Shown here piece after piece: positions 1-64,000 of a stretch of 64,000 nucleotides of DNA. Made by a program: the position numbers and the translations under genes. This stretch comes from Lentilitoribacter sp. Alg239-R112. Its GTDB lineage: Bacteria > Pseudomonadota > Alphaproteobacteria > Rhizobiales > Rhizobiaceae. The notes beneath the pieces are model-generated. The model did no database searches. It was not told where the DNA came from and saw only the letters and a list, made by a program, of their open reading frames with translations. How positions within the stretch are numbered: position 1 is the first letter of the stretch; each line of letters begins with the position of its first letter. The stretch is taken from assembly GCF_900537175.1 (NCBI RefSeq), contig NZ_LS999833.1:2170001-2234000 (forward strand), given 5' to 3'.

Positions 1-748
1 TCATCTCATACCCAGTTTTCCAAAACGGGCTTGTTAAGTAAATAAGCGCCCAAGGAAACTTCTTGACTTTTACCTGCCTGCCCAATTTCTCCGATAAAGT
101 GATGGCTAATTCCTTAATGGAGAAGATTGACCCTGGAAACGGAATGTCTTCAAACACATTCAGTTTGTTTCGTTTTTCTGACACTTGCACACATGCTCTA
201 GCCCAGTCTGGCAAATAACAATATGTATGTTTTGCGTTCGGATCACCAAGCGCATTGATCGCACCCTTTTCGAGACCTGACAAAATTCCCATACCCATCA
301 ACGTGTCACTACGTTTATCGTCGATAAAATCCCCTGCCCGCAATATTATAGTCTGTACGCCAAATTCACTGGCAGCCGCTTTGTATGCCTCTTCCATTTC
401 AATGCGAATTTTGCCTTTTCTGGTATCAGCTCGATGGGGCGTATTCTCGTCCCATACTCCTGCTTGTTTCCCAAAAACATATACATTTCCCGGAACAATA
501 ATTGTCGCCCTGGCTGACTTAGCTGCAGCGATGACCTGATTTGTAATTTTGGGAATCTGCGTCGCCCAGTTTTTATAACCCGCCGGATTAAGACCGTTGA
601 TTATTACATCTACGCCCTCAGCAGCCTCAATCATATTATCGTGCCTGCGATTAAATATCTTTACGTCCCATCCAGCCTTTTCAAATTCCGCCTTGGAATG
701 TCTACCTATCTTTCCAGATGCGCCTAAAATGAGAACTGTCTTCGCCAT
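1..748 (-). CDS. NAD(P)-binding epimerase/reductase (NmrA/extended-SDR-like), 3' end outside window
   Basis: The reading frame is open from an ATG at 748 to base 1, so the C-terminus lies beyond the window; at least 249 residues are present. The N-terminus MAKTVLILGASGKIGRH is a Rossmann dinucleotide-binding loop (GxSGxxG), followed by a stretch resembling sugar epimerases and NmrA-type proteins (VIINGLNP, then VPGNVYVFG, then ILRAGDFIDD). The substrate is unknown. It is divergent from the LysR gene at 842, an arrangement typical of a regulator and its target. The ribosome binding site AAAGGA lies inside an inverted repeat (756-778). The fold is clear; the specific reaction is not. Confidence 0.8.
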   Translation of the reverse strand, partial: MAKTVLILGASGKIGRHSKAEFEKAGWDVKIFNRRHDNMIEAAEGVDVIINGLNPAGYKNWATQIPKITNQVIAAAKSARATIIVPGNVYVFGKQAGVWDENTPHRADTRKGKIRIEMEEAYKAAASEFGVQTIILRAGDFIDDKRSDTLMGMGILSGLEKGAINALGDPNAKHTYCYLPDWARACVQVSEKRNKLNVFEDIPFPGSIFSIKELAITLSEKLGRQVKVKKFPWALIYLTSPFWKTGYEM

Positions 749-755
749 AATCTAA

Positions 756-778
756 TCCTTTCATTGCCGTTGAAAGGA
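756..778 (-). promoter_or_regulatory. Hairpin covering the ribosome binding site of the reductase gene
   Basis: TCCTTTCA (756-763) and TGAAAGGA (771-778) are perfect 8-base arms separated by 7 bases. Read on the minus strand, the second arm of the RNA hairpin contains the AAAGGA that precedes the ATG at 748. The stem could therefore hide the ribosome binding site. A DNA operator for the neighbouring LysR protein is an alternative reading. Seen in sequence; function inferred. Confidence 0.4.
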
Positions 779-841
779 AATTATGATATTCAATTTCAAT
801 GTTAAATTACCCAAATATCTATATTAGAAATTCATAATTGA

Positions 842-1741
842 ATGGCATATTATTTTAAGAATCTCGATTGGTCACTCATCCAATCATTCATCGCAGTAGC
901 TGAGCATGGCTCATTGACAGGTGGCGCACACCATCTTGGTAAAAGCCAACCGACACTTGGACGCGACATCGCAAAAATTGAGACAGCACTCAAAACTCAG
1001 TTATTCACAAGGGAACGACATGGCTTGTCCTTGACAGATCAAGGTGTCCAACTTCTCAAAATAGCGAAGGAAATGCACATCTCGGCGGCAAAATTAATAA
1101 CGCTAGCTTTGGATGAGAAAGACGAACTTTCTGGAACCGTTCGCATAACAGCCTCGCTTGTCATGTCCAACTTCATACTACCAGAAATTATTGCAAAGCT
1201 ACGTTCCAAGTTTCCAAATATTGAGCTGGAACTTCATGCAAGTGATGAAAGCGAAAATCTTTTGTTCCACGAAGCTGATATTGCAATTCGCATGTATAGA
1301 CCTGACCAACTTGATATCATTACACGACATGTTGGTGATACGGAGATAGGCATTTTTGCATCTAAAAATTACATCACTCGAAATGGTATCCCCAAATCGA
1401 TGACAGAATTAATGGAGCATGACTGGATTGGATATGATCGATCTGAGCTAATGATAAAGGGCATGCGCGCACTTGGATGGCAAGTTGACCGCAGCTTTTT
1501 CAAAGTGCGGTGTGATGATCAAGCGGCCTATTGGCATTTACTAAAAGCAGGTGCAGGAATAGGCGTCGGACAGGTGGTAATTGCACAACAGTCGGATAAC
1601 CTTGTTCGTTTATTTGATGAAATCGATATACCACCGATTCCAATTTGGCTCACTGCAAACAAAGCTTTGAAACAATCAGCACGCATCCGCGCCATTTACG
1701 ACGCGATTGCGAAAGAGTTATCAAAAGTAACTAAACGTTAG
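842..1741 (+). CDS. LysR-family transcriptional regulator
   Basis: The protein has 299 residues, the normal LTTR length. Residues about 8-66 form the winged helix-turn-helix (WSLIQSFIAVAEHGSLTGGA, then KSQPTLGRDIAKIE), and residues about 90-295 form the substrate-binding domain (SGTVRITASLVMSNFILP). It is divergent from the partial reductase gene (93-base gap), which it probably controls. The gap holds imperfect inverted arms, ATTATG near 781 and CATAAT near 833, that could be part of an LTTR site. The gene ends one base before the convergent pal stop codon and no terminator is visible between them. The inducer is unknown. Confidence 0.9.
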   Translation: MAYYFKNLDWSLIQSFIAVAEHGSLTGGAHHLGKSQPTLGRDIAKIETALKTQLFTRERHGLSLTDQGVQLLKIAKEMHISAAKLITLALDEKDELSGTVRITASLVMSNFILPEIIAKLRSKFPNIELELHASDESENLLFHEADIAIRMYRPDQLDIITRHVGDTEIGIFASKNYITRNGIPKSMTELMEHDWIGYDRSELMIKGMRALGWQVDRSFFKVRCDDQAAYWHLLKAGAGIGVGQVVIAQQSDNLVRLFDEIDIPPIPIWLTANKALKQSARIRAIYDAIAKELSKVTKR

Positions 1742-1742
1742 T

Positions 1743-2252
1743 CTAGCTATTTACACCAAGTAGTTTGGTTTGCGCACGGCGGTTTTGCGACCAGCATGAA
1801 ATATCATCACAAACTGCAACTGGACGTTCTTTACCAAGTGATAGTGTTTTAATTCTTGCGGAAGTCAGGCCTTGTGAAATTAGATAATCTCTTGTAGCTG
1901 CGGCACGACGGGCACCGAGCGCAAGGTTATATTCACGTGTGCCGCGCTCATCAGCATGACCTTCAATCGTGATAATTTTATCAGGATATTGATTTAACCA
2001 AGCGACTTGCTTGACGAGAATGTTTGCTGCATCACCGCGAATAACCGACGAATCCGTATCGAAGTAAACAATATCGCCAACGTTCTGTGTAAAATCCTGC
2101 AACGACCCAGGCACAGCGCCGTTAGCCGTTAATCCTAAATCGCCTACATTGTTTGGCAATTGGTTTTTCTTAGATGCACAACCTGCCAATGTCAGGCCCA
2201 GAAAGAGCGCAATTAAAACACGACTGTGTGACAAAGATGCTAAACCGCTCAT
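1743..2252 (-). CDS. pal: Peptidoglycan-associated lipoprotein Pal
   Basis: The 169-residue outer-membrane lipoprotein has a signal peptide with lipobox LAGC (Cys25 lipidated). Its OmpA-type peptidoglycan-binding domain spans about residues 60-165 and carries the signature ITIEGHADERGTREYN and LGARRAAATRDYL. Pal anchors the outer membrane to peptidoglycan and is the target of TolB and TolA during division. The ATG is preceded by AAGGAGA. It is the last gene of the tolQRAB-pal set, 148 bases after tolB. The ybgF/cpoB gene that usually follows is absent; a convergent LysR gene abuts instead. Confidence 0.97.
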   Translation of the reverse strand: MSGLASLSHSRVLIALFLGLTLAGCASKKNQLPNNVGDLGLTANGAVPGSLQDFTQNVGDIVYFDTDSSVIRGDAANILVKQVAWLNQYPDKIITIEGHADERGTREYNLALGARRAAATRDYLISQGLTSARIKTLSLGKERPVAVCDDISCWSQNRRAQTKLLGVNS

Positions 2253-2400
2253 ACCCGGTCTCCTTGATGAAATAAAGTTGACAAAATATAACCACTCAAA
2301 GTTAAATTGCTCTCAATAGACAGGGTTAATAGACTCTTACTGCTGTCTAAAAAGCCCCAAATTGTGGTGGTTTCATGACTAAATTCAGGCGAAAATCAGA

Positions 2401-3711
2401 CTATTCAAGTAAAGGTGACCAAGCGGGATCCGATGCAAAATTCGGGGTTGTCACTTGTTGCTCATTATACCCAGTTAGATCGATACTGGTCAATTGAGGG
2501 CCACCCGATCCAGCAGGCTGACGAAAGAACATCAACACACGGCCGTTTGGCGCCCATGTCGGCCCCTCATTATGGAAACCTGTCGTTAGGATGCGTTCAT
2601 TCGACCCATCCGTCTTCATCACACCAATTGAAAACTTACCACCCGCACGTTTTGTAAAAGCAATCAAATCGCCACGCGGCGACCATACAGGTGTCGAATA
2701 GGATCCGCTACCAAATGAGATACGACGCTGATTGCCTCCGTTTGAATCCATAATATAAAGCTGTTGTCGTCCTCCACGATCAGACTCAAATGCTATCTGA
2801 GATCCGTCAGGCGAATAAGATGGCGATGTATCAATGGCGCTCGTATTGGTTAGCCGTGTAGTACTACGTGTGCGCAGGTCCATTGTATAAATGTTCGCAT
2901 TACCACCTTCTTGCAGGCTCATAATCACCTTTTGACCATCGGGTGAAAACCTGGGTGAGAATGTCATACCTGGAAAATTACCGACAAGTTCACGCTGACC
3001 TGTTTCAAGTTGGAGAAGATAAATTCGTGGCTGCCCACCTTCAAAAGACATGTAGGTTATTTCTTGCTTACTTGGCGAAAACCTGGGTGTAAGCACAAGG
3101 TCATCACCATTCGTAAGTGTTCTCAAATTCGCGCCATCTTGATCCATGATCGCCAATTTTTTTATACGTGCCGTCTTCGGGCCACTTTCAGATACAAACA
3201 CAACCCGAGTATCAAAGTAACCCTTTTCACCAGTCAAATTCTCATAGATCGCATCAGAAATAATATGCGCCACACGCCGCCAGTTTTGAGGTTGGGCAAA
3301 AAGACGTTGACCAATAAGCTGTTCGCCAGCAACACTATCCCAAAGTCGGAATTCAATTTTTAAACGCCCATCAGCTTCTTTGGTAACGCCGCCAGTTATC
3401 AAAGCTTGAGCATTGATAACGCGCCAATCATCAAAGCGCGGAGTTGCGTTTGGGTCCGTGATTTTCTGAATAAATGCCTGCTTCTGGACCGGTTGAAACA
3501 ATCCTGATCGCTTCAAATCAGCTTCAATGACATCACTCATCTGTTTGCCAACGGCTTCACCTGACACAAAGTCAGACACCGCAATTGGCAAAGGTTCAAT
3601 ATTTGCCTGATTGATATCAATTTCGACACGCGAATGAGCCTCAGTCAAAGGCACCGCGATTAATACCAAGCTGGCAGATATTGAAATGAGTAGGTTTTTA
3701 AGCTGAAGCAT
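2401..3711 (-). CDS. tolB: Tol-Pal system periplasmic protein TolB
   Basis: The protein has 436 residues, with an N-terminal signal peptide (about 1-25), an N-terminal alpha/beta domain to about residue 165, and then a six-bladed beta-propeller. Propeller repeats are visible as [25 protein letters not shown] and [13 protein letters not shown]. TolB shuttles between Pal and TolA in the periplasm. It follows tolA by 17 bases and is clearly co-transcribed with it. Length and motif order match the family; nothing is missing. Confidence 0.97.
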
Positions 3712-3728
3712 AAGACCTTATCCTGTTA

Positions 3729-4790
3729 TTAGAAAAGCTGGCTGGGGTCGAAATTAACAACAACTTCTGACCACGTGTCGTATTTATCGAGAGGTAAATT
3801 ATATGGTTGCGCTCTTAACACGGCGCGTCGTGCACTTCCCGCGAGCGTTGTTCGGACTGACTGAGATCCACCGGTTGCATTAACATCGGGTTGACCGATA
3901 ATATTGCCGGACTTATCCAACTGCATGGAAACCGTCACCCGAATTTCACCCCCATCTGCTAATCCGGGAATAATATTCCAGTATTTTTGGATCTGCCCGC
4001 GAAGTGCATCCATTTCACTTTGTGAGAGTTTGCCGGCAGGCTTCGTTGTTTTCACGCCCAAGCCTTCATCTCTGGCTGACCGTTTCGCACCGCCACCTTG
4101 TGCATCTTGTTTATTCAAGAGTGATGCAATCTCGTCTGAATTAAAATCACTTTTCTTAGATGATGACGTTTCTTTTTTCGCGACCTCAGTTTTCTTACGT
4201 TCCGGGGTTTTAGCCGTTTTCGCTGGCGCTGATTTTTCTCTTAAAATCGGAACAGGACCTGTCTTGGGTAATTCAACTCGCTTTTCAGCTTCAGGTTCGC
4301 TTGAATTTATAGCTTCTTTGACCGGATCGGGCGTAACTGGTGTCGCTTCCTTCGGAAGAGCTGCGATCTCTGTTGCGGTTGTCGCATTTGTCTCTGGTTT
4401 TGGTTGGACCTGCTCAACAGGTTCTGGCTTTAGTGATGGCTCCGCGGTTGGCTTAGGCTTGTCTTCGGATTTTGGCGGTGCTTTAGACACCACTTCATTT
4501 TCACTTGGTGTTGGAACTTTAAGGCTCTTTAAATCGACAGCGTTTTCACCAGTATTCTGAGCGTCTTCAACTTTCGTCCGAACTTCAGTCTTTTTAGGCG
4601 CAGGCTTTTTCTTCGCTGTTGCTTCCTTTACACCTTCAAGAACTTGCGTCAAATCTTCAATTGGGACAATCGAAACAGGTACGGATTCAACATCGGCAAC
4701 CGCAAGTGTTTTGGGCGCATTAAACGAGAGCAAAGCCCAGCTTAATATCGCAACATGCAAAAACGATGATATGACAAGGCCTATCTGCAC
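3729..4790 (-). CDS. tolA: Cell envelope integrity protein TolA
   Basis: The 353-residue protein has one N-terminal membrane helix (about 4-24). A long low-complexity periplasmic stalk rich in Lys, Pro, Glu and Ala (about 45-255) follows, then a C-terminal TonB/TolA-like domain (about 258-353; QIQKYWNIIPGLADGGEIRV). It links the inner-membrane TolQR motor to TolB and Pal. The stalk is Pro/Glu-rich and looks less helical than in enterobacteria, as is common in alphaproteobacteria. It lies 3 bases after tolR. Sequence of the stalk is not conserved; position and both ends identify it. Confidence 0.95.
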   Translation of the reverse strand: MQIGLVISSFLHVAILSWALLSFNAPKTLAVADVESVPVSIVPIEDLTQVLEGVKEATAKKKPAPKKTEVRTKVEDAQNTGENAVDLKSLKVPTPSENEVVSKAPPKSEDKPKPTAEPSLKPEPVEQVQPKPETNATTATEIAALPKEATPVTPDPVKEAINSSEPEAEKRVELPKTGPVPILREKSAPAKTAKTPERKKTEVAKKETSSSKKSDFNSDEIASLLNKQDAQGGGAKRSARDEGLGVKTTKPAGKLSQSEMDALRGQIQKYWNIIPGLADGGEIRVTVSMQLDKSGNIIGQPDVNATGGSQSVRTTLAGSARRAVLRAQPYNLPLDKYDTWSEVVVNFDPSQLF

Positions 4791-4793
4791 GCT

Positions 4794-5243
4794 CTACCCG
4801 TCCTGCTCCTGCAAAGTTACAAGTCCCAAATTTTTAAATCCTGCGGCTGAGATGCGCGCCATCACTTTCATAACGGTTCCATAATCAGCATTTGTATCGC
4901 CGCGCACATAAATGCGTTCGCTGTAGCCAGTTGTCGATATCGCTTCCAGTTTTGCGACCACTTCATCAATTGGAATTTCTGTTTCCTGTAAGAAAACACC
5001 GCCCTCTGAATTGACCGAAACTGTTATCGGTTGTGTTTCAGAATTAAGAGATTTCGCCTGCGTTTCCGGTAAATCAATCGGCACACCAACGGTTAGAAGG
5101 GGGGCTGCAACCATGAAGATAATCAATAGTACCAGCATCACATCAACAAACGGTGTCACGTTAATTTCACTCATAGGCGCAAGTTTGCGCCCTCGTCTAC
5201 GAGAGCTTGAGCGACCACCGGCATTTGGCATCATCATAGCCAT
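4794..5243 (-). CDS. tolR: Tol-Pal proton-channel subunit TolR (ExbD/TolR family)
   Basis: The 149-residue protein has a short basic cytoplasmic N-terminus and then one membrane helix. The helix carries the family motif INVTPFVDVMLVLLIIFMV, whose Asp (in FVD) is the proton-carrying residue. A small periplasmic ExbD/TolR domain follows (about 65-145). It works with TolQ to energise TolA using the proton motive force. It sits 2 bases after tolQ and 3 before tolA, so it is translationally coupled with both. Confidence 0.97.
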   Translation of the reverse strand: MAMMMPNAGGRSSSRRRGRKLAPMSEINVTPFVDVMLVLLIIFMVAAPLLTVGVPIDLPETQAKSLNSETQPITVSVNSEGGVFLQETEIPIDEVVAKLEAISTTGYSERIYVRGDTNADYGTVMKVMARISAAGFKNLGLVTLQEQDG

Positions 5244-5245
5244 AG

Positions 5246-6007
5246 CTATACTCCAGACATTGATGCTTGAGAATGCGATGTTTGTGGTTGCGATGCATGC
5301 TGTTGAACTTGCGAACGCTCATCCAATTGACGAGACAAAATGCCGGAAAATTCGTCGGCAAAACCCTCCATACGCGAGCTTAATTTCGCAGCATCTGCGG
5401 AAAATTTGTTATAAGCAATCACCGCTGGGATCGCTGCCAACAGACCAATCGCTGTTGCTAACAGCGCCTCGGCAATACCCGGAGCAACAACGGCCAAATT
5501 TGTGGACTTAGAACCCGCAATCGCCTGGAATGATGTCATAATACCGATTACTGTACCAAACAAGCCAATGAATGGTGCAGCAGAACCAATTGTCGCTAAC
5601 CAACCAAGACGAGACTCTAGAGCCTCTGACTCGCGTACCAGTGCAACGTCCATGGCTTTATCGATCCGCATTTGAAGACCCATCGGGGTTTTCGCACCGC
5701 GCTCAAATGATTTCTTCCATTCCTGCATCGCACTTAGAAAAATTGCGCCCATACCTGAGTTCTTTTTTCGTTCTGAAAGAGATCGATATAACTCTTCCAG
5801 AGACTGCCCCGACCAGAACAAATCCTCGAAACGATCAAGCTGTATCTTAGCTTTTTTATACGCAATAACCTTGTTGACAACAATTGCCCATGTCCAGACT
5901 GAGGCAGCCAGAAGTCCCAACATCACTAATTTTACGACAAAACCTGCCTCTAAAAACAGTGACAAAAGCGTCACATCAGAAGTAGCGGCCAATCCAACTT
6001 GTTCCAT
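5246..6007 (-). CDS. tolQ: Tol-Pal proton-channel subunit TolQ (MotA/TolQ/ExbB family)
   Basis: The 253-residue inner-membrane protein has three membrane helices at about 20-43, 138-162 and 172-195. The second region contains the family signature GLFGTVIGIMTSFQ and the third LLATAIGLLAAIPAV. TolQ forms the pentameric stator around the TolR dimer. It is the first gene of tolQRAB-pal, and the 230-base gap upstream (6008-6237) probably carries its promoter. That gap includes TTAATGAAGCGTTAG near 6172, a near-match to a CtrA box. The product lacks anything unusual. Confidence 0.97.
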   Translation of the reverse strand: MEQVGLAATSDVTLLSLFLEAGFVVKLVMLGLLAASVWTWAIVVNKVIAYKKAKIQLDRFEDLFWSGQSLEELYRSLSERKKNSGMGAIFLSAMQEWKKSFERGAKTPMGLQMRIDKAMDVALVRESEALESRLGWLATIGSAAPFIGLFGTVIGIMTSFQAIAGSKSTNLAVVAPGIAEALLATAIGLLAAIPAVIAYNKFSADAAKLSSRMEGFADEFSGILSRQLDERSQVQQHASQPQTSHSQASMSGV

Positions 6008-6237
6008 TTTCAGTCCCTTAAACGATCATAGAATAGTACCAAACACCTCAAGAAAGCAGATTTCGAAGCAAATATGGCATACTCGTTCATGCTTTAATGT
6101 CTAAAAAATGCGGTCAAACAATGGCGCGCGATCTTACAAGACAAACTTGAGGGCAATAGGCCATAATTATGGTTAATGAAGCGTTAGGATTCGTTAGAAT
6201 TGGACCAAATCACGTTGATTTGATGACAGAATTACAG

Positions 6238-6660
6238 CTATGAAAGAGATTCAGGCAATCGACGCGGCCGCCCAACACCATTTACGCAGGCGACAGTGAC
6301 TTTAGCGTCAATCAAGATTTCGTCCCCGCGCAGAACACGCTGAGATAGCTCCATACGAGCCCCACGTGCAGCCAAGGGTTCGGTGAGAATCGTCAAAACG
6401 TCATCCATACGAGCTGGTTTTACATACTTAATCTCAATTTTTGACACCATAAAAGCAACCGCATTTTCTGGGTCATCTTTATTCAGCGTTTCACTTTGAA
6501 TAAGCCCTTTGCACCGGATAAATTCGGTTCGTCCTCGCTCCATAAAATGCAAATATCTGGCATGATAAACAGCGCCAGAAAAATCGGTATCTTCATAATA
6601 AACACGCTGAATAAGCTCATGACCCTGTTCGGTCAATCGACCTTCAAATTGATATGTCAT
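6238..6660 (-). CDS. ybgC: Tol-Pal-associated acyl-CoA thioesterase YbgC
   Basis: The 140-residue hotdog-fold thioesterase carries the 4HBT/YbgC signature YYEDTDFSGAVYHARYLHF, including the catalytic Asp and the following GxVYH. It hydrolyses acyl-CoA or acyl-ACP thioesters in the cytoplasm and is conserved upstream of tolQ. It starts 2 bases after the ruvB stop codon, so it is translationally coupled to ruvB. It is separated from tolQ by 230 bases. Confidence 0.93.
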   Translation of the reverse strand: MTYQFEGRLTEQGHELIQRVYYEDTDFSGAVYHARYLHFMERGRTEFIRCKGLIQSETLNKDDPENAVAFMVSKIEIKYVKPARMDDVLTILTEPLAARGARMELSQRVLRGDEILIDAKVTVACVNGVGRPRRLPESLS

Positions 6661-6662
6661 TG

Positions 6663-7703
6663 CTATTCCCCATCCTGAAACAAGTTGATCTGTGTCTTTT
6701 CCAGATCTTTTGGTGGATTAAGCCCCATATGTTTCCACGCATTTCCGGTTAAAACCCGACCACGTGGGGTACGCTGTATAAAACCTTGTTGGATGAGGTA
6801 CGGTTCAATAATGTCTTCAATTGCATCGCGTGGCTCAGAAAGTCCTGCTGCAATGGTTTCAATTCCAACTGGACCACCACCAAAATTATCAGCAATCATT
6901 GATAAGTAACGGCGGTCAAGTTGATCAAGTCCCATTGCATCGACAGATAGTCTTGTGAGCGCATTATCAGCAATTTCTTTGGTAACAGCTTCCGCTTTTG
7001 CAACTTCCGCAAAATCACGAACACGGCGTAGCAGGCGGCCGGCGATACGCGGTGTGCCACGCGCCCGTCTGGCAATTTCCTTAGCGCCATCATCGGTTAT
7101 GTTTAAACCCATGATCCGCGCACCGCGACGAACAATGCTTTCAAGCTCCTCGACGGTGTAGAACTGCAACCGAACCGGAATACCAAACCGATCACGTAAT
7201 GGCGTTGTTAAAAGTCCCAAACGGGTGGTTGCTGCAACAAGCGTAAAATTTGCAAGATCAATTTTGACCGAACGAGCAGCTGGCCCCTCACCGATGATTA
7301 GATCCAGTTGAAAATCTTCCATCGCAGGATAGAGAATTTCTTCCACAGCAGGATTAAGCCGATGTATCTCATCAATGAACAGGACATCCCGCTCTTCAAG
7401 ATTAGTCAATAATGCAGCAAGGTCACCCGCCTTGGCAATCACCGGACCGGAGGTCGAACGAAAATTCACGCCAAGCTCTTTAGCCATAATTTGCGCTAAA
7501 GTGGTTTTCCCTAAACCGGGAGGACCGACAAATAAAACGTGATCCAGCGCTTCACCACGATTTTTTGCAGCTTCAATAAATATCTTTAAATTTGCACGCG
7601 CTTCAGCCTGACCAGTAAAATCATCAAGCGATTGTGGACGCAGCGTTGCTTCCAAATCTTCGCCAGATTTATTGGGGTCCAATATGGGATTTTGATCACT
7701 CAT
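6663..7703 (-). CDS. ruvB: Holliday junction branch-migration helicase RuvB
   Basis: The 346-residue AAA+ ATPase shows Walker [13 protein letters not shown] (about residues 61-72), Walker [16 protein letters not shown], sensor AATTRLG and the Arg-containing loop LRDRFGI. A C-terminal winged-helix domain follows (about 265-335; [15 protein letters not shown]). It drives branch migration with RuvA during recombinational repair. It lies 24 bases after ruvA in ruvCAB order. Length is normal for the family. Confidence 0.98.
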
Positions 7704-7727
7704 GGTTTTTACTTACGCAAATGACTT

Positions 7728-8345
7728 CTATTTGGCCAGTTCTTTCAAGCCCAGGCGAATAAGTTTTGCACTATCGGCATCATCGCCAGCATCGCGAACA
7801 GCTGCACCGACGGCAGAAGCTGCTTGCTCGCGCGAATATCCCAAATTGCAAAGTGCAGATACAGCATCGGCAACAGGAGCGGATGCTACGCCATCACCAA
7901 TATTCTGCTTGAGCCCCATATCCGGCGCATCAAGACCACCAAGAAGTGGTGCTTTGTTTTTAAGCTCTGTCACAATTCGTTGAGCAACTTTTGGTCCGAT
8001 ACCCGGTGCTCTCGCGACCATTGCTTTATCCTGCAACGCAATAGCATTGGATAAATCAGAAGCAGAAAGCGTTGATAAAACAGCGAGCGCCACCTTTGCT
8101 CCAACACCTTGAACACTTTGCAGAAGGCGGAACCACTCCCGCTCCAACTCGGTTGCGAAACCAAAAAGTTTAAGCTGATCTTCGCGCACATAGGTTTCAA
8201 TAAATAAGATGACAGCCTCGCCTGCAGAACCAATATTACCTAATGTGCGCCCCGAACAAAACGCTACATAGCAAACACCGTGCACATCAATGAGAACATA
8301 ATCTCCAGAGATCTCTTCAATCGTGCCTTTAAGTTTACCGATCAT
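7728..8345 (-). CDS. ruvA: Holliday junction DNA-binding protein RuvA
   Basis: The 205-residue protein has the three RuvA domains. The OB-fold N-terminus ([20 protein letters not shown]) is followed by a double helix-hairpin-helix region ([20 protein letters not shown] and [20 protein letters not shown]). A C-terminal UBA-like domain (about 155-203), which contacts RuvB, completes it. It binds the four-way junction as a tetramer. It starts 2 bases after the ruvC stop codon. Confidence 0.97.
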
Positions 8346-8347
8346 AA

Positions 8348-8854
8348 TTATACCGCCGCTATTTTATAGGTTGCGCTCGTGCGGTTATGCGCATGACAAA
8401 TTGCAATTGCCAGCGCATCCGCCGCATCATCGGATGTAAATTCTGCTTTCGGCATGAGAACTTTGACCATCATATGAATTTGTTTTTTATCTCCATGGCC
8501 AACACCAATGACTGATTTCTTCACCGCATTTGGTGCATATTCTGCCACACGAAGCCCTGATCGAGCAGGCACAAGCATTGCGATACCACGAGCCTGACCA
8601 AGCTTTAGCGTTGAAGTCGGGTTCACATTCACAAATGTGTTTTCAACCGCAGCTTCAAAGGGTTGATGGGAATGAATAATACCTTCCAAACCATCATAAA
8701 TTTGACAAAGGCGAGAGGCAAGATCAGCTTTACCATCAGATTTGACCGTGCCGGAGGCTACAAAACGTAAAGAATTACCCAAGACATCAATAATGCCCCA
8801 GCCAGTATTTCTAAGCCCCGGATCAATACCGATAATTCGAATCGCGTCGTTCAT
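8348..8854 (-). CDS. ruvC: Crossover junction endodeoxyribonuclease RuvC
   Basis: The 168-residue Holliday-junction resolvase has an RNase H fold. The acidic metal-binding residues are visible in [14 protein letters not shown] (Asp11), AAVENTFVN (Glu) and [14 protein letters not shown] (paired Asp near 143-146). First gene of ruvCAB-ybgC. The 134-base gap upstream holds the yebC terminator. Length matches the family. Confidence 0.97.
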
Positions 8855-8937
8855 CTGCTCACCCTATGTGTTTAGGTGATAAACATCTACCAAAAACGTG
8901 AACAAAACAAAAACAAATCACACAAAACTATTTGAAA

Positions 8938-8965
8938 TAAAAAAGCCGAGCAAATGCCCGGCTTA
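8938..8965 (-). terminator. Rho-independent terminator after yebC
   Basis: Arms AAGCCGAG (8943-8950) and CCCGGCTT (8957-8964) pair with one mismatch around a 6-base loop. On the minus strand the hairpin is followed by TTTTATTTC. It lies 24 bases after the yebC stop and separates it from ruvC. Confidence 0.75.
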
Positions 8966-8988
8966 GAAAATTCGATTGAAGAACCTGC

Positions 8989-9732
8989 CTAGGACAGTTT
9001 AGCCATCACTTCGTCAGAAATATCAAAGTTTGAATAAACGTTTTGAACATCATCATCATCGTCTAAAACATCCATAAAACGCATAAGTTGCTCAGCCTTG
9101 GTCTCGTCAACTGGTGTTTCGTTTTGAGGTTTCCAGATGGGCTTAACGGTTTTTGGCTCGCCCAAAGCAGCTTCAAGTGCTGACGATACATCTCCAATAT
9201 CTTCAAAAGCACAATAGATCGTATGTGTTTCTTCATCAGAAACTACATCTTCAGCACCAGCTTCGATACCAGCTTCCATGATAGTGTCCTCGTCTCCAAC
9301 TTCTACTGGGTAGATAATCTCGCCAACACGGTCGAACATAAAGCCGACCGAACCAGTTTCACCCAATGCGCCGCCAGACTTTGTAAAGGCTGTTCGAACA
9401 TTTGATGCAGTGCGATTGCGGTTATCAGTCAAAGCCTCAACAATAACGGCAACACCGCCTGGGCCATATCCCTCATAACGCACTTCGTCATAATTCTCGC
9501 CATCTTTATCCGCAGCTTTGTTAATTGCGCGCTGAATATTATCCTTTGGCATAGACAATGATTTGGCATTCTGAACAGCTAATCGAAGACGCGGGTTCAT
9601 TGACACATCAGGCGCACCCATTTTGGCAGCAACGGTTATTTCCCGAGCTAACTTTGAGAACATCTTGGAGCGAACAGCATCCTGACGTCCCTTGCGGTGT
9701 TGAATATTCTTAAACTTGGAATGGCCTGCCAT
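8989..9732 (-). CDS. yebC: YebC/PmpR-family protein (translation factor / transcriptional regulator)
   Basis: The 247-residue protein matches the three-domain YebC family: [19 protein letters not shown] at the N-terminus, then [20 protein letters not shown], then [12 protein letters not shown]. Members have been described as DNA-binding regulators (PmpR). More recently they have been described as factors that help ribosomes through proline stretches. It is placed next to ruvCAB, as in most bacteria. It ends at a clear terminator. No unusual features. Confidence 0.95.
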
Positions 9733-9837
9733 GAAACCCTCTTTGTAATTTCTCGTAATCTAAAAATCGATTTCCCGCCTTATAAAAACAAAACGCCATA
9801 AGGTCTAGGTTTATTGTATTATGTGTACCGTGAAGTC

Positions 9838-10662
9838 CTACAACCAGAAACTAGGTACAGTTTCTTCAAGTCTTGCACCTTTACGAAGTGGTGCAATCTT
9901 CTCAGCCAACCCAGTGCGGTCTGAAATTTCAACGCCAACACCGCAAATTGTTGCCGGACCTGTTGCAATTTCCATCCGCCCTCGTGGTATTTTGGTTACG
10001 AACCGATTGATCAGTTCTTCTTTTTCCATACCAAGAGATGAATTATAATCACCGCACATACCTGCATCGCTCATATAGCCCGTACCGCCATCCAAAATCT
10101 GGCAATCCGCTGTTGGCATATGCGTATGTGTGCCGACAACCAGACTTGCTCGCCCATCAACGAAATGGCCAAAGCACTGTTTCTCGCTGGTTGCTTCTGC
10201 GTGAAAGTCCAGAATAACAGCATCCGCTTGTTCGCCCAATGGGCAAGAGCCAAGAACCTCTTCGGCACAAGCGAATGGATCGTCCAAATCAGGATGCATG
10301 AAAACACGCCCCATGATGTTTGACACAAGCACTTGCGCACCATTTCGTGCTTGAACCAAGGTCGCACCACGACCTGGTGTACCTTTTGGATAATTAGCAG
10401 GGCGAAGAAATGTATCGTAGCGCTCACAAAATGACAGCGCTTCTTTTTGCCCCCAAACATGGTTGCCGGTGGTGACGACATCAGCGCCAGCATCAATTGT
10501 TTTTAAAAATATCTCTTCTGTTATACCGAAGCCGTGAGCTGCATTTTCGCCATTGACCACAACAAAATCGAGTTTGAGGTCAGATATCAACCCCGGAAGC
10601 TGGTCCCAGACCGCCTCGCGGCCGGTTGAACCGACCATATCACCTAAAAATAGAAATCTCAT
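9838..10662 (-). CDS. YmdB-family metallophosphoesterase (TIGR00282)
   Basis: The 274-residue calcineurin-like phosphoesterase has the metal-binding blocks FLGDMVGSTGREAV, VNGENAAHGFG, TTGNHVWGQKEAL, ILDFHAEATSEK and VGTHTHMPTAD. The Bacillus homologue YmdB is a cyclic-nucleotide phosphodiesterase that affects biofilm and sporulation; the alphaproteobacterial role is not established. It lies 20 bases downstream of the cyclo-ligase gene, so the two are probably one operon. Family assignment is firm; substrate unknown. Confidence 0.9.
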   Translation of the reverse strand: MRFLFLGDMVGSTGREAVWDQLPGLISDLKLDFVVVNGENAAHGFGITEEIFLKTIDAGADVVTTGNHVWGQKEALSFCERYDTFLRPANYPKGTPGRGATLVQARNGAQVLVSNIMGRVFMHPDLDDPFACAEEVLGSCPLGEQADAVILDFHAEATSEKQCFGHFVDGRASLVVGTHTHMPTADCQILDGGTGYMSDAGMCGDYNSSLGMEKEELINRFVTKIPRGRMEIATGPATICGVGVEISDRTGLAEKIAPLRKGARLEETVPSFWL

Positions 10663-10682
10663 GCCGCCTCTATAAGGGGGCT

Positions 10683-11273
10683 TTAAAATTCGCGCAAGCC
10701 ACGCTCAGTTAAAATGAAATCAAGCGGTACGTCATGGTCATCCGTTGGAACCTCATCAACCTCTTGGGTAGAAAATGCAACACCAATCAATGTTTGAGCT
10801 TTTCCCAGTCCTTTAAGTTTTTCAATCGCACGATCATAAAACCCGCCGCCATAACCAATGCGACCACCGTTCTGATCAAATACGGAAAGCGGAACAAGCA
10901 TGACATCTGGCAGAAGAACCGATGATGCATCATCCGGCGCCAACGTTCCAAAACCATTGCCTACGAGTTTTGTTCCCGCCATGAATTCTCTAAACTCAAT
11001 CTCTGTTTTAGATAAGATATACGGTAAGCAAACTCTGTTTTTTCGCGTCCAAAGCCTTGAAATAACTGGTTTGAGATCAACTTCCGAGCGTATTGGTAAA
11101 AACGCGGACACATTTCCATCGGGCTCCACATGGCAATCCTTGAAGTGCTCGGCAATCTCTTGTGAAAACTTAGTGCGTATCTCAACGGACAAAGCATCAC
11201 GTCGCGCCAGAACTTCAGAACGAATTTTTTGCTTTAAATCAGAAACGTCCGCAACTTTGGAAATATCTACCAT
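10683..11273 (-). CDS. 5-formyltetrahydrofolate cyclo-ligase
   Basis: The protein has 196 residues from the ATG at 11273, which has GGAG eight bases upstream; a TTG at 11285 is possible but less likely. The family signature IGYGGGFYDRAIEKL is present near the C-terminus, with the N-terminal basic helix KQKIRSEVLARRDAL. It converts 5-formyl-THF to 5,10-methenyl-THF using ATP, recycling an inhibitory folate. It lies directly downstream of the probable 6S RNA and zapA, the widespread zapA-ssrS-ygfA order. Confidence 0.93.
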   Translation of the reverse strand: MVDISKVADVSDLKQKIRSEVLARRDALSVEIRTKFSQEIAEHFKDCHVEPDGNVSAFLPIRSEVDLKPVISRLWTRKNRVCLPYILSKTEIEFREFMAGTKLVGNGFGTLAPDDASSVLLPDVMLVPLSVFDQNGGRIGYGGGFYDRAIEKLKGLGKAQTLIGVAFSTQEVDEVPTDDHDVPLDFILTERGLREF

Positions 11274-11327
11274 GCTATGCTCCAAAAAGTGCGATCCACT
11301 GACAATCGATGGAATTTTAAAATCCTA

Positions 11328-11490
11328 GGAACCTACAATGTAGGTGGGCGCCGTGTGCTCCGACCCACGAGCCAAAGCAGGGACAGCTCCCTTAGAATTA
11401 ATTAAGGCCCGAGGATATTGTGTCCTGTCGGAAAGAGCAGATCGCTTACACGATATAGTCTCAGTCGTAGTTTATTACCACCCAATTCCG
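11328..11490 (-). ncRNA. ssrS: Probable 6S RNA (ssrS)
   Basis: This 260-base gap between zapA and the 5-FCL gene is the usual site of 6S RNA, which binds the sigma70 RNA polymerase holoenzyme. On the minus strand the 5' part contains GGGTGG (about 11484) and the 3' part contains CCCACC (about 11342-11347), able to close a long rod. The segment between has many short complementary blocks (for example AGGACAC and GGGAGCTGTCCC). A terminal hairpin, ACCTAC/GTAGGT (11331-11344), follows. I infer identity from synteny and rod-like pairing; the ends are approximate. Confidence 0.7.
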
Positions 11491-11552
11491 AATATGGAAC
11501 AGAATTTTCTGTTTAAACCCATCAGAAACTACCAAGATTTTGGCATTCAATT

Positions 11553-11915
11553 TTAATCATTCTTGTTGAGTTTGTCCGCAATATTTGAAATTTGCGTTGC
11601 AACAGTACTAAGGGTGCTTGCAACACTCGTATCCATTTTTTCAGCATTTTGAAGCGCATTGTCACGCGTTGTTTTGACGAGATCTAATTCAGATTGAACG
11701 CCCTTCAATTTACCTTGCACTTCCGATAATTCATCCATCACCATAATACCGGCCATAACAGTCAGTCGTTGGTCACCAATTTCACCAAATTGAGATCTCA
11801 AGCTCAGTACATATTTATCAAACTTCTCAGCAAGGTCATTCAGATGTTCTTCCTGCCCGGCCTCGCATGCCATGCGGTAGGATTTACCGTCGATAGTAAC
11901 TGTAACCTGAGACAT
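11553..11915 (-). CDS. zapA: Cell division protein ZapA
   Basis: The 120-residue FtsZ-ring-associated protein has the ZapA globular head (MSQVTVTIDGKSYRMACEAG; LNDLAEKFDKYVLSL; RLTVMAGIMVMDEL) and a C-terminal coiled coil (about 68-115). It bundles FtsZ filaments at mid-cell. It follows the DUF4164 gene by 7 bases, and the two are probably co-expressed. 6S RNA lies immediately downstream. Confidence 0.93.
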   Translation of the reverse strand: MSQVTVTIDGKSYRMACEAGQEEHLNDLAEKFDKYVLSLRSQFGEIGDQRLTVMAGIMVMDELSEVQGKLKGVQSELDLVKTTRDNALQNAEKMDTSVASTLSTVATQISNIADKLNKND

Positions 11916-11922
11916 TTAACCC

Positions 11923-12204
11923 TCAATTACCCCGATCAAGTACAGCGCGAATAGTTTCCATCGCTGTGACTAACCGACGAGATACTTCCCGATTAGCTTC
12001 TTCTAGTTGATTGGCACGGTTTTGTGCACCATCAAGTTCTTCAGCCAGCTTTGATCGATCTGATATCATAGATTTCAATTCTTCTTGTGATTGTTCAGCG
12101 TCTTTCTGATTTTCCAGACGGCGCCCAACCGCGCTTTCAAGCGACGTTACCGCATTTGTCAGCTGATCTAACGCTGATTTCACTGTTAAATCTTCAGTAC
12201 TCAT
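11923..12204 (-). CDS. DUF4164 coiled-coil protein, partner gene of zapA
   Basis: The protein has 93 residues from the ATG at 12204 (MSTEDLTVKSALDQLTNAV). An upstream ATG at 12234 would add ten residues, but the inner start fits the family and has GGGG at 12216-12219 upstream. It is almost entirely helical coiled coil (about 10-85), rich in Glu, Gln and Leu. DUF4164 proteins lie next to zapA across Rhizobiales. By position and coiled-coil character it may be a ZapB-like partner; that function is inference. Confidence 0.8.
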   Translation of the reverse strand: MSTEDLTVKSALDQLTNAVTSLESAVGRRLENQKDAEQSQEELKSMISDRSKLAEELDGAQNRANQLEEANREVSRRLVTAMETIRAVLDRGN

Positions 12205-12377
12205 AGCCCATATATCCCCAAGAATGCGAATCAAGCCCCCTATAACCTACAGGAAAAGACATTTTCATAGCCCAAAGCCCTAGTCAATAAAGCTTCACGG
12301 GTTCAAATTGCTCGTACACATCAAATCAATTTATTCACTCGTTTCGATCAATTCACACTCAAAAGAAGTTACTTTCA

Positions 12378-12405
12378 TTGACTCCACCCCGCGAAGTGCT
12401 ATGAC
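12378..12405 (+). promoter_or_regulatory. Candidate sigma70-type promoter of tkt
   Basis: TTGACT at 12378-12383 and TATGAC at 12400-12405 are separated by 16 bases, in the 263-base gap upstream of tkt. The match to the rhizobial consensus is moderate. It leaves a leader of roughly 55 bases. No other feature is evident in this gap. Confidence 0.4.
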
Positions 12406-12467
12406 AGCGACGCCGTTGTGCTGGAGACACCGCAACCCTCCCTAGATGATAAAATACAGGCATAAAT

Positions 12468-14447
12468 ATGACATCCACGGTTAAACATCAGCAATTGGCG
12501 AACGCCATCAGGTTTTTGTCAATGGACGCTGTCCAAAAAGCTAATTCAGGCCACCCCGGTCTTCCTATGGGCGCGGCAGACATCGCGACCACCCTTTTCA
12601 CCAAACATTTGAAGTTTGATCCAAAAAACCCATCCTGGCCAGATCGCGATCGATTTGTCTTGTCTGCTGGTCACGGCTCAATGCTCATTTATTCATTGCT
12701 CTACCTGACTGGCTATGATGATATTTCATTGGAAGACCTCAAAAACTTCCGTCAGCTTGGCTCACCAACCGCTGGTCACCCTGAATATGGTCATATTCCA
12801 GGTATTGAAACAACAACTGGTCCGCTTGGCCAAGGCATTGCAAATGCTGTTGGTATGGCAATCGCTGAACGCAAGCTTGCTGATGAATTTGGTGCTGACA
12901 TTGTCGATCATAATACCTACGCACTTGTGGGCGATGGATGCTTAATGGAAGGTATCAGTCAAGAAGCTATTACGCTTGCTGGACATTTAAAACTCAACAA
13001 GTTGATCGTTCTTTGGGATGATAACAATATCTCAATCGACGGTGCTATTTCAGTCAGTGATTCGACGGATCAAGAGGCTCGCTTTAAATCATGTAACTGG
13101 AACACTCTTCGTGTAGATGGACATGATCCAGAAGCAATTTCTGCTGCCATTGAAGAAGCAAAAGCATCTGACAAGCCAACAATGATCGCTTGTAAAACTC
13201 AAATTGGTTATGGCTCTCCGAAGAAAGCCGGCACTGCAGGTGCTCATGGCGCTCCGCTTGGAGATGATGAGATTGCAGCAACCCGCGAAGCTCTCGGTTG
13301 GGACGCTGCACCGTTTGAAATCCCATCCGATATTCTCGATGCATGGCGTCTTGCGGGCCTTCGTTCTGCGAAAGTTCACAAAGATTGGGAAAAGCGCATC
13401 AAGGAAGGTGACTCTGACATCAGATGTACGTTTGAACGTCGCATGAACGGTGAATTGCCAGGCGCATTGGTTCCCGCACTTCTTGAATACAAAAAAGCTC
13501 TTGCAGAAGACAAGCCAAAAGAAGCAACACGCAAAGCCTCGCAGCTTGTGCTCGAAGTCATCAACGGTGCTGTTCCTGAAACAATTGGCGGCTCTGCCGA
13601 TCTGACTGGATCAAATAACACAAAGACAAGCCAAACAGTTTCCATTACACCTGATGATTTCTCAGGCAGATACCTGCACTATGGCATCCGTGAGCATGGT
13701 ATGGCAGCCGCAATGAATGGTATCGCGCTACATGGCGGTTTGATTCCCTATTCAGGCGGCTTCCTAATTTTCTCTGATTATTGCCGTCCGTCAATTCGTC
13801 TGGCAGCTCTTATGGGTATCCGAGTCATTCACGTGTTCACACATGATTCTATCGGCCTTGGCGAAGATGGTCCAACCCACCAACCTGTTGAACAAATGGC
13901 TTCGCTTAGAACTATTCCAAATCTCAACATGTTCCGCCCAGCGGACATTACCGAGACATTGGAATGCTGGCAGCTAGCTCTCGAATCAGAAACGCGCCCT
14001 TCTGGTATTGCCCTGACACGTCAAGGCCTACCAGCTCTTCGCACAACTTACGTTGAAGAAAACCTATGCGCGCACGGTGCATATGAACTTGCATCTGAAA
14101 GCGATGCACAAGTAACTATTTTTGCTTCCGGTTCTGAAGTCGAAATTGCCATGAACGCAAAAGCATTGCTCGATGCAAAAGGACACACAACCCGTGTTGT
14201 ATCTGTCCCCTGTATGGATCTATTTGATGATCAAGACGACGCGTATAAAGCTGCAATCATCGGTGACAGCCCTGTTAAAGTGGCTATCGAAGCAGGCGTT
14301 CGCCAAGGTTGGGATCAATTCATTGGTTCTGATGGCATATTTATCGGCATGAACTCCTTTGGTGCGTCAGGTCCTTATCAAGAACTTTATGAGCATTTCG
14401 GAATCACACCTGAGGCTGCAGTTTTGGCAGTCGAGGCAAAGTTATAA
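12468..14447 (+). CDS. tkt: Transketolase
   Basis: The 659-residue thiamine-diphosphate enzyme has the transketolase signatures [18 protein letters not shown], the TPP motif [13 protein letters not shown], and [19 protein letters not shown] in the pyrimidine-binding domain. It transfers two-carbon units between sugar phosphates in the pentose phosphate pathway. It heads the tkt-gap-pgk-fba cluster, with gap starting 63 bases later. All three domains and the normal length are present. Confidence 0.97.
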
Positions 14448-14510
14448 TAATAAAAACACCAGTACAATATTGGGGACAATCCTAACCCTATTATTATTCG
14501 GAGAATATAA

Positions 14511-15512
14511 ATGACAGTAAAAGTTGCTATTAATGGTTTTGGCCGCATTGGACGTAATGTTCTACGTGGTATTATGGAATCTGGGCGTAATGACATCCAA
14601 GTTGTTGCGATTAATGATTTAGGTCCTGTTGAAACAAATGCACATCTTATGCGTTATGATAGTGTACACGGAAAATTCCCCGGTACAGTTACTGTCGACG
14701 GTGATACAATCGATGTAGGGCAAGGACCGATCAAAGTAACAGCTATTCGCGACCCTAAAGACCTTCCTTGGGCAGACGTTGATGTAGCTCTTGAATGTAC
14801 TGGTATTTTTGCAAGTCGTGAAAAAGCGTCATTACACTTGGAAAATGGCTCATCTAAAGTCCTTATTTCTGCACCGGGTGGCAATGATGTTAAGACCATT
14901 GTTTATGGTGTAAACGATGAAGACCTTACAGCAGATGACAAAGTTGTTTCAAACGCTTCTTGTACAACCAACTGCCTTACACCTGTTGCGTACGTTCTGA
15001 ACAATGCCTTCGGCATTGAAAAAGGCTATATGACGACAATTCACTCATATACGGGTGACCAGCCTACGCTCGATACTATGCATAAAGATTTATATCGTGG
15101 TCGTGCCGCAGCTGTGTCTATGATACCAACATCAACAGGTGCTGCAAAAGCTATTGGCCTTGTTCTTCCAGAACTTAAAGGCAAGTTGGATGGCTCTGCG
15201 ATCCGCGTTCCAACGCCAAACGTATCTGTTGTTGATCTTAAGTTCATCCCGTCACGCGATGTAACAGAAGACGAAGTAAACAATGCCATCCGTGAAGCTG
15301 CAGACGGTCCGCTAAAAGGTATTTTGGGTTATACAGACGAGCCATTGGTTTCAATTGATTTGAACCATAATCCGCATTCTTCAATCTTCCACATGGACCA
15401 GACCAAAGTTATGGAAGGCAACCTTGTTCGCATCCTAACATGGTATGACAATGAGTGGGGCTTCTCAAATCGCATGGCAGATACAGCCGTTGCAATGGGT
15501 AAGTTGAACTAA
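14511..15512 (+). CDS. gap: Type I glyceraldehyde-3-phosphate dehydrogenase
   Basis: The 333-residue enzyme has the NAD-binding loop [14 protein letters not shown], the catalytic cysteine motif [12 protein letters not shown] (Cys about 154) and the C-terminal [12 protein letters not shown]. It catalyses the phosphorylating oxidation of glyceraldehyde 3-phosphate. AGAATATAA precedes the ATG. It follows tkt closely and ends at a strong terminator, so tkt-gap is probably one transcript, separate from pgk. Confidence 0.97.
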
Positions 15513-15533
15513 TCTAGTTCATAAAGTACTTAG

Positions 15534-15564
15534 AAAACCGGAATTAGCGTTCCGGTTTTTTTTT
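15534..15564 (+). terminator. Rho-independent terminator after gap
   Basis: Perfect 10-base arms AAAACCGGAA (15534-15543) and TTCCGGTTTT (15550-15559) enclose a 6-base loop and run into a T tract of nine. It is one of the strongest terminators in the window and separates gap from pgk. Confidence 0.9.
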
Positions 15565-15650
15565 GGATAATAGTATGAATTCTCAAAAGCAATTTCATAT
15601 TTTTAAAAATTCCGTTATCAAAGCACCAACACCAATTCTAAAATCGGGTA

Positions 15651-16859
15651 ATGACAATGACTTTTAAAACTTTGGATGATATTTCTGATCTTAATGGCAA
15701 GCGTGCCCTCGTCCGTGTTGACCTAAATGTACCCGTAAAAGACGGAAATGTAACAGATGTAACGCGCATTGAACGCATTGCGCCAACCCTGCAGGAATTA
15801 TCTCGCAAAGGTGCAAAAGTCATTCTTATGGCACATTTTGGCCGCCCAAAAGGTGAAGTTGTTGAATCTATGTCACTGAAGCCAATCGCGCAGTCCGTTG
15901 AAGAAGTTTTGGACATGCACATTCATTTTGCAAGCAACTGCATTGGTGATGCAGCAAAAGAAGCCGTTGATGCTCTGCACAATGGCGATATTCTTCTCTT
16001 GGAAAACACACGTTTTCACAAAGGTGAAGAAACCAATGATGCAGGCTTTGCCAAAGCTCTTGCCGAAAATGGTGATCTTTACATTAATGACGCATTCTCT
16101 GCTGCCCATCGTGCCCATGCATCCACAGAAGGACTAACAAAGCTACTTCCTTCATATGCTGGTCGCACCATGCAGGCGGAATTGGATGCACTAAACTCTG
16201 CCTTGGGCGACCCAAAACATCCGGTGGGTGCCGTTGTTGGCGGAGCAAAAGTATCGACTAAAATTGACCTATTGGAAAATCTGGTTACGAAAATTGATGT
16301 TCTGATTATTGGCGGCGGCATGGCCAACACGTTCCAGGCAGCTTTAGGCGCCGATATGGGCGATTCGTTACAAGAGCCGGATATGTACGACAAAGCCCAC
16401 GCTATCATGAAAGCCGCAAAAGAAAATGGTTGTCGAATTGTTTTGCCAACAGATGGTAAAATCTCAGCTGAATTCAAAGCGGATGCTGCTTACGAGGTGA
16501 TGACTATGACCCCAGATACAGTCATCCCAAAAGGAAAACAATCGCTTGATGCAGGTGATGCGACGATTGCAAATGTCATTGCAGAATTCGAAAAACTAAA
16601 CACATTAATCTGGAATGGCCCATTCGGTGCGTTTGAAATCCCACCGTTTGATGGTGCGACTGTAGCTATTGCAAGAGCTGCTGCTGAAATTACCGAAGAT
16701 GGTAGGTTGGTCTCAGTTGCGGGTGGTGGAGATACAGTATCCGCGCTTAATCTGGCCGGTGCTGCAGATAGCTTCAGCTATATCTCAACTGCCGGAGGTG
16801 CGTTTCTTGAATGGATGGAAGGCAAACCACTGCCAGGTGTGTTAGCACTAGACAGCTAG
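15651..16859 (+). CDS. pgk: Phosphoglycerate kinase
   Basis: The 402-residue enzyme has the N-terminal substrate signature ALVRVDLNVPVKDGNVTD, AHFGRPKG, the hinge region and the C-terminal nucleotide loop SVAGGGDTVSALN. The start is ATG at 15651 or the ATG two codons later at 15657. It makes ATP from 1,3-bisphosphoglycerate. It lies 138 bases after gap beyond a terminator, so it likely has its own promoter. It is convergent with the P450 gene, with only 5 bases between stops. Confidence 0.97.
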   Translation: MTMTFKTLDDISDLNGKRALVRVDLNVPVKDGNVTDVTRIERIAPTLQELSRKGAKVILMAHFGRPKGEVVESMSLKPIAQSVEEVLDMHIHFASNCIGDAAKEAVDALHNGDILLLENTRFHKGEETNDAGFAKALAENGDLYINDAFSAAHRAHASTEGLTKLLPSYAGRTMQAELDALNSALGDPKHPVGAVVGGAKVSTKIDLLENLVTKIDVLIIGGGMANTFQAALGADMGDSLQEPDMYDKAHAIMKAAKENGCRIVLPTDGKISAEFKADAAYEVMTMTPDTVIPKGKQSLDAGDATIANVIAEFEKLNTLIWNGPFGAFEIPPFDGATVAIARAAAEITEDGRLVSVAGGGDTVSALNLAGAADSFSYISTAGGAFLEWMEGKPLPGVLALDS

Positions 16860-16864
16860 GTTCA

Positions 16865-18064
16865 TTAATTTCCAGATGTCACCGGCAATTCAGCAAGCGC
16901 GTTCAACCCAATGCGCTTGCGCCATTTTACATCTTTTTGGTCCACTGCCAGTTTAAGGTTGGGAAAGTGCGTAAAAAGCGCTTTTATTGCGACCCTACCC
17001 TCAATTCGCGCGAGCAAATGCCCAAGGCAAAAGTGAATACCGGTGCCAAACGCCATATGGCGATTTGGTTTTCGCGACAAGTTCAACTTTTCAGGATCTT
17101 CAAACACGGTTTCATCATAGTTGGCAGCCGTCAGCAACGGCATGATCAGCTCGCCCTTTTTAACTAGCGTTCCATCAACTATTATATCTTCATAGGCATA
17201 ACGCGGCTTGGTCATCTGCACGGGCGTTACAAATCTTAGAAGTTCTTCAACAGCAAGATCTATTCGCGACCAATCTTCAAGTAGCCAATCTTTCTGATCC
17301 TGGTGTGTCAGGAGAGCAAAGAGCCCACCGGAAATCAAATGAGTTGTTGTTTCATGACCGGCGATTAACAACAGAAAAACCATCGCCAGTAATTCATCAT
17401 CAGAAATCGCTGCTCCCTCTTTCTTCATGGCGATAAGTTGCGCAATCAATCCATCATGATCAACACCAACCTCAGTATCAATTTTCGCTCGCAAATATTT
17501 AGCCATAGCTCGCAAATTGGGGACCAGCATCAAAAAGTCCCACATACCGCTAACACGTGTGAAGCCCTCAGCCCATTTCGCAAACTGGGCACGGTCAGAT
17601 TTTGGAAGACCTAAAAGTTCGCAAATAACCGTGAGTGGAAAATGCCGTGCAAACCCGTTGACAATATCGATCTTTGGTTCCTCAACAAACAACTTTGAAA
17701 TCATGCCGTCTGCGATCGCTTTAATACGCGGCTCAAGCTTCATGATGGCATCTTTACGAAATGCCTGATCCACAATATGGCGCAGACGTTCATGTTCTGG
17801 TTGGTCCATTGTCAACATATTAGATGCTAAAAGCTGGATTACTCTGGGCATCCACCATCGCATTCCAACAACACTTCCATCCGGTTTTCGTACCCTGAAG
17901 ATTTCCTGGTTTTTCAAAACTTCTATAGATGTTTGCTGATTGGTCACAAACCAGACTTTACCGAGAATAGGAATTTTCTCACGGTGGAGTGAACCGGAGT
18001 GCTTTAAAAATTCAATCGTTTTAAATGGATTCTCCGAAAGCTCTGACGATGAAACGAGACTCAT
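16865..18064 (-). CDS. Cytochrome P450
   Basis: The 399-residue soluble bacterial P450 has the I-helix oxygen-binding motif AGHETTTHL, the K-helix ExxR in VEELLRFVTP, and the heme-ligand loop FGTGIHFCLGHLLARIEG (Cys proximal ligand). No fused reductase domain and no ferredoxin gene nearby are seen, so its redox partners lie elsewhere. It sits in reverse orientation between pgk and fba, interrupting a normally contiguous glycolytic cluster, which suggests insertion. Substrate cannot be told from sequence. Confidence 0.95.
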   Translation of the reverse strand: MSLVSSSELSENPFKTIEFLKHSGSLHREKIPILGKVWFVTNQQTSIEVLKNQEIFRVRKPDGSVVGMRWWMPRVIQLLASNMLTMDQPEHERLRHIVDQAFRKDAIMKLEPRIKAIADGMISKLFVEEPKIDIVNGFARHFPLTVICELLGLPKSDRAQFAKWAEGFTRVSGMWDFLMLVPNLRAMAKYLRAKIDTEVGVDHDGLIAQLIAMKKEGAAISDDELLAMVFLLLIAGHETTTHLISGGLFALLTHQDQKDWLLEDWSRIDLAVEELLRFVTPVQMTKPRYAYEDIIVDGTLVKKGELIMPLLTAANYDETVFEDPEKLNLSRKPNRHMAFGTGIHFCLGHLLARIEGRVAIKALFTHFPNLKLAVDQKDVKWRKRIGLNALAELPVTSGN

Positions 18065-18169
18065 GATTCTAATTTCACTCCATTTTTACAAAGACTTATG
18101 ATCAACGTGTCGCATTTTAACAATATTATATGCGTGCAATTTACCATGAATGAAAGAAATCTCTGAACT

Positions 18170-18203
18170 AAATCGTTTAAATTATTTTTAAATCGTTTTA
18201 AAT
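18170..18203. repeat. Two tandem AT-rich repeats upstream of fba
   Basis: AAATCGTTTAAAT (18170-18182) and AAATCGTTTTAAAT (18190-18203) recur with a 20-base start-to-start spacing, about two helical turns. They sit 100 bases upstream of the fba start, in the divergent gap between P450 and fba (18065-18301). The same segment contains TTAA-N7-TTAA (18177-18191). They look like tandem protein-binding sites; the protein is not identified. Confidence 0.4.
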
Positions 18204-18301
18204 AAATTCAACGCTATTTAAATTTTTTAAATCCTCTGTTATCAACCTCACCAACAGCCTTCCAATGGGCATATATTGGCACACAATTTGGAGATATCAA
18301 T

Positions 18302-19327
18302 ATGACTGAACGTTTAGAAGATATTGCGCAGGCAATGGTCCAGCCTGGGCAAGGTATTCTTGCAGCCGATGAATCAACTGGCACAATCAAAAAGCGCCTA
18401 GATTCAATCGGTGTTGAATCAAGTGAAGAAACACGCCGCGATTATCGCGAGATGCTGTTCCGTACAGATGACGCAATGAACAATTATATCTCTGGCGTTA
18501 TTCTTTATGATGAAACGTTACGACAAAAAGCTGCAGACGGCACACCCCTTGTCGATTTGATCAAATCTGCTGGCGCTGTTCCCGGCATTAAAGTCGACAT
18601 GGGCGCAAAACCACTTGCAGGTCATGCAGGTGAGACAGTAACAGAAGGTCTTGATGGCCTACGCGAAAGATTGAACGAGTATTATGAACTAGGTGCACGG
18701 TTTGCCAAATGGCGCGGTGTTATCTCAATCTCAGATACGCTTCCTTCAAAAACGGCTGTCTCTGTTAATGCTCACGCTTTGGCGCGCTATGCCTCTCTCT
18801 GCCAAGAAGCTGGTATCGTACCAATTGTTGAACCAGAAATTACAATGGATGGTGCGACCTCAACACACGATATTAATAGATGCTTCCAAGTAACGCTCGA
18901 AACACTGCAAAAAACTTTTGCCGCCCTTGATGAGCAAGAAGTTAATCTGGAAGGTATGATCCTCAAACCAAATATGATCGTTCCAGGCATCAATTGTGCG
19001 CAACAAGCCAGCGTTGAAGAAGTTGCTGAAAAAACACTCCTTTGCCTAAGAACAGCTGTACCAACTGCGGTTCCTGGCATTGCATTCCTATCTGGTGGCC
19101 AATCAGAAGAGCAAGCAACCGCTCACCTATCTGCGATGAACGCTATGGGTGACCTCCCTTGGGCGCTTACATTCTCCTACGGTCGTGCTTTGCAAGCTGC
19201 TGCGCTAAAAGCATGGGGCGGCAAGTCAGAAAATGTCGCTGCTGGTCAGCGCGCATTTACACATCGCGCGCGCATGAATGGCCTTGCGGCTGTCGGCTCT
19301 TGGAAACAAGACATCGAAGCAGCATAA
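18302..19327 (+). CDS. fba: Class I fructose-bisphosphate aldolase
   Basis: The 341-residue Schiff-base aldolase is recognised by QGILAADESTGTIKKRL at the N-terminus, the active-site lysine motif GMILKPNMI and the C-terminal ALTFSYGRALQAAALKAW. It cleaves fructose 1,6-bisphosphate and runs in reverse in gluconeogenesis. Class I enzymes are usual in Rhizobiales. It is followed by a strong terminator. Probably controlled from the AT-rich repeated region upstream. Confidence 0.96.
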   Translation: MTERLEDIAQAMVQPGQGILAADESTGTIKKRLDSIGVESSEETRRDYREMLFRTDDAMNNYISGVILYDETLRQKAADGTPLVDLIKSAGAVPGIKVDMGAKPLAGHAGETVTEGLDGLRERLNEYYELGARFAKWRGVISISDTLPSKTAVSVNAHALARYASLCQEAGIVPIVEPEITMDGATSTHDINRCFQVTLETLQKTFAALDEQEVNLEGMILKPNMIVPGINCAQQASVEEVAEKTLLCLRTAVPTAVPGIAFLSGGQSEEQATAHLSAMNAMGDLPWALTFSYGRALQAAALKAWGGKSENVAAGQRAFTHRARMNGLAAVGSWKQDIEAA

Positions 19328-19351
19328 CTCAAGATTTCAGCTTATAGATTT

Positions 19352-19381
19352 AGGCCTCGAATTCATTCGAGGCCTTTTTTA
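19352..19381 (+). terminator. Rho-independent terminator after fba
   Basis: AGGCCTCGA (19352-19360) and TCGAGGCCT (19367-19375) are perfect 9-base arms with a 6-base loop followed by six T. It also ends 4 bases before the convergent oxidoreductase stop and may act in both directions. Confidence 0.9.
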
Positions 19382-19384
19382 TGA

Positions 19385-20365
19385 CTAGTCGATTGTCAGA
19401 ACAATTTTACCCATATGCTCACTGGTTTCCATACGTGTATGGGCGTCAGCTGCATTTTCCAAAGGGTACGTAGAATCTATTATCGGCTTGACTTTACGAG
19501 AGGCAAGCAAAGGCCAAACATGCTCAAACAACTCATGTGCAATAAAGGCTTTAAATGCCACTGGGCGAGCCCTGAGAGTTGATCCTGTGTGCATAAGGCG
19601 CTTTGCCATTAAAAGTGCAAAATCAACATTAGCCCGCCGACCACGCTGAAAAGCTATCTGAACAATCCGGCCATCCAAAGCAGCAACAGCATAATTGCGA
19701 TTTATATAATCTCCACCAATCATATCAAGCGTTAGATCAATACCTTTGTTTGCAGTATGAGACTTAATAACATCTACAAAATCTTGTTTACGATAATCAA
19801 TAGCGACATCTGCTCCCAAATCCTCAACAAATTTGCATTTTTCCTTCGAACCTACAGTTGTGTAAACAGTGGCACCAAAGATTTTCGCCAGTTGAATTGC
19901 GGTTGAACCTATTCCTGATGAACCACCGTGAACAAGAAAAGTCTCCCCATCCTGCAACAAGCCTCTTTGAAAAACATTATGCCAAACAGTGAAGAAAGTT
20001 TCCGGCAGCGCGGCTGCTTCAACCATGCTGTAACCTGTAGGAACCGGCAGGACGTTTGCTTCATGCACTTTGCAATATTCTGCATATCCACCACCGGGAA
20101 TTAACGCACAAACGGGATCGCCCTCTTTAAACTTAGTCACCTTTTTGCCAATGCGCTCAACGATTCCCGCCACCTCAAGCCCCGGAATATCTGTCACACC
20201 TCTTGGGGGTGGATAATGACCGAGACGCTGCAAACAATCGGGCCGATTCACACCACAGGCATGGACACGAATGAGTATCTCGTCTGGTGCTGGCTTTGGG
20301 AAAGCAATCTGCCCAACAGTTAAAACCTCGGGCCCACCAAATTCGCTAATCTCAATTATTCGCAT
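19385..20365 (-). CDS. Zinc-independent NAD(P)H:quinone oxidoreductase-like protein (MDR family)
   Basis: The protein has 326 residues from the ATG at 20365 (MRIIEISEFGGPEVL, the usual QOR N-terminus); an upstream start at 20386 would add seven residues. The GroES-like domain (about 25-110) includes NRPDCLQRLG but lacks the zinc ligands. The Rossmann domain carries the cofactor loop VHGGSSGIGSTAIQLAKIFGA. It resembles the PIG3/QOR branch, which reduces quinones or enones with NADPH. Convergent with fba; physiological substrate unknown. Confidence 0.88.
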   Translation of the reverse strand: MRIIEISEFGGPEVLTVGQIAFPKPAPDEILIRVHACGVNRPDCLQRLGHYPPPRGVTDIPGLEVAGIVERIGKKVTKFKEGDPVCALIPGGGYAEYCKVHEANVLPVPTGYSMVEAAALPETFFTVWHNVFQRGLLQDGETFLVHGGSSGIGSTAIQLAKIFGATVYTTVGSKEKCKFVEDLGADVAIDYRKQDFVDVIKSHTANKGIDLTLDMIGGDYINRNYAVAALDGRIVQIAFQRGRRANVDFALLMAKRLMHTGSTLRARPVAFKAFIAHELFEHVWPLLASRKVKPIIDSTYPLENAADAHTRMETSEHMGKIVLTID

Positions 20366-20479
20366 GATGACCTCGAAAATACGCACTTAACTATTGCGCA
20401 GATATTACCTAAGTTAAATTATCTTTCAATCATGCTTCTAGGTAATGTCAATTAAGCTCCTGTTAAGCCTTACAAGTTA

Positions 20480-20585
20480 TTACTAAGTCATCTGATTAGT
20501 TTCAGATTTGGCGGAAAATGTAACAGACTTTCTGCTTGACGCCTCCCTGTTAAACTCTTGAGGGCCGCTTGCGGTCCTTTTTTTT
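20480..20585 (+). ncRNA. Candidate small RNA with anti-Shine-Dalgarno-like CCTCCC, ended by a terminator
   Basis: A terminator on the plus strand has no gene before it: the flanking oxidoreductase is on the minus strand. Its arms are GGGCCGC (20562-20568) and GCGGTCC (20571-20577), followed by eight T. The stretch just upstream has GACGCCTCCCTG, complementary to ribosome binding sites, and short self-complementary blocks. This resembles rhizobial trans-acting sRNAs of the suhB/alpha-r14 type in general plan. The 5' end is a guess. Rest of the 390-base gap holds a CtrA-type box. Confidence 0.45.
20562..20585 (+). terminator. Rho-independent terminator of the candidate sRNA
   Basis: Seven-base stem (one G-T pair) GGGCCGC / GCGGTCC with a 2-base nominal loop, followed by eight T (20578-20585). 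The opposite strand lacks a T tract before it, so it acts rightward. Confidence 0.75.
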
Positions 20586-20631
20586 GTCCAAATTTAGACA
20601 AATTGCATGCTTTAATGGCCAAATCAGCCCG

Positions 20632-20647
20632 TTAACCTTTCTTTAAC
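20632..20647 (+). promoter_or_regulatory. CtrA-type box upstream of rcdA
   Basis: TTAA-CCTTTCT-TTAAC is an exact TTAA-N7-TTAAC, the full consensus for the alphaproteobacterial cell-cycle regulator CtrA. It lies 112 bases before the rcdA ATG. In Caulobacter rcdA is part of the CtrA regulatory circuit, which makes the site credible here. Confidence 0.6.
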
Positions 20648-20758
20648 ATTTAGCTTGCGCAACTTAATAAAAAGCGGCATCTTTATCTGGCTGACCTGGA
20701 AAGCGTAGATAATTTAGGCGGCAATGGCGTTAAGTAAGTAGAGAGTAGATTGGCTAAT

Positions 20759-21277
20759 ATGTCTGAAACAAACCGCAATACTATCCGTTTTTCCGAGCAT
20801 GCTGCAAATTCAGAAGGCTTCAAGTCTTTGTATGCAGATGGCATGGGCCTTGTTGAAGAAACAGCCGATTACCTTGATAATACAGGTCGCTCTGCCTCAA
20901 AGGCACTTCCTCGCATTGCATCTATCCTTTATTCAGCTGAGTCCATGCGCCTAACGACACGCCTTATGCAATTGGCATCTTGGCTGCTATTACAACGCGC
21001 TGTGAACAATGGCGAAATGACACGCGACCAAGCGAGCACGGAGAAATCTAAAGTGCGTCTTGAAAGCTTTAATTGTGATCGTAATGCGGCCGGATGGGAT
21101 GAATTACCAGAAGCTTTCCGCGATTTGATCGAGCGTTCTTTGCGCCTTCAAAATCGTGTTGCACTTTTAGATCGCGAAATTTATCGCCCGGAAGAAGCAC
21201 ATGCAAACATGCGAGAGACTGAAAATTCGATACAAGCGCAGCACAATCTTCTGCAGACTGCTTTCTTGAAAAATTAA
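20759..21277 (+). CDS. rcdA: RcdA-family protein, regulator of CtrA degradation (DUF1465)
   Basis: The protein has 172 residues from the ATG at 20759; a TTG at 20750 is also in frame but AGAGAGTAG suits the ATG. The protein is all-helical and matches DUF1465: SEGFKSLYADGMGLVEETAD, SILYSAESMRLTTRLMQLAS, DEIPEAF-like DELPEAFRDLIERSLRLQNR. The Caulobacter member RcdA is an adaptor that helps CpdR and ClpXP degrade CtrA and other substrates at the cell pole. It is preceded by a CtrA-type box and ended by a strong bidirectional terminator. Confidence 0.85.
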   Translation: MSETNRNTIRFSEHAANSEGFKSLYADGMGLVEETADYLDNTGRSASKALPRIASILYSAESMRLTTRLMQLASWLLLQRAVNNGEMTRDQASTEKSKVRLESFNCDRNAAGWDELPEAFRDLIERSLRLQNRVALLDREIYRPEEAHANMRETENSIQAQHNLLQTAFLKN

Positions 21278-21304
21278 TTCGCCAAGCTTTAAAAGCTGGC
21301 CAAC

Positions 21305-21334
21305 AAAAAACCCGCCTTAAAAGGCGGGTTTTTT
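21305..21334. terminator. Bidirectional terminator between rcdA and rpmE
   Basis: AAAAAACCCGCCTT (21305-21318) and AAGGCGGGTTTTTT (21321-21334) are perfect 14-base arms; the A and T tracts provide a U run on either strand. It serves the convergent genes rcdA (plus) and rpmE (minus). Confidence 0.9.
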
Positions 21335-21355
21335 AATTGATATAAGAGAAATCGA

Positions 21356-21577
21356 TTAAAGGCCAAGACCAGCAAAACGATTTTTAAACTTCGTGATACG
21401 TCCACCGCGGTCCATAAGTTGAGCGCCACCACCAGTCCAAGCTGGGTGAGAATTAGGATCGATCTCCAAATTCATTGTCTCGCCTTCAGAACCCCAAGTC
21501 GAGCGTGTCTCATATTCTGTTCCATCAGTCATCACCACTTTGATCGTGTGGTATTCTGGATGAATATCCGCTTTCAT
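21356..21577 (-). CDS. rpmE: 50S ribosomal protein L31
   Basis: The 73-residue protein begins [19 protein letters not shown], typical of L31, and ends with [13 protein letters not shown]. The four zinc-binding cysteines of the C+ form are absent, so this is the zinc-free (C-) type usual in alphaproteobacteria. L31 bridges the ribosomal subunits. It is divergent from the ABC transporter gene; the 201-base gap shows no clear feature. Confidence 0.96.
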
Positions 21578-21778
21578 AGTTCTATTCCTTTACGGTTAGG
21601 CATATGCCTTAAATACAAGCCAGTTTTATCGCTAAATGCGACAAATATCCCAGCATACATTGAGCTTTTCAGACTTTAGAAGAATAAAGTCTTGTAATTC
21701 GATGGCGAGGCTATACATCAACCAGAACAATTGCACAAGAGCATCTTATAAATTCGATGATGCAAATGTAGCTTATTT

Positions 21779-23566
21779 ATGAATAAGGAAACTGACGTGG
21801 CAACTGACAAAGAAAAAGAACAGAAGCGGGCGTCATTATCCCCATTACGTACACTTTTTCCCTATATCTTACGTTATCCGAAACTCATCATCGGTGCAGG
21901 CGTTTTTCTGCTGCTGGCGGCAGCAACAACGCTCACCCTACCCTTGGCTGTTCGGCGCGTGATTGATTTTGGATTTTCAAGCCAAGACCCGGAGTTCATC
22001 AATAGTTACTTTACGTTCCTCATGGGCATTGCCATCGTCTTAGGTATCGCAAGTGCGATGCGCTATTATTTTGTGATTCTTTTAGGTGAACGCGTTATCT
22101 CGGATCTTCGCAGCGATGTATTTACTCACATCGCGCGGCTTTCTCCGTCATTTTATGATGTTAATCGGTCTGGTGAAATCATTTCCCGCCTGACAGCAGA
22201 CACAACTCAGATTAAATCCGCCGTTGGTGCAACAGCCTCAATGGCTTTGCGAAACTCAATCCTGTGTTTGGGTGCCATTGTCATGATGTTTTGGACATCA
22301 TGGACACTTTCACTCTTTGTAGTGATCGGCATCCCCATTGTTGTTATCCCACTTATTGCATTTGGACGTGCGGTTCGGAAAAGATCACGCAATGCACAAG
22401 ACACTCTTGCAGACACGATGGGCTTTGCAAGCGAAGCCATCAATGCAACCCGTACATTACAAGCCTTCAATTCTGAGGACCGTGCTATTGGGCGCTTTTC
22501 ATCCGCAATCGAAGATACATTCGATGCGGCAAAGGCGGCAATAACAACCCGCGCAGCCCTTACGGTGTTTTCCATCTCATTAGTTTTCTGTGGTGTGGTG
22601 GGCATCTTGTGGTCCGGTGCTCATTCTGTTCTTGAAGGAGACATGTCAGCTGGTACGCTTGGTCAGTTCCTTCTTTATTCAGTTCTTGCAGCAGGAAGCT
22701 TAGGTGGCTTATCAGAAGTATGGGGCGAGTTGTCTCAAGCATCCGGCGCAGCTGAGCGTTTATCTGAGTTACTCAATGAAAGATCTGAAATCGAAGACCC
22801 AGTCAATCCGGTAGCTTTACCAGAAAACGTTAAAGGCGAGATTGAGTTTAAGTCTGTCAGCTTTGCCTATCCTACACGTCCAAACGCTAAAATCTTGGAT
22901 GACTTATCCTTTTCCGTAAAAACTGGCGAAACAGTGGCTATTGTCGGGCCATCAGGTGCAGGTAAAAGCACCTTGTTTTCGCTAGTATTGAGATTTTATG
23001 ATCCAAGCTCCGGGCAGATACTTATAGATGGTGTCGATGTAAAAGAAGCCCTACTCCATGACATCAGATCGCGTGCAGCCATCGTTCCGCAGGATGTCAC
23101 CATATTTGCAGCATCCGTTGCTGAAAACATTGCATTTGGTAGTAATGAAGCTTCCGATGAGGATATTAAACAAGCAGGAAAGTCTGCGCTTGTTGAAAAA
23201 TTCGCCCTTGATATGGATGATGGATACGACAGCGAAATAGGCGAACGCGGCGTAACTCTATCAGGCGGACAGCGTCAACGTGTTGCTATCGCTCGTGGCA
23301 TGCTTAAAAACGCACCCATTCTTCTGCTTGATGAAGCCACATCTGCACTTGATGCCCAAAGCGAAAAACTGGTTCAACAAGCACTTGATCGCATCATGGA
23401 AAACCGCACGACACTGATCATCGCACATCGTCTTTCGACCATTCTTAAGGCTGATCGAATACTGGTTATGGACAAAGGCAAAATTATCGAAGAAGGCACA
23501 CATAAGTCGCTCAGTGAAGCGAATGGCATGTATGCTAATTTAGCGAAACTGCAATTTCAGACATAA
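21779..23566 (+). CDS. ABC exporter, fused membrane and ATPase domains (MsbA-like)
   Basis: The 595-residue half-transporter has a six-helix type IV exporter domain (about 25-325), then a nucleotide-binding domain (about 355-592). The latter carries Walker A VGPSGAGKSTLFS, signature LSGGQRQRVAIARG, Walker B ILLLDEATSALD and the H-loop IIAHRLSTI. It would act as a homodimer in the inner membrane. The family covers lipid A flippase MsbA, multidrug pumps and peptide exporters; the substrate cannot be assigned. It ends 9 bases before a convergent gene. Confidence 0.93.
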   Translation: MNKETDVATDKEKEQKRASLSPLRTLFPYILRYPKLIIGAGVFLLLAAATTLTLPLAVRRVIDFGFSSQDPEFINSYFTFLMGIAIVLGIASAMRYYFVILLGERVISDLRSDVFTHIARLSPSFYDVNRSGEIISRLTADTTQIKSAVGATASMALRNSILCLGAIVMMFWTSWTLSLFVVIGIPIVVIPLIAFGRAVRKRSRNAQDTLADTMGFASEAINATRTLQAFNSEDRAIGRFSSAIEDTFDAAKAAITTRAALTVFSISLVFCGVVGILWSGAHSVLEGDMSAGTLGQFLLYSVLAAGSLGGLSEVWGELSQASGAAERLSELLNERSEIEDPVNPVALPENVKGEIEFKSVSFAYPTRPNAKILDDLSFSVKTGETVAIVGPSGAGKSTLFSLVLRFYDPSSGQILIDGVDVKEALLHDIRSRAAIVPQDVTIFAASVAENIAFGSNEASDEDIKQAGKSALVEKFALDMDDGYDSEIGERGVTLSGGQRQRVAIARGMLKNAPILLLDEATSALDAQSEKLVQQALDRIMENRTTLIIAHRLSTILKADRILVMDKGKIIEEGTHKSLSEANGMYANLAKLQFQT

Positions 23567-23575
23567 CACTAAAAC

Positions 23576-24607
23576 CTATCTTTCAGTCAACTTCAATTCG
23601 ATACGGCGGTTCGTGTTACGCGCTTCGACCGTGTCACCTTCTGCAATTGGCTGGAATTCACCAAATCCTGCGGCAACCAAACGGTTTGACGGCACACCCT
23701 GTTCAATCAGGAACTTGACGACTGATGTCGCTCGAGCACTTGAGAGCTCCCAGTTATCTCGATAACGGCCAGTGCCTGACAAAGGCACATTATCCGTATG
23801 GCCATCTACACGCAGAACCCAGTTGATTTCTGAGGGGATTTCCCGAGCAAGATCAAGCATGGCCTCTGCAAGCTTGGCCATTTCTATTTTCCCATCCGGG
23901 TTCAACTCATTACCGCCAGATGGAAACAACACCTCTGACTGAAAGACAAAACGATCTCCCACAATACGAATATTGTCACGGTCCGAAAGAATAGCACGTA
24001 AACGACCAAAGAAATCCGAACGATAACGATTAAGCTCTTGCACTCGCTGAGCTAATGCCACGTTTAATCGTCGACCAAGATCCGCGATTTTAACTTGAGC
24101 TTCCTCATCCTTAGCATCAGATTGATCTAAAGCATTTTCCAAAGCAGCTAATTGTCGGCGCATTGCTGAAATCTGCTGATTTAACAAAGCCACCTGACTA
24201 AGTGCACGTTTGGAAATCTGTCGTTCTTCATCAAGCGTCTGATTTAAACCACTAATTGTTGCTTCAGCAGCTTCTGTTGATCCAGCCCCCTGATTTAGAA
24301 GTAATTCAAGGCGAGATTTTTCATCCTCCGACGCGGATAACGATGCTTGTAGGTTGGCAAGTGTATCTTCCAAATCCTGCCGCCCGGTCTGTTCAAGCGC
24401 AAGCAATTGGGTCAACTCGTTAATCTGCGAGTTTAACCTCGTAAGCACTTCATCTTTCCCGCTGATTTCTCTGCTTAGAAAAAACTGTGCAAGCACAAAG
24501 ACGGAAAGCAAAAACATGATGGCGAGCAAAAGGGTCGACAAAGCATCAACAAAGCCCGGCCAATAGTCAACGGAGCGGCTTCTCAAACGATTGCGAGAAA
24601 GTGCCAT
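23576..24607 (-). CDS. MotB/OmpA-like peptidoglycan-binding stator protein
   Basis: The 343-residue protein has an N-terminal membrane helix, DALSTLLLAIMFLLSVFVLA (about 21-40), whose first Asp occupies the place of the proton-carrying Asp of MotB. A long coiled coil (about 50-180) follows, then an OmpA-type domain (about 205-340; VDGHTDNVPLSG, SSARATSVVKFLIEQG, NRRIELKLTER). It follows the MotA-like gene by 9 bases, forming a two-gene stator-like module. No flagellar genes are near. Conserved in Rhizobiales, but I know of no assigned function. Confidence 0.85.
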   Translation of the reverse strand: MALSRNRLRSRSVDYWPGFVDALSTLLLAIMFLLSVFVLAQFFLSREISGKDEVLTRLNSQINELTQLLALEQTGRQDLEDTLANLQASLSASEDEKSRLELLLNQGAGSTEAAEATISGLNQTLDEERQISKRALSQVALLNQQISAMRRQLAALENALDQSDAKDEEAQVKIADLGRRLNVALAQRVQELNRYRSDFFGRLRAILSDRDNIRIVGDRFVFQSEVLFPSGGNELNPDGKIEMAKLAEAMLDLAREIPSEINWVLRVDGHTDNVPLSGTGRYRDNWELSSARATSVVKFLIEQGVPSNRLVAAGFGEFQPIAEGDTVEARNTNRRIELKLTER

Positions 24608-24616
24608 ATCTGTGCC

Positions 24617-25654
24617 CTAGCTTTTATCAATCTTGTCAGAAAGCTTATCAAGCGTCTGACGCATGGCTTTTGATTCATCCTGCTGGGCTTCAATCCAGTC
24701 ACGCAACATTTGCTGCTCGCTGCGCATGTTCTTAACGAGACCTTGGATACCCTCCGCCAAATTTGCCATAGCTGCCGTTGTGCGTTGATTCGAACCTCCA
24801 CCGCCGCCGCCATCCACTGACAGCCGCTTCAATTGCTCTGCAACTAGTTTCAGCTCTTCAGAGCTATCGCCACTGGTTTCAATAACAGGCACATTAGCAT
24901 TACCAACATCGGAGGTCACATCTGTCACCGATGCAAGCCAGTTTTCCAACTCACCATAAAAACGTCCTTGCGCCCATCCAGCTTGCAGGTCAATGAACCC
25001 CAATATCAGCGACCCCGAAAGACCAAACAATGATGATGAAAACGCCGTACCCATGCCTTCAAGAGGCGCACCAAGACCAGTTTTAAGTGCGGCAAGCACA
25101 TCTTCTGTATTACCAGACCCAGCATCGAGCGAGCCAATAACATCTTTGATCGAGCCAATTGTACCTAACAGACCCCAAAATGTACCCAAAAGACCTAGGA
25201 AAACCAGAAGACCAATCAAATAACGCGTTGTATCTCTTGTCTCATCTAACCGAGCGGCAATAGAATCGAGAATTGACCTCAAGGATGATGTTGTAAGTGC
25301 TTTTTCCCGTTGCCCGCTAAATAATGCCCGCATGGGAGCCAAAAGAACAGGATCACGGCTGACCTTATCGGCATCACCCGCTGCGCGAAAGGAATTTACC
25401 CAACGAACCTCCGGGCTTAGCTGCACAATCTGCTTAACAGCAAGCATAATGCCCAACAATAGAACAGCAACGATCAGCCCGTTCAAACCTGGGTTAGACA
25501 TAAAAGCTGTTTCAATTTGACGAAATAAAATCGCGATCGCAAAACCAGCAATCACCAAAGAAATAATGACACTAAATAGAAATACCAAGGGACTTGATAA
25601 CTTATTCGGCGACATACCATTTTCCGCCGCTTTATCCCAACTCGATGTTGACAT
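24617..25654 (-). CDS. MotA/TolQ/ExbB-like membrane channel protein, partner of the MotB-like gene
   Basis: The protein has 345 residues from the ATG at 25654 (MSTSSWDKAAENG; GGAG three bases upstream). A start at 25705 would add 17 residues that do not look protein-like. Two N-terminal membrane helices (about 20-42, 55-77) are followed by a cytoplasmic stretch. Two more helices carry the channel signature GLLGTFWGLLGTIGS and SSLFGLSGSLILGFIDL. A C-terminal helical tail (about 255-343) contains a poly-Gly segment. With the downstream MotB-like protein it should form a proton-driven complex. Confidence 0.82.
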   Translation of the reverse strand: MSTSSWDKAAENGMSPNKLSSPLVFLFSVIISLVIAGFAIAILFRQIETAFMSNPGLNGLIVAVLLLGIMLAVKQIVQLSPEVRWVNSFRAAGDADKVSRDPVLLAPMRALFSGQREKALTTSSLRSILDSIAARLDETRDTTRYLIGLLVFLGLLGTFWGLLGTIGSIKDVIGSLDAGSGNTEDVLAALKTGLGAPLEGMGTAFSSSLFGLSGSLILGFIDLQAGWAQGRFYGELENWLASVTDVTSDVGNANVPVIETSGDSSEELKLVAEQLKRLSVDGGGGGGSNQRTTAAMANLAEGIQGLVKNMRSEQQMLRDWIEAQQDESKAMRQTLDKLSDKIDKS

Positions 25655-25759
25655 ATCTCCATCCGCCTCTTTGCAACAAATCACCCCGTTGGTGAGTGTA
25701 AGCAAAAAAATGGCAAAATTAAAAGGTCAACACCGCAAAATTAGAAAAAAATCTAACGG

Positions 25760-26563
25760 TCACACAGCTTTATTTGGAGCCGGACGCTTAATAACTTCTG
25801 TAAGAGCTTTCTGAATATGCTCATTTCCGGCAACGAGATCACCCGTTTCAAACATTTTATAACCACCGGAAACATCATAAATAAATCCGCCAGCCTCCCG
25901 GATCATCACGATCCCTGCAGCAATATCCCACGGTTTTAGGTGCTCTTCAAAATGCGCATCCAAATGACCAGACGCCACGTAGGCAAGTTCAAGAGATGCT
26001 GCGCCAAAACTGCGAACACCCGAAACTTCGCCCATCATATTAGCGAGCTGAATTAGATAACGACCATGATGACCACGACCAAGATGTGGTGCGCAGGCAC
26101 CAACAACACAGTCTCGCAATTTTTTACGACCACCAACGCGCAAACGCCGGTCATTCATATATGCGCCACCGCCTTTTTCTGCTGTAAACAGTTCATCAGT
26201 GGCTGGATTATAGATAACACCGGCAACCAATTCACCCCCACGCTCAAGCGCAATAGAGATGGAAAAAAAAGGAATACCATGCAAAAAATTAGTCGTACCA
26301 TCCAGTGGATCAACGATCCAACGGTGTGTACCGTCAGTACCTTTAACCTCATCATCTTCACTTAAGTAGCCGTAGGAGGGGCGTGCGTGCATAAGTTCAC
26401 CACGAACAATATCTTCCGATTTTTTACCAGCTTCGCCTACAAAACCTGACTGTCCTTTGACAGAAACTTGCAAATTTTGCACTTCGCCGAAATCACGCGA
26501 TAATGAACGGCCAGCTTTTGTAGCAGCTGTAACCATGACATTTAAAAGGGCTGAACGCGCCAT
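25760..26563 (-). CDS. suhB: Inositol monophosphatase family protein SuhB
   Basis: The 267-residue phosphatase has the metal-binding motif WIVDPLDGTTNFLHGIPFF and the C-terminal motif KPWDIAAGIVMIREAGG. The upstream acidic loop is YLSEDDEVKG rather than the common GEE form, so one acidic ligand is shifted or conservatively replaced. It hydrolyses inositol-1-phosphate or related sugar phosphates; SuhB also contributes to rRNA antitermination in E. coli. It follows efp by 42 bases, the conserved Rhizobiales order. Confidence 0.92.
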   Translation of the reverse strand: MARSALLNVMVTAATKAGRSLSRDFGEVQNLQVSVKGQSGFVGEAGKKSEDIVRGELMHARPSYGYLSEDDEVKGTDGTHRWIVDPLDGTTNFLHGIPFFSISIALERGGELVAGVIYNPATDELFTAEKGGGAYMNDRRLRVGGRKKLRDCVVGACAPHLGRGHHGRYLIQLANMMGEVSGVRSFGAASLELAYVASGHLDAHFEEHLKPWDIAAGIVMIREAGGFIYDVSGGYKMFETGDLVAGNEHIQKALTEVIKRPAPNKAV

Positions 26564-26605
26564 GAGGTATCCTTATTGAACTCCAGAAGAATTCAGTTTT
26601 ATTGT

Positions 26606-27172
26606 TTAACTTTCGGCACGACGAACATAAGTGACTTCGTTGGTGTCAACGATAATCTTTTCACCAGCAGTAATAAATGGCGGTACCATAACGCGAACAC
26701 CATTTTCCATGACAGCAGGCTTGAATGACGATGATACTGTCTGACCTTTAACGACAGGGTCAGCTTCTGTAATTTCCAAAGTGACCTGATCAGGCAAGCG
26801 AATGCCAATTGGCTTTTCTTCGTAAGATTCAACAGTTACCATCATACCGTCTTGCAAGAACGCAGAGCGATCACCCACAAATTCCTGTTGAAGTTCCAAC
26901 TGTTCATAGGTTTCCGTATCCATAAAAACCAGCATTTCGCCTTCTGCATACAAAAATTGATAATCTTTTTGCTCAAGACGAATACGCTCGACAGTCTCGG
27001 TTGCGCGAAAACGTTCGTTAAGTTTCGTGCCATTGATCAGGTTTTTCAGTTCGACTTGATTAAATGCGCCACCCTTACCAGGCTTCACAGCATTCGTTTT
27101 CACAGCAGCCCAAAGACCACCAGCATGTTCGATCACGTTACCCGGGCGAATTTCATTGCCATTAATTTTCAT
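26606..27172 (-). CDS. efp: Translation elongation factor P
   Basis: The 188-residue protein has the three EF-P beta-barrel domains. The KPGKGGAF loop near residue 33 carries the lysine that is modified in many bacteria, and the C-terminal signature [17 protein letters not shown] is present. It relieves ribosomes stalled at polyproline. It lies between the Sel1 gene and suhB. Normal length, no anomalies. Confidence 0.97.
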
Positions 27173-27272
27173 GGAGTTTTCCAGTGCGATTAGACGAAAA
27201 TCAGAGATTTATAGAATTTCAGCTTCAAGACCACATATTTCGGCTTATTTCAAGCCTTTGCGGGTATGAAGG

Positions 27273-28349
27273 TTAAAATCGCATCAGATTTGCGGCTTCA
27301 AGAGAGCGCTTTTGCTCATCTGCGGTCAGACCCTGATAAAAATCTTCCAAACTCGGATCTTCCAAACCAGCCCTGCGCGACACGATATACCATCGTCCCG
27401 CCTCGATCGGATTACCCACCGTGCCTATAGCTTGGATATAAAGATGAGCTAAGCGGTTTTGTGCAATCACATTACCTTTAAGCGCAGCAAGACGCATCCA
27501 TTCAAAACCCGCTTCAAAATCACGATCTCCACCAACACCATCTATCAACCAAATAGCCAAATCAAGACGTGCCGTGTCATAACCAGCACGAGCAGCTGAA
27601 ATAAGATGCCGACGTGCAAGTGCTCTTTTTTGCTCAGAAACATCAATCTCATTTACATATATCTGCGACAAGGCATATTGCGCATCTGGAATACCCCTCG
27701 CTGCAGCACTTTCAAAAAATGGCAAAGCATCCTCTATACCTTTAGGGCCAGGTCGCTCAGAAACAAGTAATTGCGCATAGTTAAATTGGGCCTTGGGGTT
27801 GCCACCTTCCGCCGATTTTTGCATCAACTCGCGCGCACGCTTCTCGTCTTTTTCGGCATACTTTCCGTTAGTCAGAAGCAATGCCAACTTATACTGCGCG
27901 GATGCATCTCCATTTTTTGCGGCTTGATCATACCAAAAAACAGCATCATCCATACTGCGGCCAACACCAAACCCTTCAGCAAACAACTCAGCGATCAATG
28001 TTTGCGCAGCAGGGTCGCCCAGTTGCGCACGCGGCAATGCAAGTTCCATCGCAGTTATATATTGCCCACGTTGAAAAGCGCTAAATGCGAGCCAGGCGTC
28101 TTCACCGATCTGCGTCTTATCATCATCCGCACTTTTTTCTTCATCGAGAGCAGAATCTGTTTTTTCGGTAATTGAAGGCGGACCGGTAAAAGGAGCCGAA
28201 CGTATTGTTTTCAGCATTTTCAGCTTTGGTGTCTCGGCGGGTGAACCTTCCCCATCTTTGCCTTCAACAGGTACAAATTGAGCCGAAGCACCAACAGAGC
28301 AGATTATCAGCATAATCGATGCAATACACGCTTCTCGCCAGTATATCAT
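27273..28349 (-). CDS. Secreted Sel1-like repeat protein
   Basis: The 358-residue protein has an N-terminal signal peptide (about 1-23, ending ASA) and a low-complexity linker. At least six Sel1/TPR-type repeats follow (about 115-345). Examples are AEGFGVGRSMDDAVFWYDQA, ALLLTNGKYAEKDEKRAREL and AIWLIDGVGGDRDFEAGFEW. Such repeats form a protein-binding solenoid in the periplasm. It lies between the ThiE-like gene and efp, a conserved Rhizobiales position. Partner unknown. Confidence 0.85.
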   Translation of the reverse strand: MIYWREACIASIMLIICSVGASAQFVPVEGKDGEGSPAETPKLKMLKTIRSAPFTGPPSITEKTDSALDEEKSADDDKTQIGEDAWLAFSAFQRGQYITAMELALPRAQLGDPAAQTLIAELFAEGFGVGRSMDDAVFWYDQAAKNGDASAQYKLALLLTNGKYAEKDEKRARELMQKSAEGGNPKAQFNYAQLLVSERPGPKGIEDALPFFESAAARGIPDAQYALSQIYVNEIDVSEQKRALARRHLISAARAGYDTARLDLAIWLIDGVGGDRDFEAGFEWMRLAALKGNVIAQNRLAHLYIQAIGTVGNPIEAGRWYIVSRRAGLEDPSLEDFYQGLTADEQKRSLEAANLMRF

Positions 28350-28381
28350 TAATTACTCCGGTTCAGATGTATAATATAATG

Positions 28382-29038
28382 CTAATTAGTTTCAAATCGT
28401 GGCGCTTTTTCGTCAAGCAACGCATTTATTTCCGCTACCTTTATCGCGCTTTCGGTTGGTTTAGAGAAAATTGCCAAATTAAGCGCCAAAAAATCACATC
28501 CAACATTCGCAATTTCCAATGCCGATTCAATATCGGTTCCACCCATAACGATACAAGGAATCTCGACAAATTCGGACCACCATTGCCCAAGTTTAATGTT
28601 TTTGGGGTGTGGTTCCGATTTAATATCACCATCCAACTTGCCGAAAAACAAATAATCAGGTTGTGTATCTCCCATAGACAATGAACTATGGCGATCCTTC
28701 GCATTCCCACCACCAACAATTTTTTCAGGAGAAAAGCGCTCAACAGCATCGTAAAGATCATCCACATTTCCGGTGACATGAATGCCATCAGCCTTGCAAC
28801 GCCCCATAACACGGGTATCTCCAGCAACGAGTGCAGCAGCTCCAGCCTTTTGAATAATAGGCACAAGAACGGATGTCATGTCCTGAAATTCATGCTCATT
28901 AAGATCGCGCTGCGGAATTATGACGGATGCGACATCACCACCACGTAATGCGGACGAAACAGTGTCTTCAAGTGCTGAAATATCCTTTATGTCCGGAGTT
29001 ATCAAAACTAATCTGCAACGGTCGAGTGGCATATTCAT
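28382..29038 (-). CDS. ThiE-like TIM-barrel protein, probably not a true thiamine-phosphate synthase
   Basis: The 218-residue protein aligns by eye to the thiamine phosphate synthase fold (RLVLITPDI; CKADGIHVTG; IPCIVMGGTDIESALEIANVG). The pyrophosphate-binding signature normally near GPxFxTxTK is replaced by YLFFGKLDGDIKSEPHPKN. It sits in the Sel1-efp-suhB group rather than with thi genes, and no TPP riboswitch is apparent. The start is ATG at 29038 or 29032. It is conserved here in Rhizobiales, but its reaction is not established. Confidence 0.7.
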   Translation of the reverse strand: MNMPLDRCRLVLITPDIKDISALEDTVSSALRGGDVASVIIPQRDLNEHEFQDMTSVLVPIIQKAGAAALVAGDTRVMGRCKADGIHVTGNVDDLYDAVERFSPEKIVGGGNAKDRHSSLSMGDTQPDYLFFGKLDGDIKSEPHPKNIKLGQWWSEFVEIPCIVMGGTDIESALEIANVGCDFLALNLAIFSKPTESAIKVAEINALLDEKAPRFETN

Positions 29039-29150
29039 GCAGTTAAACTCCTAAGAAAAAACATTCGTGGTGCAAAACCAGATAAGTATTGCGCCAAATT
29101 TATTCTTGCTCTACCCCGAAACAGATCGGACAACAAGAGTTCTCAATAAT

Positions 29151-29912
29151 ATGCAGCTTTTAAGCGACCCCTCTATCTTAATCGCATCAATATGTGCAGT
29201 CACTTTAGCCGGGCTTTCAAAAGGAGGTTTTGGCGGCACTATGGGCATGCTTGGCGTTCCCATCATGGCATTGGTCATATCACCGGTTCAAGCCGCAGCG
29301 ATATTACTTCCAATATACATTATCATGGATATTTTTAGCCTTTGGTCTTGGCGAAGGGAATTTGATCTACAAACCCTGAAAATCATGCTTCCAGCAGGTG
29401 TAGTTGGCATTGCTATTGGTTGGATAACTGCAGCCTATGTATCAGACAGCTCTGTCCGGCTGCTTGTTGGGATAATATCGGTTGGTTTTGTTGCTAATTA
29501 CTATATCTCAAAATTGCGAAAAAGAGTTCAATCCACACAACCGCATAGACCACTGTTAGGTGGAATTTGTGGAACTGTCGCAGGCTTTACGAGTTTTATC
29601 GCTCATACAGGTGGGCCACCTTATCAAGTTTACACCCTACCACTTGGCCAAAGTCCTCGTATTTTTACAGGCACCAGTGTACGATTTTTCTTCATTATCA
29701 ACGTGATCAAGCTGGTTCCGTATTTCGCATTAGGTCAATTTGATGCGACGAATCTTAAGACATCTTTTGCATTGATGCCGCTCGCTATTATTTCAACTCT
29801 TGTTGGGGCATGGATTGTTAAACGTATGAGGCCGGATGTGTTTTATCCTCTCATGTATGTCCTCATGCTCTTGGCAGGAATGAAACTTTTATTTGATGGG
29901 TTACAGTTTTAA
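29151..29912 (+). CDS. TauE/SafE-family membrane permease (sulfite/organosulfonate exporter-like)
   Basis: The protein has 253 residues from the ATG at 29151; a GTG at 29067 would add 28 hydrophilic residues that do not fit the family. About eight membrane helices are visible in two halves. The family's conserved Gly-rich first-helix region is AGLSKGGFGGTMGMLGVP, and the second half has TSFIAHTGGPPYQVY. Members move sulfite, sulfoacetate or other anions; this one's substrate is unknown. It is followed closely by an ArsR-type regulator, which may control it. Confidence 0.85.
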   Translation: MQLLSDPSILIASICAVTLAGLSKGGFGGTMGMLGVPIMALVISPVQAAAILLPIYIIMDIFSLWSWRREFDLQTLKIMLPAGVVGIAIGWITAAYVSDSSVRLLVGIISVGFVANYYISKLRKRVQSTQPHRPLLGGICGTVAGFTSFIAHTGGPPYQVYTLPLGQSPRIFTGTSVRFFFIINVIKLVPYFALGQFDATNLKTSFALMPLAIISTLVGAWIVKRMRPDVFYPLMYVLMLLAGMKLLFDGLQF

Positions 29913-29977
29913 ATTTACCTTTATTGCATCGCACAAATATCTTGCAATGCAACATAAAATCAACTTATCTTGGCCAC

Positions 29978-30250
29978 ATGCAAAAAGTAGATCCATTCTA
30001 TGCTTTGGCAGATCCGAATCGCCGTTATCTGCTTGAAGCGCTTAAAAAAGGCCCTCAAACGGTCAATATTTTAGCCCAAGGGTTGCCAGTCAGCCGCCCT
30101 GCGGTTTCTCAGCATCTAAAAGCACTTTTAGATTGTGGGTTTGTGAACGTAACCAATCAGGGTACACGTCGATATTACTCGATTAGCCAAGATGGTTTTG
30201 GTAAACTAAGTGCATGGCTCGACCAATTCAGGGTCGAACCAGCTAATTAA
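29978..30250 (+). CDS. ArsR-family transcriptional regulator
   Basis: The protein has 90 residues from the ATG at 29978; a TTG at 29924 is in frame but the ATG gives the standard family start (MQKVDPFYALADPNRRYLLE). The winged helix-turn-helix includes LPVSRPAVSQHLKALLDCG. The metal-sensing CxC motif of true ArsR/SmtB sensors is absent, so the signal is unknown. It is 65 bases downstream of the TauE-type permease on the same strand, likely one operon. Confidence 0.87.
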   Translation: MQKVDPFYALADPNRRYLLEALKKGPQTVNILAQGLPVSRPAVSQHLKALLDCGFVNVTNQGTRRYYSISQDGFGKLSAWLDQFRVEPAN

Positions 30251-30268
30251 ATTATATAAAACAATTAT

Positions 30269-30442
30269 TTAGTGTTTAGTAGATCGAAATTGTTCAATTC
30301 GATCTTTAAGCTTCAGCTTTCGTCGCTTCAAGTCTATAACGAGCTCTTCTTGCGGACGAGGACTATTCATAAGCGTGTCCAGCTCAGCCTCTAATGCATG
30401 GTGTTTTTCCTCAAGTGACGCAAGATGTGCTTCAGATGACAT
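30269..30442 (-). CDS. Small DUF465 (YdcH-family) protein
   Basis: The frame encodes 57 residues, starting MSSEAHLASLEEKHHALEAE and ending RSTKH. The C-terminal half has the family's basic pattern, DLKRRKLKLKDRIEQ. DUF465 proteins are small helical hairpins of unknown function, common in alphaproteobacteria. It is divergent from a second DUF465 gene at 30625; the 182-base gap contains a CtrA-type TTAA-N7-TTAA. Too short for typical ORF cut-offs but well supported by family pattern and AGGAGA upstream. Confidence 0.85.
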   Translation of the reverse strand: MSSEAHLASLEEKHHALEAELDTLMNSPRPQEELVIDLKRRKLKLKDRIEQFRSTKH

Positions 30443-30563
30443 ATATACTCTCCTTGATTAGATTTTCTGACAGTTTACCAAGTCAAACTAGATTTGGTCT
30501 GTGAAGTGTGCCATGGGTAAACTGAATTGTCGAAGGTTAAATGTAACTGAATAGAATTCCATA

Positions 30564-30578
30564 TTAACAAGCCGTTAA
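30564..30578. promoter_or_regulatory. CtrA-type TTAA-N7-TTAA between divergent DUF465 genes
   Basis: TTAA (30564-30567), seven bases, TTAA (30575-30578), 46 bases before the plus-strand DUF465 start. It fits the CtrA half-site spacing, though the last base differs from TTAAC. Chance occurrence is possible in AT-rich DNA. Confidence 0.35.
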
Positions 30579-30624
30579 ATATTTCTATTGCGGATAGTTC
30601 AATTAGATCTGGGATTAAATTTAA

Positions 30625-30828
30625 ATGTCTGAGCAAGAACAAGCCCATATAAAAATGCAAATCGCAAAACTGCGCCATGAGCATGAGGACTACGATATTG
30701 CCATTAATGCGATGATAAAAACAGGTAGTGATGCAATTTCTATTCAACGTATGAAAAAGAAAAAACTTGCTATAAAAGACAAGCTCACACAATTCGAAGA
30801 TCAAATCATTCCCGATATTATCGCCTAA
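30625..30828 (+). CDS. Small DUF465 (YdcH-family) protein
   Basis: The 67-residue helical protein has the family pattern: QIAKLRHEHEDYDIAINAM, then IQRMKKKKLAIKDKLTQFED. It is a distant paralogue of the minus-strand gene at 30269-30442. It lies 28 bases upstream of purE, in the same direction, a common Rhizobiales arrangement. Function unknown. Confidence 0.88.
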   Translation: MSEQEQAHIKMQIAKLRHEHEDYDIAINAMIKTGSDAISIQRMKKKKLAIKDKLTQFEDQIIPDIIA

Positions 30829-30856
30829 AAGAAACGAAGTTTGAGGAGATATCAGC

Positions 30857-31357
30857 TTGAGTACTGCATCATCAGCAGCCATCGCTATTATTATGGGCAG
30901 TCAATCTGACTGGCCAACCATGAAACACGCCGCAGATGTGTTAGATGACCTTGGTATCGAGTATGATGCACGCATCGTATCTGCTCACCGAACACCTGAC
31001 CGTATGTATGATTTCGCTAAAAGCGCTAAGGACGAAGGTTTTAAAGTCATTATCGCCGGAGCAGGTGGCGCAGCTCATCTACCGGGCATGGTCGCCTCTC
31101 TAACATCGTTGCCTGTTCTAGGTGTTCCAGTGGAAAGCAAAGCGCTTTCCGGGCAAGATAGCCTTTTATCTATTGTGCAGATGCCAGGTGGCATTCCTGT
31201 TGGCACATTGGCAATTGGTAAAGCAGGTGCAAAAAATGCTGGCCTTATGGCGGCAGCCATTCTTGCTACATCAAACAGCGATATTGACGCGCGGCTGGAG
31301 ACCTGGCGCGAAAATAACTCCGCATCGATCGCACTTAAACCAGTGGATGACGCATGA
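30857..31357 (+). CDS. purE: N5-carboxyaminoimidazole ribonucleotide mutase PurE
   Basis: The 166-residue class I PurE has [19 protein letters not shown] (substrate phosphate and CO2 region), [14 protein letters not shown] and [11 protein letters not shown]. The start is TTG at 30857, with GAGGAGAT upstream; no ATG is available before the conserved core. It catalyses conversion of N5-CAIR to CAIR in purine synthesis. Its stop overlaps the purK start by 4 bases, so the two are translationally coupled. Confidence 0.96.
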
Positions 31358-32445
31358 ATACAAATACATTGAAGCCAAATTCAACTATTGGAATTATTGG
31401 TGGTGGCCAATTAGGACGCATGCTTGCAATGGCAGCTGCTCAGCTTGGGTTTAAGACAATTATATTAGAGCCGGATCCAAATGCACCTGCAGCGCAGGTT
31501 GCCAATGATCAAATCATGGCTGCATATGATGATGAAATAGCACTTGAAAGCCTATCTCAGCAATGTGATGTCATCACCTATGAGTTTGAAAACGTGCCTG
31601 CGTCCGCGGTCGAAATGTTGGAAGATGTTTCAAAAGTTTATCCCGGCTCCAAAGCCCTAAAAATTTCGCAAGATCGATTGCTTGAAAAAGAAAATGCTGT
31701 TGCGATTGGCGCAACGCCTGCAAAATTCTTCAAGGTCAACACAATTGACGATCTGCGGTCTGGCCTGAAAGAAATCGGCTATCCCGCGATCTTGAAAACC
31801 AGACGAATGGGCTATGATGGCAAAGGCCAGATGCGTATAGATTCTGACAATGACGTCATTGAAGCATTTGGCGCCATGAATGGTCAAGATGCCATACTAG
31901 AAGCATTCATCTCATTTAGTTGCGAAGTTTCGGTCATAGCAGCACGCTCACAAGGCGGTACTTTTTCAAGTTTTGATATCGCTGAGAATGTTCATCAGAA
32001 TCATATTCTTGATACATCAACAATTCCGGCAAAAATTCATGATAATGTTGCGATCAAAGCAACAGAAATTGCAAAAAAGATTGCAGATAATCTGGATTAT
32101 GTTGGTGTTTTCGCAGTCGAATTCTTTGTAGAAGACGCAAAGACTGCTAATTTTTCACTATATGTGAATGAAATTGCACCACGCGTACACAATTCTGGCC
32201 ACTGGACGGAAGCTGCATGTGCCGTATCTCAGTTTGAGCAGCATATACGGGCAATTTCAGGCCTCACACTCGGTGATCCCAGCCGTCATAGTGATTGTGT
32301 TATGCGAAATTTGATCGGGGATGATGTGAATGACCTGCCAGCTTTGTGTGAAAAATCAAATGCCAAAATACATCTGTACGGAAAATTAGAAGCACGTGCC
32401 GGACGCAAAATGGGACATGTAACTTATATAACACCAAAGTCGTGA
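31354..32445 (+). CDS. purK: N5-carboxyaminoimidazole ribonucleotide synthetase PurK
   Basis: The 363-residue ATP-grasp enzyme has [20 protein letters not shown] at the N-terminus, [14 protein letters not shown] in the ATP-binding domain and [18 protein letters not shown] at the metal site. It carboxylates AIR using ATP and bicarbonate, directly before PurE. Coupled to purE by a 4-base overlap. Downstream an inverted repeat (about 32461-32482, ACTTAGC/GCTAAGT) lacks a T tract, so it is a weak terminator at best. Confidence 0.96.
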
Positions 32446-32498
32446 ACTCTTTAAACTGTGACTTAGCGGAATTTTAGCGCTAAGTTGCAAGTCGGATA

Positions 32499-32527
32499 TT
32501 GACAATAGGAACCTTAAAAGTTACATC
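32499..32527 (+). promoter_or_regulatory. Candidate promoter of rpmJ
   Basis: TTGACA (32499-32504) and TACATC (32522-32527) are separated by 17 bases, in the 161-base gap before rpmJ. The -35 is perfect, the -10 moderate. A small hairpin (GGCAT...GTGCC, about 32580-32597) lies just before the rpmJ start. Confidence 0.45.
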
Positions 32528-32606
32528 ACGCTCAACAAATGACGCGCTACGTCTAGCATGCGTTTAATAATTTAGGAGTGGCATCTCATAAGGTGCCGGG
32601 AAAAAG

Positions 32607-32732
32607 ATGAAAATTAAAAATTCTCTTAAGTCACTTAAAGGTCGTCACCGCGCAAACCGTTTGGTTCGTCGTAAAGGCCGTGTGTACATCATCAATAAAG
32701 AAAACCCACGTTTTAAAGCCCGCCAAGGCTAA
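32607..32732 (+). CDS. rpmJ: 50S ribosomal protein L36
   Basis: The frame encodes 41 residues, [18 protein letters not shown] through [11 protein letters not shown]. This is the longer, zinc-free L36 form of alphaproteobacteria, with no CxxC pairs. It sits alone with its own candidate promoter and terminator, as usual for this gene in the group. It is too short for standard ORF cut-offs but unmistakable by sequence. Confidence 0.96.
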
Positions 32733-32764
32733 CGCGCGTTAACACATATTAATAAATAATTTAT

Positions 32765-32798
32765 AAACACCGTTAACAATTAGTTATCGGTGTTTTTT
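32765..32798 (+). terminator. Rho-independent terminator after rpmJ
   Basis: AAACACCG (32765-32772) and CGGTGTTT (32788-32795) form an 8-base stem, extended by AAC/GTT, and are followed by T to 32798. It overlaps the non-coding start of the next frame, supporting a later start for that gene. Confidence 0.85.
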
Positions 32799-32838
32799 GG
32801 GATTTGCTATTTTACGTAAAGAGCGTACCTTGATTCGT

Positions 32839-33471
32839 ATGCGTAATTTGACACACCTATTTTCTGTGCTAGCAATTGCGCCGATCATCTTAACCGGACC
32901 GGCGCACAATATCGTTGCGCACGCTCAGACTACAGCGTCAATTCCCGAAACAAGTAAATCCCTGGCAAAACCAAAAGCAACAAAAACACGCGTCGAGAAG
33001 CTTGATTCCCTATTTACCGAATTGAAAAAGGAATCGGATCAGCGCAAAGCGAAAATCCTTGCCTCGCAAATTGCCATGAACTGGACCAGCTCAGGTAGCC
33101 ACACAGCCAATGCCCTTATGGCTTGGGCTCAACAGGCCATGAAAAGCGGACAACACAACAAAGCCCTTGAACTATTAGACCAAGTCATCGCACTTGTGCC
33201 AGACTATTCAGAGGGCTGGAACAGGCGCGCGACACTTCATTACATGATGCGAAATCACGCCAAATCCATGGCCGACATTGAACAAACGTTGGCGCTTGAG
33301 CCTCGCCATTTTGGTGCTCTTAGCGGAATGGCCTCTATCTTGGCCAGCCGCGGAAACGATGACAAAGCATTAAAAGTTTACGAACACGTCTTATCCATTT
33401 ATCCTGCGAATAGAACTGCGCAAGCAAGTATCATTAAGCTTACGCAGAAACTTGAAAAAAGTGAAATCTAG
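32839..33471 (+). CDS. Exported TPR-repeat protein
   Basis: The protein has 210 residues from the ATG at 32839, giving a clean signal peptide (MRNLTHLFSVLAIAPIILTG... ending AHA-Q near residue 30). A frame extension to 32797 would start inside the rpmJ terminator. At least two TPR motifs are visible (NKALELLDQVIALVPDYSEG; AKSMADIEQTLALEPRHFGA; DDKALKVYEHVLSIYPANRT). It probably serves as a periplasmic scaffold. It lies 15 bases before the hydrolase gene. Confidence 0.85.
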   Translation: MRNLTHLFSVLAIAPIILTGPAHNIVAHAQTTASIPETSKSLAKPKATKTRVEKLDSLFTELKKESDQRKAKILASQIAMNWTSSGSHTANALMAWAQQAMKSGQHNKALELLDQVIALVPDYSEGWNRRATLHYMMRNHAKSMADIEQTLALEPRHFGALSGMASILASRGNDDKALKVYEHVLSIYPANRTAQASIIKLTQKLEKSEI

Positions 33472-33486
33472 CGGCAGGCTACTATT

Positions 33487-34530
33487 TTGTTTGAAATTAT
33501 TACTAATGGGTTGATATTTTCGACACTAATCTTTGGCGCTTTGTTTATCTTTACGCAAATAAAAACAAACGAAATATCAAAAACCTATCCGCCCATCGGA
33601 GATTTTAGGGATCTTGATGGAACACGTATTCACTACAAATTTGTCAAAGCTGATGACAACTCCGACCTCCCTGCCTTAATATTCATCCACGGGGCAAGCG
33701 GGAACTTACGTGACCAAACGGAACCTTTCTTTAATAAACTAAAGGGCCGTGCTAATCTTCTTTTCATTGATCGACCCGGACACGGCTGGTCAGAACGCAG
33801 TTCCGAAGACCAAAAATTTCCGGACAAACAAGCACTTATTATCTCAAAATTAATGAGTGCACTAGATTTACAGAATGGAATTATCGTGGGGCATTCGTTC
33901 GGTTGTGCCGTCACAGCCAGTTTTGCACTCAACCATCATGAAAAAACCAAGGCTCTGCTGTTCCTGGCGCCTGCGGCATACCCTTGGCCTGGCGGTGTCG
34001 CTTGGTATTACAGCTTAACAAGCATGCCGTTTATAGGCTGGCTTTTTGCCAATACACTCGCCCTGCCCTCCGGCTTAAAACGTGTCGAAAGCGGTTCTAG
34101 ATGTGTGTTTTTGCCCAATATAATGCCATCTAACTATATTGAGAAAACCGGACCTTCACTTGTTCTTCGCCCACGGTCCTTTAGATCAAATGCTAAAGAT
34201 ATTACCGCGTTATTCAACTACCTTGTCAAAACATGGCCAAGATATAAAACCATCAAATCTCCAACGATTATAATCAGTGGAGATAAAGATAATGTCGTCT
34301 TCCCCTATATCCATTCCAGAGGACTAGAGCAGCACATAGAAAACGCCGAACTTATTTCACTTGACAATGTTGGGCACAAGCCAGATTACGCAGCGGTAGA
34401 TATTGCCATAGCCGCCATTGAAAACTTGAGCGGCAAATCTAAACATGATCTAAAAAAAATGGCCGCTGAGCTTGATAAAGAACTCCGCGACCAACAAGTT
34501 GAAAGTCATTCACTTCCGATCAACTACTAG
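33487..34530 (+). CDS. Membrane-anchored alpha/beta-hydrolase
   Basis: The 347-residue protein starts at a TTG (33487) with an N-terminal membrane helix (about 8-26). A hydrolase domain follows: oxyanion strand LIFIHGASGNLRD, DRPGHGWSE, nucleophile elbow GHSFGCAVTAS, and a late VGHKPD histidine. It likely hydrolyses an ester or amide at the inner membrane; substrate unknown. It follows the TPR gene closely and is convergent with pyk (22 bases between stops). The exact start is uncertain. Confidence 0.83.
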   Translation: MFEIITNGLIFSTLIFGALFIFTQIKTNEISKTYPPIGDFRDLDGTRIHYKFVKADDNSDLPALIFIHGASGNLRDQTEPFFNKLKGRANLLFIDRPGHGWSERSSEDQKFPDKQALIISKLMSALDLQNGIIVGHSFGCAVTASFALNHHEKTKALLFLAPAAYPWPGGVAWYYSLTSMPFIGWLFANTLALPSGLKRVESGSRCVFLPNIMPSNYIEKTGPSLVLRPRSFRSNAKDITALFNYLVKTWPRYKTIKSPTIIISGDKDNVVFPYIHSRGLEQHIENAELISLDNVGHKPDYAAVDIAIAAIENLSGKSKHDLKKMAAELDKELRDQQVESHSLPINY

Positions 34531-34552
34531 ACAACTGACGTGAATAATAACT

Positions 34553-35980
34553 TTAGCAAACATCGCCCACATTAGCGATGCGTAGCATGTTTGTCGTTCC
34601 GACACGGCCCAATGGAACGCCAGCAGTAATAATTACCTGATCACCAGATTTTGCAAATCCCTCATCTTCCGAAATGCGACATGCACGGTCCACCATATCA
34701 TCCAAATCTTTAGCAGTCGCTGTCACAACTGGATGCACTGCCCAGACAATTGTCATTCGGCGAGCGGTTTGAAGAACAGGTGTTAGCGCTATAATTGGCG
34801 TATTTGGTCTCTCGCGAGATGCGCGGATACCAGTAGCACCCGACGATGTATAGCAGACTATAACAGGTAAATCCAAAGTCTCAGCAGTTTGCCGCGCAGC
34901 CAGCGAGATAGCATCAGCCGCAGTCTCATCGGGCGCAGCCCGTTGCGCGTGAATAATGCTCAAATATGTCGGGTCATGCTCTACCCCACGTGCAATTGAG
35001 GCCATAGTCAAAACAGCTTCTACAGGATAATCACCCGCAGCAGATTCTGCAGACAACATAACAGCATCAGCACCTTCAAACACCGCAGTCGCAACATCAG
35101 AAACTTCTGCACGTGTTGGTACAGGTGCAGTAATCATAGATTCAAGCATTTGCGTTGCAACAACAACAGGTTTACCTTTGCGGCGACAGCTGCGTATCAA
35201 TTGTTTTTGAATACCCGGTACAGATTCAATAGGCATCTCGACGCCCAGGTCACCACGAGCAACCATGATTGCGTCAGATAATTCGATGATTTCATCAATT
35301 TGATCCAGCGCTTGTGGCTTTTCAATCTTTGACATGAGGCAAACATCTTTACCAACGATGTCACGCACTTCAATTAGGTCTTCCGGACGTTGGATAAATG
35401 ATAAGGCAATCCAGTCAACTGAACCATTTTCCATAATCGCACCCAGATCAGAACGGTCTTTTGGTGTGAGTGCACCAACAGCAAGGTCAGTATCAGGAAG
35501 GCTTACACCTTTTTTATTGGAAATCTTCGTGCCGCTTACCACAACAGTTTCGATTGTCTTCCCGTCGCATTTAGTTGCTTTAAGCTGCAATCGACCATCA
35601 TCGATAAGAAGCCTGTCACCATCTTTCACAGATTGTAAAATCTCTGGGTGAGGAAGATAAACGCGCGTTTTATTACCGGGTGTTTCATCGCCATCAAGTT
35701 TAAAAGATTGGCCAACTTCCAGTTCAACAGAACCATCAACAAACGTTCCGACCCGTAACTTCGGCCCCTGAATATCGGCTAGAATTCCGATAGGGCGACC
35801 ACACTTTTTTTCAACTTTTCTGATCTTACTAATAAGGTCATTTAAGACTTCATGGCTTGAATGGCTCATGTTTATTCTAAACACATCTGCACCAGCTTCG
35901 TATAACCGCTTAATGGTTGCCTCATCCGAAGATGCTGGTCCGAGTGTTGCTAATATTTTGACTTTCCGCTTACGTCTCAT
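34553..35980 (-). CDS. pyk: Pyruvate kinase
   Basis: The 475-residue enzyme has VKILATLGPASSDEATI, FRINMSHSSHEV, the catalytic Lys region VCLMSKIEKPQA and the metal-binding signature IMVARGDLGVEMP. It makes ATP and pyruvate from phosphoenolpyruvate. It follows the DUF1036 gene with a 4-base overlap (stop TGA over start ATG), a conserved Rhizobiales pair. Length normal. Confidence 0.97.
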   Translation of the reverse strand: MRRKRKVKILATLGPASSDEATIKRLYEAGADVFRINMSHSSHEVLNDLISKIRKVEKKCGRPIGILADIQGPKLRVGTFVDGSVELEVGQSFKLDGDETPGNKTRVYLPHPEILQSVKDGDRLLIDDGRLQLKATKCDGKTIETVVVSGTKISNKKGVSLPDTDLAVGALTPKDRSDLGAIMENGSVDWIALSFIQRPEDLIEVRDIVGKDVCLMSKIEKPQALDQIDEIIELSDAIMVARGDLGVEMPIESVPGIQKQLIRSCRRKGKPVVVATQMLESMITAPVPTRAEVSDVATAVFEGADAVMLSAESAAGDYPVEAVLTMASIARGVEHDPTYLSIIHAQRAAPDETAADAISLAARQTAETLDLPVIVCYTSSGATGIRASRERPNTPIIALTPVLQTARRMTIVWAVHPVVTATAKDLDDMVDRACRISEDEGFAKSGDQVIITAGVPLGRVGTTNMLRIANVGDVC

Positions 35981-36438
35981 TGAGCCGAATTTCCTTCTTG
36001 TTCCCGCCCGTCCGTTAGCTGAACCATCCAGCTACCCTGACGACCGGTGTCATATTCTTTAAATCCCATACGTTGGAAACCGCGAGCAAAACAGTCTTGA
36101 ACGCCCACAATCTTAAACTCGGTATCAGAAACGCACATATTCACGTCTCCGCCCCAGCGACCACCCCCGGCAGCATCTTCCGCATAGATATAGTAAAATC
36201 GAGATTCAATTTTTCCTTCAATCAGGGTCTCACACGAAGTTGGAGCAACCTGCCACCACCCTTCTGAGACCCACCCTTCAGATGCTCGATATCCTATCGC
36301 AACCCCAACAAGAGATTGCGTTCCGTTGCAAACTCTAAAATCTGCTAGTGCTTCTTGCTTCGACACAGGATTCGCAATCACTATAAAAGTGAGCAATGAA
36401 AGCTTTGTGACAAAAAGCAGTAGGTTACGCTGTGACAT
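35977..36438 (-). CDS. Exported DUF1036 protein
   Basis: The protein has 153 residues from the ATG at 36438 (MSQRNLLLFVTKLSLLTFIV, a signal peptide). The frame is open further to 36567, but the extra residues do not fit. The DUF1036 core is visible as FRVCNGTQSLVGVAIGYR, GWWQVAPTSCETLI and FYYIYAEDA. The family is small, periplasmic and of unknown function; it lies next to pyk through Rhizobiales. No clear ribosome binding site is seen at the chosen start, so the start is tentative. Confidence 0.78.
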   Translation of the reverse strand: MSQRNLLLFVTKLSLLTFIVIANPVSKQEALADFRVCNGTQSLVGVAIGYRASEGWVSEGWWQVAPTSCETLIEGKIESRFYYIYAEDAAGGGRWGGDVNMCVSDTEFKIVGVQDCFARGFQRMGFKEYDTGRQGSWMVQLTDGREQEGNSAQ

Positions 36439-36711
36439 AAGGACATATTGCAAAATTGTTCTAATTTTAATTGGAACACCAATTCCAATTGCCTTCTTGC
36501 TATCCATTGTGGTGATTGTCAACGTGCTTACCTTAAATCGATTGAAATTATTGCCTACCAAATACAAAAGAAGTCATTTCCTCTCAAAATTCCCAACTCA
36601 ATCACTATATAGACAATATCCAGTGAGTTGGAGAGATTATCTCTTCAATTCTCAAACTATTCAAATACAACTGAACATTCATTAAAAAACCGCATGAATT
36701 AGGAAAAAGCT

Positions 36712-37005
36712 ATGGATAACCAAACACAATTAGAGGCCGCTGCTTTTCGCCGACTGGTTGCTCATCTTCAAAACCGTACTGACGTCCAAAACATCGATCT
36801 CATGAATCTGTCAGGATTTTGCAGAAACTGCCTCTCTCGTTGGTATCATGAAGAAGCAACCGAATTAGGACTTGATGTAGATAAAGAACAATCTCGTGAA
36901 ATCATCTACGGAATGCCTTATGCGGAATGGAAAGAAAAGTATCAAACAGACGCAAGCATAGAACAGCAAAAGTCTTTTGAGGAAAACAAACCAACAGACC
37001 ATTAA
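36712..37005 (+). CDS. DUF1244 family protein
   Basis: The 97-residue protein carries the family core FRRLVAHLQNRTDVQNIDLM, GFCRNCLSRWYHEEA and YGMPYAEWKEKYQ. The CxxC (FCRNCLS) could bind a metal. The family is widespread in alpha- and gammaproteobacteria without an assigned function. It is placed between DUF1036-pyk and gapR as in other Rhizobiales. Confidence 0.88.
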   Translation: MDNQTQLEAAAFRRLVAHLQNRTDVQNIDLMNLSGFCRNCLSRWYHEEATELGLDVDKEQSREIIYGMPYAEWKEKYQTDASIEQQKSFEENKPTDH

Positions 37006-37067
37006 CTCAATCATATCCCCTTGACCTTTTTTAAGATCATCGGCACTTGATAATTTATAAATTTTCT

Positions 37068-37113
37068 GAGAAGCGTGTTTCTCATAAACAAAATCTAAGA
37101 AGCGCCTGCTTCT
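37068..37113 (+). repeat. Twin hairpin repeats upstream of gapR
   Basis: GAGAAGCGTGTTTCTC (37068-37083) and AGAAGCGCCTGCTTCT (37098-37113) are each self-complementary. They also resemble each other as direct repeats with a 29-base period. The second ends 21 bases before the gapR ATG. They could be tandem operators or stem-loops in the gapR leader. Confidence 0.5.
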
Positions 37114-37134
37114 CATGGATAAAAAGGGTAAATT

Positions 37135-37404
37135 ATGTCAGATAGCATAGCGAGCGGACAACTTCGTGCATTCATCGAACGTATCGAGCGACTTGAAGAA
37201 GAAAAAAAGACAATAGCTGATGACGTCAAAGAAGTTTACGGCGAAGCTAAATCCATGGGTTATGATACAAAAGTTATCCGTAAAGTGGTTGCAATTCGTA
37301 AGCTTGATCAGAATGAACGTATGGAGCAAGAAGCAGTTTTAGATACATATCTGGCAGCACTTGGCATGTTACCATCTGAAGAAGATGCTGCGGCCGCAGA
37401 ATAA
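37135..37404 (+). CDS. gapR: GapR-family nucleoid-associated protein (DUF2312)
   Basis: The 89-residue protein contains the DUF2312 pattern [39 protein letters not shown] and [19 protein letters not shown]. The Caulobacter member GapR is a chromosome-structuring protein that clamps overtwisted DNA ahead of forks and RNA polymerase. It is preceded by AAAGGG and by two hairpin repeats. Assignment by family is firm. Confidence 0.9.
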
Positions 37405-37428
37405 ACACCACTTAGAGAATAAATCTGC

Positions 37429-39228
37429 CTAGCCGTTATATTTTACAACAGGTAAGAAGTTTACCGCACTCCCCGCAAATGACTTTTGTATCAGCTGTGT
37501 ATTGTTGGTTTTGGAAAAACCATTCGCGTAAACCGTCTTCGGCGGCTTGCGCATAAACCTGTTAACAAAACGCGCCTCCCGTGCAGGCGGTTTCATGGTT
37601 ACAATACTCTCCGGCGACATTGCAACTTTCGAGATTTTAATTTGTTCCAAATCTGGAGTGGCAGCGCGTGACTTATATTTGGCAACAAGCGCATCTCTTA
37701 GATTCGGACGACCTTTTTTACTTGTGCTTACATCGTTAGGGCTCGCGGCAGCGTCTGCGATTGCTTGACTTAAAGCAACACGACTCAAACGATTATGTTC
37801 CCTCAACTGCGGAAGCTCCAGAGAAGCTATATCAATCCGCTTCGGCTCCTTCGCGGGTAGTAAGCCTGCAACCACCGGCGCCGGGATTTCGCCATTCATT
37901 TTGCGTCGTTTATCTGTTTCAATCGCTGCCGTAATGATCGCAGAAAGGCTAGGTAACGCAACTCTTTCAGATGGCTCCTGATAAGCAAGTGCTTCAACAG
38001 CTGCATCAGCTTCATCTGAAAGCTCTAAATTGGCTCCAGATAAAGATGCAACCGATGTTTGATCGAGAACTGGTGTTGGGACATTGGATGCAATGATCGT
38101 AGTTTCTGGGATCCCAGTTTCTGGTACAACCAACTCAGGTTCCTTATTCAGAACTGGATTTTCGGTTTCAACTTGATTATCTTCCAAAATCGCAGCCGGA
38201 ACTGATGTGCCAGCATTTAACAAAATCGGCAAAGGAATATTTTCCTTCGGAAGTTTAGCAAGGTTTTGCGCTACAGTTGGAAGTGCGGCGACCTCAACCC
38301 TTTCATTGCCAGATGGGGCAACGGGAGTGACTTCCCGTTCATTGTTTTTATTACTACGTCCGAACAATGATGCAATTAAGCCTCTCGACTGGGTGGTCTC
38401 TTTTTTCGTATTTTTACCACTCGCCGCATTCGTATTGGCTTTCGCAACAAGAACAGGTGTTGATTTTGGTTTTGTAACGATTTTTGGAGTTACAACCTTA
38501 CCTTTACGACGTTTGTATTCTGCAAGAGCAGTTCGATAACCCGGCAACGGCTTACCATCTGTTGGCAAGTGCAATGTTTTGCCATTTGGAAATAATTTCA
38601 CCAGCTCTTTGCGCGACATACGTGGCCAAGCTCGAACACTACCTACATCAAGATGGACAAATGGCGACGCAGACCTTGGATAGTAACCAACACCACCACC
38701 TTGCAGCTTCATACCAATCGCGCGTAGCTTACTTATTTTAACACCCGGAATATAAAAATCGATGGCCCGCCCAACCATGTGTTGGCTCTTCTTGGCTTGA
38801 CCGCCACGCGTTTTCCTTAGCATTTCATTGGTTTTTGGTGAACGATAAGCTGACACGACATGAATATAATTCTTCGCACCTGATTGACGGTAAGTTTCCC
38901 ACAACACATCAAATAACCGCGGATCCATGTTTGTTGGTTCGTTCTGACGCCAATCCCGCAAAAATCGATTAAGCTTTTTCAAGCCAGCTTTATCATATCG
39001 GCCATTTTTTTTGAACGTGATTTTTGCACGTTCCTTCGTATGCGTGAAATATAACTTGAGTGATTTAGTTTGTGCATGCGCCACACCGGATACAGACATA
39101 TCGAGACCGAGCGTAGCAGTAAAACAAAATGCAAAAACTAGCATCATACCCAAAAGTCTTGAACAAGACTTTTGAATTGACCGTTCAGGATAATCGATAT
39201 CCAAAGTTTTTTGCAAGATCGCCCTCAT
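37429..39228 (-). CDS. DUF882 (YcbK-like, peptidase M15 fold) envelope protein with long Ala/Pro-rich tail
   Basis: The protein has 599 residues from the ATG at 39228; the frame extends to a TTG at 39309. A signal sequence or anchor (about 25-50) precedes the M15/DUF882 domain (about 55-205). This domain has HVVSAYRSPKTNEML, SQHMVGRAIDFYIPG and SPFVHLDVGSVRAWPR; the His and Asp residues fit zinc ligands of D,D- or L,D-carboxypeptidases. A tail of about 350 low-complexity residues follows. It may cleave or bind peptidoglycan peptides; activity is unproven. Confidence 0.83.
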   Translation of the reverse strand: MRAILQKTLDIDYPERSIQKSCSRLLGMMLVFAFCFTATLGLDMSVSGVAHAQTKSLKLYFTHTKERAKITFKKNGRYDKAGLKKLNRFLRDWRQNEPTNMDPRLFDVLWETYRQSGAKNYIHVVSAYRSPKTNEMLRKTRGGQAKKSQHMVGRAIDFYIPGVKISKLRAIGMKLQGGGVGYYPRSASPFVHLDVGSVRAWPRMSRKELVKLFPNGKTLHLPTDGKPLPGYRTALAEYKRRKGKVVTPKIVTKPKSTPVLVAKANTNAASGKNTKKETTQSRGLIASLFGRSNKNNEREVTPVAPSGNERVEVAALPTVAQNLAKLPKENIPLPILLNAGTSVPAAILEDNQVETENPVLNKEPELVVPETGIPETTIIASNVPTPVLDQTSVASLSGANLELSDEADAAVEALAYQEPSERVALPSLSAIITAAIETDKRRKMNGEIPAPVVAGLLPAKEPKRIDIASLELPQLREHNRLSRVALSQAIADAAASPNDVSTSKKGRPNLRDALVAKYKSRAATPDLEQIKISKVAMSPESIVTMKPPAREARFVNRFMRKPPKTVYANGFSKTNNTQLIQKSFAGSAVNFLPVVKYNG

Positions 39229-39512
39229 ACATAAACGCCGTCGATGCTGGTAATACCTTATAAATGGGGTAACATCGTGGCAACTGCAACCCCTAAGAAA
39301 GTTAGCCAAATTATAGTAAATAGATTGCTAATAACTCCTTAAACTTAATTACAATTCACGGATAGTAATAATCTGGTAATGATAAGCGGAAATTCAATCA
39401 CCAAAACTTACATTCCGATGCTAGAATTTACCGCAGAATACGCTTTCCAAAATCAATATGAACTGATTAAAGTCACATCATTAGCCATTGCTCCAAATCG
39501 AGGAATCTTTAA

Positions 39513-41366
39513 GTGAACACCAAGCTAGAAACACGAACATTTAGCAATTCAAACACCTCAACAGATAACACAGATTTGGGAGATCTTCCAACGTGGAATT
39601 TGGCAGATCTCTACTCATCAATGGATGCACCTGAACTTCAACATGACCGAGATTGGGTTATGGAAGCTTCAACTAAATTCGAGAAAACCTGGAAGGGTAA
39701 GCTTGAACAGGCAGCCGGCAAAAACAAAAGTGAAGGTTTGGGAGCCGCAATAGAACAATTTGAAAAAATTGAAGATGTGATGGGCCGGCTTATGTCATTT
39801 GCAAGCCTTGCATACTTTTCCGATACATTGGACGAGCAAAGCGCAAAGTTTTATGGTGACATGCAAGGGCATATCACGGATGCAAGCACAAAACTTTTGT
39901 TTTTTGGCCTTGAACTTAATAAACTCGATCAAGATCTAATCAATAAGGCGTTTTCCAGCGACCCACTTGCGGCGAAATACGAACCTTGGGTCACAGACCT
40001 TCAAAAAGACAAGCCCTATCAACTTGAAGATCGAATTGAACAATTGTTCCACGAAAAATCTATGACAGGCCACGGCGCATGGAACAGACTATTTGACGAA
40101 ACCATGTCTGACCTCAGATTTGAAGTGAATGGTGAAACACTTTCAATTGAGCAAACTTTAAACCTATTACAGGATAATGACCCAAAGGTTCGAGAAACTG
40201 CGGGTCAGGCACTTATTGCAACTTTTTCTGAAAATTTGCGTATTTTCACGTTAATTTCCAACACTTTAGCTAAAGACATGGAAATTTCAGATCGCTGGCG
40301 CGGTTTTGAAGACGTTGCAGATAGCCGCCATCTTGCTAATCGAGTGGAGCGCGAAGTTGTTGGCGCATTGGCCAGCGCCGTCAGAGATGCTTACCCTCGC
40401 CTGTCCCATCGTTATTACAAGCTAAAGGCTAAATGGCTCGGTGTTGAACAACTTAACTTTTGGGATCGAAATGCACCATTACCAGAAACATCAAAGTCGC
40501 TGATCTCATGGGAAAATGCAAAAGATATCGTCCTATCTGCCTACAATGAATTTTCACCGGAAATGGCCAATATAGCGGGCGACTTCTTTGATAAATTATG
40601 GATCGATGCACCTGTTCGTCACGGTAAAGCCCCAGGCGCATTTGCCCATCCTACCGTACCATCAGCGCATCCATATGTTTTGGTCAATTATATGGGCAAA
40701 GCTAGAGATGTTATGACACTGGCACATGAACTTGGCCACGGTGTGCACCAAGTTCTTGCCGGAGATCAAGGCGCATTAATGGCCTCAACTCCGCTCACAC
40801 TTGCTGAAACTGCATCTGTTTTTGGAGAAATGCTTACATTCCGCGCTATCTTAAAAAAGACCGAAGATAAACGCGAACGCAAAGCCATATTGGCGCAAAA
40901 AGTCGAGGACATGATAAATACCGTTGTTCGCCAAATTGCGTTTTACGAGTTTGAGCGTAAACTCCACACTGCCCGTCGCGAAGGAGAGTTGACGTCTGAA
41001 CAAATTGGCAAGTTATGGATGTCTGTGCAAGCTGACAGTTTAGGGCCAGCAATCAAGCTTAATGAAGGTTACGAAACATTCTGGACATACATTCCACACT
41101 TCATTCATTCACCTTTTTATGTATATGCATATGCGTTTGGAGATTGTCTGGTTAACTCACTCTATGCCGTTTACCAAAATGCTGACGAGGGCTTTCAGAA
41201 CCGTTATTTTGACATGCTTAAAGCTGGCGGCACCAAACATCATAGCGAACTGTTAAAGCCATTTGGATTGGATGCATCTCAATCTGATTTTTGGAATCAA
41301 GGACTTTCCATGATCGAAAGCTTAATCGACGAATTGGAAGCACTAGACGCAGAATTGAGCGAATAA
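39513..41366 (+). CDS. pepF: Oligoendopeptidase F, M3 family
   Basis: The 617-residue zinc metallopeptidase carries the HExxH motif in MTLAHELGHGVHQVLAG (His, Glu, His), with the downstream Glu in ETASVFGEML. It starts at GTG 39513 with AGGAA upstream. It cleaves small peptides in the cytoplasm. The 284-base gap before it shows nothing firm beyond AT-rich DNA. It is followed at 69 bases by a lipoprotein gene. Confidence 0.95.
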   Translation: MNTKLETRTFSNSNTSTDNTDLGDLPTWNLADLYSSMDAPELQHDRDWVMEASTKFEKTWKGKLEQAAGKNKSEGLGAAIEQFEKIEDVMGRLMSFASLAYFSDTLDEQSAKFYGDMQGHITDASTKLLFFGLELNKLDQDLINKAFSSDPLAAKYEPWVTDLQKDKPYQLEDRIEQLFHEKSMTGHGAWNRLFDETMSDLRFEVNGETLSIEQTLNLLQDNDPKVRETAGQALIATFSENLRIFTLISNTLAKDMEISDRWRGFEDVADSRHLANRVEREVVGALASAVRDAYPRLSHRYYKLKAKWLGVEQLNFWDRNAPLPETSKSLISWENAKDIVLSAYNEFSPEMANIAGDFFDKLWIDAPVRHGKAPGAFAHPTVPSAHPYVLVNYMGKARDVMTLAHELGHGVHQVLAGDQGALMASTPLTLAETASVFGEMLTFRAILKKTEDKRERKAILAQKVEDMINTVVRQIAFYEFERKLHTARREGELTSEQIGKLWMSVQADSLGPAIKLNEGYETFWTYIPHFIHSPFYVYAYAFGDCLVNSLYAVYQNADEGFQNRYFDMLKAGGTKHHSELLKPFGLDASQSDFWNQGLSMIESLIDELEALDAELSE

Positions 41367-41435
41367 TCTGATTTTGCCTTGTTTTTGCCATGCAAACAAC
41401 GCAAATAAAGAAAATACGGATTAAAGGGGACGATT

Positions 41436-41798
41436 ATGTTGGGACTTAAAAAAACTGTAACCTTGGCCATAACCGCCATTGCACTCACTGCTTGCCAAAC
41501 ACAATCTGATTATCGTTCAACCGCCCCCACTTCTGGTTTTGAAGGCCAATGGCTTGATCAAAATGGAATATTATCCACCTTTTACAACGGCGAATTCCAA
41601 ACCAAAACGACTGATGGAACAAACACATTGCTGGCAGTTGGCAATTATACACAAGTTAGCCCTACACTGGCTGAAATTGAAGTTAAGTCTCTTGTTCGTA
41701 AAACAGTTTCGAAGGTGAACTGCTCACTGGCAACAAGCTCTCGACTTAATTGCACATCTAGTGGCGGTGCGCAGTTTACGTTGTTCCGGCAAGCATAA
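41436..41798 (+). CDS. Omp10-like outer-membrane lipoprotein
   Basis: The 120-residue lipoprotein has lipobox LTAC (Cys20). The mature part resembles Brucella Omp10 in memory: GFEGQWLDQNGILSTFYNGE, LLAVGNYTQVSPTLAEIEVK, then VSKVNCSLATSSRLNCTSS. The two cysteines at the C-terminal NC repeats may form a disulfide. Omp10 is a surface-exposed Rhizobiales lipoprotein affecting virulence in Brucella; mechanism unclear. AAAGGGG precedes the ATG. Confidence 0.8.
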   Translation: MLGLKKTVTLAITAIALTACQTQSDYRSTAPTSGFEGQWLDQNGILSTFYNGEFQTKTTDGTNTLLAVGNYTQVSPTLAEIEVKSLVRKTVSKVNCSLATSSRLNCTSSGGAQFTLFRQA

Positions 41799-41963
41799 TA
41801 AATTTGCGACAACTTAGTTAAATTTCAAACGGTGGAAATCGTTTGCTGTGCGAAATTCTATTGACAAATCTCATATTCCCTCGTCACATTGTCGATATAT
41901 ACATCAGCTAGGTAATCGGAATATTTTCTAATTACACGTGCTTAAATAGGGAGAATTTTCACA

Positions 41964-43559
41964 ATGAAGATAAAGTCAAAGTTATTATTGGGTGCAGCGG
42001 CACTTATGTTGTCAACCGCTGCAGCTCAAGCCGACTATAAGTTAACAATTTTGCACATAAATGATGTTCACTCGCGCATTGAACCCATCAATAAGTATGA
42101 TTCGACCTGCCGTGCATCTGATAATCTTGCTGGTTCTTGCTTTGGTGGCATGGCCAGAGTTAAAACAGCAATCGATCTGCGCCGCAATGCGCTGAACACC
42201 GCAGGAGCAAATGTTCTGACACTCGATGCCGGTGATCAATTTCAAGGGTCGCTCTTTTATTCTACCTACAAAGGTAGTGTTGCAGTTGATCTCATGAATA
42301 AAATTGGCTTTGACGCCATGGCTGTCGGCAACCATGAATTTGATGATGGGCCAGAGAAATTAGCTGAATTTGCAACAGCGGCACAATTTCCAATTCTGTT
42401 TGCAAATACAGACATCTCAAAAGAACCTTTACTTAAAGACAAAATCCAAAGCCATATTGTCAAAGAAATTGGCGGCGAAAAAGTAGCAATTATTGGAGTT
42501 CTCGCTGAAGATACAGCGGAAACATCTTCGCCGGGGAAAAATATTGCTTTTGTACAATCTGAAGAAACATTGAAGCAAACCGTTGCCGAGCTTGAGGCTG
42601 CCGGCATCAATAAGATTGTCGTTCTCTCTCATGTTGGTATTGAACGAGACAAGGAAATAGCTGCTGCGGTTGATGGTATTGATGTCATTGTCGGTGGACA
42701 TAGCCACACTTTACTTGATGAATATCCAACCGTCGTCAACGCACCAAACGGTAAACCGGTTCAAATTGTTCAAGCTTACGCATATTCAAAATACCTCGGA
42801 GAACTAACAGTCGACTTCGACGATGAAGGCAATGTCACAAAAGCAAAAGGAGCACCCTGGCTACTCAACGCTATGGTGCCTGAAGATGAAGAATTCCTTG
42901 CTTATATAAAGGAAAAGGGCGCTCCTATTGAGGAGTTGAAAACAAAAGTTATTGGCGCAAGTACCGCAACTATCGAAGGCAGTCGTGATATTTGCCGTCA
43001 GATGGAATGTGCAATGGGTAACCTTGTTTCAGACGCAATGCTTGACCGCGTAAAATCCCAGGGTGTCACAATAGCCTTCCAAAACAGCGGCGGTCTTCGT
43101 GCTTCTATTGACGAGGGTGAATTGACCATGGGTGAAGTCTTGACCGTTCTCCCCTTTCAAAACACCTTGGCAACCTTTGAAATAACAGGGGCTGGCCTGT
43201 TAGAAGCACTTGAAAACGGCGTGAGTCAATATGACAAAGTAGCAGGTCGTTTCCCTCAAGTTGCTGGAATGACATTTACTTTCGACAAAAATTCAGAGGT
43301 CGGGTCCAGAATTTCTGACGTAATGGTGCAAGCAGCAGATGGAACATTTGGCCCAATTGATTCTGATGCGACTTATGGCGTTGTAACCAACAATTACGTT
43401 CGTCAGGGCGGAGATGGTTATAATGTTTTTGAAACGAAAGCGACAGCTGCATATGATTATGGCCCAGGGCTCGAACAGGTCGTTGCAGATTATATTGCTG
43501 CCAAGGGCGGTTCATACACCCCCTATACAGATGGTAGAATTAAGAGCTTAAACCAATAA
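41964..43559 (+). CDS. Periplasmic 5'-nucleotidase / UDP-sugar hydrolase family
   Basis: The 531-residue protein has a signal peptide ending AQA near residue 23. A metallophosphoesterase domain follows (ILHINDVHSRIEP; GNHEFDDGPEKL; VGGHSHTLLDEYP), then the C-terminal 5'-nucleotidase substrate domain (NSGGLRASIDEGELTMGE; PFQNTLATFEITG). It releases phosphate and nucleosides from external nucleotides. No pho box was found upstream. It is ended by a clear terminator. Confidence 0.93.
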   Translation: MKIKSKLLLGAAALMLSTAAAQADYKLTILHINDVHSRIEPINKYDSTCRASDNLAGSCFGGMARVKTAIDLRRNALNTAGANVLTLDAGDQFQGSLFYSTYKGSVAVDLMNKIGFDAMAVGNHEFDDGPEKLAEFATAAQFPILFANTDISKEPLLKDKIQSHIVKEIGGEKVAIIGVLAEDTAETSSPGKNIAFVQSEETLKQTVAELEAAGINKIVVLSHVGIERDKEIAAAVDGIDVIVGGHSHTLLDEYPTVVNAPNGKPVQIVQAYAYSKYLGELTVDFDDEGNVTKAKGAPWLLNAMVPEDEEFLAYIKEKGAPIEELKTKVIGASTATIEGSRDICRQMECAMGNLVSDAMLDRVKSQGVTIAFQNSGGLRASIDEGELTMGEVLTVLPFQNTLATFEITGAGLLEALENGVSQYDKVAGRFPQVAGMTFTFDKNSEVGSRISDVMVQAADGTFGPIDSDATYGVVTNNYVRQGGDGYNVFETKATAAYDYGPGLEQVVADYIAAKGGSYTPYTDGRIKSLNQ

Positions 43560-43578
43560 AAGTTCTTAAAAGCTGATG

Positions 43579-43610
43579 AAGGCCCGATAACTGTCGGGCC
43601 TTTTCATTTT
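43579..43610 (+). terminator. Rho-independent terminator after the 5'-nucleotidase
   Basis: AAGGCCCGA (43579-43587) and TCGGGCCTT (43594-43602) are perfect arms with a 6-base loop, followed by TTCATTTTT. Confidence 0.85.
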
Positions 43611-43682
43611 TCGCCTGCGGCAATAAGTTTATTCAAAAACAGCACATTAAAACTGCTCCAAATTGCAAGTTCCAACGTATAG

Positions 43683-43699
43683 TTTATATAGATTCTAAA
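43683..43699 (+). promoter_or_regulatory. Irr-box (ICE)-like site upstream of hemH
   Basis: TTTATAT-AGA-TTCTAAA compares with the rhizobial iron-control element TTTAGAA-N3-TTCTAAA, matching 12 of 14 defined bases with a perfect right half. It lies 27 bases before the hemH ATG. Irr represses haem genes under iron limitation in rhizobia, so position and gene agree. Confidence 0.45.
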
Positions 43700-43725
43700 T
43701 TAACGGAAAAAGCGATTTTACCCAC

Positions 43726-44766
43726 ATGCCATTTAAACACGTACCTACAATTCTGCCAAAAGAACACCCGCCTGTAAACATTGGAAAGGTCGGTGTGCTT
43801 CTCGTTAATCTTGGCACACCAGATGGCACTGATTACACATCTATGCGTAGATATTTAAAAGAGTTTTTAACAGATGCCCGTGTTATCGAGTGGCCGAAAG
43901 CTCTTTGGTATCCAATTCTGTTTGGCATAATTTTGAACAAAAGACCGCAAAAAGTCGGAGAAGCATACAAATCTATCTGGAATAATGATCTGGATGAGAG
44001 CTATTTACGGACATATACGCGAAATCAATCTGATAAACTCAGCGAAATTATGAAACCCCATGAACATATTATTGTTGATTGGGCTATGCGCTATGGACAA
44101 CCATCCATTCCAGATAAAATCATGACGCTAAAAAATGCAGGCTGTGAACGTATCTTGCTATTCCCACTTTACCCGCAATATGCGGCAGCAACAACCGCGA
44201 CAGTTAATGACAAAGCCTTCAAAACACTTCTAGACATGCGTTGGCAACCTGCTCTACGTTCGGTTCCTGCTTATCATGATGACCCCGTTTATATCGACGC
44301 GCTGGCGCAGTCGATAGAAAAACATTTAGCAAATCTCGATTTTGAACCTGAAAAAGTCATTGCGTCTTATCATGGCATCCCACAATCTTATTTCAAAAAG
44401 GGTGATCCTTATCATTGCCATTGTTACAAGACCTCACGCCTTTTGAAAGATCGACTAGGCTGGAAAGAAGGCCGCTTAATGACTACGTTCCAATCTCGGT
44501 TCGGACCAGAAGAATGGCTCCAGCCATATACCGATGTTACGATTGAAGAACTTGCGAAATCCGGAACGAAGAGCATTGCTATATTCAATCCAGGATTTGT
44601 TTCAGATTGCCTCGAAACCCTTGAAGAAATGGGTGTTGAAGGTAAGGAAATTTTTCATGAACATGGCGGCAAAAACTTCTCTCATATTCCATGTTTAAAT
44701 GACAGCAATGAGGGGATGAACGTTATAGAAGCTGTTGTAAAGCGCGAACTTGGTGGTTGGTTGTAA
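43726..44766 (+). CDS. hemH: Ferrochelatase HemH
   Basis: The 346-residue enzyme has GVLLVNLGTPDGTDYTSMRR, VDWAMRYGQPSI, LLFPLYPQYAAATTATVND and the signature IASYHGIPQSYFKKGDPYHC (catalytic His). The C-terminal half has FNPGFVSDCLETLEE. It inserts ferrous iron into protoporphyrin IX at the membrane surface, the last step of haem synthesis. Irr-box-like sequence upstream suggests iron control. Length is usual for alphaproteobacteria. Confidence 0.97.
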   Translation: MPFKHVPTILPKEHPPVNIGKVGVLLVNLGTPDGTDYTSMRRYLKEFLTDARVIEWPKALWYPILFGIILNKRPQKVGEAYKSIWNNDLDESYLRTYTRNQSDKLSEIMKPHEHIIVDWAMRYGQPSIPDKIMTLKNAGCERILLFPLYPQYAAATTATVNDKAFKTLLDMRWQPALRSVPAYHDDPVYIDALAQSIEKHLANLDFEPEKVIASYHGIPQSYFKKGDPYHCHCYKTSRLLKDRLGWKEGRLMTTFQSRFGPEEWLQPYTDVTIEELAKSGTKSIAIFNPGFVSDCLETLEEMGVEGKEIFHEHGGKNFSHIPCLNDSNEGMNVIEAVVKRELGGWL

Positions 44767-44843
44767 CACCCGATTTATCTTGAATCTGTCACACGAACAG
44801 CTTATCTAAAAGGCATAAGCTTTTTTAATAGGAGACGTCGCTC

Positions 44844-45821
44844 ATGGTGATTGAAGGTTTGGATATTACAGTTATTGCAATCGTCTTTGTGGCGATTATC
44901 TTTCTCGCATCAGCGGTTAAAACAGTTCCTCAAGGTTTTGCCTATACGGTGGAGCGGTTTGGCAGATATACGGCAACGTTATCGCCGGGTCTGAGAATTA
45001 TTGTTCCGTTCGTTGATCGTATTGGTGCGAAAATGAACATGATGGAACAGGTTCTCGACATTCCCACACAGGAAGTCATTACACGCGACAATGCCTCTGT
45101 TGCAGCAGATGCCGTTGCTTTTTATCAAGTACTGAACGCCGCAGAAGCAGCTTATCAAGTTAATGACTTGCAGCACGCCTTGGTCAACCTGGCGATGACA
45201 AATATCCGTTCAGTTATGGGCTCTATGGACCTTGATGACCTTTTATCAAACCGCGATGCTATTAATGACCGTCTTTTAAAAGTTGTTGATGAGGCCGCGG
45301 CACCATGGGGCATTAAAATTACCCGCGTTGAAATCAAAGACATCGCACCTCCACGTGACCTTATCGAATCTATGGGACGCCAGATGAAAGCGGAACGTGA
45401 AAAGCGTGCCGACATTCTAGAAGCGGAAGGCACTCGAAACTCCCAAATCCTGAGAGCTGAAGGTGAAAAACAAAGCGCCGTTCTTCAAGCTGAAGGACGC
45501 AGGGACGCAGCCTTCCGTGATGCGGAAGCTCGTGAACGTTTGGCAGAGGCCGAAGCTAAAGCTACAACAATGGTTTCTCAGGCTATTTCCGAAGGAAATG
45601 TGCAAGCTATTAACTACTTCGTTGCACAAAAGTATACTGAAGCCCTCACCTCAATTGGTTCAGCCAAGAACTCTAAAGTTGTTCTCATGCCAATGGAAGC
45701 GTCTTCCCTTATTGGTTCGATTAGCGGTATTGGCGCGATTGCTAAAGAAGTCTTCGGTGATGGCGCTGATGATGTCACACGACCAGCCAGAACAACACCA
45801 AGATCAGGCCCAACATCATGA
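44844..45821 (+). CDS. SPFH/Band 7 (QmcA-like stomatin) membrane protein
   Basis: The 325-residue protein has an N-terminal membrane helix (about 8-26). The SPFH domain follows (about 28-185; [35 protein letters not shown]), then an Ala/Glu-rich coiled coil (about 190-260; [20 protein letters not shown]). It forms ring-like scaffolds in the inner membrane and assists FtsH-type proteolysis in some bacteria. Its stop overlaps the NfeD gene start by 4 bases, the classic stomatin-NfeD pair. Confidence 0.93.
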
Positions 45822-46276
45822 TTGAGAGCATCGTTACAGAGCTTGGTCCGTGGTCATGGTGGGTTGTAGGCCTACTCTTCCTTGGAATTGAAATCCTGCT
45901 ACCAGGAATTTTCTTTCTCTGGATCGGCGTTGCAGCCATGATAGTTGGTGCAATTTCGTTTGCTCTTTGGGATAGCGCAATTTGGCCTTGGCAATTGCAA
46001 ATAACTGTCTTCGCCATTTTATCTGTTGTTTCTGGATATGCGGGCAAGAAATATATTGGAGATCGTCAACGAGAGAGTGATGAGCCACTTTTAAATCAAC
46101 GAACCGAGGCCTTAGTCGGACGTATTGCAACATTAGAAGAGCCAATCGAAAATGGTCGTGGCCGCATCAAACTCGACGACACATTGTGGGTCATTGAGGG
46201 GCCCGAGTTGAAATCTGGTGAAAAAATCCAAGTCATTTCAGCTTCTTCCAACCGCCTAAAAGTCGCACAAGCCTGA
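45818..46276 (+). CDS. NfeD-family membrane protein (short form)
   Basis: The 152-residue protein has three or four membrane helices (about 12-75) followed by a C-terminal OB-fold (about 88-150; [20 protein letters not shown]). It lacks the ClpP-like protease domain of long NfeD proteins. It pairs with the upstream SPFH protein, coupled by a 4-base overlap, and probably regulates or assembles that ring. Downstream, arms GTTTAGTT (46277-46284) and AACTAAAC (46315-46322) are complementary but too far apart for a normal terminator. Confidence 0.92.
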
Positions 46277-46383
46277 GTTTAGTTAAATCATATAGCCTTC
46301 TGTTAATCTTTTTAAACTAAACGTTAACTATAAAGTTTTACGGATTGGTAGGATTTAACTTCCGCTCTGGTGACGGGAAGGCT

Positions 46384-47799
46384 ATGCGAATTGGCACACA
46401 AAATTATGTAGCAAAGAGGCAGGTAATATCCGGCTATGGCATATATGTGTGTTTTCTAGGAATTGGTATACTTGGAATACTGACAAACCACGCCTTAGCG
46501 CAAAGCACTGATGCCTCTCTTGATTTAGCAACACCAAGTTCAGCATCAACTCAAAACACACTCACGGAAACACCTTTGAGGCTCAATTCCCTTACCCCCG
46601 TTACCCAAGGCCGACAAAACCTTCCCTTACAAAACTCATCGAATATAACCAATTCAATAAATGCAGATGACGGAAATGCACCCGGAATTGGGTTAGGTTC
46701 ATTTACTCTACGCCCTTCAGTTCAAACTAGGGTCGTGTATGAAAATGAGAAGACGGACACAACAAACTTAAACCGTGTTTACAATCAAACAACTATTGCA
46801 GCTACCTTACAATCAGACTGGTCACGCCATTCATTAGCAATAAGCGGAACTGGAACATTACAAAAAAATATTAGCGGGACTTTGAATGAAGAACCAAACG
46901 CAGACATTGATGCAGATCTAGAACTCAATCTTAATGATCTACTGACTGCAAACATTCGAGGTGGTTACAATTTCAGGGTCGAAGACCGAACTGATCCGAA
47001 CGCGATTTCCAATGCAACGAGCCAAGCAAATATCCATACGATTAATGGCGAGTTAGCTCTGTCAAAAGATGTCGGCATTATTAGGGGAAGTATTACTGGT
47101 CGCCTTTCAAAAGAAATACATGGCGATGCAATACTTACAAATAACACCAAAGTTTCTGGCGCTGATCGTGATTTACTAAGTTCTGGTTTAGCTCTTAGAA
47201 TTCAATATGCAGCAAACCCTGTCCTCATGCCATTTGTTGAGGGCGAACTTGGGCGTGTAAATTATACTCAAAAAGTCGACAACAATGGCATAAAGAGATC
47301 CTACTCAAATTATGCACTTCGCCTCGGCCTAGACGTCAACCTAAGTGATAAGTTAAGTGGTGATTTTGCTGTTGGATACGTGACAAATAAATTTGATGAT
47401 TCCAGTCTCATAAACCTCAACACATTTGCTATTGATAGCAATTTAAATTGGTCTCCAAGGCGCGGTACAGATGCAACACTTGGTTTTGCGACGGTAATTG
47501 AGCCATCTACCTCGGTCAACGTAAGTGGGGCAGCACTTTACTCATTAACGGCTGGCATCACGCAACAAATATCAAATAATTTGAACGCAAATATTGGTGC
47601 CAACTATAGTCTACGCAGATTTTCCGGCAGCGCGGCACCATCAGATCAAACGATCTACGGCGCAAACGCGGGACTAGATTGGTCAATAAATCGGTACGTT
47701 AGTATGAATGCGGATGCGAGTTATAGCAAAGCACAACAAGCGGGCACCTCTACAATCGATAATGTTACGGTAGGGCTGGGCCTGACACTCACTCGATAG
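46384..47799 (+). CDS. Outer-membrane beta-barrel protein
   Basis: The protein has 471 residues from the ATG at 46384 (MRIGTQNYVAKRQ). A signal peptide ends near ALAQ (residue 40). A Ser/Thr-rich linker and then a long series of alternating amphipathic strands follow (about 120-471; FTLRPSVQTRVVYENEKTD; ASYSKAQQAGTSTIDNVTVG). The last residues, VGLGLTLTR, are not the classic terminal Phe. It resembles rhizobial DUF560/BBP2-type barrels in outline, but I cannot assign a family. It overlaps the convergent hydrolase by 11 bases. Confidence 0.75.
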   Translation: MRIGTQNYVAKRQVISGYGIYVCFLGIGILGILTNHALAQSTDASLDLATPSSASTQNTLTETPLRLNSLTPVTQGRQNLPLQNSSNITNSINADDGNAPGIGLGSFTLRPSVQTRVVYENEKTDTTNLNRVYNQTTIAATLQSDWSRHSLAISGTGTLQKNISGTLNEEPNADIDADLELNLNDLLTANIRGGYNFRVEDRTDPNAISNATSQANIHTINGELALSKDVGIIRGSITGRLSKEIHGDAILTNNTKVSGADRDLLSSGLALRIQYAANPVLMPFVEGELGRVNYTQKVDNNGIKRSYSNYALRLGLDVNLSDKLSGDFAVGYVTNKFDDSSLINLNTFAIDSNLNWSPRRGTDATLGFATVIEPSTSVNVSGAALYSLTAGITQQISNNLNANIGANYSLRRFSGSAAPSDQTIYGANAGLDWSINRYVSMNADASYSKAQQAGTSTIDNVTVGLGLTLTR

Positions 47800-48778
47800 T
47801 TTCAGATTTTTCCTTCTTCATCGACATTGGCGAATAGACCTCATCTGATGACGAGAAAAACGCCAAAATCGCCTCCAATGCCGGTTCTCGGTATATGGAG
47901 ACTTCCTGTAAAATTTCATGGCGAGAACCATCAAATGGAATAAGCTGACCAGCACGAAACTTTGTGCTGATATCTTCCATGATATGATAGGGTACAACGC
48001 CATCATGTGTCGCCCCAAGAATAACTGTGGGCACAGTAATGGGTTCTAAAAACGACTGGTCATTCACGCGTTTTTGAACCTTCATCATTTGCAACAACCA
48101 ACGAATTGTTGGAGGTCCTGTTCCAAATTCAGGGTAAGCCTCATATATGCCTTGATTTCTCATAAATCTCTCTGAACTGGATGTCAGTCGATCAAAACGA
48201 GATTTTTGATTATTTTCCCGGCGGGGTAGCGCATATTTGCCAAAGCCAAACATATTTGCCAGCTTTAAACCTAATCCAATAAAAAATCGTCTCGCCCCAG
48301 TAATTGTAAGCCCTAGAAATGGTGCGGCGAGCACAATACGGTCAATACGGTTGGCAATTGACGGTGCTATTGATAGCAATACCAGCCCTCCCATAGAATG
48401 CCCGACAGCAAAAAATGGCATGCGTGTGTCAGGTAACACCACTTGGTCTAGAAAATGCTTCACATCATCCTGGTAATCCTGAAACTTTTGAACAAACCCA
48501 CGCCGTTCTCCGGCCAACAAACGCTCTGAACCGCCCTGTCCTCGCCAGTCAAACGTTGCGACCCAGAAACCTGCATTGGTGAAATAACGGATCGTCTCAT
48601 AGTATTTTTCAATACACTCATTTCGTCCCTGAAGTAGAACAATTGTGCCTTTAGCATTCTGCCCACTCGAACGAAAAAATGCATAACGAAGCTTAACTCC
48701 GCCAACGCCATCAAAATAACCCGCCTTAAAGTCTTCAGGCAGTTCATTGTTAGGCGTTGAAAATAAAATAGAATCCAT
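47789..48778 (-). CDS. Alpha/beta-hydrolase, lysophospholipase/monoacylglycerol-lipase type
   Basis: The 329-residue hydrolase has the lysophospholipase L2-like N-terminal region GTIVLLQGRNECIEKY, FDWRGQGGSERL, the nucleophile elbow AVGHSMGGLVLLS and a late FDGSRHEILQE with the catalytic His. No signal peptide is present, so it is probably cytoplasmic. It hydrolyses lysophospholipids or monoglycerides by analogy. The gene overlaps the end of the barrel gene by 11 bases. Upstream lies a structured 355-base region. Confidence 0.87.
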   Translation of the reverse strand: MDSILFSTPNNELPEDFKAGYFDGVGGVKLRYAFFRSSGQNAKGTIVLLQGRNECIEKYYETIRYFTNAGFWVATFDWRGQGGSERLLAGERRGFVQKFQDYQDDVKHFLDQVVLPDTRMPFFAVGHSMGGLVLLSIAPSIANRIDRIVLAAPFLGLTITGARRFFIGLGLKLANMFGFGKYALPRRENNQKSRFDRLTSSSERFMRNQGIYEAYPEFGTGPPTIRWLLQMMKVQKRVNDQSFLEPITVPTVILGATHDGVVPYHIMEDISTKFRAGQLIPFDGSRHEILQEVSIYREPALEAILAFFSSSDEVYSPMSMKKEKSETIE

Positions 48779-48834
48779 GAAGAATATCCACCCCTGACAA
48801 AGCCAATAATGCGAACAGCCTTTAAGGTCAAAAG

Positions 48835-48884
48835 AAAAAGCCAGAGCCCCGTGAAATTACTTCACTATGGCTCTAGCTTTTTTT
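48835..48884. terminator. Orphan bidirectional terminator-like hairpin
   Basis: AAAAAGC (48835-48841) and AGAGCC (48843-48848) pair with GGCTCT (48869-48874) and GCTTTTT (48876-48882), and GTGAA/TTCAC forms an inner stem. T tracts occur on both strands. The genes either side point away from it (hydrolase minus, Hsp20 plus), so it ends no annotated gene. It may end a minus-strand small RNA from the Hsp20 upstream region. Confidence 0.7.
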
Positions 48885-48914
48885 GCCAATGTCGATGGGA
48901 CGTTACACACTGGC

Positions 48915-48942
48915 GTTGTTGATAAATCCTTTATGCAACAAC
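48915..48942. repeat. Near-perfect 12-base-pair hairpin
   Basis: GTTGTTGATAAA (48915-48926), a 3-base loop, and TTTAT-G-CAACAAC (48930-48942) pair with a single bulged base. It lies 30 bases from the orphan terminator. Together they look like the two stems of a small RNA of roughly 110-150 bases on the minus strand, or of a palindromic repeat. Confidence 0.5.
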
Positions 48943-48997
48943 CAATATGAACGCTGGATGAACAAAAATAGTGTCTTCATAAATTTTAAATGATACT

Positions 48998-49025
48998 CTT
49001 GAAACATCATTTATGCTCCCCATCT
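48998..49025 (+). promoter_or_regulatory. Heat-shock (RpoH/sigma32) promoter of hsp20
   Basis: CTTGAA (48998-49003) and CCCCATCT (49018-49025), separated by 14 bases, match the sigma32 consensus CTTGAA / CCCCATNT exactly. Transcription should start near 49033, giving a leader of about 100 bases before the hsp20 ATG. Confidence 0.8.
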
Positions 49026-49034
49026 ATATAACGT

Positions 49035-49133
49035 AGACGCCGATAATCGGGTCACATAAACCGCAATCAGGTCGCCAATAACGGGACCATGAATTGTTTA
49101 ACGCTAAACATAGTTGCTCAATGGAGAACACAT
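49035..49133 (+). promoter_or_regulatory. Possible ROSE-like RNA thermometer in the hsp20 leader
   Basis: The leader contains successive short stems (CCGATAATCGG near 49040; GGTC...GACC near 49071-49088; GTTTA/TAAAC near 49095-49109). Then TTGCTC comes a few bases before ATGGAGAA, which holds the ribosome binding site. A U-U-G-C-U next to the Shine-Dalgarno is the hallmark of ROSE elements in rhizobial small heat-shock genes. Pairing with GGAG is imperfect here, so this is a candidate only. Confidence 0.45.
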
Positions 49134-49622
49134 ATGCGTCATGTAGATTTTTCACCTTTTTACCGTTCAACAGTTGGATTTGATCGTCTGTTTACGATGC
49201 TAGATAGCCTCGGACAGCCTGAACAACAAACAACATCCTACCCACCTTATAATATCGAGCGCACAAGCGAAGATGCCTATACAATTACAATGGCAGTCGC
49301 TGGCTTTTCCGAGGAAGACCTCGACATTGAAGCACGCGAAAATACGCTGACAATTAAGGGTGAGAAGAAGGATGAAAGCGAACAAAACGAAGAAGCTAAG
49401 AATGTAACCTACCTTCACCGTGGCATCGCAACCCGTGCCTTTGAGCGACGTTTCCAACTCGCTGAACATGTACAAATTCAGGGTGCAAACCTCAAAAATG
49501 GTTTACTTCATGTCGAACTTGTTCGTGAGGTTCCGGAGGATAAAAAACTTCGTAAAATTGAGATTGCAGGCACCAATGCAAAGCAAACAAAAGCAAAGCA
49601 GATTGAAAGCAAAAAAGCCTAA
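49134..49622 (+). CDS. Small heat-shock protein Hsp20 (IbpA-like)
   Basis: The protein has 162 residues from the ATG at 49134 (MRHVDFSPFYRSTVGFDRLF), with GGAGA upstream; an ATG at 49089 is in frame but lies in the leader. The alpha-crystallin domain (about 35-130) includes YTITMAVAGFSEEDLDIEA and LTIKGEKKDES. The C-terminal I-x-I anchor is IEI (in LRKIEIAG). It is an ATP-independent holdase for unfolding proteins. The promoter is a consensus sigma32 site. Convergent with the bufferin operon. Confidence 0.95.
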   Translation: MRHVDFSPFYRSTVGFDRLFTMLDSLGQPEQQTTSYPPYNIERTSEDAYTITMAVAGFSEEDLDIEARENTLTIKGEKKDESEQNEEAKNVTYLHRGIATRAFERRFQLAEHVQIQGANLKNGLLHVELVREVPEDKKLRKIEIAGTNAKQTKAKQIESKKA

Positions 49623-49687
49623 ATCACCTGTTCACTATCGCGCTTCTGTGATCTCGTCCCTCCCCTAGAACACAGAAGTGCAAAACG

Positions 49688-49718
49688 AAAATGGCGTCTC
49701 AAGGACGCCATTTTTATT
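49688..49718. terminator. Bidirectional terminator between hsp20 and the bufferin operon
   Basis: AAAATGGCGTC (49688-49698) and GACGCCATTTT (49704-49714) are perfect 11-base arms with a 5-base loop and T or A tracts either side. It ends both hsp20 and the convergent DoxX gene. Confidence 0.9.
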
Positions 49719-49738
49719 GTACAGATTTTTTTTAAGTT

Positions 49739-50305
49739 CTATTTTGCAGAACGGAAGAACAGATGATCCAGTGATATCTTTCCTCCACCTTTTATCACTA
49801 TGACTGTAAGAACAAATATCCAAAGAAGTCTTTGATCAAGAATGAGGCTATCCGGTAATCGGTCAAACAACTTTCCAGTGCTTTCCGCGCCTATTTGATG
49901 GGCATATACATCGGTTAATGACTGGACAATAACAAAGCCAATCATACCAGCTGCTGCCACACGTGAGAATAGCCCAACAACAATCAACAATGGCAAAATA
50001 AACTCGGCATATGTTCCGACAAACACCAACAACCCCCAAGGGAAAAAAGCTACGGCAGCAGGATCATATCCGGCAGCCTCGACCGCTGTCCCAGCTATTT
50101 GGAAGTAGGCACCGTCTGATATTTGAAAGAAACCCAGAAAGCCTTCACCCACTTTCGTAAGTGCGGAATTCAAATAATAAAAATAAAGGACCGCAGCAAA
50201 CACAAAACGAGCAGCAAGACCCAAAAACCAGCCATCTGTTACTCTCTCGATAAATCCGAACACCGCATCATTTAGCCCTCGTATCATCGTTATTAACCCT
50301 GTCAT
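49739..50305 (-). CDS. DoxX-family membrane protein, fourth gene of the bufferin operon
   Basis: The 188-residue protein has four membrane helices (about 28-46, 72-92, 98-120, 150-170) of the DoxX type (FVFAAVLYFYYLNSALTKVG; FILPLLIVVGLFSRVAAAGM). DoxX proteins are inner-membrane, possibly redox-linked. It is the last gene after bufA, bufB and bufC, the order of the Caulobacter gold- and copper-induced gigABCD operon. Its exact role there is unknown. AGGGGATGA precedes the ATG. Confidence 0.87.
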   Translation of the reverse strand: MTGLITMIRGLNDAVFGFIERVTDGWFLGLAARFVFAAVLYFYYLNSALTKVGEGFLGFFQISDGAYFQIAGTAVEAAGYDPAAVAFFPWGLLVFVGTYAEFILPLLIVVGLFSRVAAAGMIGFVIVQSLTDVYAHQIGAESTGKLFDRLPDSLILDQRLLWIFVLTVIVIKGGGKISLDHLFFRSAK

Positions 50306-50337
50306 TTTGTCATCCCCTAATTGTAATTAATACTGGC

Positions 50338-51129
50338 TTACTCAGCCAAAACGCATTCAATGAACATTCCGGATTCAACCATGGTAGATATAGCCATTGC
50401 TATGTCAAATGCCTCATCTAAGCTAGCTGCTTCATTTGCAGCATCTCCAAGTGTACGACCAGCAACCAAACTATCGTAGAATACTTTGGCACTTTGCGGT
50501 ATTTGGCGTACGTCCACGTCCGTGTCAGGTCGTGTAATCAAGCAAGATTCGCCAACCGAGGGATCAATACCTTCCATAGATTGTTCTTGCCTATTTGCCG
50601 AAAAAATTGAAACAGCTGCAAACTGGCTCGAAAACAATCTTGTTGCAGGGTGTGGCCTAAACGTTAAATCACCCAATTGTTCGGGTGGAAAACTGGATAA
50701 TACATCTAGCGCGAGCGGCGTTTTATCAGCCGCGTGATACGCATCGAGCCATAGCCGTTCGATACGTGCAACATCCGCTAGATACGGATATTGTTGTAAC
50801 GGTTCAAAACACTCAACGAAACTTGCAAAACTATGACCATATTCAAACATCAATGGTGATGTTGGCGGTTCATTGGCCACATAAATTCGCGCCAGGTTTT
50901 TAAACGCCTCTTCGCCCAATAACCTTTGAATAGCAGGGAAAATATCGGCAAGTGCACCCGTGAGCCCGACCACAACATTATTGCGATAGACAGAAAAACG
51001 TTTCTGATCTGATTTCCCACTCGGACTTACCAAACCCGAAGGGCAAGGTATTTCAGGATCTAACAGAAGTGTGGAAAATAAACTTTGCGAAACCGAATAC
51101 TGACCATCAAGCTCATTCAGCCGCGACAT
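50338..51129 (-). CDS. bufC: BufC/HvfC-type partner protein (DUF2063 DNA-binding-like domain)
   Basis: The protein has 263 residues from the ATG at 51129, which overlaps the end of bufB by 17 bases; the frame continues to 51162. The N-terminal DUF2063 domain (about 8-100) has RFSVYRNNVVVGLTGALADI, FPAIQRLLGEEAFKNLARI and YPYLADVARIERLWLDAYH. Family members recruit the precursor peptide to the MNIO enzyme (partner protein), despite the DNA-binding name. The C-terminal part is less conserved. Translational coupling with bufB agrees with a complex. Confidence 0.9.
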   Translation of the reverse strand: MSRLNELDGQYSVSQSLFSTLLLDPEIPCPSGLVSPSGKSDQKRFSVYRNNVVVGLTGALADIFPAIQRLLGEEAFKNLARIYVANEPPTSPLMFEYGHSFASFVECFEPLQQYPYLADVARIERLWLDAYHAADKTPLALDVLSSFPPEQLGDLTFRPHPATRLFSSQFAAVSIFSANRQEQSMEGIDPSVGESCLITRPDTDVDVRQIPQSAKVFYDSLVAGRTLGDAANEAASLDEAFDIAMAISTMVESGMFIECVLAE

Positions 51130-52036
51130 GACGATCTCCAAGCAACGGATGTTCTGGCACATTGTTTAAAATAGCTTCCGCTAGTTTAGCTTCTCGGCGC
51201 AAAATTGGCCAATCAGGCACATCATTGTCCCACTCGACGAGAGTAGGAATTGGTCCCATTTGGGTCACAACATCTTTATAAAGCCCCCAAACCTCGTCAG
51301 ATACAGGGCGGTCATGTGCATCAATCAGTAATGTTTCACCATCATCATCTATATCCTCAGCGTGACCGGCCAGATGTATTTCACCAACATGACTAAGCGG
51401 GAAATTACGAAGATATTCTTTAGGGCTAAATTTATGATTGGTCGCCGATACAAATACATTATTAATATCAAGCAACAATCCACAACCAGCACGTCGCGCA
51501 ATCTCGGTGATGAAGTCAGTCTCACTCATCGTACTTTGCGAAAATGCGACATAAGTTGATGGATTTTCGAGCAAAATCGGACGTTTCAAACGGTCTTGTA
51601 CTTGGCTGATATGATTGACAACGCGATCTAATGTCTCTTTATCATAGGGAACCGGAAGCAAATCATTATAGTAGTGTGTATCATGAGTTGACCAGGCTAA
51701 ATGCTCAGACACAATACCGGGTTGATAACGATCAACGACTTTCGCAAGCCGTTCGATATGCATGTCATCCAGACCTTTTTCTGACCCGATGGAAAGTCCG
51801 ACACCGTGAACTGTGATCGGAAAATTTTCCCGAATTTTGGTCAGTGATCGGTGCGGCATGCCGCCATCACCCATATAATTTTCAGCATGAACCTCAAAAA
51901 AGCCCATTTTAAACTTATCGGCCAGAATATCATCAATATGCTGGCCTTTAAGCCCAGCCCCCGCTCGCGCGGGAACTGTACTATCTACAGGATAGGATCG
52001 ATCAGCTGGGATAGGCCGGGGGGTGGCATTCAACAT
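51113..52036 (-). CDS. bufB: MNIO-family enzyme (DUF692), bufferin-maturing BufB
   Basis: The protein has 307 residues from the ATG at 52036 (AGGAG seven bases upstream); a TTG at 52057 is possible. The TIM-barrel metal-binding blocks typical of multinuclear non-haem iron oxidases are present: EVHAENYMG, VHGVGLSIG, SEHLAWS, LLENPSTY, LLLDINNVFV, GEIHLAGHAED, IDAHDRPV and VEWDNDVPDW. These enzymes modify cysteines of the precursor, to thiooxazoles in studied bufferins. It lies between precursor and partner genes. Identity is clear; the exact product here is inferred. Confidence 0.93.
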   Translation of the reverse strand: MLNATPRPIPADRSYPVDSTVPARAGAGLKGQHIDDILADKFKMGFFEVHAENYMGDGGMPHRSLTKIRENFPITVHGVGLSIGSEKGLDDMHIERLAKVVDRYQPGIVSEHLAWSTHDTHYYNDLLPVPYDKETLDRVVNHISQVQDRLKRPILLENPSTYVAFSQSTMSETDFITEIARRAGCGLLLDINNVFVSATNHKFSPKEYLRNFPLSHVGEIHLAGHAEDIDDDGETLLIDAHDRPVSDEVWGLYKDVVTQMGPIPTLVEWDNDVPDWPILRREAKLAEAILNNVPEHPLLGDRHVAAE

Positions 52037-52078
52037 CTCAAAACTCCTATACTGCAAAATACTACTTAATTAACAGAA

Positions 52079-52381
52079 TTAAGCAGGAAGATCACGTGTT
52101 AGTGGCTCAAGTGAACCTTTACGGTCACCTTCAACTGACATTGAAACACATGTACCAGCTTCAACAGCTTTCCAAGCATTGCCTTGATAATCTACTGTAG
52201 ATGTACCAGCGCATGAAGTACCAGGACCGGCTGCACAGTCGTTTTTGCCAGCAAGTGATACGCCATAACATTTTTCTTTAGCCGCTTGTGCACCAGTTGT
52301 AGAAGCAACTAGAGTTGCACCAGAAAGAGCCATTGCAACAGCGCCAGCAAGTGCAGATGCACCAATAATTTTCTTAGACAT
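52079..52381 (-). CDS. bufA1: Bufferin-type RiPP precursor (DUF2282, BufA1-like)
   Basis: The 100-residue peptide has a signal sequence of about 33 residues ([19 protein letters not shown]...AQA). The mature part contains four cysteines (38, 49, 57, 78) in the family spacing: [40 protein letters not shown]. Unlike most RiPP leaders, this one is a Sec signal, so the matured peptide acts in the periplasm. Studied homologues bind copper. Ribosome binding site AAGGAGAA. Upstream is a 636-base non-coding region. Confidence 0.92.
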
Positions 52382-53017
52382 ATAAATTCTCCTTAGGATG
52401 ATATATCATCAAGATTGAAGGTCTCCAGCGGACCCGACAGATATAGTTCTACCCAAACCACTGATCAAATGGAAATCAACCACGCGTTAGATTTGATCAA
52501 CTCGATGTGATCACTTCGCGAGTGAAAGATCCCTAACTTGGGTTAAAACAGCTCAAACAGGTTCAAGGCTTACCTGTTTTGGGGTTGCTATAGCGATCAT
52601 AAAAATCGGCTAATATATTTGTTAGAAAGTCAAATTCGAACTTCTACATTATATATAGTACATTAGACAAATATACACAGGCGCGATAAAAGTCGTACAG
52701 TGATCTTGATATTCAATTAAGATTCTGGCATACGAGGTCTTAAATAGGACAGTATTACTGTCCTAATATTGTCACAATAAATTATAATTCGTTTGTGATG
52801 ATACCAGTCTAACCTCGTTACCGCACCATCTTGACCGATAGCGGAGCCGAGCAAATGACACATACAAGATGATTTGGCAGATATAGTCGTTTCCAAAACG
52901 ATCTTGCTCTATTTGATCTTGTGGCACTTTATAAAATGCCGACATTATTTCATCTGGCCCACCTGAGAGCCGGAAACGAAGGATGACCGCCCAATTGGGG
53001 GCCAAAAGGAGACCAAG
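52382..53017. other. Long divergent intergenic region between the bufferin operon and gltB
   Basis: No convincing gene is present in these 636 bases. Visible elements are AAACAGGT...ACCTGTTT (about 52556-52580, arms 8 bases) and the 10+10 palindrome (52745-52765). A two-step hairpin, CTCG/CGAG enclosing CCGC/GCGG (52814-52851), and TCGTTT/AAACGA (52887-52901) follow. Both divergent promoters must lie here; none matches a sigma70 consensus well. A minus-strand frame (52772-53029) is judged non-coding. Confidence 0.6.
52745..52765. promoter_or_regulatory. Perfect 10+10 palindrome between bufA and gltB
   Basis: TAGGACAGTA (52745-52754), one base, TACTGTCCTA (52756-52765). This is a strong dimeric-regulator operator. 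It lies 364 bases upstream of bufA and 253 upstream of gltB, so its target is unclear. A second pair of arms, TCACAA (52772-52777) and TTGTGA (52793-52798), lies beside it. No T tract follows, so it is not a terminator. Confidence 0.6.
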
Positions 53018-57733
<4,716 letters not shown>

Positions 57734-57734
57734 G

Positions 57735-58061
57735 ATGATCATCACAACAACAAATACCGTCGAGGGTCATAATATTGCTGCCTATAAGGGCGTGGTAACC
57801 GGAGAAGCCATTTTGGGCACGAACATCTTCCGCGATATTTTCGCTGGAATTCGAGATATTGTAGGTGGTCGCTCAGGAGCTTACGAAAAATCACTCCGTG
57901 AAGCTCGCGAGATCGCATTTTCGGAACTGGAAGACCAAGCTCGAGCAGTGGGCGCAAACGCAATTGTCGGCATCGATATTGATTATGAAAACATCTCCGC
58001 TGGCAGCAATTCATCACTCTTAATGGTTTCGGCAACAGGTACCGCCGTCATTTTGGATTAA
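57735..58061 (+). CDS. YbjQ-family protein (DUF74, heavy-metal-binding domain)
   Basis: The protein has 108 residues from the ATG at 57735, one base after the gltB stop. The YbjQ pattern is intact: [65 protein letters not shown]. YbjQ proteins form pentameric rings of unknown function. It is inserted between gltB and gltD, 11 bases before gltD, so it is transcribed and probably translated with glutamate synthase. This placement is unusual. Confidence 0.93.
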
Positions 58062-58072
58062 GGAATAATATA

Positions 58073-59527
58073 ATGGGTAAAGTTACAGGTTTTTTGGAGA
58101 TTGATCGTCGTACTGCGAAGTATCAACCTGCCTCGGATCGCATTCGCCATTTTAAAGAATTTTCTATTCCAATGAGCGATGAAGCACTGCGTGATCAAGC
58201 TGCGCGCTGCATGGATTGTGGTGTGCCTTATTGTCATGATTCAACAGGTTGTCCAATCAATAACCAAATCCCAGACTGGAATGATCTTGTTTATAACAAT
58301 GATTGGGATTCGGCGATCAAGAACTTGCATTCGACCAATAACTTCCCTGATTTTACGGGACGTATTTGCCCAGCCCCCTGTGAGGAAGCATGTACGCTCA
58401 ATCTTGAAGATATTCCTGTTACGATCAAAACCATTGAACATGCGATCGCCGATAAAGCATACGAATCTGGCTATATCGCGCCACAACCTGCTGAGAAAAA
58501 GACGGGTAAAAAAGTTGCGATCATTGGCTCAGGTCCTGCAGGTATGGCAGCGGCACAGCAATTAGGTCGTGTTGGCCATGACGTTCATCTTTATGAGCGT
58601 GAGTCGAAAGCTGGCGGCCTGCTTCGCTTTGGCATCCCTGATTTTAAAATGGAAAAACATTATATTGATCGCCGTGTTAAACAGATGGAAGGCGAAGGCG
58701 TTACCTTCATCTACAACACAAATATCGGTGTTGATAAAACGGTAGAAGAACTAAAAGCCGAGTATGATGCAGTGCTTTATTCTGGCGGTTCGGAAACACC
58801 GCGCGAGTCAGGTATTCCAGGTGGTGAACTAGACGGCGTGCACGATGCAATGCCTTACCTTGTGCAACAAAACAAACGTGTTGGCGGAGAAGATATCCAA
58901 AGTAACGGTTGGCAAAGCGGAGAGATATTAGCTGGAGCCAAACATGTCGTTGTCGTTGGCGGCGGGGATACGGCATCCGACTGCGTTGGGACGGCATTTC
59001 GTCAGGGCGCTGTAAAAGTTACTCAGCTTGATATCCGCCCGCAACCGCCTGAAATGGAAGACAAGCTCGCTGTATGGCCTTATTGGGCCACAAAAATGCG
59101 CACATCTTCTTCACAGGCCGAAGGTGCCGAGCGGGAATTCCAAGTAGGGACTTTGGAATTTGTTGGAGAAGATGGCGTTCTAACCGGCGTTAAGTGTTGC
59201 AAAGTTGATGAGAACCGCAAACCGATTGCCGGTACAGAATTCATTATTCAAGCTGATCTCGCCTTTATCGCAATTGGCTTCCGTGGTCCATACGAAGATA
59301 GTGTTCTTTCAGAACTTGGCGACACGCTGGAAATTGGTGCCGACCGCCGCGGTTCAAAATCGGTTACGGCTGATGAGATGAACTATAAAACTTCTGTCGA
59401 TAAATTGTGGGCTGCCGGCGATGTTCGTCGCGGGCAATCGCTCGTTGTTTGGGCAATTCGTGAAGGTCGTCAGGCAGCGCGCGCAATTGATCTGGAACTC
59501 ATGGGCGAAACAGTTCTACCTCGTTGA
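58073..59527 (+). CDS. gltD: Glutamate synthase (NADPH) small subunit
   Basis: The 484-residue flavoprotein has N-terminal 4Fe-4S ligands (CMDCGVPYCHDSTGCPINNQ; CPAPCEEACTLN). An FAD-binding loop (IIGSGPAGMAAAQQLG), an NADPH-binding loop (VVVGGGDTASDCVGTA) and a C-terminal FAD segment (WAAGDVRRGQSLVVWAI) follow. It supplies electrons to GltB. It follows the YbjQ gene closely, ending at a terminator. Confidence 0.97.
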   Translation: MGKVTGFLEIDRRTAKYQPASDRIRHFKEFSIPMSDEALRDQAARCMDCGVPYCHDSTGCPINNQIPDWNDLVYNNDWDSAIKNLHSTNNFPDFTGRICPAPCEEACTLNLEDIPVTIKTIEHAIADKAYESGYIAPQPAEKKTGKKVAIIGSGPAGMAAAQQLGRVGHDVHLYERESKAGGLLRFGIPDFKMEKHYIDRRVKQMEGEGVTFIYNTNIGVDKTVEELKAEYDAVLYSGGSETPRESGIPGGELDGVHDAMPYLVQQNKRVGGEDIQSNGWQSGEILAGAKHVVVVGGGDTASDCVGTAFRQGAVKVTQLDIRPQPPEMEDKLAVWPYWATKMRTSSSQAEGAEREFQVGTLEFVGEDGVLTGVKCCKVDENRKPIAGTEFIIQADLAFIAIGFRGPYEDSVLSELGDTLEIGADRRGSKSVTADEMNYKTSVDKLWAAGDVRRGQSLVVWAIREGRQAARAIDLELMGETVLPR

Positions 59528-59555
59528 TATGAGTGATGCTGAAAATTCTAACACT

Positions 59556-59586
59556 AAAAGGCGCCCGATGAGTGACGTCTTTTTTA
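59556..59586. terminator. Terminator after gltD, probably bidirectional
   Basis: AAAGGCG (59557-59563) and CGTCTTT (59576-59582) pair with one G-T over a 12-base loop and are followed by T. The convergent DUF459 gene stops 2 bases later. Confidence 0.65.
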
Positions 59587-59587
59587 C

Positions 59588-60805
59588 TTAGTTTTTTGCA
59601 GGTTTATTAAGTTGCGACTGAGAACCTAATCTAAGTGGTTCATCGCGAGATAATTTCCATGCAAAATCATCAGCACGTCCAGTCGGAGCAGAAACGACAA
59701 CACCTGTTTCAATAAGCTTGTCGAGAGGGGATTTCTCTTTAAAATCAGGCAGCTTTTGATCAACTCCCAGCATAATATCACCACCATCCAACTCCGGGTC
59801 CGTGAAAGCATAGACCTTAGTCTTCGTTGCCAGTCTTGGGTCTCGCACCGGCTCCAAAGTGGCAGATGGCGACGCGATTAGACCATCATACGGGTTAAAA
59901 AATGGGTCTGCGCTAGTACTCAAAAATCGCTTCGCAGGCTTCTCTACATAAAAAGCAATTTTCCGCTTACCGGCTGTTGTGAGATTAATTCCGTCGGAAC
60001 TTCTCAAGCGTACTTGCTGCCCATTAATATCCGATCCCGTGTAAATAAAATTCCCTTCGACATCCACAAACCCATCCCATATATCGACAAAAACGCCACC
60101 AACCTTTTCGACTTCTTCTCGGTATATGCCATTAAATGCTAAAATGTCAGCTGTCATTTTCTTATATTTAAAGGACGGCACGCCAACCCAAAGCAAATTT
60201 ACATTTTGTGCGCGGATGGTCGAAGCCATTTCAGAAACACGACGTCGGTATTCTGTCCACCAATCATCTTTACCAAATTCAACAGTCAACCCATTAACCG
60301 TCATATCCTGTCTATCGTTTGAACCTATATTGAAGACCACTGTATTTGGCTTAAATTCTGTGATCCATTCCACTGATTTCACTGGCCAGTTATAGTAATC
60401 AGGTCTCACGATTGTAGATGAACCACTGGTCTTTTTGGAAACAATAACTCCAGGTACTTTTTGATAGGCTGTTTTTAAACCATCGGCGATCCCGCTTGCC
60501 ATAAAGTCGCCCATGACGAGTAAGACCTGAGCGTCTTCTGATTTCTGAAGCGCCGCTGTCGAAGTACTTGCACTACCGCCACTTTTCTTTCGTCGCTTTT
60601 TTGTGCGTGTTTTTTTCTTCACGACTTTTTTCTCTTTTTTTCCAAAGAGAAATTGTAAAATGGATTTGCTTTTCTTTTTGGTTTTGGTTTGCGCATGCAC
60701 TTCAATTTGAGGGATATCCAGTGACACACTTATCACTGAAAGTCCCAGCATAAACACCAGAACATATACAATCTGTTTTGGTAGCTGTCCCACTTTGATC
60801 TGCAC
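59588..60805 (-). CDS. DUF459 SGNH-fold exported protein with missing catalytic residues
   Basis: The 405-residue protein starts at GTG 60805 (or GTG 60793), with a signal/anchor (about 13-38). A Lys-rich segment (about 40-75) precedes the SGNH domain (about 90-310). Block I reads LLVMGDFMASGIADGL, where the nucleophile Ser of GDS is Phe. Block III is VVFNIGSNDRQDM. Block V reads SSDGINLTTAGKRKIA, where the His of DGIH is Asn. It may be an inactive scaffold or use other residues. It is downstream of the MltB gene by 14 bases. Confidence 0.82.
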   Translation of the reverse strand: MQIKVGQLPKQIVYVLVFMLGLSVISVSLDIPQIEVHAQTKTKKKSKSILQFLFGKKEKKVVKKKTRTKKRRKKSGGSASTSTAALQKSEDAQVLLVMGDFMASGIADGLKTAYQKVPGVIVSKKTSGSSTIVRPDYYNWPVKSVEWITEFKPNTVVFNIGSNDRQDMTVNGLTVEFGKDDWWTEYRRRVSEMASTIRAQNVNLLWVGVPSFKYKKMTADILAFNGIYREEVEKVGGVFVDIWDGFVDVEGNFIYTGSDINGQQVRLRSSDGINLTTAGKRKIAFYVEKPAKRFLSTSADPFFNPYDGLIASPSATLEPVRDPRLATKTKVYAFTDPELDGGDIMLGVDQKLPDFKEKSPLDKLIETGVVVSAPTGRADDFAWKLSRDEPLRLGSQSQLNKPAKN

Positions 60806-60819
60806 CTTGAATTACAATC

Positions 60820-62049
60820 TTACTTTATTCTAGCTCTCTTCTTAACAGCTTTTAGAAGGTTTTGCGATGGTTTTTCATCAACAGGGAGTCTGAACTTCTT
60901 TTGAAACTTTGCAATTGCAGCCCTCGAACCAGATCCGATATTGCCATCAAATTCACCTTTATAGAGACCCAACTTGAATAAGCCTTTTTGCAACAAAACC
61001 TTTTCATCGACATTAAGTGCGCCGACTGGCCGCGGCCAACGCTGCACCATTTTTTTTGCACCTGATAATCTATCAGCTAGAAGGCCGACAGAAAGCGCAT
61101 AACTATTTGCATTATTGTATTTTTTAATAACAAAGAAGTTTCGAACCATCAAAAAAGCGGGTCCATCAGAGCCGGCCAGATATTTAAGTTCTGCCCGCTC
61201 GTCTCCACGCGGAAATGCACGCCCGCCAACACGTTTAAATCCGATTTTGCTCCATTGGGATAAAGTTTTAGTTTGGCCGTTATATTTATAACCGGACCTT
61301 GGAGCTTTAACTTCATACCCCCATGTACGACCAGAGCGCCATCCATTCTTTTTCAAGAGATTAGCAGCAGATGCCAATGCATCCGGTACAGATCGCCAAA
61401 TGTCCTTTTTTCCATCCCCATCAGCATCGTAAGCAAAGATATCATAACTTGTTGGAATAAACTGAGTTTGACCGAGAGCACCAGCCCAAGACCCATACAT
61501 ATCATTGGGGCCAATGTTACCATTTTGAATAATTTTTAGGGCAGATATTAATTGTCGTCGCGCATATTTTGAACGCTTCTTATCGGCATAAGCCAATGTA
61601 GCTAAAGCATGGGGAGCATTAAACAACTTGTCTTTTTTCTCCAAAAGAGCACCGTAATTGGTTTCCATAGACCAAATGGCGAGCATTATGTGTTTATCGA
61701 CACCGAAATGATCCTCCAGTGCTTGTAGTACTGACGCATGCTGTTTCTTTTTTTTAAGCCCCTCGCCTATACTGTAAGGATTGACGTGGCTATCAACATA
61801 ATCCCAAACTTTAGTCCGAAATTCAGGTTGAAATCGTGCGCGCTTTAATACTCTAGGGTCAGGTGACTTAAGTCCGGCAAAGGCACTCTTACACGTAGAT
61901 TTCTGCACGCCCTGCTTAGCCGCACCGGTGCAAAAACTGTTAAGCCACCCTCTAAATTTTGTATCTGCGGATGCTTCCATACTCCATAATATGGATGAAG
62001 CAGTAATTCCGATGATGATGGTTCTTTGAAGAAACGGCATAATGTTCAT
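60820..62049 (-). CDS. Lytic murein transglycosylase, MltB family
   Basis: The protein has 409 residues from the ATG at 62049 (or 62040). A signal peptide ends near EASA (about residue 29). The SLT_2/MltB domain (about 33-325) contains the catalytic Glu in LAIWSMETNYGALL, with SWAGALGQTQFIPTSYDIFA and DADGDGKKDIW. A C-terminal peptidoglycan-binding domain (about 345-405; LQKGLFKLGLYKGEFDGNIG) follows. It cleaves glycan strands to form 1,6-anhydro ends. It precedes the DUF459 gene, apparently one operon. Confidence 0.93.
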   Translation of the reverse strand: MNIMPFLQRTIIIGITASSILWSMEASADTKFRGWLNSFCTGAAKQGVQKSTCKSAFAGLKSPDPRVLKRARFQPEFRTKVWDYVDSHVNPYSIGEGLKKKKQHASVLQALEDHFGVDKHIMLAIWSMETNYGALLEKKDKLFNAPHALATLAYADKKRSKYARRQLISALKIIQNGNIGPNDMYGSWAGALGQTQFIPTSYDIFAYDADGDGKKDIWRSVPDALASAANLLKKNGWRSGRTWGYEVKAPRSGYKYNGQTKTLSQWSKIGFKRVGGRAFPRGDERAELKYLAGSDGPAFLMVRNFFVIKKYNNANSYALSVGLLADRLSGAKKMVQRWPRPVGALNVDEKVLLQKGLFKLGLYKGEFDGNIGSGSRAAIAKFQKKFRLPVDEKPSQNLLKAVKKRARIK

Positions 62050-62240
62050 CTTCTCTGTAAGTTTAACGCTCAATGAAAATCCAAATCCATGTAACAAGTC
62101 CATATGACAAGCGAATCAAATTATACTAATTTTTACCATGAATATCGTTGAAACCAAGGTGTTGCCTTTTCGTTAGGTTTTTCACGTTAAGAACCGATTG
62201 AGTTGGTCGTTTTCAATCACTTGCAGTTAGGAATAGTCAA

Positions 62241-63116
62241 ATGAGTATCAAGCCAGTAAAGAAAGCCGTTCTTCCAGTTGCTGGGTTGGGAACAAGGTTT
62301 CTCCCAGGGACAAAGGCTGTTCCTAAGGAGATGCTCAACATCGTAGATAAACCCGTACTTCAATATATTGTTGATGAAGCTATCTCAGCAGGGATCGAAC
62401 ATATCATCTTTGTAACAGGTCGAAATAAGGGAGTTATCGAAGACTATTTCGACATTCAATATGAGCTCAATGACACGCTCAGAAACAGGGGGAAAACCGC
62501 AGAGCTTGAAATGTTGAACTCTATTCAACCCAAAGCCGGGTCAACAAGTTTTACGCGCCAACAAGAACCTTTGGGCCTAGGCCATGCTGTTTGGTGCGCG
62601 CGCGATATTGTTGGGAACGATCCGTTCGCATTGCTGCTGCCTGACATGGTTATGCAAGATGAACGCGGCTGTCTGTCAGGAATGATGGATGTATACAACC
62701 AATCGGGTGGAAACATCATTTCTGTTGAGGAAGTTGCCATGGAAGACGCACATAAATATGGCGTCGTCGGCATAGGTAAAGACGTTGAAGGCGGGTTTGA
62801 AATCACCGACATGGTCGAAAAACCCGCACGTGGCTCAGAACCATCAAACCTTTTTATTAATGGCCGATACATCCTTCAACCTGAAATATTTGATATTTTA
62901 GCAACACAAGAACGCGGTGCAGGTAATGAAATCCAATTAACGGATGGAATGCTGAAGCTGGCTGCAAAGCAAGATTTTTTTGGCTATCGTTTCCAAGGTA
63001 ATACATATGATTGCGGTACAAAAAAAGGCTTCATTCTAGCCAACATCGCTTATGCTATGGAACGCGATGACATTAGGCCAGATGTGATCAACGAGATTCG
63101 CGACTTAACTAAATAA
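62241..63116 (+). CDS. galU: UTP-glucose-1-phosphate uridylyltransferase
   Basis: The 291-residue nucleotidyltransferase has [20 protein letters not shown] at the N-terminus, [37 protein letters not shown] and [14 protein letters not shown]. It makes UDP-glucose for polysaccharides and lipids. It is single-gene, with a 191-base gap upstream holding no strong signal, and convergent with hisN. Confidence 0.96.
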
Positions 63117-63128
63117 AACAAACGATAG

Positions 63129-63905
63129 TTACCTGTTCAAAATTTCTAGAGCTTTAGCGTGAAGTTCAGAGTTTGCAGATGCAATAATATCTCCGCCCAT
63201 TTCCGGGCGGTCCCCTCCCCAAGTTGAGACGACACCACCGGCTTGCTCAACAAGTGAAATTAGGCCGCCTATATCATAGGGCTTTAGATCCGATTCTATC
63301 GCGATGTCTGCCGTACCCAGAGCCACCATTGCAAAAGCATAACAGTCGCAGCCATATCTTGCTAAGTTTACTTCGTTTTCCAAAGCATCGTAACGCACCT
63401 CATTTACCCCTTCATGCAAGTAGGGTGAGGTGGTAAAAATATTGGCTCTACCAAGGTCGCTGTTGCGACTTGTTTTAAGATCCATATGAACGCCATCGCG
63501 CATTTTTAAAACCGCACCACCCTCGTCGGCTAGGTAACGTTCGCCAGTAAATGGCTGATCCATCATTCCCGCAACAGCTCGACCATTTTGATACAAACCA
63601 ATTAATGTTCCCCAAACAGGTAAACCGGTGATAAACGCTCTGGTTCCGTCTATGGGATCAATTACCCATACATATTCACTATCTAAATTAGTAGGCTCTT
63701 CCTCCTCCCCTAAAATCCCATGCTCTGGAAATTCAGCTTCGATGATAGCTCGAATGGCTCGCTCACAGGACTTATCAGCCTCAGTCACGGGATCAAAGCC
63801 TGACGTGAGTTTGTTCTCGATACTTATGTTACGTCTGAAACGGGGAAGCGTTTGCTCAGCAGCTGCATTTGCTAAGCTTTCAAAAAAATTACGATTTGGT
63901 AACAT
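63129..63905 (-). CDS. hisN: Histidinol-phosphatase, inositol-monophosphatase fold (HisN type)
   Basis: The 258-residue IMPase-superfamily protein has the acidic loop HGILGEEEEP, the metal motif WVIDPIDGTRAFITGLPVW and the C-terminal KPYDIGGLISLVEQAGG. The DGTRAFI form, rather than DGTTNF, is typical of the HisN branch, which dephosphorylates histidinol phosphate. It is distinct from suhB at 25760. It probably follows the gene cut off at the right edge. Confidence 0.88.
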   Translation of the reverse strand: MLPNRNFFESLANAAAEQTLPRFRRNISIENKLTSGFDPVTEADKSCERAIRAIIEAEFPEHGILGEEEEPTNLDSEYVWVIDPIDGTRAFITGLPVWGTLIGLYQNGRAVAGMMDQPFTGERYLADEGGAVLKMRDGVHMDLKTSRNSDLGRANIFTTSPYLHEGVNEVRYDALENEVNLARYGCDCYAFAMVALGTADIAIESDLKPYDIGGLISLVEQAGGVVSTWGGDRPEMGGDIIASANSELHAKALEILNR

Positions 63906-63953
63906 CTCACTATCCGAATTTTGCTTTAGTTGGGGGTAATTTTAAAGGCTAAC

Positions 63954-64000
63954 TTACTCAGCCGCTGCCTGAATATTAGAAAATTCATGCTCAACATAGT
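63954..64000 (-). CDS. C-terminal end of an unidentified protein
   Basis: Reading leftward from the window edge, the frame gives YVEHEFSNIQAAAE and a TAA stop at 63954-63956. It lies 48 bases upstream of hisN on the same strand, so an operon is likely. In Rhizobiales an N-formylglutamate amidohydrolase often sits here, but 14 residues are too few to say. Confidence 0.4.
   Translation of the reverse strand, partial: YVEHEFSNIQAAAE

Follow-up and report, generated by a model that had tools for sequence, protein, structure and literature searches.

The bufferin operon described here raises the question of how it is controlled: its genome gave no match to NrsF, the anti-sigma factor of the system known from Caulobacter, and its promoter shows no SigF motif. 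The window, a 64,000-nucleotide stretch of the Lentilitoribacter sp. Alg239-R112 genome, had been given a sequence-only reading, which claimed a complete four-gene operon with tight spacing and a bufB/bufC overlap. All four open reading frames were confirmed at the claimed positions, on the minus strand throughout, with longest bounds of 52381–52079 (bufA), 52057–51113 (bufB), 51162–50338 (bufC), and 50305–49739 (DoxX). Pfam and NCBIfam matches bore out the families and gene order, and the locus is almost certainly a standard Buf1 (DUF2282) bufferin operon, present in one copy in its genome (99% complete). Ribosome-binding sites favored later starts for two genes: ATG 52036 for bufB, preceded by AGGAG 7 nt upstream (TTG 52057 opens the longest frame), and ATG 51129 for bufC, with GGAG upstream (the first in-frame ATG being 51162). 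With these starts, the bufA–bufB gap is 42 nt, bufB and bufC overlap by 17 nt, and the bufC–DoxX gap is 32 nt, which upheld the claims on spacing and overlap. The operon itself is an ordinary bufferin set; what is new here bears on its regulation, namely a promoter element and a shared repeat.

The precursor gene bufA (52079–52381, minus strand) encodes 100 amino acids and matched PF10048 at 83.4 bits (cut-off 22.4). Its product has a Lys-rich start, a hydrophobic stretch, and an AQA/A-like end, which is signal-like as judged by eye only. The four cysteines fall at exactly the positions given by the earlier reading (38, 49, 57, and 78), and exactly four were found in 100/100 BufA rows, window included, the row-selecting pattern having already demanded three. 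BufB (51113–52036, minus strand) scored 385.9 bits against NCBIfam MNIO_BufB NF050167, above the bufferin-maturase cut-off of 310, and 358.5 bits against Pfam MbnB_TglH_ChrH (cut-off 25); among solved structures, phmmer matched 3bww, TglH (8hci), and MbnB entries. Across 92/92 BufB sequences, 24 His/Asp/Glu/Asn positions are invariant. BufC (50338–51129, minus strand) is the DUF2063 plus RRE partner (PME-type 1) and matched PF09836 at 81.4 bits (cut-off 27.2). A sequence search of the PDB with BufC gave no relative at E ≤ 1. Its AlphaFold2 model (pLDDT 91.5) matched the folds of TglI (8hci/8hi7) and NGO1945 (3dee), the sole three PDB matches at E ≤ 0.001. The last gene (49739–50305, minus strand) encodes a long-form DoxX-family membrane protein, which scored 22.4 bits against PF07681, slightly below the cut-off of 23.6; it aligns with DoxX of other clusters and contains segments that the short form in SigF-type clusters lacks.

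By analogy with published family members, BufA would be synthesized with an export signal, and the iron-dependent MNIO BufB, guided by RRE-bearing BufC, would convert the two central cysteines into thiooxazoles, with a disulfide joining the outer two. In the passages on Buf1 peptides, the central cysteines are the modified pair and the first and last form the disulfide (PMC12452194). The exported peptide would then sequester surplus copper in the periplasm, and DoxX would act as an accessory protein in the membrane. Buffering of copper in the Lentilitoribacter host is the probable role, by the same analogy.

The operon is flanked by gltB (53018–57733, plus strand), a divergent neighbor, and by hsp20 (49089–49622, plus strand), which encodes an Hsp20/IbpA-like small heat-shock protein outside the operon; the latter adjoins the buf genes, as had been claimed, and is convergent with them. 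Between DoxX and hsp20, an inverted repeat at 49688–49715 is a probable terminator: the hairpin folds at −15.4 kcal/mol (z −4.7) and was equaled by 0/200 shuffles, and a terminator scan did not list it. The gltB–buf–hsp20 arrangement is kept in relatives. Among loci with full flanks, both neighbors accompany 23/25 loci carrying the promoter element described below (the remaining 2 have hsp20 only) and 7/11 loci with neither motif, and gltB or hsp20 was found at 0/17 SigF-type loci. Because of these synteny counts (23/25 versus 0/17), Hsp20 is no chance neighbor.

The earlier reading called the Caulobacter counterparts gig genes, a name that belongs to Cupriavidus and Legionella. In the published passages on the SigF regulon, the Caulobacter bufferin genes belong to that regulon (PMC3511200). 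NrsF gave 0 matches in the window's genome under a search that detected the Caulobacter positive control. Sigma70_r2 gave five matches in the genome, none inside the 64-kb window, in agreement with the claim that no ECF sigma gene lies nearby. Within 150 nt of bufA, the best match to the SigF motif GTAACC-N16-CGAA has 4 mismatches; farther up, the best site has 2 mismatches at −207 with a spacer of 17, no better than chance. The suggestion that regulation may differ from Caulobacter is thus supported by the absence of NrsF from the genome and of the SigF motif from the promoter.

For comparison of promoters, 110 loci were collected, of which 12 were unparsed by the script and 98 gave 100 bufA rows, picked by a pattern requiring three of the four cysteines; the rows include contigs present under two locus ids (e.g. 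L007/L043, L009/L048, L015/L066, and L017/L080). In place of the SigF motif, the window carries a promoter element, TTGATTTCCATTTGATC (52463–52479, minus strand), which occurs in buf1 upstream regions without that motif. In the form TTGATTTCCA at ≤1 mismatch, it was found in 47/100 bufA upstream rows versus 0.48 expected, and together with the SigF motif in 0/100. A profile of the element gave E 2.8e-11 for the window promoter and 0.025 for the next match in the same genome (150/988 candidates scored). That the compound element might serve a wider regulon was examined in 25 genomes, with 150 candidates scored per genome, and rejected: all 7 matches below E 1e-6 lie at buf, and the best other gave E 0.003. 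Conservation alone suggests a −35-like hexamer, TTTCCA (52470–52475, minus strand), and likewise a −10-like hexamer, TAGAAC (52446–52451, minus strand), whose second base A is kept in 36/37 aligned promoters; transcription would start at about 52439. A sigma-70 scan returned 11 sites versus 7.3 expected, and the predicted promoter, including TTTCCA, was not among them. The palindrome GATGATATATCATC at 52396–52409 was discarded as a conserved site, being absent in the same-genus loci L004 and L005.

A matrix for R. sphaeroides CenR scored high in both promoter classes and was dropped as a class discriminator, and this led to a repeat shared by the two, TCAC-N6-GTGA. For repeat counts, rows ≥80% alike were removed, leaving 89 of the 100 (29 SigF-type, 39 element-type, and 21 other). 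At ≤1 mismatch, the repeat is present in 25/29 SigF-type and 33/39 element-type rows, and its distance to the SigF motif is 25–26 nt in 22/26 scored repeats. On the same rows, 11 permuted operators were found in 0–4 rows each and other spacers in at most 7; dinucleotide shuffles gave 1.6 and 2.1 repeats expected, although the rows are related and shuffles ignore descent. As controls from the same loci, gltB upstream regions had the repeat in 4/34 cases and those of hsp20 in 1/33. The repeat is missing from 4/29 SigF-type rows (L093, L106, L029, and L032), 6/39 element-type rows, and 11/21 others, and from three further SigF-type clusters whose BufA scores low (L095, L105, and L113). By taxon, both betaproteobacterial copies and two alphaproteobacterial SigF-type rows lack it. 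Among the 12 unparsed loci, read by hand, which include these three low-scoring clusters, 6 from Sinorhizobium/Ensifer have the SigF motif and the repeat at 25–26 nt, L014 and L050 have neither, and L085 yielded no bufA. In a class-wide sample (3/29 loci unparsed), 9 SigF-type rows were seen to contain 2 repeats, both at distances other than 25–26 nt. Set beside these counts in relatives, the copies in the window itself are imperfect: putative CenR-type operator 2, TCACATCGAGTTGA (52497–52510), has one mismatch, and operator 1, TAACGCGTGGTTGA (52476–52489), has two and overlaps the conserved element. A weak third half-site pair, TCGCGAAGTGATCA (52508–52521), keeps the same 11-bp phase; all three are on the minus strand.

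CenK–CenR is an envelope-stress two-component system of Alphaproteobacteria and is often essential. The window's genome encodes a CenR ortholog (L198) that matches at 4/4 published residue positions (D55/L95/K105/E159), the other 15 OmpR-type regulators matching at 2/4 at most. According to the passages on srlA, S. meliloti CenR binds AGTCAC-N6-GTGACT beside the −35 region (PMC9561847). Two other results do not favor CenR. Upstream of tolQ, which CenR targets in R. sphaeroides, the matrix exceeded the shuffle 95th percentile in 4/30 relatives, and the repeat at ≤1 mismatch was found in 2/29 within 160 nt and 6/29 within 250 nt (permuted operators, 0–4); tolQ was not clearly positive, was given up as a positive control, and counts against the CenR reading. 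The upstream region of the cenR candidate itself has no strong site. ChvI was also considered as the binder and rejected, the motifs given in the published passages (TTGC-N3-GCAA and GCC-N8-GCC) not fitting.

Several other explanations were weighed. The array may be bound by a different OmpR-family regulator with CenR-like half-sites (the ortholog of EssR, for instance, or a regulator that senses copper), leaving the operon as described. The genome has 16 OmpR-type DNA-binding-domain matches, tolQ as a control was not clearly positive, and the binder may be other than CenR because, in the Brucella passages, EssR shares 33/47 CenR peaks (PMC10746171). Against it, the repeat arms and 6-nt spacer are those shown for S. 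meliloti CenR (PMC9561847), and the S. meliloti pSymB buf promoter itself has TCAC-N6-GTGA with one mismatch; we consider it possible, if doubtful. If the element were an all-purpose housekeeping promoter, preserved only through locus synteny, its travelling with gltB and hsp20 would be explained, but the neighboring upstream regions mostly lack the repeat, SigF-type loci outside that synteny carry it, and the compound element is strongly supported only once among the candidates scored in the genome, all of which makes this improbable.

SigF acting from elsewhere in the genome was set aside, NrsF and the SigF motif both being absent. The same absences argue against SigF-like control by a distant ECF gene, for which three ECF-sized sigma factors elsewhere in the genome (L035–L037) are available; these score 128–138 bits on a SigF profile, but buf-linked members, the hits from which that profile was itself built, score 185–257 except for two (40 and 149), and such control is highly improbable. 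The peptide could also serve another metal or stress (cadmium, chromium, gold, or oxidants) more than copper, given that published passages report a response of the Caulobacter SigF regulon to chromium and cadmium (PMC3511200) and the existence of MerC–bufferin fusions (PMC12452194). Yet published bufferins are described as improving growth in copper stress (PMC12452194), and a main role other than copper appears unlikely.

Taken as a whole, a Buf1 copper-bufferin operon with proposed CenR-type promoter control is likely the best explanation. On its parts, the promoter sequence leads us to favor control of the window's operon by CenK–CenR: CenR would bind the predicted, 11-bp phased TCAC-N6-GTGA operators beside the −35 region, and CenK–CenR, sensing envelope stress, would switch the operon instead of SigF–NrsF. 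With SigF absent and putative CenR sites in tandem, we propose that copper buffering is wired into envelope-stress control. By a narrower margin of belief, CenK–CenR may directly control bufferin production across much of the Hyphomicrobiales through two promoter classes, taken jointly: one in which CenR would work with SigF at a fixed 25–26 nt, and the window's, in which there is no SigF and CenR sites arranged in tandem would act on a distinct core promoter. An operator common to both classes names a candidate regulator of bufferin operons and, if the proposal is true, copper defense is joined to an often essential envelope-stress system. The prediction is directly testable in S. meliloti, for which purified CenR and cenK mutants are described (PMC9561847).

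Among known systems, Caulobacter CC3254–CC3257 (Buf1) is alike in its four genes in the same order, four-Cys DUF2282 precursor, DUF2063 partner, and DoxX, but the window's genome lacks NrsF and its promoter a SigF site, its cluster sits in a gltB/hsp20 neighborhood, and its DoxX has 188 amino acids versus 150 in CC3257. Captophorins/oxazolins (HvfABC) also combine an MNIO with a DUF2063 partner and have thiooxazole peptides linked to copper; the precursor here is DUF2282 rather than one with EGKCG repeats, and BufB scores 240, below the HvfB cut-off of 360. The CenK–CenR regulon (S. meliloti srlA; R. sphaeroides TGA-N8-TGA sites) resembles the window's promoter, as predicted here, in its TCAC-N6-GTGA beside the −35 region and 11-bp phased half-sites, and the window's genome encodes a CenR ortholog. 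The published passages on that regulon do not name bufA as a CenR target, and the element type differs from it in having several tandem sites and a strongly conserved TTTCC core.

The operon lies on the minus strand (52381 to 49739), and the gene order proposed in the sequence-only reading was borne out by four open reading frames matching DUF2282, MNIO, DUF2063 and, marginally, DoxX. The precursor cysteines were located at 38, 49, 57 and 78, as that reading had described, and the bufB/bufC overlap that it reported amounted to 17 nt with the starts favoured by ribosome-binding sites (bufB, 52036; bufC, 51129). BufB scored above the NCBI bufferin-maturase cut-off, its closest named match was from Hoeflea poritis (73% identity), on which basis the genome is placed within or close to Rhizobiaceae, and MNIO relatives were present among solved structures; His, Asp, Glu or Asn was identical at 24 positions across 92/92 BufB proteins. 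The operon provided the sole MNIO match and the sole DUF2282 match of its 3.9-Mb genome. An AlphaFold2 model of BufC (mean pLDDT 91.5) matched three PDB entries with E ≤ 0.001, two of TglI and one of NGO1945, structures that served to define MNIO partner proteins in the accessible text of PMC12452194. The core set published there comprises precursor, MNIO, DUF2063 and DoxX, and the gene cluster therefore joins Buf1, the DUF2282 bufferin class, as an ordinary new member. By analogy with the Buf1 chemistry outlined in the same text, central cysteines of the window's BufA would be converted to thiooxazoles and the outer cysteines to a disulfide.

The comparison of regions upstream of bufA covered 98 loci, including the window, in 100 rows that are related by descent. 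A conserved element, TTGATTTCCA, was found with at most one mismatch in 47/100 rows (0.48 expected from shuffles), and the SigF motif, GTAACC-N15–17-CGAA, at the same tolerance in 32/100 rows of 300 nt; 21 rows had neither, and none of the 100 had both. Element-centred alignment of 37 promoters less than 80% alike placed T-N-A-C/T half-sites at approximately −42, −31, −20, −10, +1 and +12 from the element, an 11-bp phase, and 36 of these promoters had A at +29. With 150 of 988 candidates scored, the sole strong match of an element-region profile in the window's genome was the buf locus (E 2.8e-11; next, 0.025). At least 10 changes for the element label and 4 for SigF were counted on the starred branches of the BufB tree; the promoter types are therefore clustered, though not single clades. 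NrsF, the anti-sigma partner of SigF, was absent from the window's genome; of the 61 genomes searched, 47 gave no NrsF match. In a same-genus genome (L217, 1501–1567), the element profile gave a weak match (E 0.003) ahead of an ORF that by eye is glutamate-synthase-like, with a UspA-like ORF adjoining; this site is possibly a second regulon member.

Profiles from the window's genes and a SigF–NrsF pair were searched against 118 sequences (the window and 117 loci), and buf1 loci fell into two kinds. Among genome-contig loci with full flanks (8 loci unlabelled), gltB and hsp20 surrounded buf in 23/25 element-type loci, the remaining two having hsp20; SigF-type loci had gltB or hsp20 in 0/17 and NrsF in 7/17, and loci with neither motif had gltB and hsp20 in 7/11 and NrsF in 1/11. 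Long-form DoxX (>150 bits) occurred in 30/35 element-type loci versus 0/22 SigF-type loci.

Several loci showed individual features. In an alignment of 14 DoxX proteins, the long ones (window, 49739–50305; L038, L040, L045, L053, L060 and L065), the form of most element-type loci, had extra segments relative to the short ones (L074, L080, L086, L091, L100, L109 and L114), the form of SigF-type loci; L080 and L086 have the short form but are element-type. Among eight gltB–buf gaps read, Hoeflea-type loci held a threonine-aldolase-like gene (named by eye) that the window lacks. Oricola loci L069 (5106–5951) and L071 (5105–5935) carried a tandem pair of bufA genes. Approximately 0.7–0.8 kb separated the bufB and bufC frames in L095 (2954–3749) and L105 (4556–5227), both clusters having SigF–NrsF downstream, and the inserted genes (adjamnio-VI) of PMC12452194 may lie inside. 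In the S. meliloti ABS7 pSymB record (L257), bufA is unannotated and the DUF2282 frame interrupted; annotated genes include bufB, bufC, DoxX and DUF1109 (NrsF-type).

Half-sites of the bufA promoters resemble CenR sites, which are TGA-N8-TGA in R. sphaeroides in the text available from PMC9275681; for S. meliloti, that of PMC9561847 reports in vitro binding of CenR to AGTCAC-N6-GTGACT beside the srlA −35. A matrix from 31 R. sphaeroides CenR sites gave high scores in SigF-type promoters too. There, the inverted repeat TCAC-N6-GTGA (at most two mismatches) stood at a fixed 25–26 nt before the SigF motif in 22/26 rows. At no more than one mismatch within 160 nt, it was present in 25/29 SigF-type, 33/39 element-type and 10/21 other rows. 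Eleven permuted operators gave 0–4 matches in each row set, dinucleotide shuffles gave means of 1.6, 2.1 and 1.0, respectively, and other spacers gave at most 7 matches in the SigF and element sets; at the same loci, the repeat was found in 4/34 gltB and 1/33 hsp20 upstreams. The repeat also stood at 25–26 nt in six Sinorhizobium/Ensifer loci outside the parsed set, and on S. meliloti pSymB the distance was 25 nt. The window has two copies, operator 1 (52476–52489, two mismatches) and operator 2 (52497–52510, one mismatch).

The SigF-type rows without the repeat (4/29) were Caballeronia L093, Paraburkholderia L106 and alphaproteobacterial L029 and L032. On the BufB tree, L093 and L106, both from Betaproteobacteria, nested among alphaproteobacterial SigF-type rows, and their buf genes were probably transferred to Betaproteobacteria, with the SigF motif kept and the repeat not. 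Such loss fits an operator useless without its regulator if, as we infer, CenR is missing in Betaproteobacteria. Three SigF-type clusters with low-scoring BufA also had no repeat. In a class-wide sample (26/29 loci parsed, including L254 from the same order), nine SigF-type rows had two repeats between them, both at approximately 50 nt, the element occurred in two loci, and the repeat in 5/15 others; the fixed layout was therefore found chiefly in Hyphomicrobiales.

Among 16 OmpR-type matches in the window's genome, L198 (227 amino acids) was the only one with D55, L95, K105 and E159, the positions reported for S. meliloti CenR in the accessible part of PMC9561847; the others had two at most. 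Against CenR control stand the class-wide sample, the three clusters with low-scoring BufA, the relatedness of the rows and the following findings on tolQ, cenR and EssR. Upstreams of tolQ, which CenR targets in R. sphaeroides, showed little: they exceeded the shuffle 95th percentile by the CenR matrix in 4/30 cases and had the repeat in 2/29 within 160 nt and 6/29 within 250 nt (permuted operators, 0–4), three of the six being in the window's genus. The candidate cenR's own upstream gave a weak CenR-site signal. Brucella EssR has sites in common with CenR, according to the text available from PMC10746171. The window's own tolQ (5246–6007) had modest upstream matrix scores (8.4 and 8.3) and a one-mismatch repeat at −216, which L172 and L180 from the same genus have at −231.

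Within the papers covered by the literature search, none named DUF692 together with CenR, and no reference to CenR was found in the accessible portions of work on bufferin regulation; the CenKR text available hardly mentions copper, at most once in a paper. Both the promoter class and the operator that it shares with SigF-type promoters are absent from the portions of literature examined, and together they turn CenR control of bufferins into a proposal that can be tested. With the conserved A taken as position −11, bufA transcription in the window would start near 52439 and operator 1 would be centred near −43, compared with 42 for the srlA operator.
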